Of a stretch of DNA of 64,000 bases, positions 1-64,000 are shown in pieces. The position numbers and the translations under genes were made by a program. The notes below the pieces were generated by a model. The model did not search any database, was not told the origin of the DNA, and was given only the letters and a program-made list of their open reading frames with translations. Position 1 is the first letter of the stretch. Every line of letters begins with the position of its first letter. Source of the stretch: Maribacter algarum (ex Lu et al. 2025) (nom. illeg.) (lineage in GTDB: Bacteria > Bacteroidota > Bacteroidia > Flavobacteriales > Flavobacteriaceae); assembly GCA_947495915.1 (NCBI GenBank), contig CANMAW010000010.1, positions 1 through 64,000 on the forward strand, read 5' to 3'.

Positions 1-431
1 GTTCCTGCAGCAGCATTGATCTCATCAATTGCAGCTTGAACATCGGTTGCTGTTAAGCCTGATGTGGTATTATCATAATCTACTTCAGAAGCGTTTTGAT
101 CTAATGAGGACAAATCAGCGGTAACAACGTTGCCGTTTTCTATTTCAAGTGACAAGACATTAGTTACTGAATCAAAATCAAAATTTTGAAGTTGTTGATC
201 ATCTGAGGAAGTTAGTTCCCAAGAATCTCCATCCCAAAAGTAAATTGTTCCTGTGTCCGTATTTACATAGATATCTCCGATATCGGCTCCAGTTGGAGTA
301 CTACTGCCAGGTGCCGTTACGTCTACACCACTTAACACTTCACAATTACATTGGTCTTCTAGGGTAACCGTTGTTTGTGCAAATGTAAATCCAGATATCA
401 GAAAAATCAGGACTAAAAATATTTTCTTCAT
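1..431 (-). CDS. Secreted surface/adhesin-like protein, N-terminal part (gene continues past left edge)
   Basis: The reading frame is open from an ATG at 431 to the window edge, about 143 codons. An in-frame ATG two codons upstream (437) is an alternative start. Residues 1-19 form a signal peptide ending in FTFAQ. The mature part has the motif DIYVNTDTGTIYFWDGDSW, an acidic QQLQNF.. stretch, and TATDVQAAIDEI, a short repeat common in flavobacterial surface proteins and phage tail-fibre-like proteins. I infer an exported, repetitive cell-surface protein; binding partner and sorting signal lie outside the window. It is oriented like the two giant secreted proteins that follow and may belong to the same surface-protein neighbourhood. 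Confidence 0.75.
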   Translation of the reverse strand, partial: MKKIFLVLIFLISGFTFAQTTVTLEDQCNCEVLSGVDVTAPGSSTPTGADIGDIYVNTDTGTIYFWDGDSWELTSSDDQQLQNFDFDSVTNVLSLEIENGNVVTADLSSLDQNASEVDYDNTTSGLTATDVQAAIDEINAAAG

Positions 432-885
432 GACCATTACTTTACTTAAAACTTGTATTGTCTACTTGTCTCTAATTAACAATTATCAAAATCATTTAGT
501 TTTTGATAATTTATTCTAGTCTGAATAATTAACGGAAAACCTGTTCTTAAAAGAACATATAGCATGAAGAAGAAAATAATTAGACATTTTAGATGCCTTT
601 AAATTTTCTAATTGAAAAGCTTGGTTAAGTTTGGTTAAGTTATTCATGTTTTTGGGCTACTTAAACCGATATTGGTGATACAGTTTAAATTCACATTACA
701 AAATTAACCTTAAGGTGGCCACTGAGAAATAAATGTTGTGTAAGTGTTAAAATGCATGGTATAGGTATTAAAAGTTGAGGTTTTTGCTTGTTTATTTCAT
801 CGATTAACCAATGTATATTGGTGCTTTCGAAGAGTTCGGTTGTAGGAAATATCCGTTTTTGCTAATACTAAATTGCCTTTAGGTT
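432..885. other. AT-rich intergenic region with a short tandem repeat
   Basis: No convincing gene is visible in this 454-base stretch, and I see no strong rho-independent terminator for the gene ending at 886. A perfect 10-bp tandem repeat (TTGGTTAAGT twice) lies at 621-640. A minus-strand TAnnTTTG-type -7 box (TAATTTTG) lies at 706-699 but has no TTG at the right distance, so it is only a weak promoter candidate for the gene starting at 431. Confidence 0.5.
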
Positions 886-3800
886 TTAGTTCTTTTTAAT
901 TCGATATGTTATCCTGCGATTAGTTATAACTGTGGATACATTTACTGTTAAAACTGATGTATTTGAAGTTAATAGTTCGCAAACAAAAAGTGAATTTGAA
1001 ACGAGTACTCTGTATTGGTTACCATTGTCTTCTGAAGTCGCTTCTGTAATTACCAAATTTGCGGTATTTACACCTGAATGAATACCAGAATTGGTTAAAT
1101 CTACCCATATTGAGCCATTAAATATTTGCCATTGATAGGTATCTGCATTTGTTGTTATAACCTCAATTATTCCACTACAACCAACACACAAATCCAGATT
1201 TTGAGGCTGTGTAGATATTGTAGGCGCAAGCCCTGCAGTAAGAAAATCATAGGTTCCATTTGCATCTGCATCAATGGGAGTTGTATAGGGTGCACTAACA
1301 ACTGATCCATTATTATTTATAGCTGGAGTACCTGCACCATACATACCGTTATTGTCAGAATCAGTATTTGTATCACCATATGCTTCATCTGCATCAGTAC
1401 ACCCATCTCCATCGCTATCGCCATTTTTAGAATTAGTACATGGCAAATCTGTACTGTAAGAAAAATTATCTAGTCCGTGCGGGTCTCTTGCTGTGGCAGC
1501 TATGCTTCCTGAAACGATGTTATGTCGAATTTCTATTGAGGCAAAAGGTATATCTGAAACAAAACCAAAGGTGTTTTCTGTATTCTGACCAGCAATAACA
1601 GTCCCCTGCAAAGCATTTCCACCGTTAAAAACAGACAATGGGCCTGTACCGTCATCACCAACATCTGAAACCGGGCCTATAATATAAGCCACTAAAACAC
1701 CATCAACGTAAACTTCATAATTTAATACCGGATCTCCATTAACTACAGTATCAACTATATCAACAAAGTCGAAACTAAAAGCAGTAACCGAAGTGGTAAA
1801 ATTAATATGAACAGAATACTGATCACCAGCATTTCCACCTTGTTCTGGAAATACATAAACACCATGCCCAGAATTTCCAGAGATAAATGAATTGGCAGTA
1901 GTGGTTCTAAATTCGGCATTATTATTCGTAGTATAGCTTGTCGTAAAAGTCATGGTACCATTTGCGAAATTACCTGTACTAGTTGTTGCGCTTCCAGCTC
2001 CGGTGGCACCTGAGAAAGAAAAATCATTAGTACCATTCAAAGTGGTTAAAGTTAGACCTCTCGTATACGCTTCTTTTTGAAATCCTGATTCTTGATATCC
2101 CAAGGCATTGTTATTTCCTCCGGAGGCAAATACCCTATAATTTCCATAACCCCAAGCTAAAGCGTCAGGTTGTGGTTCAACAACACCAGGTAATGGTTCA
2201 CATTCAACCAAATCAAAAATTCCATCATTATCATCATCTACATCACAGCCATCTGGCACAGAATCATTGTCAAAATCTAAGGTATCGTCGTACCCTACAC
2301 ATAAGTCCGTATCATTAGTTACTCCATCACCATCATCATCACATGAACCAGACGTCACAGCACTATTAGTACTACTTACATCTGCTTGACCTCCGCTAAC
2401 TGCTGTAGGTACTCCATTAGTATCTACCCCACCAGATATAGCACCGTTTGAATCTACTTGCGCCAAAGATATACTTGCATTACCTTCTAAAGCATCAAAA
2501 CACCCATCACTATCACTTTCAGTTTCTAAATGATTATTTTGTCCGTCATTATCAGTATCGTTAACACGACATGCGCTTATGCTAAAGGTCACATCATCAA
2601 ATACAGAATAGTTTTGTGGAGAATCGTCGGTTTGCCCATAAGTATAGAATCGAAATTTATAGTTTGTATTCGATTTTAGTGGAATTGGTACAGCGTTTTT
2701 ATGTTGAAAAGTCGCATAAGTGGTATTATTATCAGTATGAAATACATCTTCTTCTAAAGTCGCCCAAAAACCTGAATTATCTTCTTCATAAAGCGTTGTT
2801 GAATAGTAAGAATCTCCTAAATTGGGTTGATACCAACCTGATCTTATACCGTTTAAATTTAATCGGGAAATCTCATCTGAAGTTGTAAAAGAGACCTCAA
2901 CATAATCTCCGTTTTCATAAGCTTCATTAAAATTAGAAGCAGTCATACCCGTAATATGAGCATTAGAACCATTAGTACTGTATATTGCGGTATTATATGC
3001 AATGTCGCTTGTAGAATCTAAAACCCAACTATTAATCTTTGCATCAGAGGTATAATCCATGGTAATGTTACCCGAAGGATTATTAAATGACCAGGCAAAA
3101 CTTCCATTGACCTGATCTGATGATTCGGTACAATCAAGCAAACCATCATTATCATCATCGAGATCACATATATCGTTTATACCATCACCATCAGAATCTA
3201 TTCCATTTGGGTCGGCGCAGGGTTCATATATCGATACTGTGGCACTATCTGATTTACCAGCTGCCGGACAAAGTGCGGCCGTAGCATCGGTAATTGTATA
3301 GGAAAAATTAGCGCCAGGGAAAGGTGTTCCCGCAGCATATGAATAATTAACTATGCCTGTATTTGCATTTACAATAGTTACAGTACCCACTGCTGGCTGA
3401 ACTATACTCTCAATAGAAAATGATTCGTTATCAGGTTCATAATCATTCGCAAATAGATTAATTTGAACATTTACGGAATTACCATAGGGTACAATTTCGA
3501 TATCATCGTTAGCTACAGGAGCATTTGTATTTTCTAAAGACTCTGCGTCGGTTGTAGTTAAAGTATAATGATTTGTGCCTGGAATAAGAATTGGCTGCGC
3601 TACACCAGTTGCTATTAATCGGGTAATACCATCATCAGGGTCATAAAAATTTGGATAATGCACTTCAATTAAATAGGTTTGATTTTCTCCTAATGGAAGT
3701 CCGAAATGAACAGATTCTGGTTGCTGGTTACCATGTCCAAAAACTCCATTTACTTGGCGTAATCCGCTAACGATATTTCCATCGCAATCGCGTATCAAGA

Positions 3801-5250
3801 CATTTGTACCCAATGCTATTCTACCAGGAAAACCGCCCGTTGAGCCATCAGGTGCACGATCTTCTTTTACATCAACTATTAAATGATTATTTCTATTTAC
3901 CGCCGGTAAATTATTAATATATAGTTGACTTGTTCCACTGATATTCATATAGATATCTAAATCACCATCATCATCAATATCGACCATGGTGGTACCCTCT
4001 CCATTTCTACCCGAATTAAACTGTTGAGCATCTAATGAGAAACTCATTGCTGCTCCGCTTCCTACAGTTCCGGGTGCTGGCAAAGGACTATTTAATTGAT
4101 TGATATATAAGTAACTTCTATTATTTCCAACTAGAATGATATCAATATCTCCATCATTATCAATATCTCCTCCTGCTAACGCATCTATTCGACTACCTCC
4201 AGAATTGGAATTTTCGGTATTTGGTGGTTGTGGTAGACCGGGAAAAACTCCCCCACCTAGTGCCACCCAAACTCCAGGACCGTCATTTCTGTAAATTTGG
4301 GTAGTACCGTTTTCTGTCCATACGGCATCTAAATCTCCATCATTATCTAAATCCCACAGGCCATTTCCACCTTTATTACTATTATGAGCTTGAGCTAAAT
4401 CGGCCCCACTGGCAAAGGTTCCACCTTGGTTTAAAAAGAAATCATTTTCATCACGTTTTCTCATAAAAATATCGACCCATCCATCATCATCAACATCAGC
4501 TGCTGTACCGTAGTCTCCATCGGTAGCAAACTGGTTGAGTCCAAATTCTGTGACACCAGAACCGTTTCCTGGCGTAATATGAGAGTAAAAACTATTTGCT
4601 GGTGGGTTTACTATTGTATGAGTAGTATGATCAATGTAGTTATTTCTAAGCAATTCTATACCGTGTTCATGACTATCAAAGAATATATCTAAATCACCAT
4701 CACCTTCGAAATCGAAAAATCCAGCGCCTTCGACATTAATTCTAGCTATGGTAATTGTAGCACTGGCATTTTCTCCAACGGTAATTGGTGCAGTACCACC
4801 AATGCCATCACCAAAGGTACCTGAAGCATTTTGAATAAATATTTGCATTGCAACTACCCCCGAATGATTACCATGAGAAGTTATTAAAAAATCAGGTCTA
4901 CCGTCATTGTTAATATCCCCCCATGCAGCTTGTCTTTCTGCAGGGTCGGAAAGCATACCAGGAGCCAATGCTGCCTGAACATTTGTAAAATTACCTAAGC
5001 CATCGTTACGCATTAAGTAACTCTTGGTATTGGTATTTTCTAAAACAAGTACGTCTAAATCACCATCTAAATCAAAATCTGACCAGGCATGACCCCCATC
5101 TTTGTTACCGCCAATATTAAGGCCGTAAGATGCTGCACTTTCTGTAAAAGTTGTTTGCGAATGAGTCACAAAAGACCCCATCAACATAAGACAAAGTACT
5201 ATCTTACCTAAGAGGTTCTGGGGGAACTTCAATGGCATTAAAGTATACAT
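886..5250 (-). CDS. Large secreted FG-GAP/VCBS and ASPIC/UnbV protein with thrombospondin type 3 repeats
   Basis: A 1454-residue exported protein. Residues 1-32 are a signal peptide (alternative start at Met5). Residues about 40-455 hold many FG-GAP/VCBS calcium-binding beta-propeller repeats (D-x-D-x-DGxxD, for example SDFDLDGDLDVLVL). Residues about 455-550 match the ASPIC/UnbV domain. A cadherin/Big_9-like domain starts near 578 (APVANDD). TSP3-type Asp loops recur near 690, 910, 970-1015 and 1285, and an Ig-like domain lies near 1350-1435. The last 13 residues, ITNRRITYRIKKN, recur at the end of the neighbouring protein. I infer a cell-surface or secreted adhesin-like protein; substrate unknown. 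No canonical type A or B T9SS CTD is recognisable, so the basic tail is the best candidate for a sorting element. Confidence 0.8.
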   Translation of the reverse strand: MYTLMPLKFPQNLLGKIVLCLMLMGSFVTHSQTTFTESAASYGLNIGGNKDGGHAWSDFDLDGDLDVLVLENTNTKSYLMRNDGLGNFTNVQAALAPGMLSDPAERQAAWGDINNDGRPDFLITSHGNHSGVVAMQIFIQNASGTFGDGIGGTAPITVGENASATITIARINVEGAGFFDFEGDGDLDIFFDSHEHGIELLRNNYIDHTTHTIVNPPANSFYSHITPGNGSGVTEFGLNQFATDGDYGTAADVDDDGWVDIFMRKRDENDFFLNQGGTFASGADLAQAHNSNKGGNGLWDLDNDGDLDAVWTENGTTQIYRNDGPGVWVALGGGVFPGLPQPPNTENSNSGGSRIDALAGGDIDNDGDIDIILVGNNRSYLYINQLNSPLPAPGTVGSGAAMSFSLDAQQFNSGRNGEGTTMVDIDDDGDLDIYMNISGTSQLYINNLPAVNRNNHLIVDVKEDRAPDGSTGGFPGRIALGTNVLIRDCDGNIVSGLRQVNGVFGHGNQQPESVHFGLPLGENQTYLIEVHYPNFYDPDDGITRLIATGVAQPILIPGTNHYTLTTTDAESLENTNAPVANDDIEIVPYGNSVNVQINLFANDYEPDNESFSIESIVQPAVGTVTIVNANTGIVNYSYAAGTPFPGANFSYTITDATAALCPAAGKSDSATVSIYEPCADPNGIDSDGDGINDICDLDDDNDGLLDCTESSDQVNGSFAWSFNNPSGNITMDYTSDAKINSWVLDSTSDIAYNTAIYSTNGSNAHITGMTASNFNEAYENGDYVEVSFTTSDEISRLNLNGIRSGWYQPNLGDSYYSTTLYEEDNSGFWATLEEDVFHTDNNTTYATFQHKNAVPIPLKSNTNYKFRFYTYGQTDDSPQNYSVFDDVTFSISACRVNDTDNDGQNNHLETESDSDGCFDALEGNASISLAQVDSNGAISGGVDTNGVPTAVSGGQADVSSTNSAVTSGSCDDDGDGVTNDTDLCVGYDDTLDFDNDSVPDGCDVDDDNDGIFDLVECEPLPGVVEPQPDALAWGYGNYRVFASGGNNNALGYQESGFQKEAYTRGLTLTTLNGTNDFSFSGATGAGSATTSTGNFANGTMTFTTSYTTNNNAEFRTTTANSFISGNSGHGVYVFPEQGGNAGDQYSVHINFTTSVTAFSFDFVDIVDTVVNGDPVLNYEVYVDGVLVAYIIGPVSDVGDDGTGPLSVFNGGNALQGTVIAGQNTENTFGFVSDIPFASIEIRHNIVSGSIAATARDPHGLDNFSYSTDLPCTNSKNGDSDGDGCTDADEAYGDTNTDSDNNGMYGAGTPAINNNGSVVSAPYTTPIDADANGTYDFLTAGLAPTISTQPQNLDLCVGCSGIIEVITTNADTYQWQIFNGSIWVDLTNSGIHSGVNTANLVITEATSEDNGNQYRVLVSNSLFVCELLTSNTSVLTVNVSTVITNRRITYRIKKN

Positions 5251-5449
5251 TCTGGGACAATGAATAGATTTTAGGACTATTTAAGCCTATTAATCGGTTA
5301 TTTGGTAAGGCAATATAAAACTTGTAGATACGGATATTTAATAATTGTTGTGTAATTACATTTTTACAACATATACCCTTATAAATATGAGGTTTTAGTA
5401 TGAAGAATGGTAGTTGAAATCACTACCAATGCCCAACAATCTTTTTCTA

Positions 5450-8400
5450 TTAATTCTTTTTAACCCTATAAGTAATTCTTCTATTCGTTATTAAGGTTGG
5501 AATTTGAACAATACTAAAAGGAGAAAATTCAGACGTAGAATTGCCTATTGTCGCTGTTGAAGTTATTAAATCATTCGCTTGCACACCAGGTGGAATAGTT
5601 ACCTCAAAGTGGAAGTTATTGGTAGTATCTGTATTACCATCCTCATCAATATAATATGATGAAGTTGCATCTAAATCAGATGCGCTACCTTCTATTGAAG
5701 TACCTAGATATACTTGTCCTTCACCATAATCAGTTACAAAGCCCAATTGGTTATCACCCGTTGCAGCCGACCCTTCATTAATATCAGTTAGAAACCATTC
5801 AATAGTAGCACCAGGTCGTGCCCAACCCCTTACTGTCAATGTCGTTCCTCCTATATAAGAAGAAGTAATAACAGGGAAGTTTATAGCTCCATTAGGGCCA
5901 TTATCTGCATCGCCAGTATCATTTAAAGTGACCCCATCACCTGATATATCAATACCTAATGCATCTGAAGCTGATCCATTGGCGTACATCGAGTTTTGAG
6001 AAATCAGATTACCAGAAGTATTACCTCCTGTAATGATTATTCCAGCTCCTCCGTTGGTTGCTAAAACATTATTCACAAAAGATGAATTGCTACCAATTAC
6101 ATAGATTCCAGCATTTTCAACAGCTCCACCGCAATTACCTCCATTTTGACCTGCATTGATAATGGTATTTTCAGTTACCGTAATTGCTGAACTTGTTGTT
6201 TCCAAATCAATACCAAATGCAGCTGAGTTACTAATTAAATTCTGACTAATTAACACTCCAGAACCATTCTCAATCAAAATATTATCGTTACAAGCGGTGT
6301 TACCGTTAATGGTAATTTCATTATTTTGAATTTGGGTACTTGTTCCACCATTTACCCAAATACCTTGATCAGTATTATCACTTATATAATTTCCGTCAAT
6401 TACGGAAGTTCCACCGGTAATCTCAATACCAGAATCTATATTTCCAGTAGCATTACCAAGTGCATTTACACCTAGTAAATTAGCACTAACATTTGCAGAA
6501 CCACTTTGAATTCGAATTCCCGCATTATTATTGGCATACACTGATAAATTTCGAACAGTTGCATTTGTGCCTTGAAGATTTAAAACATCCCCTCCAGCTC
6601 TATAAACTTGAATTTCAGGGCGGTCATAATCAGGTAGAACTACATTTGTTGTTCCCACCGTTGAACCACCAGAGCCCACTGTTCCCGTATTAGTATCTCC
6701 GGAATAGGCGGTTTGTGTTCTACCATCAATATTTGTATTTGTACCTATAATGGCAGGCAAAGTATTTGAATTATCAACGATGATATTAAAGTAACCACTT
6801 GTAAAGTTAGCATCAGCGGTTCTACCCAATGGATCACTTGAAGAAGGTATCATAAATACAGAAGTATCATCACCTGCCGCTGGGTCAAAAATACTATTGG
6901 GCTCAATATCAAGGCCTGTTTCACCCAAAGTATTGCTATTGAGTATAAATTGATTTAAAGTACCCTGACCAATTTCATTTGTATTAACGATAGTATTAAA
7001 GTTAAAGCCGAAATCAATGTTTGCTACACCACTACTAGCAATATTAACAAGTGATAAACTTTGAGAGTCCGCAAAAACACCTAAGGCTGAATCGGAAAAA
7101 GCGGTAGGATCGGCACCGCCTATTTCGTTTAATACTTCGTTAGTATTAGAAGCATCACCGAAACTTCTATAGGTTTGCACAGGAACACATGTTGTACAAT
7201 TAATTCCGTTATCGCGAGTAGACCTCACCGTAGAGTTTACAACTTTTACATAATAATCACCATCTGCCATACCACCAAAACTGTAATCGCCACTCACGTT
7301 TGAATTAGTTCTACGAACAAAAGTTCCGTCATCTTCATATAATTCTACAATAGCACTTGAAATACCAATACCATTAGAATCATTCATATTTCTACCTTGT
7401 CCACCACCATAATTAGTATCTTCAAAAACAGTACCTGCAATCAGATTTGAAGGTACTTTTAAAACTACGGCTGCAGAAATCACAAAATCTTGACCAACAT
7501 CGACGTTAGCTGTTACTTGAGAATCTCCAGGAGAAACATAGGTAGATATATCATACGTATCTAAATCTACGCCATAGGTTGAAGTATCATTGTAATCGGG
7601 GGAAACTGTATTATCATACATAGTAGAATTATAGGCATTGTTACCTGTTTGACCACCGTCATTGGCTAATGTAAAATCTTGATTTGCTTGATTGGTAATA
7701 GATAGTCTTTCACCATTGGGGTTGGTTGTTCCTGAACTATTTCCATCTAGAGTTGAATCACCTTCCCAAGAAAGAAAAGATGCTTTTGCCCCAGCCCCAG
7801 CTATGGCATAAAAACTATCTAAAGTAAAAGATGTACCTTCATTACTCAAACCATCAAACCCTTGATATAAGTTAATATTTACAGCAGGAAGACTTGGTTC
7901 TTCGTAAAAAACAAAAAGTGTCCACCCTCCAAGCACAGTGGCAGTAGAACAATAGGTATTAGAATTATCTACTGTTAAACCCGAAAAATCAAAAACATTA
8001 GTTGACGGGTCGGCAATAGCCTCAACAATTGCCGTAACATCACTTACATACCCATAAAAGTTTCGATTAGTTAATGTGGTTTGATATTGAAAATTCGCGT
8101 TAACTGTTTGACCTTCAAAAGTTACTGTACCGTCAACAACTGTACTCGAATGTGCCCAGTACAAATACGCTCTCTTTATGGTTGCAGTATTAGGTATTGG
8201 AGCAATTAGAGTATTAGAGGAAGATGTTGTAATTGAACATGCATCTGTGTTATTGTCATTTGTTCTTAAGGTTCCTCCCGTGGTTGAATAGTCAAAGTAA
8301 CCATCAAACTCTTGAAATAATGTTAGCGGATCATTTGCTAATATTTGGGAATTAATAAAACCGCTAGCAGTATCACTAAAATCAACGGTCGCATATTGCG

Positions 8401-9910
8401 CCGTTGCACCAGAAAAACCGGCGGTAAAAAATTCGACTAATTCAGGAACACCATCATTTACAATAGGAACAGAAAAGGTCTGAACATTGCCAACCCTACC
8501 GTTAAATGTCAGTGTGCCATTTACTGAAATATAGTCACTACCAACAGTTGCTGTACCATCACTAACCATATAATCAACGGTAAAAGGAGTGTGTAAAAAA
8601 CCGAATAGCGTATTTCTACCATGTCGATCACGTACATGAGTTACTGTAAAAATTGCACTACCTGAATCTTCATCTACATATACATCATCTACCACTATTT
8701 TGGGACCTGGAGGTGAGCACCTTACATCGGCTTGCCAGCCATTACCAGTCGTATTATTATTAGATGTGAATCTAAAAGTTAAACAGCCATTTGAACTTGT
8801 TGCAAAAATTTGAGTTGGTATGTTGTCGTTATCATATGTACCTAATAATGCAGCACCAGTAGTAGTACCGTCATAAACTCGCAATACGTCACCAGGTATA
8901 ACATCAAATTGGGTGAAATCTACTTCGAGATAATTATTTGCCGTATCTGGACAAATTGTATATACAATATCTTCATTATCAGAATAATTATTAATACCTC
9001 CGGAATCTAAGAAAATATCATTACAGGTTGTATCTGTTACGCCATCAGTAATAATCAAGGCATCATTGGCTAAAATTGTACCTGTAGCCGTATCTGTAAT
9101 ATCTACGTTAGCATCTGTGGTAGAAGTAAATGAAATTCTAAAAGTTTCATCTCCCTCAAAAATAGTATCATCAGTTATTGGTATGGTAATGGTTTCCGTA
9201 TCGTTTAGGTTTCCATTAAAATTAAGTGTTCCGGTAGAAGCAGTATAATCTTGGCCTGCGGTAGCAGAAATATCAGAAGTTGTATAATTGACGCTATAAG
9301 CTCCACCTGCATTTGACCCTGTATGGGTAACCGTAAAAGTAGCCGTGCCGTCATCTTCATTGACGGTAACATCATTTATTTGTAATTCAGAACCATAGAA
9401 TGCGCTAAATTGAACATTGTCAATAAATATGGTGTCATTATTTTGCCAATTTGTATCTGCTGGAAAGAAGATTATCGCCGGATTTGAAGCAATTTCTGCA
9501 GCTGTTAGATTATAAGTTACAGTGCCCGTACCTCCGTTTATACGTTGAATAAAATTCCAATTATTATTATCGGCATTATAAATAAAGACATCAATAGCCT
9601 CACCCCCAGCAGAATTAGCATCGTAGTCTAAGGTCATTGTAGCTGCATTAGCACCGGCTAAAGGAACAAATCGATAAATCCATCGGTTATCGTTATTTCT
9701 AAATCGCAATCTGCCTCCAGTAATTGTAATTCTACCCCCAAAAGGTGAATTATCATCATTTTGCTCAAGCCAATTCGAACTAAAGTTTTGCGTTCCGTTA
9801 TTGTTGGAATAGGAAGTACTACTAAAGTTATCTAAATAAGTTTCTTGTCCAAATAAAGTGATTCCACTAAATAGGATAATAAAAAGGCAACAAATATATT
9901 TTAAACTCAT
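5450..9910 (-). CDS. Large secreted multidomain protein (Calx-beta, CUB, SdrD-like, right-handed beta-helix)
   Basis: A 1486-residue exported protein with a signal peptide at residues 1-21 (LFG-QE). Domains in order: an N-terminal beta-rich module (25-170), Calx-beta (about 175-285, VNEDDGTATFTVTH), a CUB-like domain with paired Cys (about 290-402), a second Calx-beta (405-515), a region resembling DUF3344-type modules (530-760), an SdrD/CNA-B-like domain (about 823-920, GTVFEDTN...), and a right-handed parallel beta-helix (about 1095-1330, repeated N-x-I/V turns). The tail TLITNRRITYRVKKN nearly repeats that of the protein ending at 886. Calx-beta and CUB modules are typical of calcium-dependent adhesion. 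I infer a surface adhesin; ligand unknown. It is transcribed toward the neighbouring FG-GAP gene with a 199-bp gap. Confidence 0.8.
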   Translation of the reverse strand: MSLKYICCLFIILFSGITLFGQETYLDNFSSTSYSNNNGTQNFSSNWLEQNDDNSPFGGRITITGGRLRFRNNDNRWIYRFVPLAGANAATMTLDYDANSAGGEAIDVFIYNADNNNWNFIQRINGGTGTVTYNLTAAEIASNPAIIFFPADTNWQNNDTIFIDNVQFSAFYGSELQINDVTVNEDDGTATFTVTHTGSNAGGAYSVNYTTSDISATAGQDYTASTGTLNFNGNLNDTETITIPITDDTIFEGDETFRISFTSTTDANVDITDTATGTILANDALIITDGVTDTTCNDIFLDSGGINNYSDNEDIVYTICPDTANNYLEVDFTQFDVIPGDVLRVYDGTTTGAALLGTYDNDNIPTQIFATSSNGCLTFRFTSNNNTTGNGWQADVRCSPPGPKIVVDDVYVDEDSGSAIFTVTHVRDRHGRNTLFGFLHTPFTVDYMVSDGTATVGSDYISVNGTLTFNGRVGNVQTFSVPIVNDGVPELVEFFTAGFSGATAQYATVDFSDTASGFINSQILANDPLTLFQEFDGYFDYSTTGGTLRTNDNNTDACSITTSSSNTLIAPIPNTATIKRAYLYWAHSSTVVDGTVTFEGQTVNANFQYQTTLTNRNFYGYVSDVTAIVEAIADPSTNVFDFSGLTVDNSNTYCSTATVLGGWTLFVFYEEPSLPAVNINLYQGFDGLSNEGTSFTLDSFYAIAGAGAKASFLSWEGDSTLDGNSSGTTNPNGERLSITNQANQDFTLANDGGQTGNNAYNSTMYDNTVSPDYNDTSTYGVDLDTYDISTYVSPGDSQVTANVDVGQDFVISAAVVLKVPSNLIAGTVFEDTNYGGGQGRNMNDSNGIGISSAIVELYEDDGTFVRRTNSNVSGDYSFGGMADGDYYVKVVNSTVRSTRDNGINCTTCVPVQTYRSFGDASNTNEVLNEIGGADPTAFSDSALGVFADSQSLSLVNIASSGVANIDFGFNFNTIVNTNEIGQGTLNQFILNSNTLGETGLDIEPNSIFDPAAGDDTSVFMIPSSSDPLGRTADANFTSGYFNIIVDNSNTLPAIIGTNTNIDGRTQTAYSGDTNTGTVGSGGSTVGTTNVVLPDYDRPEIQVYRAGGDVLNLQGTNATVRNLSVYANNNAGIRIQSGSANVSANLLGVNALGNATGNIDSGIEITGGTSVIDGNYISDNTDQGIWVNGGTSTQIQNNEITINGNTACNDNILIENGSGVLISQNLISNSAAFGIDLETTSSAITVTENTIINAGQNGGNCGGAVENAGIYVIGSNSSFVNNVLATNGGAGIIITGGNTSGNLISQNSMYANGSASDALGIDISGDGVTLNDTGDADNGPNGAINFPVITSSYIGGTTLTVRGWARPGATIEWFLTDINEGSAATGDNQLGFVTDYGEGQVYLGTSIEGSASDLDATSSYYIDEDGNTDTTNNFHFEVTIPPGVQANDLITSTATIGNSTSEFSPFSIVQIPTLITNRRITYRVKKN

Positions 9911-10069
9911 GTGGTTACTAATAGGGGATATTTAGTAATTCGCTCTATAGAGAGTACCAAAATATTCACCTGTAAAAATAAGTAGTCCATAGGGCGAAGC
10001 CTAAAATTTGTTGTGAAGCTCTTTAAAATGGTTATGAAACCTAATATATGTAGTGTAGCAAACAAAAAA

Positions 10070-10098
10070 CTTGTTTGATTTACAAAAAATCAAACAAG
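10070..10098 (-). terminator. Rho-independent terminator of the T9SS operon
   Basis: A perfect 12-bp stem (10070-10081 with 10087-10098, CTTGTTTGATTT) closes a 5-nt loop. On the minus strand it is followed by a run of six U. It lies 35 bases after the stop of the PorE-like gene, so it ends the operon. Confidence 0.85.
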
Positions 10099-10132
10099 GA
10101 TAAATTCTCAATACTCTATGTTCTTACTGAAA

Positions 10133-12106
10133 TTATTCTAGAATTATAAACTCTGATCTTCTATTTAATTCATGCTGAATCGCTGTACATTTCACACCAT
10201 TTGCGCAGTTGTTTATAAGTTTGGTTTCGCCAAAACCTTCACCCTGTAAACGATCTGCAGAAATACCTTTAGCTATCATATAACTAACAGTTGATTCAGC
10301 TCTCTTTTGTGATAACCACAAGTTATAAGCATCTTTACCTCTACTATCAGTGTGTGAATTAACTTTAATTTTTAGACTAGGATACTTTTCCATCGCAGCA
10401 ATTACCTTTTCCACCTCTACTTCAGAATCTTTACGAATGTTGTATTTATCAAAATCAAAATAAATAGTACTTAACTGTAGTAATTTAGCCAAATCATCTC
10501 CGAAACCAGCTGTTACCTTATCACGCTCAAGATAAAAATCAATAATTTTTGGTTTGCCATCTGACTTCTCTAAGTATTCTTCTGAAGGTATATAACCTTG
10601 AGTTAGTGCTCTAACAAAATTACCTTTATTACAATCAACAGCTAAACTGTAATTACCTTCAGCATCTGTTATGGTAGACAAAATTTCTTTATTATTTTCG
10701 TCAATAACCTTGACCGTAGCACCTACCAAAACTTCATTAGTAATTCTATCACGAACCGTACCTGAAATTTGTTGTTCACACTCAAGCTCTAGAGGTGATG
10801 TTTCTAAAAAACCGTAAATGTCATCTGCACCTTGACCACCTGGCCTGTTTGAAGCGAAATAACCTTTTCTTGTTTCCTCCTTGAAAATAAATGTAAAATC
10901 ATCCATTTTACTGTTTACGGGTTCTCCAACATTTTTAATAGCGCCTTCAAAATCTTCATCAGCAATTGAAGTAGCAAAAATATCTAAACCTCCAAGACCG
11001 GGGTGACCGTCAGAGGCAAAGTACAATACCTCCTCACTAGTAATAAATGGAAATGTTTCACGCGCCTCGGTATTAATTACACTTCCTAAATTAATTGGTT
11101 CACCAAAACTTTCATCTTCATTTATAGCGACTTTAAATATATCTGATTCACCCAAAGTACCAGGCATATCAGATGCAAAGTATAGCGTTTTCTCATCTAT
11201 ACTTAATGTGGGGTGGGCTACTGAATAATCATTACTATTAAATGGAAGTTCTTCAAGGTTTGACCAAATACCATCAACAAGCTTGGCTTTAAAAATTTTC
11301 AATCGAATTACACCCGATTCATCTTTCACATATTTACCCTCAGAAAAATTATTTCTAGTAAAATACAGGGTATTTCCGTCTTTAGAAGTTACAGATGTTG
11401 ACTCATGTAATCTGGTATTAATTTTTTCACCAAACTTAGTTACCGTTTTAGCAGAAACACTATCAACATCTACCTTATACAGATCTAAGAAATCTTTAGA
11501 GTTCCAAGTATGTCGATATCTTGCCAAATTACCCGTATCTCTATCAGATGAAAAAATAACACCTGCTTTATAAAAAGAAGGAGCAAAATCTGAATAAGAA
11601 GAATTATATGGAAAGTTTTCAAGATTATATCTGCCAGAATTTCGGGCAATATCTTCTAAATAATCTTCTTCACCATTAAAAGCCTTTGCACGCTTATCGT
11701 CATTGGTAGCCTCTGTAAAATTCGTCATTGCTACGTCTGCATTTTTATAATCACCCAAGGATTTTAATGTCTGCGCATATCTAAAATAGTATTCTGGTGC
11801 CATTTCAGAAGGATACTCAGCTGCTAATCTTTTATAAATTTTTGCAGCGTCATCATAATCAGCATTGAAATAATATGAATTACCTAATTTTTTAAGTAGA
11901 TCAGCTGAAGTATAGCCCTTGTCTAGAATTCTTTTGTAAATATCTATCGCAGGACTAAATGAATAGTTATCATACTTCTCATTTGCCTTATTGACAAGCT
12001 TTTCTTCTTTAGTAACTAAAGTAGTTTCTTGAGCATAACCAATTGTATTATTAAAAATTAATAAAAAGGCTATGATTTGAAGTATATTTTTTGTCATAGT
12101 GAACAT
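10133..12106 (-). CDS. PorE-like OmpA family protein (TPR, PD40 propeller, CRD, OmpA)
   Basis: A 657-residue periplasmic/outer-membrane-associated protein. Signal peptide residues 1-25 (GYAQ-ETT); Met4 is an alternative start. TPR repeats occupy about 30-130, PD40/WD40-like propeller repeats about 180-430, a carboxypeptidase regulatory-like beta domain about 443-510 (ISGTVRDRITNEVLVGATV), and an OmpA C-terminal peptidoglycan-binding domain about 547-657 (YFDFDKYNIR, HTDSRGKDAYN, LNRRSEF). This domain order is that of Porphyromonas gingivalis PorE, which tethers T9SS components to peptidoglycan. Unlike PorE I see no lipobox Cys. The start codon lies 2 nt after the PorP/SprF stop, so translation is probably coupled. 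It is the last gene of a three-gene operon before a strong terminator. Assignment to the T9SS accessory family is secure; equivalence to PorE itself is inferred. Confidence 0.88.
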   Translation of the reverse strand: MFTMTKNILQIIAFLLIFNNTIGYAQETTLVTKEEKLVNKANEKYDNYSFSPAIDIYKRILDKGYTSADLLKKLGNSYYFNADYDDAAKIYKRLAAEYPSEMAPEYYFRYAQTLKSLGDYKNADVAMTNFTEATNDDKRAKAFNGEEDYLEDIARNSGRYNLENFPYNSSYSDFAPSFYKAGVIFSSDRDTGNLARYRHTWNSKDFLDLYKVDVDSVSAKTVTKFGEKINTRLHESTSVTSKDGNTLYFTRNNFSEGKYVKDESGVIRLKIFKAKLVDGIWSNLEELPFNSNDYSVAHPTLSIDEKTLYFASDMPGTLGESDIFKVAINEDESFGEPINLGSVINTEARETFPFITSEEVLYFASDGHPGLGGLDIFATSIADEDFEGAIKNVGEPVNSKMDDFTFIFKEETRKGYFASNRPGGQGADDIYGFLETSPLELECEQQISGTVRDRITNEVLVGATVKVIDENNKEILSTITDAEGNYSLAVDCNKGNFVRALTQGYIPSEEYLEKSDGKPKIIDFYLERDKVTAGFGDDLAKLLQLSTIYFDFDKYNIRKDSEVEVEKVIAAMEKYPSLKIKVNSHTDSRGKDAYNLWLSQKRAESTVSYMIAKGISADRLQGEGFGETKLINNCANGVKCTAIQHELNRRSEFIILE

Positions 12107-12108
12107 TT

Positions 12109-13077
12109 TTAAAAGAAACGAGGCGACACCAATTTCTGGAAAGATTTTAGTAACTCATATCTCAAAAAGATTTCAAAAGATCCGTCATTAAATTGTGTAC
12201 CTCCTAGTTCAGTAGTTTCTTTATCGTAAGCAAGACCTAACATTAATTGATCTGTTATTTGAAATCCTGCCATTGCACTCACTGCAGCATCCCATCGATA
12301 AGCCGCTCCGAAAGAAAACTTATCATTGTATAAAAAGTTAGCCGAGATATCTAACTGAAGTGGAGCTCCACCAACTACTTTAGTTAATAATGCCGGCTTA
12401 AACTTAAAATTTGGATTCAAATCAAAAACGTAACCTGTTATCATATAAAAATTTATACGATCTTGAGAAAGAAATTGATTGGAAGAAGAGCTACCTTCTG
12501 CATTGTCAAAATGCTCAGTTTGTAAAATATTAGGAGCAGACAAACCAGCATAAAATTTATTGGTATGATAATAGATTCCTAAACCGAAGTTAGGAGAAAA
12601 TTTATTCTCAATATTATCATTACTTACAGGTTCAGCATCAAAATTTCGTAACTGATTAAAATCTAAATTTAGTAAGTTTCCACCAGCTTTAAATCCGAAA
12701 GATAGTTTTCCTTCTAGCGATACATCAATGGTATAAGAGATTACCGCATCAAGATAAGTTTCTGATACAACACCGTCACCAATATTATCTTGAACGACTG
12801 ATAAACCATAACCCACTCTGCTATTTCTTATCGGCGAATGTAGATTTAAGGTAAATGTTTCTGGAGCACCATCAAGACCGACCCATTGAGAGCGGTATAA
12901 AGCTGCAGCAGTAAATTGACCTCTTGAACCCGCATACGCCGGGTTTACACTCATGGTGTTAAACATATATTGGGTATACTGGGCATCTTGCTGTGCAGAT
13001 ACCGTAAATGAACCAATTAGAACCAAAAAGATTACGGGTAGTAGGTACTTAATTTTTGAAATCATATTAAGCGTCAT
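12109..13077 (-). CDS. PorP/SprF family type IX secretion outer-membrane protein
   Basis: A 322-residue outer-membrane beta-barrel protein with a signal peptide (VSAQQ at about residue 29) followed by the family hallmark QYTQYMFNTMSVNPAYAG and then LYRSQWVGLDGAPETF. PorP/SprF proteins are partners of substrates carrying the type B CTD: in Flavobacterium johnsoniae SprF is needed to export the adhesin SprB encoded next to it. Here the gene begins 1 nt after the stop of a type B CTD protein, a classic substrate-partner pair. The start at 13077 is kept (Met5 is an alternative). I infer it anchors or guides that substrate on the cell surface. It could be called sprF-like; the symbol is withheld because there are many paralogues per genome. 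Confidence 0.93.
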   Translation of the reverse strand: MTLNMISKIKYLLPVIFLVLIGSFTVSAQQDAQYTQYMFNTMSVNPAYAGSRGQFTAAALYRSQWVGLDGAPETFTLNLHSPIRNSRVGYGLSVVQDNIGDGVVSETYLDAVISYTIDVSLEGKLSFGFKAGGNLLNLDFNQLRNFDAEPVSNDNIENKFSPNFGLGIYYHTNKFYAGLSAPNILQTEHFDNAEGSSSSNQFLSQDRINFYMITGYVFDLNPNFKFKPALLTKVVGGAPLQLDISANFLYNDKFSFGAAYRWDAAVSAMAGFQITDQLMLGLAYDKETTELGGTQFNDGSFEIFLRYELLKSFQKLVSPRFF

Positions 13078-13078
13078 G

Positions 13079-15469
13079 TTATTTACTTATGTAAAGATAC
13101 TCACTGTCGGTTTTACTTTCTCCTTCGGTAGTTATATAGTCAAAGATATAAAAATAAACTCCAGATGGTAAGTAATCATCTACACTAAGGGTAGATCTAC
13201 CTTTCGACCTTCCGTCGAATACGTTGTTTTGATTATTATAATTCTCACCTTCATACACAGCAACACCCCATCTATTAAATATTCTTAAGGTACTGCTACT
13301 CACTTGATCTAAACCTCTAATGAATAAAAAGTCATTTTTACCATCACCATTAGGGGTAACCATTTGATTAACTTCTATGGCCTCATCTGGCTCAGGAGTA
13401 CTATCATCAATAGGGTCTAAGTAATCAGGAGTGCCATCACCATCGGTATCATCGTTAGTTGGGTCACCATCGCCATCAGCATCTTCATCTGGTGTATCAA
13501 TTCCGTCTCCATCATCATCAAAATCACGATAGTTGACATCTTCCGTACCATCAGTATCTGGCAGATCATTTGCAGGATCATCGATTTCGTCATTTACATC
13601 AAACCCGTCATTAATATCACTGCCTTCATAACCATCATCTAAACCATCACCGTCGGCATCACTTCCCAAATACGTTTGATCAGGTATACCATCAAAATTA
13701 AAATCGTTGCCTTCATTATTATCGGGTACCGTATCATTATCACTATCTAAATCAATATAATCAGGTGTGTCTTCACCATCATGATTATTCGGGGTTAAAC
13801 CATCTGGCAAATATGCAGAGTTCAATCCGTCATTGGCAGCGTAAGTAGCTTCATCATCATTATTTGGAGCAACATAACCTTCGGTAGTTTGAGCTTCTAC
13901 GTTATCAGGAATACCATCATCATCAGCGTCTATGTCTAAGTGATTAGGTATGCCGTCGCCATCAGTATCAATAGGATTAGTCAATGGATCATCATCACCA
14001 TCTAAATTCGGATCTTCAACCGTATCTAAAATTCCATCGTTGTCATCATCTAAATCAACTAAATCATTAACTCCGTCTCCGTCGGTATCTGTTTCCGGTT
14101 CTGAATTATCTTCTGGATCTAAATAATCAGGTGTGCCATCACCATCAGTATCATCGTTAGTAGGGTCACCATCTCCATCGGCATCTTCCTCTGGTGTATC
14201 TATGCCATCTCCATCATCATCAAAATCTCTATAGTTCACATCTTCAGTACCGTCGGTATCTGGTAAATCATTACTAGGGTCATCAATTTCATCATTAACA
14301 TCGAAACCATCATTAATATCACTACCCTCATAACCATCATCTAAACCATCGCTATCAGCATCTGATCCTAAATACGTTTGATCTGGTATACCATCAAAAT
14401 TGAAGTCATTACCTTCATTATTATCGGGTACAGTATCATTATCACTATCTAAATCTATATAATCAGGTGTGTCTTCGCCATCATGATTATTCGGAGTTAA
14501 GCCATCGGGCAAATACGCTGAATTCAAGCCGTCATTTGACTCATAAGTCGCTAAATCATCTAAATTAGGAGCAATATAACCGTCAGTAGTTTGTGCCTCA
14601 ACGTTATCTGGAATACCATCATCATCTGCGTCTATATCTAAGTGATTAGGTATGCCATCTCCATCGGTATCTAATGGATTCGTCAACGGATCATCATCAC
14701 CATCTAAATTCGGATCTTCAACCGTATCTAAGATTCCATCGTTATCATCATCTAAATCAACTAGATCATTCACTCCGTCTCCGTCGGTATCTAAACAATC
14801 TAACGGCCGCAACCTAATACGAATACCGTTGATTAATCGCTCAGAAGTAGTATAAAATTGTACCTGAGTAACAGGTTCTTGAGATTCCCATACATAACGT
14901 TCAGATCCATCAATGGTAGTTGGTGTTGTATTTTCTACAAAATAATTACTACCAACATTACCTGATATGACACCCGCTGGTAAGGTAGTATTCATTAGTT
15001 CATATGCGACATCATCTAAAGCTATAATACCGTCACGATGAAGGCGATCTACCAATGGTGAATGTTCAACAACTGAGATTACTGGAACCGTACCAGAAAA
15101 TTGAAACGTAACCGGTACTCCATTGTTAACTTCAAATAGGCCTCCAAAACTTTTAGTGCTTCCGCCGGTAACACTAACTAGTACACTACCAGCTGGCAAC
15201 CCCCATTTAGCGCTTAAATCAACATTTGATGCAGAAAGACTTCCATCAACTACACCATTCGGAAAACCAAAATCTGAAGCCAAAATTTCAACAAGATCAA
15301 GTTGTGTACAATCCTCATAATCCATCATCATTTCTTCCTCATCTTCATAAGAACTATAAGCATTTGCAAATAATGAAGAACACGAAAAAAATGTCATCAA
15401 TAGCATTACGCTTAGATGGTTTCTTTTAACTCTAAAAATTAAAAAAACATTAGTTGTAATAAATTCCAT
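13079..15469 (-). CDS. Asp-rich TSP3-repeat surface protein with T9SS type B C-terminal sorting domain
   Basis: A 796-residue secreted protein. A hydrophobic signal segment lies at residues about 19-36 (ending SLFANA). An N-terminal domain covers about 50-220. Residues about 227-690 are almost entirely thrombospondin type 3 calcium-binding loops ([19 protein letters not shown]). Residues about 698-796 are a textbook type B CTD (gliding-motility-associated C-terminal domain): [32 protein letters not shown]. The TSP3 section consists of two 234-residue units, encoded at 14791-14090 and 14089-13388, nearly identical in protein. First gene of the operon with PorP/SprF and the PorE-like gene. I infer a calcium-stiffened stalk adhesin exported by T9SS; the ligand is unknown. 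Confidence 0.9.
13388..14791 (-). repeat. 702-bp in-frame tandem duplication inside the TSP3 gene
   Basis: The unit starting at [10 protein letters not shown] (14791) restarts in the same frame at 14089, a period of 702 bp or 234 codons. The two protein copies differ at only a small number of residues (for example VEAQTT followed by DGYIAPN versus EGYVAPN), while the DNA differs at many third positions, so the duplication is not recent. Confidence 0.9.
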
Positions 15470-15868
15470 ATGTGTGTCAGTAATTTAGGTTTTACTAATC
15501 ACCATGACATATAGATAAGTTACGTGTAAGAAGTTTGGGACAACTGTAAAACGTATATGCAAGGTATATCTTATATTTTAATCATCAAATTCTTTGGAAT
15601 GTAATCATATAATATTCCTTTAAAAAACATCATTATTCGTTGAAAAACACTAGTAAAGCAATTTTAACGAGAATAAACCTACAATAGTATATCGCAAAAA
15701 AATATTTAAAAAAGTATAAAAACCGCCAAAGCATATTATTATATCGATTAAAATTCAATGCACATTTACTATAACACATTGTAATTCAACAAATTAATAT
15801 TAAATACTGTATTGCTATAAACTATGGAGAACTGTCTTATTTGTCCTATTTTTGCACAAATTTTTTAG
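15470..15868. other. AT-rich divergent intergenic region
   Basis: A 399-base non-coding stretch between the divergently transcribed T9SS operon and prfC. It should contain promoters in both directions. A plus-strand TAnnTTTG-like box (TATTTTTG, 15847-15854) lies 14 bases before the prfC ATG, but no TTG sits at the normal 18-23 nt spacing. No RNA gene or repeat was recognised. Confidence 0.4.
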
Positions 15869-17458
15869 ATGGGATTTCAAGAGGAAATAAAAAAAAGAAG
15901 AACCTTTGGTATTATATCGCACCCTGATGCTGGCAAAACTACACTGACCGAAAAACTTCTATTATTTGGCGGTGCAATTCAGGAAGCTGGTGCAGTAAAA
16001 AATAACAAAATAAAAAAAACTGCCACCAGTGATTTTATGGAAATTGAGCGACAACGAGGAATTTCTGTTGCAACCTCCGTATTGGCTTTTATTTATAAGG
16101 ATAAAAAGATCAATATACTTGATACTCCTGGTCACAAAGATTTTGCTGAAGATACTTTTCGAACGCTGACCGCTGTTGATAGTGTAATCGTAGTTATTGA
16201 TGTTGCGAAGGGTGTAGAAGAGCAAACTGAAAAACTCGTGGAGGTTTGCCGCATGCGCAACATTCCTATCATCGTTTTTATTAATAAACTAGATCGCGAA
16301 GGAAAGGATGCCTTTGATCTATTAGATGATCTAGAACAGAAGTTAGGGCTTTCAGTAACACCTTTAAGTTTTCCCATTGGAATGGGATATGATTTTAAAG
16401 GTATATATAATATATACGAGAAGAATATCAACCTTTTTAGTGGTGACAATAAAAAGAATATCGAAGAAACCATTGCTTTTGATAATATTGAAAGCACAGA
16501 GCTTGAAAAGATTATAGGAGAAAAAGCTGCAAACACCCTAAGAGATGACTTAGAATTGGTTAGTGGAGTATATCCTGATTTTGATAAAGCAGCCTATTTA
16601 TCAGGGCAACAACATCCTGTATTTTTCGGATCTGCTTTAAATAATTTTGGGGTACGCGAGCTGCTTGATTGTTTTATTGAAATAGCGCCATCACCACGAT
16701 CTAAAAAAGCAGAAGAAAGGTTAGTAGAGGCAAATGAAAAACAAATGAGTGGTTTTGTTTTTAAAATTCATGCCAATATGGACCCAAAACATCGCGACCG
16801 TTTGGCTTTTATTAAAATTGTGTCTGGAACTTTTGAAAGAAATAAACCCTATTTACATGTACGCCAAGATAAAAAACTAAAATTTTCTAGCCCGAATGCT
16901 TTTTTTGCTGAGAAAAAGGAAATTGTAGATATATCATACCCAGGAGACATCGTTGGGCTGCATGACACTGGGAATTTTAAAATTGGAGACACTTTAACCG
17001 AAGGCGAACAATTACATTATAAGGGTATTCCAAGTTTCTCACCAGAGCATTTTAGATACATTAACAATGCTGACCCCATGAAGTCTAAACAGCTTTATAA
17101 AGGCATTGATCAGTTAATGGACGAAGGTGTAGCCCAGCTCTTTACTCTTGAATTAAATGGCAGAAAAATTGTTGGCACGGTTGGCGCTCTTCAGTTTGAA
17201 GTAATACAATATCGGTTAGAACACGAATATGGGGCTAAATGCTCATATGAAAACTTCCCCGTTTACAAAGCTTGTTGGGTAGACCCAGACGACCTTAAAA
17301 ACGATGAATTTAAAGAGTTCAAAAGAGTAAAACAAAAATTTTTAGCTAAAGACAAGAGAGGTCAGCTGGTATTTTTAGCAGACTCACAATTTTCTTTACA
17401 AATGACACAGTCAAAATACCCATCGGTAAAACTACATTTTGTTTCAGAATTTGATTAG
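15869..17458 (+). CDS. prfC: Peptide chain release factor 3 (RF3)
   Basis: A 529-residue cytoplasmic translational GTPase, the normal RF3 length. It stimulates recycling of RF1/RF2 from the ribosome after termination. GTPase motifs are intact: HPDAGKTT (about residues 18-25), DTPGHKDF (about 84-91) and NKLDRE (about 138-143), followed by the EF-Tu-like domain II and the RF3 C-terminal domain. The start MGFQEEIKKRRTFGIISH agrees with the family. The gene stands alone on the plus strand and converges on the DUF3467 gene across a bidirectional terminator. Confidence 0.97.
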   Translation: MGFQEEIKKRRTFGIISHPDAGKTTLTEKLLLFGGAIQEAGAVKNNKIKKTATSDFMEIERQRGISVATSVLAFIYKDKKINILDTPGHKDFAEDTFRTLTAVDSVIVVIDVAKGVEEQTEKLVEVCRMRNIPIIVFINKLDREGKDAFDLLDDLEQKLGLSVTPLSFPIGMGYDFKGIYNIYEKNINLFSGDNKKNIEETIAFDNIESTELEKIIGEKAANTLRDDLELVSGVYPDFDKAAYLSGQQHPVFFGSALNNFGVRELLDCFIEIAPSPRSKKAEERLVEANEKQMSGFVFKIHANMDPKHRDRLAFIKIVSGTFERNKPYLHVRQDKKLKFSSPNAFFAEKKEIVDISYPGDIVGLHDTGNFKIGDTLTEGEQLHYKGIPSFSPEHFRYINNADPMKSKQLYKGIDQLMDEGVAQLFTLELNGRKIVGTVGALQFEVIQYRLEHEYGAKCSYENFPVYKACWVDPDDLKNDEFKEFKRVKQKFLAKDKRGQLVFLADSQFSLQMTQSKYPSVKLHFVSEFD

Positions 17459-17499
17459 AAATTAAATTCGATTACTGTTGCTCTTAAATATCAAAAAAT

Positions 17500-17532
17500 A
17501 AAAAAGCCATTTAAATATTAAACGGCTTTTTT
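17500..17532. terminator. Bidirectional terminator between prfC and the DUF3467 gene
   Basis: A 15-position stem (17500-17514 with 17518-17532, AAAAAAGCC...GGCTTTTTT) with one A/C position that becomes a G-U pair on the minus strand. Both sides carry A/T runs, so it can end transcription from both convergent genes. Confidence 0.8.
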
Positions 17533-17535
17533 ATT

Positions 17536-17847
17536 TTATGCTTCTCCCGTAGGTCCAAAATTTAATGGAATTGGTGGTTGCTCATAATCTTTAATGGTAC
17601 CATGTGCTTTTTCAAATCTATGCACATTATCATTTAATGCCTTTAAAAATTTTTTCGCATGTTGAGGTGTTAAAACAATTCTGCTCTTAACCTTAGCTTT
17701 TGGTGCACCTGGCATCATACTAATAAAATCTACTACAAATTCAGAAACTGAATGGTTGATTATGGCAAGGTTAGAATAAATGCCCTCTGCCATCTTTTCA
17801 TCAAGCTCAATATTAATTTGTTTTTGTTTCTGGTCTTTTTCTGCCAT
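17536..17847 (-). CDS. DUF3467 family protein
   Basis: A 103-residue small cytoplasmic protein matching DUF3467: INIELDEKMAEGIYSNL at the start, then VVDFISMMPG, KVKSRIVLTPQHAKKF and a C-terminal Pro-rich end. No molecular function is established for the family. It lies just downstream of rpoC on the same strand, after the rpoC terminator. A predicted soluble two-layer fold is an inference. Confidence 0.85.
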   Translation of the reverse strand: MAEKDQKQKQINIELDEKMAEGIYSNLAIINHSVSEFVVDFISMMPGAPKAKVKSRIVLTPQHAKKFLKALNDNVHRFEKAHGTIKDYEQPPIPLNFGPTGEA

Positions 17848-17871
17848 AATTTATTTTTAAAAAGAAGCAAG

Positions 17872-17922
17872 AAAAAAACCAAGATCAATAGTCAAATTAA
17901 ATTCGAATATCAATCTTGGTTT
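17872..17922 (-). terminator. Terminator of the rpoBC operon
   Basis: A perfect 10-bp stem (17876-17885 with 17913-17922, AAACCAAGAT/ATCTTGGTTT) is followed on the minus strand by a run of seven U (17878-17872). It sits 24 bases after the rpoC stop codon. Confidence 0.85.
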
Positions 17923-17946
17923 CTATATCTAACTTCTAGATTCTAT

Positions 17947-20900
17947 TTAGAATTTCAAAGCTTCTTTACGAGCCATAATTTCATCGTATTCTTCTTTCGA
18001 ACCAACAATGATATTTTCGTAATCTCTCATACCTGTACCTGCTGGTATTTTATGACCAACAATTACATTTTCTTTCAAGCCTTCTAATGTATCAACTTTA
18101 CCACTAACCGCAGCTTCGTTTAACACTTTAGTGGTCTCTTGGAAGGAAGCTGCAGAGATAAATGACTTCGTCTGTAATGACGCTCTTGTAATACCTTGAA
18201 GTATTGGCGTAGCCGTTGCAGCTACCGCATCTTTAGCAGTAACTAGATTTTTATCATTTCTAACCAAAATCGAGTTCTCATCACGCAATTCTCTTGCAGT
18301 AATAATTTGACCCGGTCTTAAGTTTTCAGATTCACCAGCATCTTCTACAACCTTTTTACCATAGATTTCATCATTCTCACGAATAAAGTCATCTTTATGA
18401 ACCAATTGATTTTCTAAGAAAATGGTATCTCCTGGATCTTGAATACGAACCTTACGCATCATTTGTCTTACAACAACTTCAAAGTGTTTATCATTAATTT
18501 TCACACCCTGTAAACGATATACTTCTTGTACTTCATTCACTAAATATTGTTGTACCGCAGAAGGACCTTTTATAGAAAGGATATCTTCTGGAGTTATTGA
18601 ACCATCAGATAAAGGCATACCCGCACGTACATAGTCATTCTCTTGAACCAATATTTGATTCGAAAGTTTAACCAAGTACTTCTTAATCTCACCTAATTTA
18701 GATTCAATTATTATTTCACGGTTACCTCTCTTGATTTTACCAAAAGAAACGACACCATCAATCTCAGAAACCACAGCTGGATTAGAAGGGTTACGTGCTT
18801 CAAACAGTTCAGTTACTCTTGGAAGACCACCTGTAATATCACCTGCCTTAGCAGATTTTCTAGGTATCTTCACCAAAGTTTTACCTTCTTTAATCTTCTC
18901 GCCGTCGTCAACCATAATATGAGAACCAACAGGAAGGTTATATGAACGTAAAGTTTCTCCTTTACTATCTTGAATCAATAAAGTTGGAATCAACTTCTTA
19001 TTTCTAGATTCAGAAATAACTTTTTCTTGGAAACCGGTTTGTTCATCAATTTCAACTTGATATGTAACCCCTTGATCAATATTCTCGTAAGCAATTTTAC
19101 CCGGAAATTCTGATACAATAACACCGTTATAAGGATCCCAAGAACAAATTACATCTCCTTTGGTTACCTTAGAACCATTCTTGATGAAAATTTGCGAACC
19201 ATAAGGTATGTTATTAGTACTTAAAGTAATACCGGTATTAGGGTCTACTATTTTAAGTTCTGAAGTTCTTGAAATTACTATTTCTGCTTTCTTACCTTCA
19301 CCATCTTCTCCGGTGACTGTACGTAAATCTTCAATTTCGGCAATACCAGAAAACTTAACTTCTAACTTGTTATCTTCAGAAATGTTACCAGCAATACCAC
19401 CTACGTGGAATGTACGTAAGGTAAGTTGAGTACCTGGCTCACCAATTGATTGGGCCGCTACAACACCAACAGCTTCACCTCTTTGAACCATTTTATTGGT
19501 AGAAAGACTTCTTCCGTAACATTGTGCACAAATTCCTTTAGGAGCTTCACATGTTAATGCCGAACGAACTTCAACTTTTTCTACTGGAGATTCTTCAATC
19601 TTTTTCGCATCAGCTTCCATTATTTCTTGACCCGCCGTCAGCAGCTGTTCTTCCGTTAATGGATTATATACATCGTGTAAAGAAACTCTTCCTAAAATAC
19701 GAGCTCCTAATGATTCAACAACCTCTTCATTCTTTTTCAATGCTGATACTTCAACACCTCTTAAAGTACCGCAATCAGTAATATTAATTATCACATCTTG
19801 AGAAACATCAACTAAACGACGCGTTAGGTACCCAGCATCAGCCGTTTTTAATGCAGTATCTGCAAGACCCTTACGTGCACCGTGTGTAGATATAAAGTAT
19901 TCAAGAATTGAAAGACCTTCCTTAAAGTTAGAAAGAATCGGGTTTTCAATAATTTCACCACCACCGGCAGTAGACTTTTTAGGCTTAGCCATTAAACCTC
20001 GCATACCTGTCAACTGTCGAATTTGTTCTTTTGATCCCCTCGCACCAGAATCAAGCATCATATATACCGAGTTGAAACCTTGCTGATCTTCACGAATTCG
20101 CTTCATAGCCAATTCAGTCAATTGTGCGTTGGTAGATGTCCATACATCAATTACTTGATTGTAACGTTCGTTATTGGTAATTAGACCCATGTTATAGTTG
20201 GCCATAATTCCATCAACTTGCCCATTTGCATCGGCAATCATCTCGTGCTTTTCTTGTGGAATAATAATATCACCTAAACTAAAAGACAATCCGCCTTTAA
20301 AGGCAAATTCATACCCCATAGTCTTAATTCTATCTAAGAAATCAGCGGTAGAAGGAACATCAGTCACTGCCAAAATATCACCAATGATATTTCTTAGTGC
20401 CTTTTTGTTCAATACTTGGTTAATATACCCAGCTTCTTCTGGAACGTTTTTATTAAACAAAACCCTACCAACTGTAGTTGGTATAATTTGATTTACTAAT
20501 TCACCTGCTTCATTAAAATCTTTAGCACGAACCTTAATTCCTGCATTCAAGTCAACTTGTCTTTCATTAAAAGCGATTTCAACTTCTTCTGCAGAATAGA
20601 ACGTTAAACCTTCCCCTTTAACAGGAACTTCAGGTGTTGATTTACGCTCTTTGGTCATATAATAAAGACCTAATACCATATCTTGAGAAGGTACCGTAAT
20701 TGGAGAACCATTCGCAGGATTCAATATATTTTGAGAAGCCAACATTAATAATTGTGCTTCTAATATAGCCTCTGGCCCTAATGGCAAGTGAACTGCCATT
20801 TGATCTCCGTCAAAATCGGCATTAAATGCAGTACACGCCAATGGGTGTAAACGAATCGCTTTACCTTCTATTAATTTAGGCTGGAAAGCTTGAATACCTA

Positions 20901-22245
20901 AACGGTGTAATGTAGGAGCACGGTTTAATAATACCGGGTGACCTTTCAATACATTTTCAAGAATATCCCAAACAACAGGCTCTTTCTTGTCTATAATCTT
21001 TTTTGCTGACTTTACCGTCTTTACAATACCTCTTTCAATCAACTTACGAATTACGAAAGGCTTATAAAGTTCAGCTGCCATGTCTTTTGGAAGTCCGCAT
21101 TCGAATAATTTCAATTCTGGACCAACAACGATTACCGAACGAGCAGAATAATCAACACGCTTACCCAACAAGTTTTGACGGAAACGACCTTGCTTACCTT
21201 TCAATGAATCTGAAAGTGATTTTAAAGGACGATTTGATTCCGTTTTAACAGCAGATGCTTTACGTGTATTATCAAAAAGAGAATCAACAGCTTCTTGAAG
21301 CATACGTTTCTCATTTCTAAGAATTACTTCTGGTGCTTTAATTTCAACCAATCTTTTTAAACGGTTGTTACGAATGATAACTCTTCTATAAAGATCATTT
21401 AAATCTGAAGTCGCAAAACGACCCCCATCTAAAGGAACTAATGGACGTAATTCAGGCGGAATAACCGGAATTACCTTCATAATCATCCACTCTGGGTTGT
21501 TCTCTCTATTTTCTTGAGATTCACGAAGTGCCTCAACTACTTGAAGACGTTTTAAAGCTTCTGTCTTACGTTGTTTAGACGTTTCAGTATTTGCTTTATG
21601 TCTTAAGCTGAATGACAATTCTTTCAAATCAATTCTTGATAATAAATCGATCAAACATTCAGCACCCATTTTGGCGATAAATTTGTTTGGATCTGTATCA
21701 TCTAAATATTGATTTTCTTGTGGAATCTCTTCAATAATATTTAAGTACTCTTCTTCAGTTAAGAAATCCATTTTATTGATTTCTTCACCTTCAGGACCTT
21801 TTGCAATACCTGGTTGAATTACTACGTATCTCTCGTAATAAATGATCATATCTAATTTCTTAGAAGGAAGACCAAGTAAATATCCTATTTTGTTAGGTAA
21901 CGAACGGAAATACCATATGTGAGCCACAGGAACAACCAAATTGATATGCCCTACTCTATCTCTACGTACCTTCTTTTCAGTTACTTCAACACCACAACGA
22001 TCACAAACAATACCACGATAGCGAATACGTTTGTATTTTCCACAAGCACATTCATAATCCTTTACAGGACCAAATATACGCTCACAGAAAAGTCCATCAC
22101 GTTCTGGCTTATGCGTTCTGTAGTTAATAGTTTCAGGTTTCAAAACTTCACCTCTTGACTCTGCCAAAATTGCCTCTGGAGATGCCAAACCGATTGAAAT
22201 TTTATCAAACCTTTTTTGCGGTGTATTATCGTTTATTCTTGCCAT
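17947..22245 (-). CDS. rpoC: DNA-directed RNA polymerase subunit beta'
   Basis: A 1432-residue catalytic subunit of RNA polymerase. The N-terminal zinc site uses Cys66, Cys68, Cys81 and Cys84 ([19 protein letters not shown]). The absolutely conserved magnesium-binding NADFDGDQM lies at about residues 475-483. The second zinc cluster is visible in [11 protein letters not shown]. The bridge-helix/trigger-loop region ([19 protein letters not shown], then [23 protein letters not shown]) is intact. Last gene of the ribosomal protein-RNA polymerase operon, 58 bases after rpoB, followed by a terminator. No frameshift is seen. Confidence 0.99.
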
Positions 22246-22303
22246 AATTCTATGGAGATAATTTTAATATATGTTAATCTATAGTGTTCAAAACCCGTAT
22301 TAC

Positions 22304-25300
22304 CTACTCTTCCAATCTGATATCTAAACCTAATCCCTTAAGTTCATGCATCAATACATTGAATGATTCTGGTAATCCTGGTTCTGGCATGGTCTCTCCT
22401 TTAACAATTGATTCGTAAGTTTTCGCTCTACCAATCACGTCATCAGATTTAACAGTCAATATTTCTCGTAGGGTTGCAGACGCACCATATGCTTCAAGTG
22501 CCCAAACTTCCATCTCTCCAAAACGCTGACCACCAAATTGTGCTTTACCACCTAATGGTTGTTGTGTAATTAAAGAATACGGACCTATTGAACGCGCGTG
22601 CATTTTATCGTCAACCATATGACCTAACTTCAGCATGTAAATCACACCAACAGTTGCTGGCTGATCAAAACGCTGCCCGGTTCCTCCATCATAAAGATAG
22701 GTATGACCAAATCGAGGAATTCCTGCTTCATCAGTATACTCATTAATTTGATCTAAAGTTGCCCCATCAAAAATTGGCGTACCGAACTTTTTGCCCAACT
22801 TCAAACCTGCCCAACCAAGAACGGTTTCATAAATCTGACCAATGTTCATACGAGAAGGTACCCCTAGCGGGTTCAAAACAATATCAACAGGTGTTCCATC
22901 TTCTAAGAAAGGCATATCCTCTTGACGAACGATACGCGAAACAATACCTTTGTTACCGTGACGACCAGCCATTTTATCTCCTACCTTTAGTTTACGTTTT
23001 TTGGCAACGTATACTTTTGCAAGTTTCATAATACCCGCTGGTAATTCATCACCTACTGATATCGTAAACTTATCTCTTCTCAGGTTACCCTGAAGATCAT
23101 TAAGTTTAATTTTATAGTTGTGTAACAAATCAGCTAAAGAGGCATTTGTCTCTTTATCCGTAGTCCAACTTCCTCCAACTAAATGAGCAAAATCATCAAC
23201 TGCATTTAACATTTTCATGGTATACTTCTTACCCTTTGGAAGAACTTCTTCTCCTAAGTCATTAAGTACACCTTGAGAAGTTTTACCGTTAATCAATACA
23301 AATAATTTTTCAACTAAAATATCTTTTAGCTGCTCAAACTTTACTTCATATTCTAACTCTAACCCTGTTATTGCTTCTTTATCTTCAGAACGCTTACGCT
23401 TATCTTTTATAGATCTTGAAAACAATTTTTTCTCAATTACTACACCTCTTAAAGATGGTGAAGCTTTTAGTGAAGCATCTTTTACATCACCTGCTTTATC
23501 ACCAAAGATGGCACGAAGTAATTTTTCTTCAGGAGTAGGATCTGATTCTCCTTTTGGAGTTATCTTTCCAATTAAAATATCTCCTGGTTTTACTTCAGCT
23601 CCAATACGGATCATTCCGTTTTCATCTAGATCTTTGGTAGCCTCTTCAGATACGTTTGGTATATCATGAGTTAATTCTTCAGCACCTAATTTTGTATCAC
23701 GTACCTCTAACGAGTACTCATCAACATGAATAGAAGTAAATATATCTTCGCGAACAACCTTTTCTGAAATTACAATCGCATCCTCAAAGTTATATCCTTT
23801 CCAAGGCATAAATGCTACGGTCAAGTTTCTCCCCAAAGCTAATTCTCCTTTTTCTGTAGCATAACCTTCACAAAGCACTTGTCCTTTCTTTACTTTATCA
23901 CCTTTTCTTACAATTGGTTTCAAGTTAATACTAGTACCTTGGTTAGTCTTTCTAAACTTAACTAATTTATAGCTCTTAGAGTCATCTTCGAAACTAACTA
24001 ATTTTTCCTCTTCCGTACGATCATACTTAACCGTAATTTTCTGAGAATCAACATACTCAACAGTTCCATCACCTTCAGCATTGATTAAAACTCTTGAATC
24101 TGAAGCAACCTGACGTTCTAAACCTGTACCAACAATAGGAGACTGTGGCTTTAATAACGGTACCGCTTGACGCATCATGTTTGATCCCATCAATGCACGG
24201 TTCGCATCATCATGTTCTAAGAATGGGATTAAAGAAGCTGAAATAGATGCTATTTGATTTGGTGCTACATCAGTATAATTAATCTCAGAAGGATCAACTA
24301 CAGGAAAATCACCCTCCTCTCGCGCAATAACTTTATCAGAATCAATTTGACCACTTTCTTTTAGTGGAATATTTGCCTGAGCAATTTTCATTCCCTCTTC
24401 TTCTTCCGCACTTAGGTAAACGTATTCTTTCGTATTTACTTTTGTATTATCTACCTTACGATATGGTGTTTCAAGGAAGCCCATTGGGTTAACTTTGGCG
24501 AAAACTGCCAAAGAAGATATCAAACCAATGTTCGGACCTTCAGGAGTTTCAATCGGACAAAGTCTTCCGTAGTGCGTATAGTGAACATCACGAACTTCGA
24601 AACCTGCTCTTTCTCTTGATAAACCACCTGGCCCAAGTGCAGACAATCTACGCTTGTGTGTAATCTCTGCTAATGGATTGGTTTGATCCATAAACTGAGA
24701 TAATTGGTTGGTTCCAAAGAACGAGTTAATAACCGATGATAATGTTTTTGCATTAATCAAATCGATAGGCGTAAACACTTCGTTATCACGAACGTTCATT
24801 CGCTCACGAATCGTTCTTGCCATACGGGCTAAACCAACACCAAACTGAGAAGATAATTGTTCACCTACAGTACGAACACGTCTATTAGAAAGGTGATCAA
24901 TATCATCAATCTCTGCTTTTGAATTGATTAACTCAATCAAATATTTAATGATAGTTATAATATCTTCTTTGGTTAAGACTTGCTTATCCATACCGATATC
25001 TAACTGTAACTTTTTGTTCATTCTGTAACGACCAACTTCACCTAAATTGTAACGTTGATCAGAGAAAAACAACTTATCGATAATACCTCTTGCTGTTTCC
25101 TCATCTGGCGGTTCAGCGTTACGAAGTTGACGATAAATATGCTCTACCGCTTCCTTTTCAGAGTTAGTAGGATCTTTTTGCAATGTATTATGAATAATAG
25201 CATAATCAGATTGCGCATTATTCTCTTTATGCAATAAAACAGTTTTCACATCAGCGTCGATAATTTCCTGAATGTGCTCTTTTTCTAAAATAGTATCACG

Positions 25301-26113
25301 ATCTAATACAATTTCGTTTCTTTCGATAGATACAACTTCACCAGTATCTTCATCAACGAAATCTTCATGCCATGTGTTCAATACTCTAGCCGCAAGTTTA
25401 CGACCCAATACTTTTTTCAAACCTGCATTAGAAACTTTCACTTCTTCTGAAAGATCAAAAATCTCTAAAATATCTTTATCTCGTTCAAAGCCGATAGCTC
25501 TGAATAAGGTAGTAACAGGTAATTTTTTCTTTCTATCGATATAAGCATACATAACGCCATTAATATCGGTAGCGAATTCAATCCAAGAACCTTTGAAAGG
25601 AATTACTCTTGCTGAATATAATTTAGTTCCATTTGCGTGAAATGATTGTCCAAAGAAAACCCCAGGTGAACGGTGTAATTGAGAAACAACAACACGCTCA
25701 GCACCGTTAATAACAAAGGTACCAGAAGGTGTCATGTAAGGAATAGTTCCCAAATAAACATCTTGTACAATTGTTTCGAAATCTTCGTGTTCTTCATCAG
25801 TACAATATAATTTCAAACGCGCTTTTAATGGAACGCTATAGGTAAGCCCACGCTCGATACATTCTTGAATAGAATATCGTGGTGGATCTATAAAATAATC
25901 CAAAAACTCAAGTACGAATTGGTTTCTGGTGTCTGTAATAGGAAAGTTTTCCATGAAGGTATTATACAAACCTTCATTACCTCTTTCATCTGATTTTGTT
26001 TCAAGCTGGAAAAAATCTTGAAACGATTTAATCTGAATGTCCAAGAAATCCGGATATTCCGGTGTGTTCTTAGCAGATGCAAAATTAATTCTTTCAGTAG
26101 TGTTTGTGAACAT
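22304..26113 (-). CDS. rpoB: DNA-directed RNA polymerase subunit beta
   Basis: A 1269-residue subunit starting at the ATG at 26113 ([13 protein letters not shown]). A TTG one codon further upstream extends the frame but is not needed. The rifampicin-binding region is wild type in form ([33 protein letters not shown], quoted in part). The RPVGxG-type C-terminal clamp/dimer regions ([30 protein letters not shown]) are present. It forms the polymerase core with rpoC. It follows rplL after a 133-base gap that contains an attenuator-like hairpin. Confidence 0.99.
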
Positions 26114-26178
26114 CAATGGACAGTATTATAGTGTGAATACTTTAGTGTTGTATATCCCTTTATATACGGTGGTATTAT

Positions 26179-26223
26179 AAAAAGGCTTAGGTCTAACCGC
26201 AAAATGCGAAAAGACCTAAACCT
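26179..26223 (-). promoter_or_regulatory. Attenuator-like hairpin in the rplL-rpoB gap
   Basis: In the transcript, AGGUUUAGGUCU (26223-26212) pairs with AGACCUAAGCCU (26194-26183) over 12 positions with one mismatch. A small inner CGC/GCG stem (26208-26206 with 26200-26198) tops it, and five U follow (26183-26179). This has the form of an intrinsic terminator inside an operon. In Escherichia coli the rplL-rpoB gap also carries a partial terminator and an RNase III site that lower rpoBC expression relative to ribosomal proteins. A similar role here is inferred. Confidence 0.65.
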
Positions 26224-26246
26224 AAAAGTGCTATATGTTGTTGCTA

Positions 26247-26624
26247 TTATTTAAGCTCAACTTCTGCTCCTGCTTCTTCTAAAGATTTTTTGATTCCTTC
26301 AGCTTCATCTTTAGCTACACCTTCCTTAACGGCTTTTGGTGCACTATCAACGATGTCTTTAGCATCTTTCAATCCTAAACCAGTTAATTCTTTAACTAAT
26401 TTAACAACTGCTAATTTTGAACTACCAGCAGCAGTTAAAATTACATCAAATTCTGACTTTTCTTCAACAGCTTCACCACCAGCAGCGGCTCCACCAGCAG
26501 CAACAGCAACTGCAGCAGCTGCAGGCTCTATACCATACTCGTCTTTTAAAATATCAGCTAATTCATTAACCTCTTTTACGGTTAAATTCACCAACTGTTC
26601 TGCGAAATCTTTTAAATCTGCCAT
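26247..26624 (-). CDS. rplL: 50S ribosomal protein bL12 (L7/L12)
   Basis: A 125-residue stalk protein. The N-terminal dimerisation/L10-binding helices ([20 protein letters not shown]) are followed by an Ala/Gly-rich hinge ([16 protein letters not shown], about 37-52) and the C-terminal domain that recruits translation factors ([33 protein letters not shown]). It lies 49 bases after rplJ, the usual L10-L12 pair. Confidence 0.98.
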
Positions 26625-26673
26625 TTTTCTATCGTTTAATAAAATTTTAAAATATAATTGTTTTTAGTGCGTA

Positions 26674-27192
26674 CTATTCTCTTTCTGATAATGTCTTTAA
26701 AATACCGGCAAGCTTTCCACCTCCAGATTTAAGTCCAGAAATAACATTCTTGGCCGGAGATTGTAACAATCCGATAATTTCGCCAATCATTTCTTCTTTA
26801 GACTTGATGCTTACTAATGCATCTAAATTTTCATCACCAATGTAAACTGCTTCTTCTACAAAAGCACCTTTTAATAAAGGCTTATCAGATTTTTTTCTGA
26901 AATTCTTTATCAATTTAGCTGGTGCATTTCCAACTTCAGAGAACATCAACGAAGTATTTCCTTTCAATACTTCGGGTAGCTCGCCGAATTCTTTATCAGA
27001 AGCTTCCATTGCTTTAGCAAGCAATGTATTTTTGACTACAGCTAATTTAACATTTGCTTTGAAACAAGCTCTTCTCAAATCAGAAGTTGCTGTTGCATTC
27101 AAACCAGATATATCTGCCAAATAAATGGTAGAACTATCTGCTAATTGCGAAGTTAAATCTTCTATAACCGTTGCTTTTTCTTCTCTTGTCAT
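26674..27192 (-). CDS. rplJ: 50S ribosomal protein uL10
   Basis: A 172-residue protein of normal length that anchors bL12 dimers to 23S rRNA at the stalk base. The N-terminal rRNA-binding domain (MTREEKATVIEDLTSQL, LRRACFKANVKLAVVKNTL) and the C-terminal helix that carries bL12 are recognisable. It lies 25 bases after rplA. In other bacteria L10 represses translation of its own operon; no such leader structure was worked out here. Confidence 0.97.
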   Translation of the reverse strand: MTREEKATVIEDLTSQLADSSTIYLADISGLNATATSDLRRACFKANVKLAVVKNTLLAKAMEASDKEFGELPEVLKGNTSLMFSEVGNAPAKLIKNFRKKSDKPLLKGAFVEEAVYIGDENLDALVSIKSKEEMIGEIIGLLQSPAKNVISGLKSGGGKLAGILKTLSERE

Positions 27193-27217
27193 AATTAAAA
27201 ACTTTAATTAACGGTTA

Positions 27218-27907
27218 CTAAACTGTTTTTGGATCTAATTGAACACTCGGACTCATGGTGCTTGACATGAAAATACTTTTCATGTAAACCCCTTTAGATG
27301 AAGTAGGTTTCAACTTGTTCAAAGTATCTATCAACTCGGTCGCATTCTCCGCAATTTTATCAGCAGAAAAAGAAGCTTTACCAATTGCAGCGTGAACGAT
27401 CCCTGTTTTATCCACTTTGAAATCAATTTTACCAGACTTCACATCAGTAACAGCTTTTGCTATATCCATTGTTACTGTTCCCGTTTTTGGATTAGGCATT
27501 AAACCTCTTGGTCCTAAAACACGGCCTAAAGGTCCTAATTTACCCATTACACTTGGCATAGTGATGATAACATCAACATCTGTCCAACCCGCTTTAATTT
27601 TATCCAAATATTCTTGTAACCCAACAAAATCAGCACCTGCTTCTGTAGCCTCTGCCTCTTTATCTGGGGTTACCAAAGCCAAAACCTTTACATCTTTTCC
27701 AGTACCATGAGGTAATGTTACCACACCACGTACCATTTGATTCGCCTTTCTTGGATCTACACCCAAACGTACAGCCAAATCAATAGATGCATCAAATTTT
27801 GTATTGGTTATCTCTTTTACCAAAGCTGAGCCCTCAGCTATAGAATAAAGCTTATCTTTTTCTATCTTAGCTTGAGCCTCTTTTTGCTTTTTAGTCAATT
27901 TTGCCAT
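27218..27907 (-). CDS. rplA: 50S ribosomal protein uL1
   Basis: A 229-residue protein of normal length that forms the mobile L1 stalk by the ribosomal E site. Family motifs are present: [40 protein letters not shown]. It lies 21 bases after rplK. In proteobacteria L1 represses the rplK-rplA message by binding its leader; this was not tested here. Confidence 0.98.
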
Positions 27908-27928
27908 TTAATTGTGCTTTATAAGATT

Positions 27929-28366
27929 TTAAAAAGGTCGTTTACCTGCTACCTTCATACCCATTGAACGAGCAGTACCAGCAACCATACTCATTGCTGA
28001 TTCAATCGTAAATGCATTAAGGTCGACCATTTTATCTTCAGCGATTGCCTTGATTTGGTCCCAGCTAACGCTACCTAATTTTACTCGGTTAGGTTCGCCA
28101 GATCCTTTTTTAATCTTAGCTGCTTCCATCAATTGAACTGCCGCTGGTGGAGTTTTTACTATAAAGTCAAATGATTTGTCTTTATAAACGGTGATAACAA
28201 CTGGTAATACTTTACCTGGTTTATCCTGTGTACGCGCATTAAATTGCTTACAGAATTCCATGATGTTAACGCCGGCAGCACCTAAGGCGGGTCCAACCGG
28301 TGGCGATGGATTCGCTGCACCTCCCCTAACTTGTAGTTTAACTACTTTACCTATTTCTTTTGCCAT
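27929..28366 (-). CDS. rplK: 50S ribosomal protein uL11
   Basis: A 145-residue protein that binds the GTPase-associated region of 23S rRNA. The N-terminal motif with conserved prolines ([15 protein letters not shown]) and the rRNA-binding C-terminal domain ([10 protein letters not shown]) are intact. It follows nusG by 65 bases in the standard order secE-nusG-rplK-rplA-rplJ-rplL. Confidence 0.98.
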
Positions 28367-28431
28367 TGTTTAAAATTAAATTCAAGCTGTATTAGTGGAA
28401 GCAAACACAACTTATATATGTAACATTTGTA

Positions 28432-28983
28432 CTATATTTTTTCAACCTGCATATAACTCAATTCTAGTGGAGTTTTTCTACCGAAAATCTTCACCATAAC
28501 CTCTAGTTTACGCTTTTCTTCATTGATTTTTTCAACAGTTCCATTAAAACCATTAAAAGGACCATCAATTACTTTAACCGTTTCACCGAACACAAAAGGT
28601 ATTGCTACATTGTCAGTATTAACCGCCAATTCATCAACCTTACCTAACATTCGATTCACCTCTGACTTTCTCAAAGGCACAGGGTCTCCCCCTTTTGTTT
28701 CTCCTAAAAAACCTATTACATTAGTGATTGATCGTATGATATGTATCATCTCACCACCCAAATTGGCTTTTATCATTATATAACCAGGAAAATAAACTCT
28801 TTCCTTGTTAATTTTTTTTCCATTTCGAATTTGTACCACTTTTTCCGTTGGCACTAAAACGTCATCTAAGTAATCAGAAAAACCAAGACGAGATACCTCA
28901 CTTTCAATATACCCCTTAATCTTGTTTTCTTGACCACTAACGGCTCTTACCACATACCACTTTTTTTCTAATACTTCTGACAT
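28432..28983 (-). CDS. nusG: Transcription termination/antitermination factor NusG
   Basis: A 183-residue elongation factor that binds the beta' clamp of RNA polymerase. The NGN domain starts MSEVLEKKWYVVRAVSGQENK and contains FPGYIMI. A C-terminal KOW domain covers about residues 128-183 (VKVIDGPFNGFNGTVEKI). It follows secE by 11 bases. A run AKLGG.. (residues about 75-85) precedes a short loop typical of Bacteroidota NusG. Confidence 0.97.
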   Translation of the reverse strand: MSEVLEKKWYVVRAVSGQENKIKGYIESEVSRLGFSDYLDDVLVPTEKVVQIRNGKKINKERVYFPGYIMIKANLGGEMIHIIRSITNVIGFLGETKGGDPVPLRKSEVNRMLGKVDELAVNTDNVAIPFVFGETVKVIDGPFNGFNGTVEKINEEKRKLEVMVKIFGRKTPLELSYMQVEKI

Positions 28984-28994
28984 ACGGTTTAGGC

Positions 28995-29183
28995 TTAGTT
29001 CAAGACTTGCTCGAAATATAATTTAATTAGCTTACTAAAAACAGTATCAACACCCCAAGTTGCCAATGCAAACAAAATAGAAAACACTGCTACAACCACC
29101 ATCAAATTTGACGATTCAGCACGCGTAGGTAGCGTTATATTATTTCTAAGTTCTTCGACTGATTCTTTGATATATGTTAACAT
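28995..29183 (-). CDS. secE: Preprotein translocase subunit SecE
   Basis: A 62-residue inner-membrane protein, the short single-span SecE form. An amphipathic N-terminal helix (YIKESVEELRNNITLP) precedes one membrane segment (about residues 28-50, MVVVAVFSILFALATWGVDTVF). It completes the SecYEG channel. It sits between tRNA-Trp and nusG, its normal bacterial position. Confidence 0.95.
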   Translation of the reverse strand: MLTYIKESVEELRNNITLPTRAESSNLMVVVAVFSILFALATWGVDTVFSKLIKLYFEQVLN

Positions 29184-29228
29184 CGCTGTTTTTTAAAATT
29201 TATATGATTATAAAATCATCGCTTATAG

Positions 29229-29301
29229 CACGGGAGGAGAGACTCGAACTCCCGACACCTGGTTTTGGAGACCAGTGCTCTACCAACTGAGCTACACCCG
29301 T
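29229..29301 (-). tRNA. tRNA-Trp (anticodon CCA)
   Basis: A 73-nt cloverleaf read on the minus strand. The D-loop is GCTCAGTTGGTAGAGC, the anticodon arm CTGGT-CTCCAAA-ACCAG gives CCA, and the T-arm is GGGAG-TTCGAGT-CTCTC. CCA is not encoded. The acceptor stem has one U-U mismatch at pair 6-67. It lies between tuf and secE. Confidence 0.93.
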
Positions 29302-29368
29302 TTGTATTTACATTTAAAGGTATCCCACCAAAGCAAGACACCCTTAAACATAAAATACGATATAGATA

Positions 29369-30556
29369 TTAATCTAAAATCTTAGTTACTTGCCCTGCTC
29401 CTACAGTTCTACCACCTTCACGGATTGCAAAACGAAGACCTTCGCTCAATGCAATTGGAGATAATAAATCAACTGTAATAGTAAGGTTATCACCAGGCAT
29501 AACCATTTCAACTCCACTTGGAAGGTTGATTGTACCTGTAACGTCCGTTGTTCTTACGTAAAACTGTGGACGGTAGTTGTTATGAAATGGTGTGTGACGA
29601 CCACCTTCTTCTTTTTTCAAGATATAAACCTCAGCTTCAAATTTAGAGTGCGGCTTAACAGAACCTGGCTTACAAATAACCATTCCTCTTTTGATATCCG
29701 TTTTTTCAATACCTCTTAACAAGATACCAACGTTATCACCAGCTTCACCTCTATCTAAGATCTTACGGAACATCTCAACACCAGTTACAGTAGATGCTAA
29801 TTTTTCAGCACCCATACCGATAATATCAACCGCATCACCTGTATTTGCAACACCAGTTTCGATACGACCAGTTGCAACAGTACCACGACCAGTTATCGTA
29901 AATACATCTTCAACAGGCATTAAGAAATCTTTATCAACATCTCTTTTTGGAAGTTCGATCCACGCATCAACTTCTTCCATTAATTTCATTACGGTATCTA
30001 CCCACTTTTGCTCACCATTAAGTGCACCTAAAGCAGAACCAGCAACAACAGGTCCATTATCACCATCATACTCGTAGAAAGAAAGCAATTCTCTGATTTC
30101 CATTTCTACAAGCTCTAAAAGCTCTTCGTCATCAACCATATCAACCTTGTTCATGAAAACAACGATTCTAGGAATACCAACTTGGCGACCTAAAAGGATG
30201 TGCTCACGAGTTTGTGGCATAGGACCATCAGTAGCAGCAACAACAAGAATAGCACCATCCATCTGAGCAGCACCTGTAACCATGTTCTTTACGTAATCCG
30301 CGTGACCTGGACAATCAACGTGTGCATAGTGACGATTAGCAGTAGAATACTCTACGTGAGAAGTGTTAATTGTAATACCTCTCTCTTTTTCTTCAGGAGC
30401 GTTGTCAATAGACTCAAAACTTCTAAGTTCTGATAACCCTGCATTTGCCAATACTGTAGTAATAGCTGCAGTCAATGTAGTTTTTCCGTGATCGACGTGT
30501 CCAATTGTACCAATATTTAAGTGCGGTTTGGAACGATCAAAAGTTTCCTTTGCCAT
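29369..30556 (-). CDS. tuf: Elongation factor Tu
   Basis: A 395-residue GTPase that delivers aminoacyl-tRNA to the ribosome. Motifs: GHVDHGKTT (about residues 19-27), DCPGHADYV (about 81-89) and NKVDM (about 136-140), followed by domains II and III ending [11 protein letters not shown]. It lies in the tRNA-tuf-tRNA-secE-nusG cluster, so tRNAs are probably processed from the same transcript. Confidence 0.99.
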
Positions 30557-30616
30557 TTTTAATGAATTTAATCTTATTGTTTATATTAGTGTGTGTACAA
30601 AATAATTCAACTATTG

Positions 30617-30688
30617 AGCCAACGACGGGAATTGAACCCGTGACCTCTTCCTTACCAAGGAAACGCTCTACCCCTGAGCTACGTCGGC
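30617..30688 (-). tRNA. tRNA-Thr (anticodon GGT)
   Basis: A 72-nt cloverleaf: acceptor GCCGACG with CGTTGGC, D-arm GCTCAGGGGTAGAGC, anticodon arm TTTCC-TTGGTAA-GGAAG giving GGT, and T-arm ACGGG-TTCAATT-CCCGT. CCA is not encoded. Nearest tRNA to tuf, as thrT is in Escherichia coli. Confidence 0.95.
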
Positions 30689-30853
30689 TTATTGAGCTCG
30701 AAGTCAACCAACAAACCTTTAGACCACAAACGCAAACTCATATAGAGCAAAACCATAATAATAAGGTCATACTCCATACAGGCTTTTCACCCTGCATTCT
30801 TTAAAAGAGACTTGAACTAAATACAAACCGTTCGCCTCAAAGAACATTCTTAG

Positions 30854-30926
30854 AGCGAGAGACCGGGTTCGAACCGGCGACATTCAGCTTGGAAGGCTGA
30901 CGCTCTACCAACTGAGCTACTCTCGC
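30854..30926 (-). tRNA. tRNA-Gly (anticodon TCC)
   Basis: A 73-nt cloverleaf: acceptor GCGAGAG with CTCTCGC, anticodon arm TCAGC-CTTCCAA-GCTGA giving TCC, and T-arm CCGG-TTCGAAC-CCGG. CCA is not encoded. Confidence 0.95.
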
Positions 30927-30974
30927 ATTTTTAAACTTCAGTTAATTTTTGAAGTTTTTGGTATTTTAAAGATG

Positions 30975-31056
<82 letters not shown>

Positions 31057-31098
31057 ATTCTTTAAAATTATTCAATATGTAATGAACTTCTCAATATG

Positions 31099-31172
31099 AG
31101 CCGATGGAGGGACTCGAACCCACGACCTGCTGATTACAAATCAGCTGCTCTAGCCAGCTGAGCTACATCGGC
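31099..31172 (-). tRNA. tRNA-Thr (anticodon TGT)
   Basis: A 74-nt cloverleaf: acceptor GCCGATG with CATCGGC, D-arm GCTCAGCTGGCTAGAGC, anticodon arm GCTGA-TTTGTAA-TCAGC giving TGT. First gene of the tRNA-tuf cluster. Confidence 0.95.
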
Positions 31173-31192
31173 ATTTTATACTTTTTAAGCAT

Positions 31193-31219
31193 AAAAAAGT
31201 CCGCTATTTCTAACGGACT
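31193..31219 (-). terminator. Terminator of the hpf transcript
   Basis: A 6-bp stem (31214-31219 with 31198-31203, AGTCCG/CGGACT) is followed on the minus strand by six U (31198-31193). It lies 53 bases after the hpf stop and directly before the tRNA cluster. Confidence 0.7.
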
Positions 31220-31220
31220 G

Positions 31221-31249
31221 CAAATGTATATATTTATTTGTTTAAACAA
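31221..31249 (-). promoter_or_regulatory. Predicted promoter of the tRNA-tuf operon
   Basis: On the minus strand TTG (31249-31247) is followed after 18 nt by TACATTTG (31228-31221), matching the Bacteroidota TTG/TAnnTTTG promoter. The start site would be near 31215, inside the hpf terminator, about 40 nt before tRNA-Thr(TGT). Confidence 0.5.
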
Positions 31250-31271
31250 AACAAAAAATGAAAAATTTTAA

Positions 31272-31574
31272 TCAAGTAGCTAACCTAATTTTTCCCTTTC
31301 GTTTTTTTAATTTTCTTTCCAAAGAATTACAAGCCGAATCTACAGCCTCCTCAAAAGACTTACATGTCTTTTTTACAACATATTTATCTCTTGGAATATT
31401 TAATTTTATTTCAACAATCTTATTCTCTTTTGAACTGGTATTCACCACTTTCAATGACACATCAGAACTTATAACCTTATCATAAAAGGTTTCCAGTTTA
31501 TTAAGTCGAGTCTCAACGAAACGATAAAGTTTCACATCGGCATTAAAATTTACTGATTGAGTGTTTACTTTCAT
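31272..31574 (-). CDS. hpf: Ribosome hibernation promoting factor, short form (HPF/RaiA)
   Basis: A 100-residue ribosome-binding protein of the short HPF/YfiA family (MKVNTQSVNFNADVKLYRFVETRLNKLETFY; conserved basic C-terminus ERKLKKRKGKIRLAT). It binds the decoding centre of idle ribosomes. It lacks the long-HPF C-terminal dimerisation domain. It lies 39 bases after xerC on the same strand. Confidence 0.92.
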   Translation of the reverse strand: MKVNTQSVNFNADVKLYRFVETRLNKLETFYDKVISSDVSLKVVNTSSKENKIVEIKLNIPRDKYVVKKTCKSFEEAVDSACNSLERKLKKRKGKIRLAT

Positions 31575-31613
31575 AAATTACTTTTTTTTAGAAGTTAAAC
31601 AATAGAAAAAAAA

Positions 31614-32507
31614 TTAGTTTTTGTTTCTTGGATGCGCGGTCAAATGAACTTTTTTGAGCTCTGCAATACTATTATGTGTATAAACTTGTGTAGAGGCCAA
31701 ACTTGAATGACCCAACAACTCTTTAACCGAGTTTAAATCTGCACCTTTATTTAGTAAGTGTGTAGCGAACGTGTGCCTCAAAATATGCGGGCTTTTCTTA
31801 ACCTTGCTCGATACCTGACTAAGATACCTATTTATAACTCTATATACAAGAGTTTCGTATATCTTAGCTCCAGATTTAACCAAGAAAACATTAGAAACTT
31901 CAACCACTCTCTCTAACTCTTTACGCTTATTTAGATATGCTACATATAGAAGCTTCGTTGTTTGTAGCAGCGGTAAAATTCGCTCTTTACTTCTTTTTCC
32001 TAAAACCTTAATCGTATTTCTATTCAAATCTACATCCGCTAGCTTCAAATTAACCATTTCTGCTCTTCGCATCCCTGTTGTATACAATAACTCGATAATC
32101 AACTGATCACGACAACCTTCAAAATCATCACTAAACTGAATTTGTCGTAATACCGTTTCCATTTCAGTCTCAGAAAACGGCACCTCAACTTTCTTAGGAG
32201 TCTTAAGCGCTTTATGCTTCGACAATGGATTACTATCAACAACACCAATCTGTTGAAGAAATCGATAATACGATTTTAATGAAGCTACTTTTCTATTAAT
32301 ACTTCGATTTGAAATTTCAAGATCTACCATACTCACAATCCAACTTCGAATTTGAGCATATACCGCCTGATCAATTGAAGAAACATCAAATTGACTTTTA
32401 CAATACTCCGCAAACGATTCTACATCTCTCTTATAAGCATTAACCGTATGCTCTGAGTAGTTTTTCTCTAATGACAAGTAAGTAACAAAAGCAGTAATTG
32501 ATGACAT
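31614..32507 (-). CDS. xerC: Tyrosine recombinase XerC
   Basis: A 297-residue site-specific recombinase for chromosome dimer resolution. The N-terminal SAM-like core-binding domain (residues 1-85) is followed by a catalytic domain with the Arg in TTGMRRAEM, HILRHTFATHLL (His-x-x-Arg), LLGHSS (second His) and the nucleophile Tyr in STQVYTH. The genomic setting (core genes, no att repeats) favours a housekeeping XerC over a phage integrase. A TAnnTTTG box (TAACTTTG) ends only 4 nt before the ATG, so the message may be leaderless. Confidence 0.93.
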   Translation of the reverse strand: MSSITAFVTYLSLEKNYSEHTVNAYKRDVESFAEYCKSQFDVSSIDQAVYAQIRSWIVSMVDLEISNRSINRKVASLKSYYRFLQQIGVVDSNPLSKHKALKTPKKVEVPFSETEMETVLRQIQFSDDFEGCRDQLIIELLYTTGMRRAEMVNLKLADVDLNRNTIKVLGKRSKERILPLLQTTKLLYVAYLNKRKELERVVEVSNVFLVKSGAKIYETLVYRVINRYLSQVSSKVKKSPHILRHTFATHLLNKGADLNSVKELLGHSSLASTQVYTHNSIAELKKVHLTAHPRNKN

Positions 32508-32511
32508 TACC

Positions 32512-32519
32512 CAAAGTTA
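32512..32519 (-). promoter_or_regulatory. -7 box immediately before xerC
   Basis: TAACTTTG on the minus strand matches TAnnTTTG and ends 4 nt before the xerC ATG. No TTG is seen at -33. If it is used, transcription starts at or next to the start codon. Confidence 0.35.
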
Positions 32520-32562
32520 ATAAAGTTTAAACTGGTACGCACACCTTCAGAAAACTCAAAAC

Positions 32563-32592
32563 AAAAAAAAATCTCGCTGCTAGCGAGATTTT
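32563..32592 (-). terminator. Terminator of rpsU
   Basis: A perfect 11-bp stem (32568-32578 with 32582-32592, AAAATCTCGCT/AGCGAGATTTT) with a 3-nt loop, followed on the minus strand by eight U (32570-32563). It separates rpsU from xerC. Confidence 0.9.
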
Positions 32593-32620
32593 AATATTTT
32601 GAATACAAGAGTTATTAGAT

Positions 32621-32815
32621 TTAGATTTCTTCTTGATCTCTTAATCCTTGAATATATTCAGCTTTTTGAATCTGAGCTCTTCGAGCTACTGAAGGTTTTG
32701 TAAATGCTTGTCGCTTACGCAATTGACGCATTGTACCAGTTTTATCGAACTTTCGCTTGAAGCGCTTTAAAGCTCTATCGATGTTTTCTCCTTCTTTAAT
32801 TGGTATTATTAACAT
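32621..32815 (-). CDS. rpsU: 30S ribosomal protein bS21
   Basis: A 64-residue basic small-subunit protein (MLIIPIKEGENIDRALKRFK; RRAQIQKAEYIQGLR). In the Flavobacterium johnsoniae ribosome bS21, with bS18 and bS6, hides the 16S anti-Shine-Dalgarno tail; I recall Tyr54 as a contact residue, and residue 54 here is Tyr. The gene is monocistronic: it has its own consensus promoter and a strong terminator. Unlike its neighbours it is preceded by an 11-nt perfect anti-SD complement, consistent with autoregulation by ribosomes lacking bS21. Confidence 0.97.
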   Translation of the reverse strand: MLIIPIKEGENIDRALKRFKRKFDKTGTMRQLRKRQAFTKPSVARRAQIQKAEYIQGLRDQEEI

Positions 32816-32823
32816 GGGCTACA

Positions 32824-32834
32824 ACCTCCTTTCT
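32824..32834 (-). promoter_or_regulatory. Unusually strong Shine-Dalgarno sequence of rpsU
   Basis: The minus strand reads AGAAAGGAGGT, ending 8 nt before the ATG. It is an exact complement of ACCTCCTTTCT, the 3' tail of flavobacterial 16S rRNA. No other gene in the window that I inspected has a comparable site. Confidence 0.9.
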
Positions 32835-32850
32835 TTAGTGATTAGGGCTG

Positions 32851-32880
32851 CAAAGATATAAACTAATTTACAACCTGCAA
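32851..32880 (-). promoter_or_regulatory. Promoter of rpsU
   Basis: TTG (32880-32878), 19 nt, then TATCTTTG (32858-32851) on the minus strand: a full match to the Bacteroidota promoter. It predicts a leader of about 30 nt that contains the Shine-Dalgarno sequence. Confidence 0.7.
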
Positions 32881-32943
32881 CCAAATTGCAATAAATATGT
32901 TTAGTAACTCAAAAGACTCTTATTCAGTTCTTTTAAATTTCAA

Positions 32944-34116
32944 TTATTCATTAGCAGATTTGTATTCCTTTTTATCAATAACAATTTTAGCAATTATCTC
33001 TCGAAGAATCTCCGAAGTACCACCGCCAATTGGTCCGAGCCTACTATCTCGTAGAAGTCTTGCCATCGGATAGTCTTCAATATAACCATATCCTCCTAAA
33101 AATTGTAAGCAATCATAAGCAACCTCATCAGCCATTTTTGTTGATCTTAATTTTGAAATTGTAGCCTCTTTAACAACATATTGACCTTGACTCATTTTAT
33201 AAGTCACAGCATAATTATACTCTCGACACATTTCCATATCAGCATATCTATCAACAATACGATGCCTTAATGCCTGATACTGATTTATTGATTTACCAAA
33301 AGCCTCTCTTTCAGACATATATTGCAATGCATAATCGAGCGCGTACTCTGCCCGAGCATGGGCATTTACACCCATAACAAGACGCTCTAAAGCAAAAGCC
33401 TGCATGATATAAATAAAACCCTTTCCTTCTTCGCCCAACACATTCTCTACAGGCACTTCTACATTATCAAAAGCCAATTCAGCTGTATCTGAAGCTCTCC
33501 AACCAAGCTTATTCAACTTACTAGCAGAAACACCCTTACTTTTACTATCAACCACCATCATAGTGATTCCTTTATTCCCCGCACCAGGATCAGTTTTAGC
33601 CGCCACTACCATATAGTCACAATAAACACCATTAGTAATGAATGTTTTTGAACCATTAAGAACATATTTATCTCCTTTTTTAACTGCTGTTGTTCGCATT
33701 CCAGCAACATCACTTCCTCCAAAAGGCTCACTAACGGCCAAACATCCTATCTTTTCACCTGAAACACTTGGTTGCAAATATTTCTTTCTAGTCTCAAGAC
33801 TAGCATTTTTATTCAAATGGGTCATTGCCAAATAAGCATGAGCCCACATTGCAGCGGCAAAACCACCAGAATTAACCTTTTGCAGCTCTTCTAAAAACAC
33901 GATCGTATAAAATAAATCTAACCCTAATCCGCCATCAGTTTCAGGTATCGCTAAACCAAAATAACCCATTTCACCAAACTTTTGCCAAATGAATCGATCT
34001 ATGGTTCCTGTCTCCTCCCATTTCTCAATATGCGGAACAACCTCCTTCTTTAAAAATTCTTTTAAACTTTCTCTAAATAATTGATGTTCTTCACTGAAGT
34101 ACATGCTTTCGGACAT
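32944..34116 (-). CDS. Acyl-CoA dehydrogenase
   Basis: A 390-residue FAD flavoprotein that oxidises an acyl-CoA to its 2-enoyl-CoA. FAD/substrate motifs: CLAVSEPFGGSDVAGM, FITNGVYCDYMVV, and QFLGGYGY. The catalytic Glu of the medium/short-chain enzymes (YEGT near the C-terminus) is replaced by GGGT, while the sequence FALERLVMG has the Glu-Arg used by long-chain and isovaleryl-CoA enzymes as catalytic base. It is therefore closer to that branch; chain length cannot be told. Last gene of a three-gene group, 9 bases after the helix-hairpin-helix gene. Confidence 0.93.
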   Translation of the reverse strand: MSESMYFSEEHQLFRESLKEFLKKEVVPHIEKWEETGTIDRFIWQKFGEMGYFGLAIPETDGGLGLDLFYTIVFLEELQKVNSGGFAAAMWAHAYLAMTHLNKNASLETRKKYLQPSVSGEKIGCLAVSEPFGGSDVAGMRTTAVKKGDKYVLNGSKTFITNGVYCDYMVVAAKTDPGAGNKGITMMVVDSKSKGVSASKLNKLGWRASDTAELAFDNVEVPVENVLGEEGKGFIYIMQAFALERLVMGVNAHARAEYALDYALQYMSEREAFGKSINQYQALRHRIVDRYADMEMCREYNYAVTYKMSQGQYVVKEATISKLRSTKMADEVAYDCLQFLGGYGYIEDYPMARLLRDSRLGPIGGGTSEILREIIAKIVIDKKEYKSANE

Positions 34117-34125
34117 AATATTTTT

Positions 34126-35019
34126 TTAGAATGATAAATACAATTTCAACACTTGAAACTTTTCTATTGGACAACCCTCAAGTCGTCTAAGCTCTGATAA
34201 TGAATTAATTTTATTTTCATTACGATATTCAATAATAGAATTTGCAAATTTATCATTGATATACAGCAAGTTACGCAATTCATTATACGACGCCCAAGTT
34301 ACATTTATTTTTTTGATTTCAGGAGGATTTTCAACTACAAATTTATCTAATATTTTACTTACCACCAGTGAATCAACGCCATAGACATGATATAATTGTT
34401 CGTTTACTAAAAATCCTCCAAGGTGATCTCTGAACTTTATAATTCTTCGCGATAACACATCACCGATACCCCTCACAACTTTCAAGTCTTCAGCACTTGC
34501 ATCATTTATATTACTCCATACTTTTTTTGAGAATAATTTTGAAGAGTTCTTAGACAGCTTTAAACCTTTGGGTTTAACTGTCTTTACAATGTGCTTCCTA
34601 TTTTTTGTCCACTCTGGAAATTTGAAATACGGCGCAATTTCGTTCAATAATGAGTCAGACACCTGTGTGACTTTTTGAAATTCTTCTGATGAGTTCACAT
34701 AGTTATTTAGGGCTCTAAATTCATGTAAACGATCAATTTCAACAACCGACATACCAAGCTCATAACCTTTAAAATCTGAAATATAATTTGGATTAAAGGG
34801 AAAAATCTTTAAAACGTTTTGCTGAATTGCTTTTTGTTTTAAAGTATCAATTTGTTTTTGAAGTTCTTTGTCAACTAAAAAATGATTACCACTATCATTT
34901 TTTGGAAAGAATCGTAGGGCGCTAAAACCTAATTGCACTACAACAACTAACAGTAGCAAAAAGAAAATCCCACTTCGTTCTTGTTTATTGAACTTAAAGT
35001 GGGATCGTATTTTTTTCAA
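34126..35019 (-). CDS. Helix-hairpin-helix (ComEA-like) membrane-anchored protein
   Basis: A 297-residue protein. N-terminal FNKQERSGIFFLLLLVVVVQLGF gives a single membrane anchor at about residues 17-35. Three helix-hairpin-helix style DNA-binding segments follow: around 85-100 (FKGYELGMSVVEIDRL), around 175-200 (VRGIGDVLSRRIIKFRDHLGGF) and near the C-terminus (SLSELRRLEGCPIEKFQVL). The only suitable start is TTG at 35019; the start MKKIRSHFKFNKQERSG agrees with homologues. A role in DNA binding at the envelope is inferred. It starts 8 bases after the symporter stop. Confidence 0.8.
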   Translation of the reverse strand: MKKIRSHFKFNKQERSGIFFLLLLVVVVQLGFSALRFFPKNDSGNHFLVDKELQKQIDTLKQKAIQQNVLKIFPFNPNYISDFKGYELGMSVVEIDRLHEFRALNNYVNSSEEFQKVTQVSDSLLNEIAPYFKFPEWTKNRKHIVKTVKPKGLKLSKNSSKLFSKKVWSNINDASAEDLKVVRGIGDVLSRRIIKFRDHLGGFLVNEQLYHVYGVDSLVVSKILDKFVVENPPEIKKINVTWASYNELRNLLYINDKFANSIIEYRNENKINSLSELRRLEGCPIEKFQVLKLYLSF

Positions 35020-35027
35020 GATTCAGA

Positions 35028-36641
35028 TTATTTACCCATTGTTTTGATTGCTTCCAAATATCTATTTAACTCCTCTTTTACCTTTGGAAATAGAATTAAT
35101 AGACCAATCATATTTGGAAAAACTAAAGCCAAAATCATAGCATCTGAGAATGCAAAAACAGCCCCCATTGAAGCTGAAGCTCCAATAATTATAAATGCGA
35201 TAAATAAAACCTTATAACACATGTCGGCAGCCCTACTTCTTCCGAAAAGATATTTCCAAGATTGTAAACCGTAGTACGACCAAGATATCATTGTAGAAAT
35301 TGCAAAAAGTAACACAGCTAAAGTTAACACATAAGGAAACCAAGGAATAACTGATTGAAAAGCCATAGAGGTTAAGGTAACACCTCCAACATTCGCTCCA
35401 TCAACAAGCACCTGACCTGCACCATCACCCCCATATTCAAATGCACCTCCACTATTGAAAAAGATAATTACCAAAGCTGTCATTGTACAAATCACCACGG
35501 TATCAATAAAGGGCTCTAAAAGCGCTACAATTCCCTCACTCGCCGAATATTTGGTTTTTACTGCAGAATGAGCAATAGCAGCTGAACCAGCACCGGCCTC
35601 ATTTGAAAATACTGCTCTTCTAAAACCAACAATCAACACCCCAAACAAGCCACCCAAGCCCGCTTCTGGCGTAAAGGCACCTTTAAAAATTAGTCCGAAG
35701 GCATCATCTATATATGAAAAATTTGCAAAAATAACGACCAAACAAGCTAACGCATAGATACCAGCCATAAATGGAACTACCTTTTCAGTAACTTGTGCAA
35801 TTCGTTTTATACCTCCAATTATCACTATACCAACAATAATTGCAAGTACAACCCCGATTACAAATCCTGATGACCCGCCTTCAAGACCCATCATTCCAAT
35901 AAGTTGTTCTGCAGCTTGATTTGACTGTACTGCATTACCTCCACCAAAAGAAGCACCTACACAAAGAATAGCGAATACTACCGCTAAAGCTTTTCCTAAT
36001 CCTGTAAAACCTCTTTCTTTTAATCCTCTAGATAAATAATACATAGGCCCACCGTACACAGTACCGTCTTCACCTACATCTCTATATTGAACACCTAAGG
36101 TACATTCTACAAATTTTGTAGACATACTTAAGAGGCCACATAAAATCATCCAAAAAGTAGCACCAGGTCCACCAATTGCAATTGCCAATGCCACACCGGC
36201 TATATTTCCTAAACCTACTGTACCTGATACAGCGGTTGCCAAGGCTTGAAAGTGACTTACCTCTCCTTCTTCTGCTTCATCTCTAATTGTATGTGGTATA
36301 TCTCCATCAACAACATTCAATTCAGTCTTCTCAACACCATGACCATCAGGCGACTCAACATCATCATATTTTCCACGAACCACATTAATAGCCAACGGAA
36401 ACTTTCTAATATTAATAAAACCAAAATAAAGTGTAAAAAAGGTTGCGCCTAGCACCAGAATAATAACTACAAGAGGAATACCTGTACCTGGCACTTGCCA
36501 AAAAACAATACCTTCCCAAACTGCTGTTATTGGTTCAAACCAAGCATTTATTCTTTCATCAATGCCCATTTCAGAATTGTCTTGAGCAAAGGTTAAAACA
36601 GGTAATAAAAGAGTAAAAAGGGTAAGAAGTTTATACTTCAT
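35028..36641 (-). CDS. Sodium:alanine symporter family protein (AGCS)
   Basis: A 537-residue inner-membrane Na+/amino acid symporter with about 10-11 membrane segments. Family motifs: [60 protein letters not shown] (each quoted in part). The N-terminus carries an extra cleavable-looking signal peptide ([20 protein letters not shown]) before the usual first segment, and a long acidic loop at about residues 90-130. First gene of the group with the HhH and acyl-CoA dehydrogenase genes. Substrate is inferred as alanine or glycine from the family. Confidence 0.92.
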
Positions 36642-36731
36642 AATTTGAGTTTTGGTTTGAGTTTAATAGTTTGTCGGCCGGCAATATCCTAAAAATAAGC
36701 AACACAATCAAGCAATAATGTTAAATTAACG

Positions 36732-37739
36732 TTAGTCGATATGAAACATCTTGTTCAATTTCTGAATCTGTTCGGGGCGACCAAGAACGATAACCTTACT
36801 TTTTGGCAACAATTGTAGATCGGCTTCAGGATTGATTATATATTCTCCATCAGGATCAATATATCCTATTATCGTGCAACCCGTTCTTCTTCTTAAATCT
36901 AAGTCACGCAATGAGTTACAATCTACTTGATCAGAAAAATCTTCAATTGCAACTTCTTCAAGATTAGTAGTATGAACTCCTTCCATAGATAATTTATCCA
37001 TAAAAGTTATTAAATCGGGCATTACGACTAAAGATGCCATATGATCACCACCAATTTTATCTGGCATAATAACCTTATCAGCACCTGCCAAGAACAATTT
37101 TTTCTGTGAAGTTGCTAAAGAAGCTCTGCTTATTATAAAAAGTTTTTGATTCAATTGCCTGGCAGAAAGCACAACGAATAGATTTGCAGCATCATCTGGC
37201 ATCGCAGTTATCAAATATTTAGCTCTACTAATACCTGCCTCTTCTAAAATTGAATCTTCATTTGCATCTCCTTCTACAAACAATATATCATTTTCATGTT
37301 TTTCAATAATATCTTTGTTTTTTTCAATGACTACAAATGGGCGCTTATAGGCAATTAGTCTTTCTGCAGCCTGCATTCCGTTTCTACCATAACCACATAT
37401 AACCACATGGTTTGACAAACTGTTAATTTTGTTTTTCACTTTTTTAATTTTTAAAAGTTGTAGCGAACTTCTACCCAGCAAATATTCTGTTAATACAGAA
37501 ATAGCAAAACCTAAAATAAAAACACTTGCAACAATTAGAATAATAGTAAAAACCTTAGAAGCATCATCTAAAGGTTGAACTTCTTTAAACCCTACCGTTG
37601 CCATGGTAATTATTGTCATATACAAGGCGTCAATCCAAGTATACCCTGAAATATACCGGTAACCCAAAGTACCAAACAACACCACCGTTAACATTAAAGA
37701 TAGCGCAACATATAATTTTGATCGAGACAGTTTAACCAT
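36732..37739 (-). CDS. Two-TM potassium channel-type protein with TrkA-N (RCK) domain
   Basis: A 335-residue inner-membrane protein. Two membrane segments (about 9-28 and 62-90) flank a pore loop reading MTIITMATVGFKEVQPL, where a canonical K+ filter has TVGYG. A TrkA-N/RCK Rossmann domain follows (VVICGYGRNGMQAAERL, about 111-127), then a TrkA-C domain (about 250-330). It resembles MthK-like ligand-gated channels. With Lys in place of the second filter Gly, ion selectivity is uncertain. It begins 2 bases after the PspC gene stop, in one operon. Confidence 0.88.
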   Translation of the reverse strand: MVKLSRSKLYVALSLMLTVVLFGTLGYRYISGYTWIDALYMTIITMATVGFKEVQPLDDASKVFTIILIVASVFILGFAISVLTEYLLGRSSLQLLKIKKVKNKINSLSNHVVICGYGRNGMQAAERLIAYKRPFVVIEKNKDIIEKHENDILFVEGDANEDSILEEAGISRAKYLITAMPDDAANLFVVLSARQLNQKLFIISRASLATSQKKLFLAGADKVIMPDKIGGDHMASLVVMPDLITFMDKLSMEGVHTTNLEEVAIEDFSDQVDCNSLRDLDLRRRTGCTIIGYIDPDGEYIINPEADLQLLPKSKVIVLGRPEQIQKLNKMFHID

Positions 37740-37741
37740 AT

Positions 37742-37969
37742 TTAAAGATCAAAAACGGAAGTTCTTTTAGTATAAATCAAATCTTTAATTTTAAGCCAAA
37801 ATGCTAAAAACAAATACAAAGCAAAACCAAAACCAATTGTAACAAACGTGAGGTATATAAATGAAGTTCTAACTACTCTAGCGCGAATTCCTAAACGCTC
37901 AGCAATTCTACGACAAACCTCAAAACCTCTTTTTTGAAAATAATACAATATGGTATAGAAGAAATTCAT
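37742..37969 (-). CDS. PspC domain family protein
   Basis: A 75-residue small membrane protein: FYTILYYFQKRGFEVCRRIAERLGIRARVVRTSFIYL, then a membrane segment (TFVTIGFGFALYLFLAFWL). This is the flavobacterial single-domain PspC form; PspC proteins act at the membrane in envelope-stress responses elsewhere, but the role here is unknown. It lies between DUF2851 and the channel gene with gaps of 18 and 2 bases. Confidence 0.85.
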   Translation of the reverse strand: MNFFYTILYYFQKRGFEVCRRIAERLGIRARVVRTSFIYLTFVTIGFGFALYLFLAFWLKIKDLIYTKRTSVFDL

Positions 37970-37987
37970 GCACTAAAATTAGTCATT

Positions 37988-39262
37988 TCACTGCAATAAT
38001 GAATTACCTATCGCACATTCTAAACATCTATTTTTAGAACAATATTCATTATAAAGTTGTAAAATTCCTTGAGATTCTTTTGCACTAATGATTTTTACTT
38101 CACAATTTTTAAATTTTGAAACAATATTATTTTGTTCGGGAAGAATATTCGAAGTAATTTGAGTTATCACATCATCAACAGCCCTACCCTGTTGTTTAAA
38201 ATAACAGAGTTTAATTGGAAGCACGGTATTAATAATGATTAAATCAATAAATTTCTTAGTTAGTTTTTTCTCACTAAACTTAGACACTTTGGCAAAAGTA
38301 AAGTGTGTTGACCAATAGTTACTAGCCTCACAGTTAAATAAATTGTATAAGTTTTCAATATCGGTAGCAGATATAACTTGCTCAAAAAGGCTTTGATTTT
38401 TGAAGTAAAGCATTGCTAATTGCGATAAGCGAATCGTAGGAAAATTTGAGGGGCGCAGCTTAAAAAAGTGCGGCTTAAATACACCTTCATTTGATAATTG
38501 AAATTTATGGGCTAAAAAGCGATACTCTTCTTGTAATTTTTCAAAATACGGATCTGAATTGGTTTCATCTGCTAATAAGTGAGACATGCCTAATAATAGA
38601 CTTTCAAGCTGCATCGAATTGGACTGCAATTTTCGAACAACAGAGAACGGAAGTGCTGCTGACAAACTCATAAACGATTCTGAATTTATCTTAAGCCCGA
38701 AGTTCTTCAGTAACATGGAGAACAACACCTGTTCCCAATCACCATTTGATTTTACTAAAAGTTCTAGAATTAAATTTGACTTTCGTTCAAGCCGCTCAAA
38801 AAACATACGCTCAACCCAACTATTGAAAACAAACTGTTCAATTTTACCAATGGATTTTTCACAGTTAATAAAACTATATTGATTTTTATCGAAGAGCTGC
38901 TGATACTCTTGCAACAAATTTACGGACACAAAAGATCTAAGTTCTAAAGTTGAAATTTCAGTACCATCTTTTCTAAAAACAGCAGTGTCATTTTCCCAAA
39001 CCACATGCAAAATAACATTATCGTAGGCAGCATCATGTTGGTGTTTATGTACATACCAGTCTGATGCTTTTACATGAATTTCGACATTACCAGCCCATAA
39101 CTGACCCGCAATGCTAATCTTAGCGTTAAAAAAATCAGGTCCAGAAAGATGATTATGCACCCCAGTATTAACAATACTTATGGAATCTCCGTCAGAAGAC
39201 ACCAATGTTTGTAACTGAAGTTTTTTATACTTCCAAATAAAATGAAGCAAGTCTTCTTGCAC
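37988..39262 (-). CDS. DUF2851 family protein
   Basis: A 424-residue cytoplasmic protein with GTG start (MQEDLLHFIWKYKKLQLQTL, the normal DUF2851 start). Conserved features: NTGVHNHLSGPDFFNAKI, GNVEIHVKASDWYVHKHQHD, YDNVILHVVWE. The C-terminus has a Cys cluster (CSKNRCLECAIGN). No activity is known for this Bacteroidota family; the conserved His/Asp residues could suggest an enzyme, but that is inference. First gene of the operon with PspC and the channel. Confidence 0.88.
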   Translation of the reverse strand: MQEDLLHFIWKYKKLQLQTLVSSDGDSISIVNTGVHNHLSGPDFFNAKISIAGQLWAGNVEIHVKASDWYVHKHQHDAAYDNVILHVVWENDTAVFRKDGTEISTLELRSFVSVNLLQEYQQLFDKNQYSFINCEKSIGKIEQFVFNSWVERMFFERLERKSNLILELLVKSNGDWEQVLFSMLLKNFGLKINSESFMSLSAALPFSVVRKLQSNSMQLESLLLGMSHLLADETNSDPYFEKLQEEYRFLAHKFQLSNEGVFKPHFFKLRPSNFPTIRLSQLAMLYFKNQSLFEQVISATDIENLYNLFNCEASNYWSTHFTFAKVSKFSEKKLTKKFIDLIIINTVLPIKLCYFKQQGRAVDDVITQITSNILPEQNNIVSKFKNCEVKIISAKESQGILQLYNEYCSKNRCLECAIGNSLLQ

Positions 39263-39341
39263 GACACACTTATTGATTAGTGATTCGTACTAAAGTAAGC
39301 TTAAAAAATAAAATGTAAGAAAAAACTTATTTGAAATTTAA

Positions 39342-39653
39342 CTATTCAGCAACCGCGCCTTCCCAATTCATAAAACCACCTTCTAAGTTATAGGTGTTTT
39401 CAAAACCAATGCTATTCATAATTGCACAAGCTTGCCCACTACGATTACCGCTTCGGCAATACACGTAATAGTTCTTTGATTTATCTAATTTCTGAAGTTC
39501 ATCTATAAACCCTTGACCTAAATAAATATCAATATGTGTTGCATTAGGGATGTAACCTTCTGCCACCTCATCATCGGTTCGCACATCTAGAATAAACGCG
39601 TTCTCATCTTTCTCTAATTGTTCCTCCCAAGATTCTTGTGATAAATCTGCCAT
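39342..39653 (-). CDS. Rhodanese-like domain protein
   Basis: A 103-residue single-domain cytoplasmic sulfurtransferase-type protein. ILDVRTDDEVAEGYIPNATHID gives the N-terminal signature, and the active-site loop YCRSGNRSG has the persulfide-forming Cys66. It has its own promoter candidate and lies divergent from the MarR operon. The physiological sulfur acceptor cannot be told. Confidence 0.92.
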   Translation of the reverse strand: MADLSQESWEEQLEKDENAFILDVRTDDEVAEGYIPNATHIDIYLGQGFIDELQKLDKSKNYYVYCRSGNRSGQACAIMNSIGFENTYNLEGGFMNWEGAVAE

Positions 39654-39696
39654 GTAATTTTCCTTTTAGTATCGTTTTTCTCGAATACGAGATCTT

Positions 39697-39725
39697 CAAA
39701 CTTATTTAGTACCTCAAAAATACAA
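39697..39725 (-). promoter_or_regulatory. Promoter of the rhodanese gene
   Basis: TTG (39725-39723), 18 nt, then TAAGTTTG (39704-39697) on the minus strand. A perfect TCTCG-AATA-CGAGA inverted repeat (39679-39692) lies right at the expected start site near 39691. Confidence 0.5.
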
Positions 39726-39729
39726 TATA

Positions 39730-39749
39730 TGTTGCAAAATATCACAACA
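39730..39749. promoter_or_regulatory. Candidate MarR-type operator
   Basis: TGTTG-N10-CAACA inverted repeat, 20 bp, between the two divergent promoters and next to the rhodanese -33 element. MarR proteins bind 16-20 bp palindromes in such places. This is inference from position and symmetry only. Confidence 0.3.
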
Positions 39750-39782
39750 CTTGATTTAACAAAAAATTAATTCAATTAAGTT

Positions 39783-39815
39783 TTGTAGTTCTAAGATTCC
39801 ATATACATTTGTATA
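39783..39815 (+). promoter_or_regulatory. Promoter of the marR operon with overlapping palindrome
   Basis: TTG (39783-39785), 18 nt, TACATTTG (39804-39811). The palindrome TATAC-ATTT-GTATA (39802-39815) covers the -7 box, and TTGTATA recurs at 39824-39830. This suggests autorepression. Confidence 0.5.
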
Positions 39816-39833
39816 CACAATTATTGTATAAAC

Positions 39834-40280
39834 ATGAATGTTGAGCAAATCATAAAAACCGAAAAAGAAATTCCGCTTCAAAGCAGAACAATCATTCACT
39901 TGTTACTAGTTAATAACAAAGTAAGTGAAGCAATGACCGCATGCTTAAAGCCTTTCGAGGTGTCACCACAACAGTTCAATGTGCTTCGTATTCTAAGGGG
40001 TCAAAATGGCAAACCCGCCAACCTATCAACTTTAAACGATAGAATGGTTACCAAAATGAGCAATACTACTCGATTGGTCGACAAACTAATTTTGAAACAA
40101 CTTGTTGATCGTAAAGTATGCCCTTCAAATCGTCGTAAAGTTGAAATTACAATTACTTCTAAAGGTCTGGAAGAATTAAAAAAAATGGATAACGCTGTAA
40201 TCACAATTGAAAAAGAGATCTTGAAAAACGTTTCAACTACAGAACTTGAAGAATTAAATAGATTATTAAATAAATTTTAA
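39834..40280 (+). CDS. MarR family transcriptional regulator
   Basis: A 148-residue dimeric winged-helix regulator. The winged helix-turn-helix covers about residues 40-105 (SPQQFNVLRILRGQNGKPANLSTLNDRMV, then TTRLVDKLILKQLVDRKVCPSNRRKVEITIT). Flanking helices form the dimer interface. It heads a group with a nitroreductase and a YceI gene, a common flavobacterial arrangement. Regulation of these genes in response to a small molecule or oxidation is inferred; no Cys pair typical of OhrR is obvious. Confidence 0.93.
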   Translation: MNVEQIIKTEKEIPLQSRTIIHLLLVNNKVSEAMTACLKPFEVSPQQFNVLRILRGQNGKPANLSTLNDRMVTKMSNTTRLVDKLILKQLVDRKVCPSNRRKVEITITSKGLEELKKMDNAVITIEKEILKNVSTTELEELNRLLNKF

Positions 40281-40287
40281 ATTACAA

Positions 40288-40920
40288 ATGAACACTTATA
40301 TAGAAAGTTTACAATGGCGATACGCAACAAAAAAGTTTGACGCCAACAAAAAAATATCTGATAATGATTTGCAAATTCTTTTAGAATCAATGCGCCTAAG
40401 CGCCTCATCTTATGGCTTACAACCGTACCATATCTTTGTAATCACCGATCAAGCAATACGTAAAAAACTACAACCTGTTTCATGGGGGCAAACCCAAATA
40501 GTTGATGCATCACATTTAATTGTGATGGCAAACAAAACAGAAGTTAACAACATCTTTATTGATCACTACCTTGAAAATGTTAGTAACACAAGAAAAATTC
40601 CTCTTGAAGGATTAAATCAATACGCTGATTTCATGAAGTCAAAAGTAACCAGCTTAACATCAGAAGAACAAAACACATGGGCGGCCAAGCAAAACTATAT
40701 TGTTCTTGGAAACTTGCTATCTGCTGCAGCGACTTTAGAAATTGATACGTGCCCAATGGAAGGTTTTGAAGCAGCAGCATATAATGAAATTTTAGGCCTA
40801 ACTGAAAAAGGTTTATCAGCTACAGTAGTAGCAGCCGTTGGATATCGTTCATCAGAAGATGAAACCCAGCACTACGCAAAAGTTCGCCAACCGGAAAATG
40901 AATTATTTACACACCTATAA
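40288..40920 (+). CDS. NAD(P)H-dependent oxidoreductase, nitroreductase (NfsB-like) family
   Basis: A 210-residue FMN flavoprotein. The N-terminus ESLQWRYATKKFDANKKIS is the NfsB-type FMN-phosphate motif, followed by MRLSASSYGLQPYHIFVI and the C-terminal KVRQPENELF. Family members reduce nitroaromatics, quinones or pteridines with NAD(P)H. It starts 7 bases after marR, so it is probably controlled by it. Confidence 0.92.
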   Translation: MNTYIESLQWRYATKKFDANKKISDNDLQILLESMRLSASSYGLQPYHIFVITDQAIRKKLQPVSWGQTQIVDASHLIVMANKTEVNNIFIDHYLENVSNTRKIPLEGLNQYADFMKSKVTSLTSEEQNTWAAKQNYIVLGNLLSAAATLEIDTCPMEGFEAAAYNEILGLTEKGLSATVVAAVGYRSSEDETQHYAKVRQPENELFTHL

Positions 40921-40957
40921 TTTTAAACACTAATTATTTACACTTAAATTTAAAGAA

Positions 40958-41536
40958 ATGAAAAAGTCAGTATTAAGTTTAGCATTAGCAGTAGTTTTTG
41001 GAACAACTGCATTCGCAACAACACCAGTAGATGGTGAGAAAAAAGAAGTAAACGTAGAAACAAGTACTGTTTCTTGGAAAGCTTATAAAGTAACCGGGTC
41101 TCATAATGGTACAGTTGCCCTAAAAGAAGGTGCTCTTATTTTTGATGGAGAAACACTAACGGGCGGAGAATTTACAGTTGATATGCCTTCAATAATCGCC
41201 ACCGACTTAGAAGGAGATATGAAAGGTAAATTAGAAGGCCATTTGAAATCTGATGATTTCTTTGGTGTTAAAGCACACCCTACAGCTAGCCTAGTTTTTA
41301 CAGCAGTAAAAGCTTCTGGTAAAAACTCTTATGAAGTTACTGGAGATTTAACAATAAAAGGTATCACAAAACCTGTTACCTTTGATGTATCAATTTATGG
41401 CAGCAAAGCAACAGCAACATTAAAAGTTGACCGAGCAGCTTACGATATTAAGTATGGTTCTGGTAGCTTTTTTGATAATTTAGGAGACAAAACCATCTAT
41501 GACGAGTTTGATTTAGTTGTAGACTTAGAGTTTTAG
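40958..41536 (+). CDS. YceI family periplasmic protein
   Basis: A 192-residue exported lipocalin-fold protein. Signal peptide 1-20 (FGTTAFA). Then VSWKAYKVTGSHNGTV, a central GKLEGHLKSDDFFGVKAHPTASLVF and GDLTIKGITKPVTFDV. YceI proteins bind isoprenoid-type lipids in a beta-barrel. It is the last gene of the marR group and ends at a strong terminator. Confidence 0.95.
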   Translation: MKKSVLSLALAVVFGTTAFATTPVDGEKKEVNVETSTVSWKAYKVTGSHNGTVALKEGALIFDGETLTGGEFTVDMPSIIATDLEGDMKGKLEGHLKSDDFFGVKAHPTASLVFTAVKASGKNSYEVTGDLTIKGITKPVTFDVSIYGSKATATLKVDRAAYDIKYGSGSFFDNLGDKTIYDEFDLVVDLEF

Positions 41537-41559
41537 TAGACTTGACCTCACAGTTAAGC

Positions 41560-41592
41560 AACCTGCACTATTTAACCAGTGCAGGTTTTTTT
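41560..41592 (+). terminator. Terminator of the marR-nitroreductase-yceI transcript
   Basis: A perfect 10-bp stem (41560-41569 with 41578-41587, AACCTGCACT/AGTGCAGGTT) followed by seven T. It insulates the trp operon from upstream transcription. Confidence 0.92.
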
Positions 41593-41611
41593 GTTTTTAT
41601 TTGAACGGTTA

Positions 41612-41642
41612 TTGGTGAATTTAAAAATGATTTCTATATTTG
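41612..41642 (+). promoter_or_regulatory. Promoter of the trp operon
   Basis: TTG (41612-41614), 20 nt, TATATTTG (41635-41642): full match to the Bacteroidota promoter. The start site would fall at about 41647-41650, that is at the ATG of the leader peptide (41648). Confidence 0.75.
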
Positions 41643-41647
41643 AACAA

Positions 41648-41704
41648 ATGAAAACAAGAAACTCAAATACTTGGTGGTGGAACAACTCTCGACAGTCATC
41701 GTGA
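41648..41704 (+). CDS. trpL: trp operon leader peptide
   Basis: An 18-codon frame encoding MKTRNSNTWWWNNSRQSS with three consecutive Trp codons (41672-41680), then TGA at 41702. Position directly after the promoter and before an intrinsic terminator identifies it as the sensor of a transcription attenuator: ribosomes stall at the Trp codons when charged tRNA-Trp is scarce. No Shine-Dalgarno is present and the predicted transcript may begin at the ATG itself. Confidence 0.88.
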   Translation: MKTRNSNTWWWNNSRQSS

Positions 41705-41761
41705 GCTGAGCATCATTGTAGTTAAACTATATAAGGCCTGTCATCACGACAGGCCTTTTTT
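41686..41761 (+). promoter_or_regulatory. trp attenuator (alternative RNA structures)
   Basis: Three structures can be drawn. 1:2 pairs 41686-41692 with 41699-41705 (one U-U mismatch), over the leader stop codon. 3:4 is an intrinsic terminator, 41733-41742 with 41748-41757 (AAGGCCTGTC/GACAGGCCTT), then six T ending at 41761. 2:3 pairs 41699-41704 with 41744-41749, 41707-41709 with 41741-41743 and 41711-41712 with 41739-41740, which excludes both others. Stalling at the Trp codons would cover segment 1 and favour 2:3, allowing read-through into trpE. Confidence 0.8.
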
Positions 41762-41780
41762 AATTCAAAGAATTCATTAT

Positions 41781-43178
41781 ATGAATTACAAACTAACATC
41801 TCATAACAAAAAAATATTAGCAGATACTATTACTCCGGTTAGTGTATATCTAAAAATTAGAGATCGCTTTCCGAATAGTATTTTACTTGAAAGTAGCGAT
41901 TACCACGCAAATGACAACAGTTTTTCATACATCTGCTGCAACCCTATCGCCTCTATTAAGATAGAAAATGAAGTAATTACACAACAGTTTCCTGATGGTT
42001 CAAACGATGAAATACAGATTACTTCACATACTGATGTAGTGAATATCATTCATGATTTTAGTCGACGTTTTGAATCAGGTGAAAGTGATTTCAAATTTAT
42101 TGATAACGGATTGTTTGGCTATATGGCTTATGATGCAGTTCGTTATTATGAAGATGTGCAACTTTCAAAAAAGGAGCACTCCATTGCAATTCCTGATATT
42201 TATTATGCAGTGTATCAAAATATAATCGCAATTAACCACTTCAAAAATGAGGCTTATATTTTTGCGCATTGTTATGAATCTGAAAACAATATTGCTGAAA
42301 TTGAACAGATTTTGAATGTTAAGAATTTTGCTTCCTACAATTTTTCTTTAGATGGAAAAGCCACTTCGAATTTAAAAGACGAAGAATACAAAGAACATGT
42401 AGCTCTAGCGAAAAAACACTGTCAAAGAGGTGATGTATTTCAACTCGTACTTTCACGTAGATTTTCCCAAGGCTTTAAAGGAGATGAATTTAACGTGTAT
42501 CGCGCATTAAGATCTGTAAATCCCTCACCTTATTTATTCTATTTTGACTACGGAGATTTTAAAATATTCGGAAGCTCACCTGAAGCACAACTCGTAGTCA
42601 AAGATGGCACTGCTGAAATACACCCTATTGCCGGCACATTTAAGAGAACTGGCAATGACGAACAAGACGCTATTCTTGCCAAAGAATTGACAGAAGATGA
42701 TAAAGAGAATAGTGAACATGTGATGCTTGTTGATTTAGCTCGAAATGATTTGAGTAGAAATGGTAATATGGTTGAAGTTACCAACTATAGAGAAGTGCAA
42801 TTCTTCTCTCATGTCATACACTTAGTTTCAAAAGTTACAGGTCAAAAGAAAAAAGACATTCCGACAATGAAAGTTGTCGCTGATACTTTTCCTGCTGGTA
42901 CTTTAAGCGGTGCTCCAAAACATATGGCTATGCAACTTATAGAGAAGTACGAAAAAACTAGTCGTGGATACTATGGTGGAGCCATCGGATTTATGGACTT
43001 CAACGGTAATTTCAATCACGCCATTATGATTCGAACATTTTTAAGTAAAAACCATGAATTGCATTATCAAGCAGGCGCCGGTTTAGTTGCGGCTTCTGAT
43101 GCCGAAGATGAATTACAAGAAACCTATAACAAACTTGGTGCTTTAACAAAAGCGCTAGAAATCGCAGAAACAATTTAA
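41781..43178 (+). CDS. trpE: Anthranilate synthase component I
   Basis: A 465-residue chorismate-binding enzyme making anthranilate from chorismate with ammonia supplied by TrpG. Motifs: GDVFQLVLSRRFSQ, FGSSPEAQLVV, HPIAGTFKRTGNDEQD, EHVMLVDLARNDL and FPAGTLSGAPK. It begins 20 bases after the attenuator terminator and 2 bases separate it from trpG. The N-terminal feedback region contains LLESSDYH, similar to the LLES tryptophan-binding motif. Confidence 0.97.
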   Translation: MNYKLTSHNKKILADTITPVSVYLKIRDRFPNSILLESSDYHANDNSFSYICCNPIASIKIENEVITQQFPDGSNDEIQITSHTDVVNIIHDFSRRFESGESDFKFIDNGLFGYMAYDAVRYYEDVQLSKKEHSIAIPDIYYAVYQNIIAINHFKNEAYIFAHCYESENNIAEIEQILNVKNFASYNFSLDGKATSNLKDEEYKEHVALAKKHCQRGDVFQLVLSRRFSQGFKGDEFNVYRALRSVNPSPYLFYFDYGDFKIFGSSPEAQLVVKDGTAEIHPIAGTFKRTGNDEQDAILAKELTEDDKENSEHVMLVDLARNDLSRNGNMVEVTNYREVQFFSHVIHLVSKVTGQKKKDIPTMKVVADTFPAGTLSGAPKHMAMQLIEKYEKTSRGYYGGAIGFMDFNGNFNHAIMIRTFLSKNHELHYQAGAGLVAASDAEDELQETYNKLGALTKALEIAETI

Positions 43179-43180
43179 AA

Positions 43181-43747
43181 ATGAAAAAGATACTTGTTAT
43201 AGATAACTACGACAGCTTTACGTATAACCTCGTTCATTATTTAGAAGATTTAGATTGTGAAGTAACAGTAAAACGAAACGATCAATTAAGTATTGAAGAA
43301 GTTGATGCTTTTGATAAAATAGTCTTATCTCCCGGACCTGGAATACCTGATGAAGCCGGACTCTTAAAAGAGATCATTGCAACCTATGCACCTACCAAAA
43401 GTATTTTTGGGGTATGTTTGGGCCAGCAAGCTATTGCAGAAGTTTTTGGTGGTTCTTTAATCAATTTAGACCAAGTGTATCATGGTATTGCAAGTACCAT
43501 TAAAATCACCAAAACTGATGATATATTATTCAAAGACCTAGGCAGTGAAATTGAGGTAGGTCGCTATCATTCGTGGGTTGTAAATCCTGATTTACCAGAA
43601 GCTTTGGAAGCAACTTCTTTTGATAAAAACGGGCAAGTTATGTCAATTCGTCATAAAGAATATGATGTATGTGCAGTACAATACCACCCAGAGTCAGTAC
43701 TTACCCCAAATGGAAAAAAAATATTGGAAAATTGGTTAAATAATTAG
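43181..43747 (+). CDS. trpG: Anthranilate synthase component II (glutamine amidotransferase)
   Basis: A 188-residue class I glutamine amidotransferase that feeds ammonia to TrpE. Catalytic triad: Cys79 in GVCLGQQ, with His169 and Glu171 in QYHPES. IDNYDSFTYNLVHYL and SPGPGIP are typical. Its position directly after trpE favours TrpG over the p-aminobenzoate partner PabA, though some bacteria share one subunit. Confidence 0.96.
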   Translation: MKKILVIDNYDSFTYNLVHYLEDLDCEVTVKRNDQLSIEEVDAFDKIVLSPGPGIPDEAGLLKEIIATYAPTKSIFGVCLGQQAIAEVFGGSLINLDQVYHGIASTIKITKTDDILFKDLGSEIEVGRYHSWVVNPDLPEALEATSFDKNGQVMSIRHKEYDVCAVQYHPESVLTPNGKKILENWLNN

Positions 43748-43750
43748 ACA

Positions 43751-44743
43751 ATGAAAGACGTATTAAACCGACTTATAAACCACGATATTTTGGCAAAAGA
43801 AGATGCCAAACAAATTTTAGTAAATATTGCCAAGGGTGATTACAATACGAGCCAAATAGCAGCTTTTCTTACCGTTTATATGATGCGAAGCATAACCATA
43901 GAAGAATTAGAAGGTTTTCGCGATGCTCTGTTAGATTTATGCTTAGCTATCGATTTATTAGCATATAACCCTGTTGATTTGTGTGGCACAGGGGGTGACG
44001 GCAAAGATACTTTTAATATTTCCACCTTAGCTTCTTTTGTAACAGCTGGTGCTGGGGTTAAGGTAACTAAGCATGGCAACTATGGCGTTTCTTCGAAGTG
44101 TGGCAGCAGTAATGTTATGGAATTTTTAGGTATTAAATTTAGCAACGAGGCTGATTTTCTTGAACGATCAATTGATAAAGCGGGCATTTGTGTATTACAC
44201 GCACCGCTATTTCATCCAGCAATGAAAAATGTAGCTCCGATAAGACGTGAACTAGCCGTTAAAACCTTTTTCAATATGTTGGGGCCAATGGTAAATCCGG
44301 CATTTCCAAAAAATCAAATGGTAGGTGTATTTAATTTAGAGTTGGCAAGAATGTATGGCTACTTATATCAAAACACCGACAAAAACTTTACTGTTTTACA
44401 TGCCCTAGATGGTTATGATGAAATATCACTTACCGGTGACACCAAAACAATTTCAAACACATCTGAGGGTATGATCAAACCTTCCGATTTTGGATTAAAA
44501 GCGATTCAACAATCTGAAATTGTTGGTGGCGATAGCATTGAAGAATCTGCTCAAATTTTCTTGAATGTATTACAAGGCAAAGGTACTGACGCACAAAATA
44601 ATGTGGTATGTGCGAATGCTGGTGTAGCAATTGCAACTGTAGAAAAAATAACCCTTAAAGACGGATTTGAAAAAGCAAAAGAATCGCTGCACAATGGTAA
44701 CGGATTACAGGCTTTACGAAAATTACAAGAACTTAGTAAATAG
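43751..44743 (+). CDS. trpD: Anthranilate phosphoribosyltransferase
   Basis: A 330-residue enzyme transferring phosphoribose from PRPP to anthranilate. Motifs: CGTGGDGKDTFNIST, KHGNYGVSSKCGSSNVMEFLG and HPAMKNVAPIRRELAVKTFFNMLGP (in part). It lies 3 bases after trpG and 6 before trpC. Confidence 0.97.
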   Translation: MKDVLNRLINHDILAKEDAKQILVNIAKGDYNTSQIAAFLTVYMMRSITIEELEGFRDALLDLCLAIDLLAYNPVDLCGTGGDGKDTFNISTLASFVTAGAGVKVTKHGNYGVSSKCGSSNVMEFLGIKFSNEADFLERSIDKAGICVLHAPLFHPAMKNVAPIRRELAVKTFFNMLGPMVNPAFPKNQMVGVFNLELARMYGYLYQNTDKNFTVLHALDGYDEISLTGDTKTISNTSEGMIKPSDFGLKAIQQSEIVGGDSIEESAQIFLNVLQGKGTDAQNNVVCANAGVAIATVEKITLKDGFEKAKESLHNGNGLQALRKLQELSK

Positions 44744-44749
44744 TATTCA

Positions 44750-45532
44750 ATGAATATTCTTGATAAAATAGTTAAGGACAAATACAAAGAAGTTGATTTA
44801 AAACAATCGATAATTCCTGCTAAACAACTAGAAGCTTCCGTTTTATTTGAAAGAAAAACAACTTCGCTGGCCAACACGTTACGCCATAGTCAAACGGGGA
44901 TTATCGCAGAACACAAAAGGAGATCTCCATCCAAAGAAACCATCAATCAAAATACCAATGTGGGGCAAGTAGCGCATGGGTATGAAAATGCTGGAGTTTC
45001 TGGCATGAGCGTGCTAACAGATATTAAATATTTCGGTGGCTCTATTGAAGATTTGGTTCTTGCTAGAGCTTCGGTACAAATGCCGTTGTTGAGAAAAGAA
45101 TTCATCATTAGTGAGTATCAAATTTTAGAAGCAAAAGCATACGGCGCTGATGTTATTTTACTGATCGCTGCTATTTTAAGTAAAGAAGAAATCAAGACCT
45201 TTTCTGAACTTGCAAAACAATTGGGGTTAGATGTTTTGCTTGAGGTGCACAATGAAGCAGAATTGCAAAAGTCGATTATGCCTAGTTTAGATATGCTTGG
45301 CGTGAACAATAGAAATTTGAAAACTTTTGAAGTCAGCCTAGAAACGAGCAAATCACTTTCGAAGTTGATTCCTGATGATTTTGTTAAAGTGTCGGAAAGC
45401 GGAATCAGTTCCATCGATGCTATTACCGATTTAAAGCAATATGGGTACCAAGGGTTCTTAATTGGAGAGAATTTCATGAAGACTGAAAACCCTGGAAAAA
45501 GTGCCAAAGAATTTATTCAAAAACTACGCTAA
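44750..45532 (+). CDS. trpC: Indole-3-glycerol phosphate synthase
   Basis: A 260-residue TIM-barrel enzyme. EHKRRSPSKETI holds the catalytic Lys loop, and SVLTDIKYFGGS, LLRKEFIISEYQILEAKAYGAD, GVNNRNLKTF and VSESGISS follow the family. It is not fused to TrpF, which is encoded 2 bases downstream. Confidence 0.97.
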   Translation: MNILDKIVKDKYKEVDLKQSIIPAKQLEASVLFERKTTSLANTLRHSQTGIIAEHKRRSPSKETINQNTNVGQVAHGYENAGVSGMSVLTDIKYFGGSIEDLVLARASVQMPLLRKEFIISEYQILEAKAYGADVILLIAAILSKEEIKTFSELAKQLGLDVLLEVHNEAELQKSIMPSLDMLGVNNRNLKTFEVSLETSKSLSKLIPDDFVKVSESGISSIDAITDLKQYGYQGFLIGENFMKTENPGKSAKEFIQKLR

Positions 45533-45534
45533 CA

Positions 45535-46212
45535 GTGGACTATTATTATTCAAATAAGGATAAAAACGCAACGGCTAAGACGACTAACAAGTTGCGATTA
45601 AAGGTCTGTGGAATGAATGCCAACACCTCAGAGGTGGCAGCATTAAAGCCCGATTATTTAGGGTTTATCTTTTGGGAACCATCAAAAAGATATTTTAATG
45701 GTGATCTACCGTCAATTCCGCATGGCATTAAAAAGGTTGGAGTGTTTGTTGATGCTACGGTAGAAGATATCATTGACAAGGTTGAAAAATATCAACTCTT
45801 ATTGGTGCAACTACATGGCAACGAATCTCCTAATTTTTGTGAAATGCTACGCAAAAAAATACCTCAAATAGAAATCATCAAAGTTTTTTCATTAAAAGAT
45901 GAATTTGACTTTACGGCCTTAAAAGCCTTTGAAGAGGTTTGTGACTATTATCTATTTGATACCAAGGGAAAATTACCCGGAGGAAATGGGTATGTTTTTA
46001 ATTGGAAAGTACTCAGCAAATACCCTTCTACCAAACCTTTTTTTCTTAGCGGAGGAATTGGATTGAATGAAACAGAAGCCATTGAAGAATTTATGAGTCG
46101 ACCGGAAGCACAGTACTGTTACGCTATTGATGTGAATAGTAAATTCGAAATTGAACCTGGCTTGAAAGACATTGAAAAATTAGAAAAGTTTAAAGACATA
46201 TTAGGGAAATAG
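45535..46212 (+). CDS. trpF: Phosphoribosylanthranilate isomerase
   Basis: A 225-residue TIM-barrel isomerase: LRLKVCGMNAN (catalytic Cys), PDYLGFIFWEPSKRYF, GVFVDA, LVQLHGNESP and LFDTKGKLPGGNG (catalytic Asp). The start is GTG, 2 bases after trpC, giving an N-terminal extension of about 20 residues before LKVCGM. A TTG at about 45592 would give the usual length. An intergenic CTGCG-GTT-CGCAG hairpin (46215-46227) follows the stop. Confidence 0.93.
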   Translation: MDYYYSNKDKNATAKTTNKLRLKVCGMNANTSEVAALKPDYLGFIFWEPSKRYFNGDLPSIPHGIKKVGVFVDATVEDIIDKVEKYQLLLVQLHGNESPNFCEMLRKKIPQIEIIKVFSLKDEFDFTALKAFEEVCDYYLFDTKGKLPGGNGYVFNWKVLSKYPSTKPFFLSGGIGLNETEAIEEFMSRPEAQYCYAIDVNSKFEIEPGLKDIEKLEKFKDILGK

Positions 46213-46260
46213 CACTGCGGTTCGCAGCGATTATTTACAAAATTTGGAAACCGAATTATT

Positions 46261-47445
46261 ATGAAATATCACGTAAACGAAAAAGGATACTATGGAGAAT
46301 TTGGTGGAGCATTCATTCCTGAAATGCTTTATCCTAATGTAGAAGAATTACGTCAAAAGTATTTAGAAATTATGTATGAAGATTCTTTTCAAAAAGAATT
46401 TCATCAATTACTTAAAGACTATGTTGGCCGACCATCACCTTTGTATTTTGCAAAACGCCTATCAGAAAAACATGGTTGTAAAATTTATCTCAAAAGAGAA
46501 GATTTAAATCATACCGGGGCGCACAAAGTAAATAATACCATCGGTCAAATTTTAATGGCCAAAAAATTAGGCAAAACCCGAATTATTGCAGAAACTGGCG
46601 CTGGCCAACATGGCGTTGCTACCGCAACAGTTTGTGCTTTAATGGGCATGGAGTGTATCGTATATATGGGCGAGATTGACATTGCACGTCAAGCACCCAA
46701 TGTTGCGCGTATGAAAATGCTAGGTGCAACGGTTCGCCCAGCGTTATCAGGCAGCCGTACACTGAAAGATGCAACTAACGAAGCCATTCGTGATTGGATT
46801 AACAACCCCGTTGACACGCATTATATTATCGGCTCTGCAATTGGACCACACCCCTACCCTGATATGGTTACACGATTTCAATCCATCATTTCTGAAGAAA
46901 TTAAATGGCAACTAAAAGAGAAAGAAGGTCGTGAAAATCCTGATTATGTTGTTGCTTGTATTGGTGGAGGGAGTAATGCCGCTGGTACCTATTACCATTT
47001 TTTAGATGAAAAAGAGGTAGGCATTATTGCAGTTGAAGCAGCTGGAAAAGGAGTAGATTCTGGCGAAAGTGCTGCAACATCTGCCTTGGGTAAAATAGGA
47101 ATCATTCATGGCTGCAAAACCATGTTAATGCAAACCCCAGACGGACAAATTACGGAACCCTATTCTATTTCCGCCGGTCTTGATTACCCCGGTGTAGGGC
47201 CGATGCATTCGCATTTGTATCAGACAGCGCGAGCTGAGTTTTATTCCGCTACTGATGATGAAGCTATGACAGCAGGTTTAGAACTTTCACAACTAGAAGG
47301 CATTATTCCTGCAATTGAATCGGGACATGCATTTGCAATTTTTCAACACAAAACCTTCAAACCTGATGACGTGGTAGTTATGAGTTTATCAGGTCGAGGA
47401 GATAAAGATTTAAATACTTACATAGATTACTTTAAGCTAGCATAA
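46261..47445 (+). CDS. trpB: Tryptophan synthase beta chain
   Basis: A 394-residue PLP enzyme that condenses indole with serine. The PLP-binding Lys is Lys89 in [26 protein letters not shown] and GGGSNAAG bind substrate and PLP phosphate. This is the standard TrpB1 form working with TrpA, which overlaps it by one base (TAATG). Confidence 0.98.
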
Positions 47446-48209
47446 TGACAAATAGGATTAACGACAAAATGCAGGAGAACAAAAAACTCCTTTCTATATA
47501 TTTCACTGCGGGTTATCCGAGTATTAATGATACAGTTCAAATTATACAAGATTTAGAGAACAGTGGTGTTGATATGATCGAAATTGGCCTACCTTTTAGT
47601 GATCCATTAGCCGATGGACCTACTATTCAAGAAAGCTCAACAGCAGCACTTAAAAATGGTATGACCACAGAAACACTTTTCGAACAATTGAAAGATATTC
47701 GCAAATCGGTAACTATTCCACTCATTATTATGGGGTATTTCAATCCTGTTTTACAATATGGTGTTGAAGCTTTTTGTAAAAAATGTGAAGAAATCGGAAT
47801 TGATGGGCTCATTTTACCTGATCTTCCTTTAGATGTTTACGAAGCAGAATACAAATCTATCTTTAAAAAAAATGGTCTTATCAATGTGTTTTTGATTACG
47901 CCACAAACAAGCGATGAACGCATTCAACAAATCGACGAGGCTTCTGACGGATTCATCTATATGGTTAGCTCAGCAAGCGTAACAGGTTCAAAAGAGGGTT
48001 TTGGCAACGAGCAAACAGCTTATTTTGAACGTATTGCGGCAATGAATTTGAAAAATCCACAAGTAGTTGGTTTTGGAATTAAAGATTCTGAAACCTTTCA
48101 AACAGCAACAAAAAACGCTAAAGGAGCCATTATTGGATCGGCTTTCATTAAACACTTAACCAAAGAAGGTGTTAATGCAATACCTGAGTTCATACAAACA
48201 ATTTATTGA
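47445..48209 (+). CDS. trpA: Tryptophan synthase alpha chain
   Basis: A 254-residue TIM-barrel lyase splitting indole-3-glycerol phosphate. Catalytic residues Glu46 and Asp57 are in IEIGLPFSDPLADGP. GFIYMVSSASVTGS and VVGFGIKDSE bind phosphate. Last gene of the complete trpEGDCFBA operon. Confidence 0.97.
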   Translation: MTNRINDKMQENKKLLSIYFTAGYPSINDTVQIIQDLENSGVDMIEIGLPFSDPLADGPTIQESSTAALKNGMTTETLFEQLKDIRKSVTIPLIIMGYFNPVLQYGVEAFCKKCEEIGIDGLILPDLPLDVYEAEYKSIFKKNGLINVFLITPQTSDERIQQIDEASDGFIYMVSSASVTGSKEGFGNEQTAYFERIAAMNLKNPQVVGFGIKDSETFQTATKNAKGAIIGSAFIKHLTKEGVNAIPEFIQTIY

Positions 48210-48255
48210 GTTGAATAATGCGTATTTTTAAACTATAAAAATAGATCTCTACTAA

Positions 48256-49752
48256 ATGAAAAAGTTTTTCTTTTTAATTTCCATAATATCAATATTTAAC
48301 GCGAATTCACAAGAACCTGCACAATTAAAACGCCAGGTTCGCCAGGCTATCAATGACATTCGCAATTTTGTTAAAATACCTAATGATGCTTTAGAACATG
48401 CAGATATTAATAGAAATCTTTTTTGGGTAGAAAAGAACTTTAACGCTAGAGGGTTCAATTCATCAATACTTCCTACCGAAGGAGAATCATTATTTTTCGC
48501 TTCTCTTCCAATGGAAGACAGTAAACCAACGATTCTTTTTTACATGCACCTAGACGGCCAATCAGTAGATCCTTCCAAATGGAATCAACCTAATCCTTAT
48601 GAAGTTGTACTTAAATCTCCTGATGGCGATGGTTGGAAAGATCAAGTTTTTGATGATTTAAATGATGATATGGATTATAACTGGCGACTTTTCGGTAGAT
48701 CAACATCTGACGACAAAGGCCCCATTGTGATGCTCTTAAATGCTATTGATCTATTACAAGAAAATGGTCAAGAAATTCCATTTAACGTCAAAGTTATATT
48801 AGATACAGAAGAAGAGAAAAGTAGCAAACCATTACCTAAAGCGGTGCAACAATATCGAGAATTATTAGAAGCCGATTTTTTAGTGATTAATGACGGGCCC
48901 GTGCATGTTTCGGGTAAACCGACCATAGTATATGGATGCAGAGGTATTACCACGCTTTCGTTAACAACACATGGACCCATTAAACCTCAACACAGTGGTC
49001 ATTATGGCAATTATGCACCAAACCCTGGCTTTCAATTGGCAGATCTTTTATCAAGTATGAAAGATGCTAATGGTCGTGTACTAATTGATGGTTATTATGA
49101 TGGAATTTCACTTGATGAAAGCATTATAAATGTTCTACAAAGCGTACCTGATGACGCAGCAACCATCAATGCAAATCTTGCTATTAAAACCCCTGAAAAA
49201 GTAGGCGACTTTTATCAGGCATCATTACAATACCCATCATTAAACATTAGAGGATTGGGATCTGGTTGGATTGGTGCAAAAGCAAGAACCATAGTTCCTG
49301 AATCTGCTACAGCCGAACTTGACCTTCGTTTGGTACCAGAAAGTGATGGAACTCGTTTAAAATCTTTGGTCAAAAAACATATTGAAAAGCAAGGATTTCA
49401 TATCGTTGACAGTATACCTACGCGTAAAGAGCGAATGACTTATGACAAAATCATTACCATTAAAGAAGGATCGGTAACCGATGCTTTTCGAACTGATTTC
49501 ACCAATAAATACGGTGAATTCATTGTAAGCACTTTGAAAACTACATTTGGTGATGATGTGGTTCAAATTCGAATTATGGGTGGTACGGTACCAATTGCTC
49601 CTTTTATAAATGAGCTTAAGATTCCAGCATTTGTTGTACCCATGGTCAACCCTGATAACAACCAGCATAGCCCCAATGAAAATTTAAAAATTGCCCAAAT
49701 CGCCTATGGAATACAAGTCTTCTATGGAATTTTAAGTACAAAAATGCAATAA
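48256..49752 (+). CDS. Exported M20 family metallopeptidase
   Basis: A 498-residue enzyme with signal peptide 1-18 (NANSQ). Metal-site motifs of the M20 family are visible: FYMHLDGQSVDP (His, Asp), RSTSDDKGPIVM (bridging Asp), LDTEEEKSS (general-base Glu) and DNNQHSPNENL (C-terminal His). The large size and sequence resemble CNDP/carnosinase-like dipeptidases. Substrate unknown. It starts 46 bases after trpA but is probably unrelated in function. Confidence 0.9.
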   Translation: MKKFFFLISIISIFNANSQEPAQLKRQVRQAINDIRNFVKIPNDALEHADINRNLFWVEKNFNARGFNSSILPTEGESLFFASLPMEDSKPTILFYMHLDGQSVDPSKWNQPNPYEVVLKSPDGDGWKDQVFDDLNDDMDYNWRLFGRSTSDDKGPIVMLLNAIDLLQENGQEIPFNVKVILDTEEEKSSKPLPKAVQQYRELLEADFLVINDGPVHVSGKPTIVYGCRGITTLSLTTHGPIKPQHSGHYGNYAPNPGFQLADLLSSMKDANGRVLIDGYYDGISLDESIINVLQSVPDDAATINANLAIKTPEKVGDFYQASLQYPSLNIRGLGSGWIGAKARTIVPESATAELDLRLVPESDGTRLKSLVKKHIEKQGFHIVDSIPTRKERMTYDKIITIKEGSVTDAFRTDFTNKYGEFIVSTLKTTFGDDVVQIRIMGGTVPIAPFINELKIPAFVVPMVNPDNNQHSPNENLKIAQIAYGIQVFYGILSTKMQ

Positions 49753-49789
49753 CAGTACGAATGCCTTACATCTCACGTTTAAACAGTAT

Positions 49790-50752
49790 ATGAAACATTG
49801 TTTAGCTTTTTTACTGTTGTTTTTCGCATTACCTGTATGTGGTCAAAATTTCACAATCTTAGATAGTTTAAATCAGGAGATTATACCGTACGCCACTATT
49901 TCTTTTGGTAATGGTTTAGGGAATTTTGCCGACGAAGATGGTCAATTTACATTTTCACAAGAAAAATATAGCGACGTAGATACCCTTTTCATATCAGCTA
50001 TGGGGTATGCCGAAAAAAGGGTATTAACAAATGCCATACCAACACAAATTCAACTTAAACCTGAAGTTTCTCAATTGAATGAGGTCGTAGTTTCCGCTCG
50101 GTTAAATGGTAAGTATAAAATTCGAAAACAGAAATCTATTTCTCATTCAGATATTTTTTCTTGTTGGCTTCCTACGGTAGAAAGTGAAGTCGCAGTCTTG
50201 TTTGAACGCCATGAAAACAAAACCACACAAATATCAAGTTTACTAATTCCAATAAACGCCGAAGCCAAGTACAAAAAGAAAGGTAAAGGAAACAGTGCAA
50301 CTATCTTCCGAATTAATTTTTATAAAAACAATAATGGTTTGCCCGGAGAATCAGCTGGATATGAAAATATTGTTTTTTCAATTCATGATAATGAAGACAA
50401 AGTTTTTGAATTAGATATTTCAAAAAAGTCTATTTACATCTTCGAAAAAGGCTTGTTCGTTTCTCTACAGGTATTGGGTTATGAAAACTCAAAAGGTAGA
50501 TTAGCTCAAACCAAACAATATAGAGAAGTAAAAACGGCTAGAGGAGTTCAAAAAATATCAACATCTTTTCGTCCGCTACTCCCCTTTACAAATAGTCTTG
50601 CTAATAAAAACACCTATGTTCGTCGCATCTTTTTAAACAATAAAAAATGGCAGATTTTTGACAAATCTTACAATGCAAAGTCTAAACTAATTCAAACTGG
50701 GCATCGAAATTATGGTATGGGTGCAACCTTTAAAGTATATGACGATAAATAA
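49790..50752 (+). CDS. Exported protein with carboxypeptidase regulatory-like domain
   Basis: A 320-residue protein with signal peptide 1-18 (LPVCGQ). Residues about 20-105 are a carboxypeptidase-D regulatory-like beta domain (DSLNQEIIPYATISFGNGLGNFADEDGQFTF; LNEVVVSAR as at the plug junction of TonB receptors). The rest is a beta-rich region I do not recognise, lacking a TonB barrel. Function unknown. It converges on the plug-domain gene with a 4-base gap. Confidence 0.8.
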   Translation: MKHCLAFLLLFFALPVCGQNFTILDSLNQEIIPYATISFGNGLGNFADEDGQFTFSQEKYSDVDTLFISAMGYAEKRVLTNAIPTQIQLKPEVSQLNEVVVSARLNGKYKIRKQKSISHSDIFSCWLPTVESEVAVLFERHENKTTQISSLLIPINAEAKYKKKGKGNSATIFRINFYKNNNGLPGESAGYENIVFSIHDNEDKVFELDISKKSIYIFEKGLFVSLQVLGYENSKGRLAQTKQYREVKTARGVQKISTSFRPLLPFTNSLANKNTYVRRIFLNNKKWQIFDKSYNAKSKLIQTGHRNYGMGATFKVYDDK

Positions 50753-50756
50753 GGTG

Positions 50757-51440
50757 TTACTTTAGCTTAATTTCAATTACACCATTCGCCCCTCGAAGAC
50801 CATAAAAAGAGGCATCACTTCCTTTTACAACTTTAATTGATTTGACTTCACTAGGTGGTATTCCTGATAGATCATTTACCTGAGAACCATTCACTAAGAT
50901 TAAAGCTTGTCCATCACCGTTATAAGAATTGACTCCCCCACGAATAACCACACGGTTGCCTCTAACCTGCACACCTGCTAATCGACCAGCAATTAGTTCT
51001 AGAACACTCTTATAACCTGCAAAGCCTTCAGTATCGTTTTCAAAATTTATTTCACCAGAAACTTTCTTTGGTTTGTCTGGCGATTTGAAACCCATTAATC
51101 GAAGATCGGTTTCCGTAATTCTATCATCACTCTTACTCGGAAATGAAAAATTCAGTTCTTCTTGACCATCAAAGTTCAGACTATAAATGCCATAATCAGG
51201 AGCATAAGCTGCTATCGCAGCCACCTCATGACCTACTTTTAACTTATAGAAACCTTTTTTATTACTCTTGGTTCTGGTTTTTATAGAATCAACATAAAAG
51301 ACTACACCTTTTATAGGGGTGTTATTTTCGTCAGTTATAAAACCTGTAATTTGATTGACCCGCGATGATTTTTGTTGCGCTTGAACGATACTAGTAGCTA
51401 GTACACATAGTAATATCAGCGTTGTAAGTATTGATTTCAT
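50757..51440 (-). CDS. Stand-alone TonB receptor plug domain protein
   Basis: A 227-residue exported protein. Signal peptide 1-21 (IVQAQ). A carboxypeptidase regulatory-like domain covers about 29-100 (ITGFITDENNTPIKGVVFYV) and a TonB-dependent receptor plug about 140-227 (LAGVQVRGNRVVIRGG, ALILVNGSQVNDLSGIPPSEVKSIKVVKG, GANGVIEIKLK; in part). It ends after the plug: there is no beta-barrel and no frameshifted barrel downstream, because the convergent gene starts at once. A regulatory or periplasmic binding role is inferred. Confidence 0.85.
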   Translation of the reverse strand: MKSILTTLILLCVLATSIVQAQQKSSRVNQITGFITDENNTPIKGVVFYVDSIKTRTKSNKKGFYKLKVGHEVAAIAAYAPDYGIYSLNFDGQEELNFSFPSKSDDRITETDLRLMGFKSPDKPKKVSGEINFENDTEGFAGYKSVLELIAGRLAGVQVRGNRVVIRGGVNSYNGDGQALILVNGSQVNDLSGIPPSEVKSIKVVKGSDASFYGLRGANGVIEIKLK

Positions 51441-51518
51441 GATTGATGTTTTATGTTTACTTATAAATATAGCAAATTCAAATCAACAATCATGAAATCA
51501 AACACTTACCCTAAAATC

Positions 51519-54065
51519 TTATGCTGAATTACGACTCGCGTTTATATTACCATACAATGAACGGGTCACTATTTTTTCGTACAACGTTTTGAAATCTGTT
51601 TCACTTCCAATTTTTTGCAGCGCATATTGTTGAATCACCAAAAGTGGCAATACGATGTTTTCTCTAATTTTAATTGATTCTCGAGATACCACTTCTTTTT
51701 CCATTAGAATATCCATATCTGAAATAAGCAGCAACATCTCTTTAGAGAGCTGGTATTCGTCATGAAGAATCATCCAAAATTCGCCATACTCTTTATCCTC
51801 TTTCATGTAACTGGTCAATTCAAAATAACATTTTGATAATGACATCATACTATTTGACATCAGAGCTTGAAAAAACGGAACATCATTATAAAGTGCCTTT
51901 ACTTCCTCCATTCTGCCCTGATCTTTCATCGCCTTTATAGCGGTACCAATACCAAAATATCCTGGAACATTTTGTTTCAACTGACTCCAAGAACCCACAA
52001 ATGATATGGCCCTTAAATCGCTCAACTCTAATTTAGCCTTATTTCCTCTTTTACCAGGTCTACTACCGATATTAGCTTTCGTATAGTACTTTAGGGTACT
52101 TCTATTCTCAAGGTAAGCCATGAAATTTTTATGATGCTTTAAGGCATCATATTTCTCGAAACTTATTTCAGAGAGCTCTTCAATTAGAGAACGCTGATCT
52201 TTAGTGATAATATTCTCTTGTCCGAAAGTGTTGTTTGAAAGACCTGCGGTTAACAACTGCTCACAATTATATTGAAATTGCTCTTTGGTACCATAAGTAC
52301 TCGTAATGGTTTGACCTTGAATAGTTAATTGAATTTCATTATTGGCCACATCTTTAGTTTGAGCAGCATAGAAACGATGCGTCTTTCCTCCTCCACGTGC
52401 TGGTGGTCCGCCTCGGCCATCAAAGAAAATGGCCTTAACATCATTTTTATTACAAACAGAACTTAATACTTCTTTGGTTTTTAAAATAGACCAGTTTGCT
52501 TTTAGGTAACCACCATCTTTTGTTCCATCAGAAAAGCCCAACATAATCGTTTGAATATCTTTTCTTCTTGTTATGTGTTCTCGATATTCTTTAATGTTAA
52601 ACAAATGTTGCATGGTTGCCTCAGCCCCATCCATACCAATCATCGTTTCAAAAAGTGGAACAATATCAAAAGTTATTTCATCAGATTTCCATCCTAACCA
52701 ACGAAACAATCCGTATACGAAAAGAACTGAAAACACATCTTCAGAGTTACTAATTATGTAACGATTACATCCATCTTCACCATTCTTTTTTTGAATCGCT
52801 TTAAGCTGTGTAATATTATTCATGGTATCTCTAACGATTCCTTCTTCAAAATCTAAAGGAGATAATTCTATATCTTCATGAATCAGCAACTGCTCTAACT
52901 TTTCATTAGTCAACTCCGTTAAACTTTCTTTTATAAACCCTTTCTTTTTAAGAATAGTTTCAACAGTAAGGTAATGTTGACTGTGATCTTGACGAATATC
53001 TAAAGTTGCAAAATGTGTTTTAAATATTTTAACTTTATCCATAAAGTGCTCTAATTCTTTTAGATACAAACCATGGTATTTTTCAATCAATAGGGTTCTA
53101 ATTGTTCTTAACGGACCAATGATGTTTTCAAAATCTACCGTTTTCTTCGGATTAAACATCGCCTGATACAAATTGTTACGCAATTGTGAAAGTTCAGGCT
53201 GCAAGTCTTTAAAGGTTAATTTTTTCTGTAGGGTCTTAAGATCATTATAGTAACATTTCATTAAATTAATTCGTAATTCATCTGCTACGTCATTAGTAAT
53301 ATCTGCGGTCACAAAAGGGTTTCCGTCTCGGTCACCACCTGGCCAAAACCCTAATTTCATAATGTTTAAGTTCTCAAAATCATGATCGCCTACGTTTGCT
53401 TTAATGTATGCATACAAATCTCCCACAGCATCATAGTATACATTTCTTAAAATGTATATGATGTTTTTAGCTTCATCTAAAGGTGTAGGCTTTTTCGCAT
53501 TAATCAGCGAGGTCAAACCTAACTGTTGCAAACTAACGTCTATCTCTTCAATATTATCTTCGATAATTAATGCTCGAAGTTGGGTAATAATATCTAAAAT
53601 TGCAGGGGTATAAAACTGAGTTGGGTGTGCGGTAAGTACAATTCTAGCACTAAAGTTTGAAAGCTGATCAGCTATTTTATCCCAGCTTTTATTTTTATCT
53701 ACTAATTGAAAATAATCTTTGATCGACAAAGAGCTGGTATGTTCGTGAAGTTTTGGGAAAGCTGCATCTTCAACACTATCATATAAAACCACTTGCCTTT
53801 CGACATACTGAATAATACGGAACATAAAATCAATACGATCTTTTTCTGATTCTATATGAACATAGTTTTGAAAAAAAGATTCTAGAATTTCTTTAGGATT
53901 TTTTCCAGACTTTAAACCTTTCTGACATTGATCAAGCATTAGAGGAATTAGCATTCCTACATTTTCAATGTTTCGATATGGTAAGTTCAAAAACAAACTA
54001 TTATAAACATTGAATTTGTTATTGACCGATCTTTTAAACTCTACTAAGCGTTCTGATTGCTGCAT
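51519..54065 (-). CDS. ppc: Phosphoenolpyruvate carboxylase
   Basis: An 848-residue cytoplasmic enzyme forming oxaloacetate from phosphoenolpyruvate and bicarbonate (anaplerosis). Catalytic motifs: VLTAHPTQ (His), GFSDGTKDGGYLKANW and FDGRGGPPARGGGKTHRF. The C-terminus ends RNSA, where the well-known enzymes end RNTG or QNTG. The gene is monocistronic. Confidence 0.96.
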   Translation of the reverse strand: MQQSERLVEFKRSVNNKFNVYNSLFLNLPYRNIENVGMLIPLMLDQCQKGLKSGKNPKEILESFFQNYVHIESEKDRIDFMFRIIQYVERQVVLYDSVEDAAFPKLHEHTSSLSIKDYFQLVDKNKSWDKIADQLSNFSARIVLTAHPTQFYTPAILDIITQLRALIIEDNIEEIDVSLQQLGLTSLINAKKPTPLDEAKNIIYILRNVYYDAVGDLYAYIKANVGDHDFENLNIMKLGFWPGGDRDGNPFVTADITNDVADELRINLMKCYYNDLKTLQKKLTFKDLQPELSQLRNNLYQAMFNPKKTVDFENIIGPLRTIRTLLIEKYHGLYLKELEHFMDKVKIFKTHFATLDIRQDHSQHYLTVETILKKKGFIKESLTELTNEKLEQLLIHEDIELSPLDFEEGIVRDTMNNITQLKAIQKKNGEDGCNRYIISNSEDVFSVLFVYGLFRWLGWKSDEITFDIVPLFETMIGMDGAEATMQHLFNIKEYREHITRRKDIQTIMLGFSDGTKDGGYLKANWSILKTKEVLSSVCNKNDVKAIFFDGRGGPPARGGGKTHRFYAAQTKDVANNEIQLTIQGQTITSTYGTKEQFQYNCEQLLTAGLSNNTFGQENIITKDQRSLIEELSEISFEKYDALKHHKNFMAYLENRSTLKYYTKANIGSRPGKRGNKAKLELSDLRAISFVGSWSQLKQNVPGYFGIGTAIKAMKDQGRMEEVKALYNDVPFFQALMSNSMMSLSKCYFELTSYMKEDKEYGEFWMILHDEYQLSKEMLLLISDMDILMEKEVVSRESIKIRENIVLPLLVIQQYALQKIGSETDFKTLYEKIVTRSLYGNINASRNSA

Positions 54066-54313
54066 ATTTCTGGTAAAAATGAATTAAAATTTGGTTTCAT
54101 ATTGAATTAATAAAACCTAGTAATTTGGTCTCAAATATCGTTATTATTAAATAATACTAATGGGTAAAATAACCTAAATCACAAAAAATATAGTGTACAC
54201 CACAAAACCAACAGGGTTCACAACAATATTTTCGAAAAATGATAAAAGTGAGATAGATTTACAGTGTAATTAAAAACGAAATAAAATTTTTCATTTTCAT
54301 ATAGTGTTCTCGT

Positions 54314-54347
54314 AAAAGAGCTTAGTCGGTAAAGATTAGGCTCTTTT
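54314..54347. terminator. Possible terminator hairpin after the UDG-family gene
   Basis: AAAAGAGCTTA (54314-54324) pairs with TAGGCTCTTTT (54337-54347), fully on the plus strand with one G-U, with T/A runs on both sides. It lies just past the stop of the minus-strand gene at 54360. The rest of 54066-54359 shows nothing recognisable. Confidence 0.45.
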
Positions 54348-54359
54348 TAGTTTTACTAG

Positions 54360-55028
54360 TTACTGAAAAAAACTACGGTATTGCATTACTCGAAAATCTA
54401 AGGTATTGAAGTTTGGGTTTTTCTTTTTTAACCTTTTATATAATTCCATACTACCGACAGCTCTATTTGCTGCCCCAGATGGTGCAGTTAACGAAACTGT
54501 TTTAATAATTCTGCTTGAATACTGATCTGGCAAATTGAATTCATGAATTCTTGGAACTTCATTTGAAACTAATCTCAATTTTAAATCATAAGATTTCAAG
54601 TGTTTTCTGAAAAAATATTCAGGCCCATTTTTACTATTACCTCCAGTAAACAGCAAGGTATCTACCTGCTTATACCTTTCCAAATAACCAACCAAATCAC
54701 GAAGTTGAATATTTTTCATTCCAAGGTCAGAAGCATCTATTTTTTCACGTTCAGCGCTGGCCACAATATCACAAACACCTATCTTATGTCTTATCAAAAA
54801 ATCTTTGCGTTGTTGTGCTGCATAGGTAGTGGTTTCGTATTTTAGTTTTAGGTCAAATATTCTTTCAAGAATTGGCCATAACTGGCCATTTCTACTACCG
54901 TAACAAAAGTCAACATCGTCTTCTTTCAACTCCCCTATTGTAAAACGCGGTGGCGGTAAAGTACCAACAATAAGCTTGGTTGCTTCGTCGAATAAAAAAG
55001 GTTCATAGGGGTGTGTATGCTTAAACAT
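54360..55028 (-). CDS. Uracil-DNA glycosylase superfamily protein
   Basis: A 222-residue protein with the UDG-superfamily layout: LIVGTLPPPRF in the catalytic-loop position, CYGSRNGQLWPIL, HKIGVCDIVASAEREKIDAS, a VDTLLFTGGNSKNG strand and SLTAPSGAANRAVG near the C-terminus in the place of the second DNA-binding loop. It probably acts on DNA bases; substrate (uracil or other damage) cannot be told. The 300-base gap upstream (55029-55328) shows no other gene. Confidence 0.75.
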   Translation of the reverse strand: MFKHTHPYEPFLFDEATKLIVGTLPPPRFTIGELKEDDVDFCYGSRNGQLWPILERIFDLKLKYETTTYAAQQRKDFLIRHKIGVCDIVASAEREKIDASDLGMKNIQLRDLVGYLERYKQVDTLLFTGGNSKNGPEYFFRKHLKSYDLKLRLVSNEVPRIHEFNLPDQYSSRIIKTVSLTAPSGAANRAVGSMELYKRLKKKNPNFNTLDFRVMQYRSFFQ

Positions 55029-55328
55029 TAAAGACTTGTTGCTAAAACTACTTTGGCTTTATTCATAATACTCTATTTTAACTTAAAAACATCAGACTTT
55101 TGACAACCTCCTAATAACCTAAAAGTCTGTAAAAAGTTTTTCAAAGATGCCGTAAAATACATATTTCTAAAGTAACACCTTTTCTCAAAGTTCAATGATA
55201 AAAAATGATATTGTTATTAAATCTAAAAGGGTCATGTCGTTTTGATTATTTCGATTTGAATCCGTATATTCCAAAGAAGCATAAGTTACAAACGAGCATA
55301 TTAAGAAGCTCAATTTTAAAAAATAGCC

Positions 55329-55457
55329 ATGGGAAAAGGAGATGTAAAATCACGAAGGGGAAAAATAGCCAATGGTACTTTTGGTGCCCGACGACCTCGA
55401 AAAATAAAAAAACGAATTAAAGTGGAAGATAAAATCTCCATTAAAAAGAAAAAGTAA
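55329..55457 (+). CDS. 30S ribosomal protein bTHX
   Basis: A 42-residue, very basic frame starting MGKGDVKSRRGKIANGTFG and continuing with an Arg/Pro/Lys run to a KKKK end. The start matches the Thx family signature MGKGDxKTxRGKI..G..G. bTHX sits in a cavity at the head of the 30S subunit and stabilises rRNA. The protein is too short for usual gene-length cutoffs. It lies alone on the plus strand, convergent with yaaA. Confidence 0.88.
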   Translation: MGKGDVKSRRGKIANGTFGARRPRKIKKRIKVEDKISIKKKK

Positions 55458-55481
55458 ATCGTGAATCGTGAATCGTGAATC
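55457..55481. repeat. Tandem 7-bp repeat AATCGTG
   Basis: Three perfect copies of AATCGTG plus AATC, starting at the last base of the bTHX stop codon and ending 5 bases before the yaaA stop. Slippage-prone spacer between convergent genes. Confidence 0.9.
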
Positions 55482-55486
55482 TAAAA

Positions 55487-56248
55487 TTAACGAATAAAAA
55501 CCGGCTGATTCTCTTTCAAGGTATGCTCTTTACTAAAAAGGTAATCATCTGAATTAAAGCCTCGAATATCTTCTAAGGTTTGTGCATTTGAATCAATGAT
55601 GTATCGCACCATCGAGCCTCTCGCCTTTTTTGCAAAAAAACTGATGACCTTTAATTTGTCATTCTTCCAATCTTTAAAGATGGGGGTGATAACAGGTACT
55701 TTAAGATTTTTTTCATCAATCGCACCATAATACTCGTTACTCGCTAGATTAACAAAAATTTCATTATCACCAAGTTCTGAATTCAAATAGGCAGTAATAT
55801 CTTTTTTCCAAAACTCATAAAGGTTTTTCTTTCTGCCGATCTTAAGTTGTGTACCCATTTCTAAACGATAAGGTTGCATAAGGTCTAATGGTTTTAAAAT
55901 TCCATAGAGTCCTGATAATATTCGAAGTGAACCTTGTAGCGCGTCAAGTTTATTCGGTGCAATTGTAGCAGCATCTAAGCCTTGATACACATCACCGTTA
56001 AACGCATAAACAGCTTGCCGTGCATTTTCTAAAGTGAAAGGTGTTGAAAATTGTTGATTACGCTCCCAATTTAATTGAGCTAGATTATCAGAAATATGCA
56101 TCAATTTCGATAAAGCTTTCGGCTTCTTTTTAGCTAAAATCTTATTTAATTTTTCAGCTTGTTCTAAAAAACTAGGTTCAGTAAATTTTGTGGTTGGTAA
56201 TTCGCTTTCAAAATCTAGCGATTTCGCTGGTGAGATAACAATTTTCAT
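55487..56248 (-). CDS. yaaA: Peroxide stress protein YaaA (DUF328/UPF0246)
   Basis: A 253-residue cytoplasmic protein. Start [15 protein letters not shown] at 56248 matches the family; a TTG three codons upstream is less likely. [14 protein letters not shown]-like helix, [15 protein letters not shown], and [14 protein letters not shown] are family motifs. YaaA lowers free iron and limits oxidative damage in Escherichia coli. A TATTTTTG -7 box lies at 56273-56266, 18 bases upstream. Confidence 0.94.
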
Positions 56249-56361
56249 AGGTTTCAATTAAAACCCAAAAATAAGTCCAATTATTGAAATTTTACTAGTC
56301 ATAAAAAAAGACTTTTCAATGCACCTATTGTTAAAACTTATACATGAATTAAAACCAACAA

Positions 56362-57387
56362 CTATTGACTATGTTTAGAATATTGTTGCCATTTTTCAAT
56401 ACACTGCTGCATATCATTTGGCAATTCTGAATCAAAACGCATCATCTTCTTAGTCTTTGGGTGTACAAACCCTAAGGTTTTTGCATGAAGAGCTTGTCTA
56501 GGAAGAATTTTAAAAGCATTTTCAACAAACTGCTTGTATTTTGTAAACGTGGTGCCTTTCAATATTTTTTCACCTCCATAACGCTCATCATTAAATAAGG
56601 TATGCCCAATATATTTCATATGCACTCTAATTTGATGTGTACGCCCAGTTTCTAATTTACACGAAACTAATGTTACGTAACCTAAACGTTCAATAACCTT
56701 ATAATGAGTTACTGCCTCTTTACCTTCTTCACCTTCAGGAAAAACGTGCATTTGAAGCCTGTTTTTTGGATGCCGCGCTATATTACCTTCTATGGTACCC
56801 TCATCTTGCTCAACGTTACCCCATACCAAAGCAACATATTCTCGTTCTGAAGTTTTATCAAAAAACTGTTTCGATAAATGCGTCATTGCCTCTTCTGTTT
56901 TGGCAACCAACAATAAACCAGAGGTATCTTTATCTATGCGATGAACTAAGCCTGGCCGTTCATTACTATTGGTAGGCAAATGGTCTATATGATAAATTAA
57001 AGCATTGATTAAGGTACCCGAATAATTTCCGTGGCCAGGGTGTACAACCATACCTGCTGGCTTATTTACAACTAAAAGATCATCATCTTCATACACAATA
57101 TCAATTGGTATGTCTTCAGGTACTAATAAAAATTCATGAGGTGGGTGCTCAAACATTACTTTCACCTCATCATCGGCCTTCACTTTATAGTTTTGCTTTA
57201 CGATACTACCATTAACCCAAACATTACCATCTTTAGCCGCTTGTTGAATTTTATTTCTTGTAGCATTCTCAATAAAGTTCATCAAGAATTTATCAACTCG
57301 TAAAGGTTTTTGACCTTTAGGAGCTAATATTCTATGGTGTTCGTATAATTCATCTTCTTCGAGATTGGGGCCGTTTTGTGGTTTCAT
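56362..57387 (-). CDS. RluA/RluD family 23S rRNA pseudouridine synthase
   Basis: A 341-residue enzyme. An S4 RNA-binding domain covers about residues 30-90 (LRVDKFLMNFIENATRNKIQQA). The catalytic domain has VVNKPAGMVVHPG and the active-site Asp in VHRIDKDTSGLLLVAK, then ETGRTHQIRVHM. Probably RluD (pseudouridines of helix 69), but the exact target is not certain from sequence alone. It starts 3 bases after the PASTA gene. Confidence 0.92.
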   Translation of the reverse strand: MKPQNGPNLEEDELYEHHRILAPKGQKPLRVDKFLMNFIENATRNKIQQAAKDGNVWVNGSIVKQNYKVKADDEVKVMFEHPPHEFLLVPEDIPIDIVYEDDDLLVVNKPAGMVVHPGHGNYSGTLINALIYHIDHLPTNSNERPGLVHRIDKDTSGLLLVAKTEEAMTHLSKQFFDKTSEREYVALVWGNVEQDEGTIEGNIARHPKNRLQMHVFPEGEEGKEAVTHYKVIERLGYVTLVSCKLETGRTHQIRVHMKYIGHTLFNDERYGGEKILKGTTFTKYKQFVENAFKILPRQALHAKTLGFVHPKTKKMMRFDSELPNDMQQCIEKWQQYSKHSQ

Positions 57388-57390
57388 AAA

Positions 57391-57978
57391 TTATTCAGAA
57401 TCTTCATTTTCTGACACGCTATTGCCAGATCGGCCATTACCACAAACCAATTCTACTTTAGAAGTTTTAGGAAGTTTTTCGCCAGGTGACACTTGTTTAC
57501 CTTTAAATTTTATATAATAAACCATGTCTTTACCTATTTGATCTATATAGGTAACACGTTGAACATCTAAACCAACTGCCCGCAACATCGAAGCTGCATT
57601 TCTTTGGGTTACCTGAATTACATTGGGCAAAGTAACTTTTTTATAACCAGAAGGATTCACAGTAAAATAAATCTTGCGATCTTCTTTTACTTTACTACCT
57701 GCAATCGGGTCTTGGTCGATAATAGAAAAACGAGGATACTCAGGATTAAAGTTTGCTGAATCTAAAACCTCATATCGCAAACTGGCATTTTCTACCGCCT
57801 TGCGCATATCCATTACAGACATTTTTGAAAAATCTGGAACTTCAACAAACTCACCATGATTAGTAGAACTATCTAACCATCTCAACACTACAAAAGTCAA
57901 AAGAACAATAGCAACTAATGCTAATCCTATTTGAATAAAAAATGTGCGGCTTTTTAAAAAGTTTAAAAAATTTCTCAT
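57391..57978 (-). CDS. Membrane-anchored PASTA domain protein without kinase
   Basis: A 195-residue protein: one membrane segment (about 14-32, FIQIGLALVAIVLLTFVVL) and three PASTA-type units outside (about 42-110 VPDFSKMSVMDMRKAV; about 115-180 LPNVIQVTQRNAASMLRAVGL). PASTA domains elsewhere bind muropeptides on Ser/Thr kinases or PBPs. Here there is no catalytic domain. It is divergent from ddl, so a peptidoglycan link is plausible. A TATATTTG box lies at 58004-57997. Confidence 0.88.
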   Translation of the reverse strand: MRNFLNFLKSRTFFIQIGLALVAIVLLTFVVLRWLDSSTNHGEFVEVPDFSKMSVMDMRKAVENASLRYEVLDSANFNPEYPRFSIIDQDPIAGSKVKEDRKIYFTVNPSGYKKVTLPNVIQVTQRNAASMLRAVGLDVQRVTYIDQIGKDMVYYIKFKGKQVSPGEKLPKTSKVELVCGNGRSGNSVSENEDSE

Positions 57979-58138
57979 CGGTTTTATTTATCTCAACAAA
58001 TATAGGAAATGAACCTAAATCTTAAACTATGACTGCTTGGCCATTTAAAAAATGTAATTGATAATACTGAAAATCATCACTTTTCCGTTACTTTGAAGAA
58101 TTCTAGTCTTAACTTCATTTTTTAATTAACCAACAGAC

Positions 58139-59113
58139 ATGAAAAAAAAGATTGCTATCATTATGGGAGGGTATTCAAGTGAATATCAAATTTCTCTTAA
58201 AAGTGGTAACGTCGTATATGAATATCTTGATAAGAGTCGCTATGAGCTATTTAGAATTCATATTCTAAAAAATAAATGGGTGCATGTTGATGCAAATGAA
58301 AAAGAGCATGTTATCAACCGTAATGATTTTTCTATTCAAATTAACGGTGAAAAAATAACTTTTGATTGTGTTTTCAATGCTATACATGGCACGCCAGGTG
58401 AAGACGGACTTATGCAAGCCTATTTCGAGCTTTTACAATTACCTCAAACTTCGTGTAATTATTACCAATCAGCACTCACATTTAATAAACGTGATTTACT
58501 AAGTGTTTTAGCACCTTATGGAATTAAATCAGCAAAATCATTTTACTTAAATTTAGGAGATATTATTGATGAAGATGCAATTATTAACAAAGTAGGGCTT
58601 CCTTGTTTTGTAAAAGCAAATAAAGCTGGAAGCAGTTTTGGCATTTCAAAAGTGTACGATAAAAAACATTTAAAAGAGGCCATTGATATTGCCTATAAAG
58701 AAGATGATGAAATTATTATTGAAGCTTTTTTAGATGGAACAGAAGTTTCAGTAGGCGTTATGAAGTTCAATGGTAAAACCAAAGTACTACCAATTACTGA
58801 AATTGTTAGCGAGAATGATTTTTTTGATTACGAAGCAAAATATAATGGTAAATCAAAAGAGATAACTCCTGCTAGGTTATCTCCAGTACAAGAAAAACGT
58901 GTGATTGAAACAGCAAAACGAGCTTATGATATTCTAAAAATGACCGGTTATTCAAGAAGTGAGTTCATATTTGTTAATGATGAACCAATCATGTTAGAAA
59001 TGAACACCACACCAGGGCTAACCGAACAAAGTATTTTACCGCAACAAGCTGCTGTGGCAGGCATATCGCTTTCGCAGCTTTTTGAAAGTGCGATTGAAGA
59101 TGCGTTGTCATAA
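58139..59113 (+). CDS. ddl: D-alanine--D-alanine ligase
   Basis: A 324-residue ATP-grasp ligase making D-Ala-D-Ala for peptidoglycan. IIMGGYSSEYQISLKSG opens the N-terminal domain; NAIHGTPGEDGLMQAYFELL, KANKAGSSFGISKV, DGTEVSVGV and LEMNTTPGLTEQS (Mg2+/ATP and substrate residues) are intact. It is divergent from the PASTA gene and 29 bases before coaD. Confidence 0.96.
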   Translation: MKKKIAIIMGGYSSEYQISLKSGNVVYEYLDKSRYELFRIHILKNKWVHVDANEKEHVINRNDFSIQINGEKITFDCVFNAIHGTPGEDGLMQAYFELLQLPQTSCNYYQSALTFNKRDLLSVLAPYGIKSAKSFYLNLGDIIDEDAIINKVGLPCFVKANKAGSSFGISKVYDKKHLKEAIDIAYKEDDEIIIEAFLDGTEVSVGVMKFNGKTKVLPITEIVSENDFFDYEAKYNGKSKEITPARLSPVQEKRVIETAKRAYDILKMTGYSRSEFIFVNDEPIMLEMNTTPGLTEQSILPQQAAVAGISLSQLFESAIEDALS

Positions 59114-59142
59114 AAAAAACTACCTTTATTTAAAATCAACTT

Positions 59143-59616
59143 ATGACATTTCGACGAGCAATTTTTCCAGGTTCATTTGACCCTTTAACCTTAGGGCATC
59201 ATGACATCATATTAAGAGGGATTACTCTTTTTGATGAATTAGTAATTGCTATAGGAATAAATGCAGATAAAAAATACATGTTCTCTTTAGAAGAAAGAAC
59301 AAGTTTTATAAAAGATGCCTTTAAAAATGAACCTAAAATAAAAGTGATGACCTACGAAGGCCTTACCGTAGACTTTTGTAAAAAAATAGATGCTAATTTT
59401 ATTTTAAGAGGACTAAGAAATCCGGGAGATTTTGAATTTGAAAAAGCAATTGCCCATACCAATAGACAGCTATCTGAAATTGAAACTGTATTTCTATTAA
59501 CCTCTTCAGGCAAATCATATATCAGTTCTTCTATTGTGAGAGATGTTATTCGAAACAATGGTGATTATACCGGTTTAGTACCTAATACAGTTCGTGTAAA
59601 TAAACAGAACAATTAA
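59143..59616 (+). CDS. coaD: Phosphopantetheine adenylyltransferase
   Basis: A 157-residue hexameric nucleotidyltransferase of coenzyme A synthesis. FPGSFDPLTLGHHDII holds the T/HxGH motif, LRGLRNPGDFEFE and the C-terminal YISSSIVRDVIRNNGD (ISSSxxR) complete the active site. It probably shares the ddl transcript. Confidence 0.97.
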   Translation: MTFRRAIFPGSFDPLTLGHHDIILRGITLFDELVIAIGINADKKYMFSLEERTSFIKDAFKNEPKIKVMTYEGLTVDFCKKIDANFILRGLRNPGDFEFEKAIAHTNRQLSEIETVFLLTSSGKSYISSSIVRDVIRNNGDYTGLVPNTVRVNKQNN

Positions 59617-59778
59617 CTTGTATTAAAGTAAATTTTGTAAGAATAATATCAAAATCAATAGCTAAATTCTTATTATCATTGCTTTAAATTATAGAGATAC
59701 CACTATAATTCAACTATTCACAACAAAATTTAACTATCATTGTAATTTCTACTTATTATTGTAAGAAATTACTTATAA

Positions 59779-61629
59779 ATGCTGAAAAGCAATAAAACCT
59801 CCGTTAACAACTACCTTATTAAGCAATTACCAAAGGCTACCGCTTTTGTTAACTTAGACTTAATAGTTGCTCATGTTTCTGATAAATGGATAGCGCAATT
59901 CGGTTTTGTTTCTGACGCAGTTATTGGTAAATCTATAAGTGAGTTATTTCAAGACCCAAATACAAATTGGTGTGATACCCTTAAGAACTGTTTAGAAGAG
60001 AAACAAAGCACAACAGTAAAAGAGAACTTCATTGATTTAGATGGGCATATAAAAAAGTTTGAAATTCATGCCATTCCTTGGCATGACATACATGAAAATG
60101 TAATTGGCACCATACTTCAAATAGAAGACATTACGGAACAAGAGAAGATTGAAGCTAAATATGAAAGATTGCTTTTTAACTCAAATCAAATATCAAAAAT
60201 TGCAAAAGTTGGCTTTTGGGATTATGATGTAGCGCATAATAGGGTAAGTTGGTCTAAAAAAACAAGAGAAATTCATGAGGTAGACCTAAATTTTGAACCA
60301 ACTATTGAAAACGCACTTGAGTTTTACCTTCAAGGTCACAGTCGAAATAAAATTTCAATGACCTTAAATAGAGCCATTTCTGAAAAATCATCCTTTCGAG
60401 AAAAAGTACAAATAAAAACTGCCAAAGGAAATACGATTTGGGTTATATCATCAGGTGAACCACGTTTCAAAAACGGAAAGTTCATTGGCTTAAGCGGTAC
60501 TATTCAAGATGTAAATGAACTATATCTTGCTGAAATTAAACAAAAAGAAAACCAACATTTACTTCGAACACTTATTGATAACCTACCACTAAATGTATAT
60601 ATCAAAGATCTTGAATCCCGTAAAATTCTTGTAAATAAAGCGGAAGCTCAATGGTGCGGCGCAAAAAATGAAGGCGAGTTACTAGGTAAAGATGACTATC
60701 AAATTTATGACAAAATAACTGCGGAACGCTCAAGAAAAGATGATCTGATAGTGATGAAAGATTTACAACCAATTTTAGGCCGTGAAATGTTTCATATCAA
60801 ACAAGATGGCAGTTCTACCACATTTTTAACATCAAAAATTCCATTAATTGATACTGACGGTCACGCATACGGTCTGGTAGGCATCAGTATGGATATTTCT
60901 GATCTTAAGCAAAAAGAACTCGAATTACGTCGCCTGATTAAAGTTTCGTCTTCACAGAATGAGAAACTAATAAATTTTGCCCATATCGTCTCGCACAACT
61001 TACGTTCACATACAGCTAACTTTTCGATGCTATTGAGCTTTTTAGTGCAAGAAACTACAGAAGAAGAACGCCAAAGTGTTATAAAAATGTTAGTTGATTC
61101 TTCAGATAATTTATTAGAGACCATTAATAATTTAAATGAAGTAGTCGATATTAATTCTAATCATGGTATTCAAAAGAAACCTATAGCCTTAAAAAATAAA
61201 ATACAAAATGTTATACAAGGGCTAAAAGCTGAGCTGGTTTCACATAAAGTTACGGTGGTAAATGAAGTATCAAACAACATAAAAATCAATGTCGTACCAG
61301 CATATATTGATAGTATACTAAATAATTTTTTAACTAACGCCATCAAATATCGATCAGTAGAGCGAGATTCTTATGCCAGATTAAGTGTAGAAAAGGAAGA
61401 TAATTTTACAATTCTCACTATTGCTGACAACGGCCTAGGTATTGATCTTGAAAAGCACGGTGAAAAAATATTCGGCATGTATAAAACTTTTCACAACACC
61501 CCAAATTCTAAAGGTATTGGGCTATACATAACAAAAAATCAAATCGAAGCAATGAACGGCAAAGTAACCGTTGAGAGCAAGGTTAATCAGGGAACAACTT
61601 TTAAAATATATTTCAATGATGAAGATTAA
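59779..61629 (+). CDS. PAS domain sensor histidine kinase
   Basis: A 616-residue cytoplasmic kinase; no membrane segment seen. Three PAS domains lie at about 10-120, 130-255 and 260-375 (NLPLNVYIKDLESRKILVNK). The dimerisation/phosphoacceptor helix has His406 in HIVSHNLRSHTANFS. The ATPase domain has the N box NNFLTNAIKY, DNGLGI, and SKGIGLYI. The 3' end overlaps the response regulator by 11 bases or so, which implies coupled translation and a cognate pair. Signal sensed is unknown (possibly redox, light or a small ligand by PAS). Confidence 0.92.
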   Translation: MLKSNKTSVNNYLIKQLPKATAFVNLDLIVAHVSDKWIAQFGFVSDAVIGKSISELFQDPNTNWCDTLKNCLEEKQSTTVKENFIDLDGHIKKFEIHAIPWHDIHENVIGTILQIEDITEQEKIEAKYERLLFNSNQISKIAKVGFWDYDVAHNRVSWSKKTREIHEVDLNFEPTIENALEFYLQGHSRNKISMTLNRAISEKSSFREKVQIKTAKGNTIWVISSGEPRFKNGKFIGLSGTIQDVNELYLAEIKQKENQHLLRTLIDNLPLNVYIKDLESRKILVNKAEAQWCGAKNEGELLGKDDYQIYDKITAERSRKDDLIVMKDLQPILGREMFHIKQDGSSTTFLTSKIPLIDTDGHAYGLVGISMDISDLKQKELELRRLIKVSSSQNEKLINFAHIVSHNLRSHTANFSMLLSFLVQETTEEERQSVIKMLVDSSDNLLETINNLNEVVDINSNHGIQKKPIALKNKIQNVIQGLKAELVSHKVTVVNEVSNNIKINVVPAYIDSILNNFLTNAIKYRSVERDSYARLSVEKEDNFTILTIADNGLGIDLEKHGEKIFGMYKTFHNTPNSKGIGLYITKNQIEAMNGKVTVESKVNQGTTFKIYFNDED

Positions 61630-62020
61630 TTCTATTTGCATAATTGACGACGATCCTATCGTTGTATTCGGAATTCGTAAAATGCTGAATTCTATTCTTA
61701 CCTATGATGAGTTACATACTTATGGTAATGGCAAATTAGCCCTTGATGGTATTACCGAAATGGTAAATAGCAACCAAGGCCCACCAGATCTAATTTTTTT
61801 AGATATAAATATGCCGATTATGGACGGTTGGCAATTTTTAAAAGAATTTATTGATATTCCCATTGAACACGGGGTAAGAATCAATATTATAACTTCTTCA
61901 ATTGACAGTTATGATCAAAAAAACTGGGAATTATACAAAACCAAAACTCATCATACTTTAACTTATAACCGAAAACCGCTTCGAAAAGATGATCTTATTA
62001 AAATGTCAAAAGTAGCATAA
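61619..62020 (+). CDS. Single-domain response regulator
   Basis: A 133-residue receiver domain without output domain. Acidic pocket IIDDDPIV (about 8-15), phosphoacceptor Asp62 in FLDINMPIMDGW, and the Ser/Thr in ITSSIDS. Start chosen at the ATG at 61619 (61616 is equally possible); longer upstream extensions have no family support. It overlaps the kinase stop. As a lone receiver it probably acts by protein contact or in a phosphorelay. Confidence 0.9.
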   Translation: MKINSICIIDDDPIVVFGIRKMLNSILTYDELHTYGNGKLALDGITEMVNSNQGPPDLIFLDINMPIMDGWQFLKEFIDIPIEHGVRINIITSSIDSYDQKNWELYKTKTHHTLTYNRKPLRKDDLIKMSKVA

Positions 62021-62090
62021 ACCCATTTTTTCAAGAGTTTTTAAGTAATTTTATAGTTCATTATTCTATATAATTCTTGAATTCTTGCCG

Positions 62091-63833
62091 ATGAAAATTT
62101 TTGTAGTAATTATAACCATTTTTTGCTTTCTTTCATGTGAAACCGCAGCAGAAGACGAATACATCAATTTTCCTACCCATTTTGAAACTTCTAAGGGGCT
62201 AGAAACCGCTACATATTTACAAACGATTGAATTCTACATGCAGCTTGCAAAAGAATTCCCAGTAATCAATATTCAAACCATTGGTGCAACCGATAGTGGT
62301 AACCCTTTACATATTGTAACATTTAATACTGAAGGAGATTTCAATTTTAAAAAACTGGCAGATGACAAGTCCATCATTTTAATAAATAATGGAATCCATC
62401 CTGGTGAGAGTGATGGTATTGATGCCACCATGATGCTATATCGCGATTTAGCCGTTGGTAAAATTGAAGCTCCAGAAAAATCAATTATAGTTACTATTCC
62501 TATTTATAACATAGGCGGTTCATTAAATAGAAATAGTAGCACAAGAGCGAATCAAAACGGACCAAAATCGTACGGGTTTAGAGGAAATACTCAAAATTAT
62601 GATTTGAATCGTGACTTTATTAAAATGGATTCTAAAAATGCGAAAACTTTTTCTGAAATATTTCATTTGGTAAATCCTGATGTTTTTATTGACAATCATG
62701 TTAGTAATGGTGCCGATTACCAATACACTTTAACACACCTATTTACTCAACATAACAAACTTGGTGGTGCTTTAGGAAACTACCTACATAGTGAAATGAT
62801 GCCGCAATTAGAACAGCAATTGGCTGCGAAATCTTGGGACATTACACCCTATGTAAATGTCTTTAACCAGACACCTGAAAACGGATTCTCACAGTTCTTT
62901 GACCACCCTCGTTATTCTACTGGCTATACTACCCTTTGGAATACCCTTGGCCTAATGGTAGAAACACACATGCTTAAACCATATAAACAAAGAGTTGAAG
63001 GCACTTATGAACTTATGCGTGAGGTAATAGAAATAACAGAAAGAGATCAAATAAAAATTAAAGAATTACGAAATACCGCAGCAAAAAGACATCAAAATTG
63101 GAAATATTATCCGTTAGCCTGGCAAATTGATACTTCACAAACTACCACACTAAATTTCAAAGGGTTTGAAGCAGAAACCTTAATAAGTGAAATTACTGGT
63201 CATAGCAGATTAAAGTATGATAGATCAAAACCTTTTACTAAAGAGGTTACCTATCAAAATTATTTTATACCAAGTGATTCTGTAGAAATTCCTAGGGCTT
63301 ATATTTTAAAAAAGGGATGGTCAAAGGTAATGGAGTTACTTGAGTTAAATAACATTCAATATTCAGAAATAAAAAGTGATACCAACGTTACTGTACAATC
63401 GTATAGAATTGCTGATTACAAAACTTTTAAGCAACCATACGAAGGGCACTACCCTCACTTTAACACTCAAGTTGAAAGTACAACAAATACCATGCTTTTT
63501 TCAGAAGGAGATATTGTTGTATATACTGACCAACCTGGTGTACGTTATTTGCTAGAAACCTTAGAGCCTTCTGCTAATGATTCTTTTTTTAATTGGAATT
63601 TTTTCGATACCATCTTACAGCAAAAAGAACATTTCTCTCCTTATGTATTTGAAGATGAAGCATTGCAAATTCTTCGAGAAAACAGTAAACTTAAAAATGA
63701 ATTCGAGCTTGAAAAACAAATAGATACCGTATTCTCTAAAAATTGGTACGCACAATTAGATTGGATATATACACGCTCTTCACATTATGAGCCTGTACAT
63801 ATGCAATACCCAGTATACAGGGTTTTGAAATAA
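62091..63833 (+). CDS. M14 family metallocarboxypeptidase lipoprotein
   Basis: A 580-residue exported enzyme. Residues 1-16 form a lipoprotein signal (IFCFLSC), then an acidic linker. Zinc site: NNGIHPGESDG (His-x-x-Glu) and VFIDNHVSNG for the third ligand; GLMVETHML holds the candidate catalytic Glu. The start is the ATG at 62091, two codons after an alternative TTG. It probably trims peptides at the envelope. It follows the response regulator after 70 bases. Confidence 0.9.
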   Translation: MKIFVVIITIFCFLSCETAAEDEYINFPTHFETSKGLETATYLQTIEFYMQLAKEFPVINIQTIGATDSGNPLHIVTFNTEGDFNFKKLADDKSIILINNGIHPGESDGIDATMMLYRDLAVGKIEAPEKSIIVTIPIYNIGGSLNRNSSTRANQNGPKSYGFRGNTQNYDLNRDFIKMDSKNAKTFSEIFHLVNPDVFIDNHVSNGADYQYTLTHLFTQHNKLGGALGNYLHSEMMPQLEQQLAAKSWDITPYVNVFNQTPENGFSQFFDHPRYSTGYTTLWNTLGLMVETHMLKPYKQRVEGTYELMREVIEITERDQIKIKELRNTAAKRHQNWKYYPLAWQIDTSQTTTLNFKGFEAETLISEITGHSRLKYDRSKPFTKEVTYQNYFIPSDSVEIPRAYILKKGWSKVMELLELNNIQYSEIKSDTNVTVQSYRIADYKTFKQPYEGHYPHFNTQVESTTNTMLFSEGDIVVYTDQPGVRYLLETLEPSANDSFFNWNFFDTILQQKEHFSPYVFEDEALQILRENSKLKNEFELEKQIDTVFSKNWYAQLDWIYTRSSHYEPVHMQYPVYRVLK

Positions 63834-63870
63834 ATAATGAGTACCAAATTTGAAAAAGATGATCTTCTAT

Positions 63871-64000
63871 TTAGTGCCCGAAAAGAATCTTAATATTGAT
63901 GTAAGAATTTTTTAAAGCCTTTTCAATCTTAGCAGGGTCTTTCCATTTTACCTTTTCAATACCCTCACTTTTTTGCCCTTTTAGTTTTCCGGTATATGAA
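63871..64000 (-). CDS. Probable NUDIX hydrolase, C-terminal part (runs off right edge)
   Basis: The minus frame ending at 63871 reads GKLKGQKSEGIEKVKWKD, then KIEKALKNSYINIKILFGH and stop. The EGIEKVxW and NSYxNIKxLF pattern is that of the C-terminus of flavobacterial NUDIX hydrolases. The Nudix box itself lies outside the window, so the call is provisional. Confidence 0.6.
   Translation of the reverse strand, partial: SYTGKLKGQKSEGIEKVKWKDPAKIEKALKNSYINIKILFGH

Follow-up and report, generated by a model that had tools for sequence, protein, structure and literature searches.

In Flavobacterium johnsoniae, ribosomes deficient in the ribosomal protein bS21 have been shown to prefer the mRNA of rpsU, the gene encoding bS21 itself (McNutt et al. 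2023; PMC9976891), and this preference depends on extensive pairing. According to that paper, the system was tested with the Y54A mutation, a C-terminal deletion and depletion of bS21. An rpsU reporter went up at least 3-fold when bS21 was mutated or depleted, a strong Shine-Dalgarno (SD) sequence in a tuf reporter gave no gain in output in the wild type, and purified ribosomes without bS21 initiated faster on rpsU mRNA (PMC9976891). SD avoidance is reported there for the order Flavobacteriales, the members of which typically have one gene bearing such an SD, approximately 80% of them satisfying the authors' criteria (PMC9976891). The autoregulation of bS21 is restated in a review (PMC10931766) and in PMC10783764.

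In Chryseobacterium and its relatives, a UCUCA anti-SD goes together with a matching rpsU leader, a finding credited to Jha et al. 2021 (PMC9976891, PMC8710568). Multiple bS21 homologues are described from other phyla, e.g. from Francisella (PMC9976891, PMC10931766); the Discussion of McNutt et al. names groups with extra bS21 genes, and Bacteroidota are not among them (PMC9976891). In Escherichia coli, the macromolecular synthesis operon is rpsU-dnaG-rpoD (PMC10931766).

We analyzed the rpsU locus of a marine Maribacter genome (Flavobacteriaceae) in a window of 64,000 nucleotides, i.e. the whole stretch of DNA presented above. A site in the leader of rpsU is very probably an extended SD that serves the translational autoregulation of bS21, as in F. 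johnsoniae. The mechanism that a sequence-only reading of this DNA had cited from F. johnsoniae is indeed published, and the inference of that reading, selection of the rpsU message by ribosomes without bS21, is what McNutt et al. 2023 demonstrated in F. johnsoniae and predicted for most Flavobacteriales (PMC9976891).

The rpsU gene and its leader

The gene lies on the minus strand, and the features of the window that bear on it, together with one RNA element found elsewhere in the window, are as follows.

32878..32880, minus strand: TTG, -33 element of a predicted promoter, 19 nt upstream of TATCTTTG
32851..32858, minus strand: TATCTTTG, -7 element of the predicted promoter; TATCTTTG or TATATTTG is similarly placed in 12 same-genus leaders
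32824..32834, minus strand: AGAAAGGAGGT, extended SD of rpsU, complement of the 16S 3' tail over 11 nt; RNA duplex prediction -18.1 kcal/mol
32621..32815, minus strand: rpsU, ribosomal protein bS21, 64 aa, Tyr54 (7jil_z, E 4.6e-28; TIGR00030, 60 bits, cut-off 28.95)
32568..32592, minus strand: intrinsic-terminator-like hairpin 3' of rpsU with an 11-bp stem, a 3-nt loop and a T run (detected on each strand; shuffle mean 0.2)
31614..32507, minus strand: xerC-like tyrosine recombinase, the next gene after rpsU (best match TIGR02224, 291.2 bits, under the 335.15-bit cut-off)
31272..31574, minus strand: HPF/YfiA-family ribosome hibernation factor (TIGR00741, 48.6 bits, cut-off 40.9)
41628..41742, plus strand: Bacteroid-trp leader RNA (RF01692, 54.6 bits)

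The leader reads TATCTTTGCAGCCCTAATCACTAAAGAAAGGAGGTTGTAGCCCATG on the minus strand, and its ATG at 32815 is separated from AGAAAGGAGGT by a spacer of 8 nt (32823-32816). The 3' end of the 16S rRNA was read from the sole 16S gene found in the assembly (G000:C13:37-1566, where G000 is the window genome). It is ACACCTCCTTTCT, the end of the gene being printed as CTGGAACACCTCCTTTCT. Since the gene ends in CTGGAACACCTCCTTTCT, AGAAAGGAGGT is the exact complement of ACCTCCTTTCT, giving 11 contiguous pairs, with the pairing broken at the next base. The predicted energy of -18.1 kcal/mol lies below the -13 kcal/mol criterion of rpsU extended-SD autoregulation in Bacteroidia.

The sequence-only reading had placed an 11-nt perfect anti-SD complement at 32834-32824, 8 nt ahead of the rpsU ATG and behind a TTG-N19-TATCTTTG promoter, and had named a non-complementary 16S tail in the same genome as the result that would speak against it. 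The coordinates proved exact, and the tail is complementary to the site. The promoter layout is also as claimed (TTG at 32880-32878, 19 nt, TATCTTTG at 32858-32851), and the Tyr proposed for residue 54 of bS21 was counted at that position in the 64-aa translation. By the consensus, the TTG/TATCTTTG pair is presumably a promoter of the Bacteroidetes type (-33/-7). A scan for promoters of the sigma-70 type, which does not cover the Bacteroidetes type, found none (shuffles 1.6). The Rfam search of the window gave five tRNAs and the trp leader.

We observed the whole pocket set in the window genome, i.e. bS21 with Tyr54, bS18 and bS6, Tyr54 being the contact residue checked individually. These proteins align with chains of the F. 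johnsoniae ribosome (7JIL): bS21 with 7jil_z over residues 1-62, bS18 with 7jil_w over residues 1-98 and bS6 with 7jil_k over residues 1-113. The PDB entries 9oyv, 9ozz and 9p0e share their bS18 and bS6 sequences with 7JIL and are absent from the listing under the 7JIL bS21 sequence; thus, they are perhaps ribosomes without bS21.

SD strength across the genome

SD strength was ranked in a sample made up of the window and 16 stretches of 20 kb (384 kb, 9.2% of 4,174,141 bases). The start of each ORF of at least 100 aa was placed at its first ATG, ORFs starting less than 60 nt from the end of a stretch were dropped, rpsU (64 aa) was entered by hand, and scoring was against the 13-nt 16S tail. 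The results showed that rpsU ranked first of 287, at -18.1 kcal/mol compared with -8.9 kcal/mol for the best of the 286 other ORFs. When the SD region (the 22 nt preceding the start) was compared with a mock region (30-52 nt upstream), the SD region of the 384-kb sample had fewer matches at all thresholds between -2 and -10 kcal/mol: 15 vs 34 at -6 kcal/mol or lower, 2 vs 13 at -8 kcal/mol and 0 vs 8 at -9 kcal/mol. The earlier claim that this lineage ignores SDs fits these counts.

The possibility exists that the site is a plain strong ribosome-binding site that keeps expression of a ribosomal protein constitutively high, independently of any feedback from bS21. It is general knowledge that a strong SD boosts expression in many bacteria, and the predicted fold of the rpsU leader is unremarkable and not strongly structured (z 1.17). 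We nevertheless consider this explanation improbable, given that strong SDs are depleted among the sampled genes and that, in F. johnsoniae, the tuf reporter was unmoved by a strong SD in the wild type, while the rpsU reporter rose at least 3-fold with bS21 mutated or depleted (PMC9976891).

The whole genome was searched with the pattern AAAGGAGGN{3,13}ATG (i.e. AAAGGAGG-N3-13-ATG), which does not capture starts at GTG or TTG, or variants with G-U pairs such as AGAGAGGAGGT, and is narrower than a full ranking. There were 36 matches, and 29 with the reversed control pattern, so the pattern itself occurs at about chance frequency and what is special is only its position at a gene start. All 36 matches were inspected. 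Only at rpsU does the ATG open, as its first start, an ORF of 60 aa or longer; at the other 35, it opens an ORF of less than 60 aa or the frame has starts further upstream. The best rival energies among the matches were -17.0 kcal/mol (13-aa ORF) and -16.9 kcal/mol (83 codons, 8 upstream starts). Six of the matches other than rpsU sit in frames of 83-457 codons with upstream starts and, since the first-start rule is mechanical, a genuine internal start is possible among these six frames. Many genes with equally strong SDs were what the sequence-only reading had named as a further refuting observation; no comparable site occurred in the 9% sample or, in the pattern scan, at other first-start ORFs of at least 60 aa genome-wide. 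The near-equal numbers (36 for the 8-base core followed by an ATG after 3-13 nt, 29 for the control) would suit a chance match within an AT-rich leader, whereas the fact that rpsU alone among the 36 combines a first start with an ORF length of 60 aa or more speaks against it.

The site in related genomes

For the leaders of relatives, energies were calculated with the 16S tail of the window genome, except in the own-tail comparison of covariation, and bS21 loci were assigned to whichever of two classes gave the higher alignment score. A bS21 match was present in 57 of 59 genomes of relatives. Among the best 80 of 549 confirmed relative loci, all 80 were at -13 kcal/mol or lower (range -17.4 to -21.9 kcal/mol) and all had Tyr54, which argues against a chance match; the 8-nt spacing was seen in 58 of these best 80 (of 549) by an exact-match rule. 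In the same genus, 11 of the 12 genomes with a bS21 locus were at -13 kcal/mol or lower, the exception being L014. The same held for 32 of 34 main rpsU leaders of Flavobacteriaceae, with L014 (-7.6 kcal/mol) and L028 (-2.2 kcal/mol) as exceptions. These 34 are a hand list omitting L064 and L066, which are extra bS21 copies without SD that scored canonical (by 1 and 5 points), and the count is 32 of 36 if both are included. All canonical-class loci together numbered 58, of which 33 reached -13 kcal/mol with the window's tail and 49 were accompanied by a same-strand xerC homologue. L070, a contig-edge fragment, was dropped, and the leader of L065 (G050) was cut one codon late.

Within the order but outside the family, one locus of 22 (L040) reached -13 kcal/mol with the window's tail, and the count is 3 of 22 when L051 and L053 are added by their own tails, 16S tails having been read for 10 of the 22 genomes. 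These results show that many lineages of the order are without the rpsU site. Since the SD is missing at L014, L028, L064, L066 and most of the outside-family loci, the order as a whole does not require this site for rpsU. Many small families were each represented by one or two genomes in this draw, and there is therefore no conflict with the published value of approximately 80% of Flavobacteriales.

16S tails and rpsU leaders

Two genomes of one genus (G039 and G052) have 16S tails with ACATCTCATTTTA and rpsU leaders with AAAATGAGATGT. Their leaders gave -14.6 kcal/mol with their own tail and -4.5 kcal/mol with the window's tail, and the window's rpsU leader gave -6.4 kcal/mol with the G039/G052 tail. 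This covariation reproduces the already published UCUCA case. The Chryseobacterium system has the same pairing between rpsU and the anti-SD as the window genome, which differs by its ordinary CCUCC core.

As rRNA and rpsU mRNA change in concert in G039 and G052, we give the chance explanation almost no credence. It is also conceivable that the site binds another factor, such as an antisense RNA or the bS21 protein in its free form, and that its complementarity to the 16S tail is of secondary importance; it is general knowledge that free ribosomal proteins act as repressors of their own mRNAs in other operons. This is very unlikely, however, since the leader in G039 and G052 follows the changed 16S tail, which would be unnecessary for a protein site, and since purified ribosomes without bS21 start faster on rpsU mRNA (PMC9976891). 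On the basis of conservation, SD depletion, covariation and the published experiments, we therefore rejected all three rivals, namely chance, a plain strong ribosome-binding site and protein binding.

Altered anti-SD cores (AACTCC, CCTCAT, ATCTCAT and ATCTCTT) were found across L272 (G037), L273 (G046), L121 (G050) and the 600-kb f16 genomes, the last of which, judging by their size, are probably insect endosymbionts. Scored with their own tails, G037, G046 and G050 had no matching SD in the rpsU leader. Seven genomes had a 16S tail that could be read and no rpsU SD at -13 kcal/mol; the CCTCC core is altered in three of them (G037, G046 and G050) and unaltered in four (G042, G048, G053 and G054). 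A scenario in which the anti-SD decays once rpsU has lost its SD was considered, and the seven genomes are split three to four on it.

A second class of bS21 in Flavobacteriaceae

Hand counting across 149 family genomes, most genera being represented by one, gave 65 with at least two bS21 matches. Judged from two reference sequences, second-class bS21 differs in the middle of the protein, with HRNVKVMQNL in place of FDKTGTMRQL. The second-class set comprised 56 distinct loci after removal of the duplicates L205, L213, L217 and L219, and is biased towards one query, since the loci are mostly best matches to it. None of the 56 leaders had an SD at -13 kcal/mol when scored with the window's 16S tail (best -9.8 kcal/mol, L234), and Tyr54 was present in 53 of the 56 proteins. 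An RpoD-type sigma gene lay on the same strand within flanks of approximately 1.5 kb at 30 of the 56 loci and was absent from these flanks at 26. It was upstream of bS21 in 29 of the 30, with a gap of 31-43 nt in 22 of those 29.

L050:694-1792, and also L048, L207, L209, L242 and others: second-class bS21 without SD, downstream of an RpoD-type sigma gene
G000:C7:70234-71094 and G000:C3:22061-22921: the two RpoD-type sigma genes of the window genome, one conserved and one divergent

The sigma copy away from bS21 was 95-100% identical across five compared genomes, and this identity extended to the copies in G000, G006, G034 and G354. The copies linked to bS21 were 80-89% identical to one another, that of G022 being only 51-56% identical to anything. 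The genome search found only one bS21 in the window genome, and there was no bS21 within approximately 1.5 kb of either of its RpoD-type sigma genes. Thus, the system of the window does not include a bS21 of the second class.

In six of the 149 genomes, the single bS21 match in the sequence searched was of the second class: G354, G151, G493, G518, G517 and G383, with the loci L235-L239 and L241, respectively. L241 was assigned to this class by 14 points. The 16S 3' ends of these six genomes were not found, or read N.

Discussion

The system in the window shares with the bS21 autoregulation of F. johnsoniae the gene, the position of the site, the 16S tail, the class of 9-13 bp and less than -13 kcal/mol, and Tyr54. 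There is likewise one outstanding SD, as far as the 9% sample and the pattern scan reach in the window genome. We found no substantive difference; the rpsU site of the window pairs over 11 nt, is spaced by 8 nt from the ATG and is an ordinary instance of a published mechanism. From the published F. johnsoniae work, we infer that translation of rpsU in this Maribacter genome would depend on bS21. In ribosomes containing bS21, the 16S tail would be kept in the pocket formed with bS18 and bS6, and initiation on the rpsU message would be poor. In ribosomes lacking bS21, the tail would be free to form the 11-base pairing with the rpsU leader, and bS21 would be made until the shortage ends. The window adds a Maribacter case to a clear published example of specialised bacterial ribosomes.

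As in the Francisella type of multiplicity, many Flavobacteriaceae have more than one bS21 gene per genome. Unlike that case, the window genome has no extra bS21, and the second class of Flavobacteriaceae lacks an SD and often adjoins an RpoD-type sigma gene. The proximity of a bS21 gene to an RpoD-type sigma gene in the second class of the relatives is shared with the E. coli rpsU-dnaG-rpoD operon, but, at the Flavobacteriaceae loci checked, the linked sigma is the divergent copy of the two and bS21 mostly comes after it, and rpsU of the window is not beside a sigma gene. There is no description of a second, SD-less, sigma-linked bS21 of Flavobacteriaceae in the portions of PMC9976891, PMC10931766 and PMC10783764 covered here. 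The second class outside the window may be new, although, with partial coverage of the literature, the absence of a description is no proof of novelty.

With its Tyr54 kept and no strong SD, the second bS21 could escape the loop and form a switch of ribosome isoforms tied to a sigma switch in many Flavobacteriaceae, a tentative reading that we consider possible but rather doubtful. Provided that the second bS21 is incorporated into ribosomes and closes the pocket over the tail, activation of the sigma operon would yield ribosomes with the alternative bS21 and would turn off translation of the SD-bearing rpsU. The six genomes with only the second class would then have lost the loop, if this reading is true. 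The relatives thus pose a testable question: how an SD-less second bS21 beside an alternative sigma gene affects the rpsU loop.
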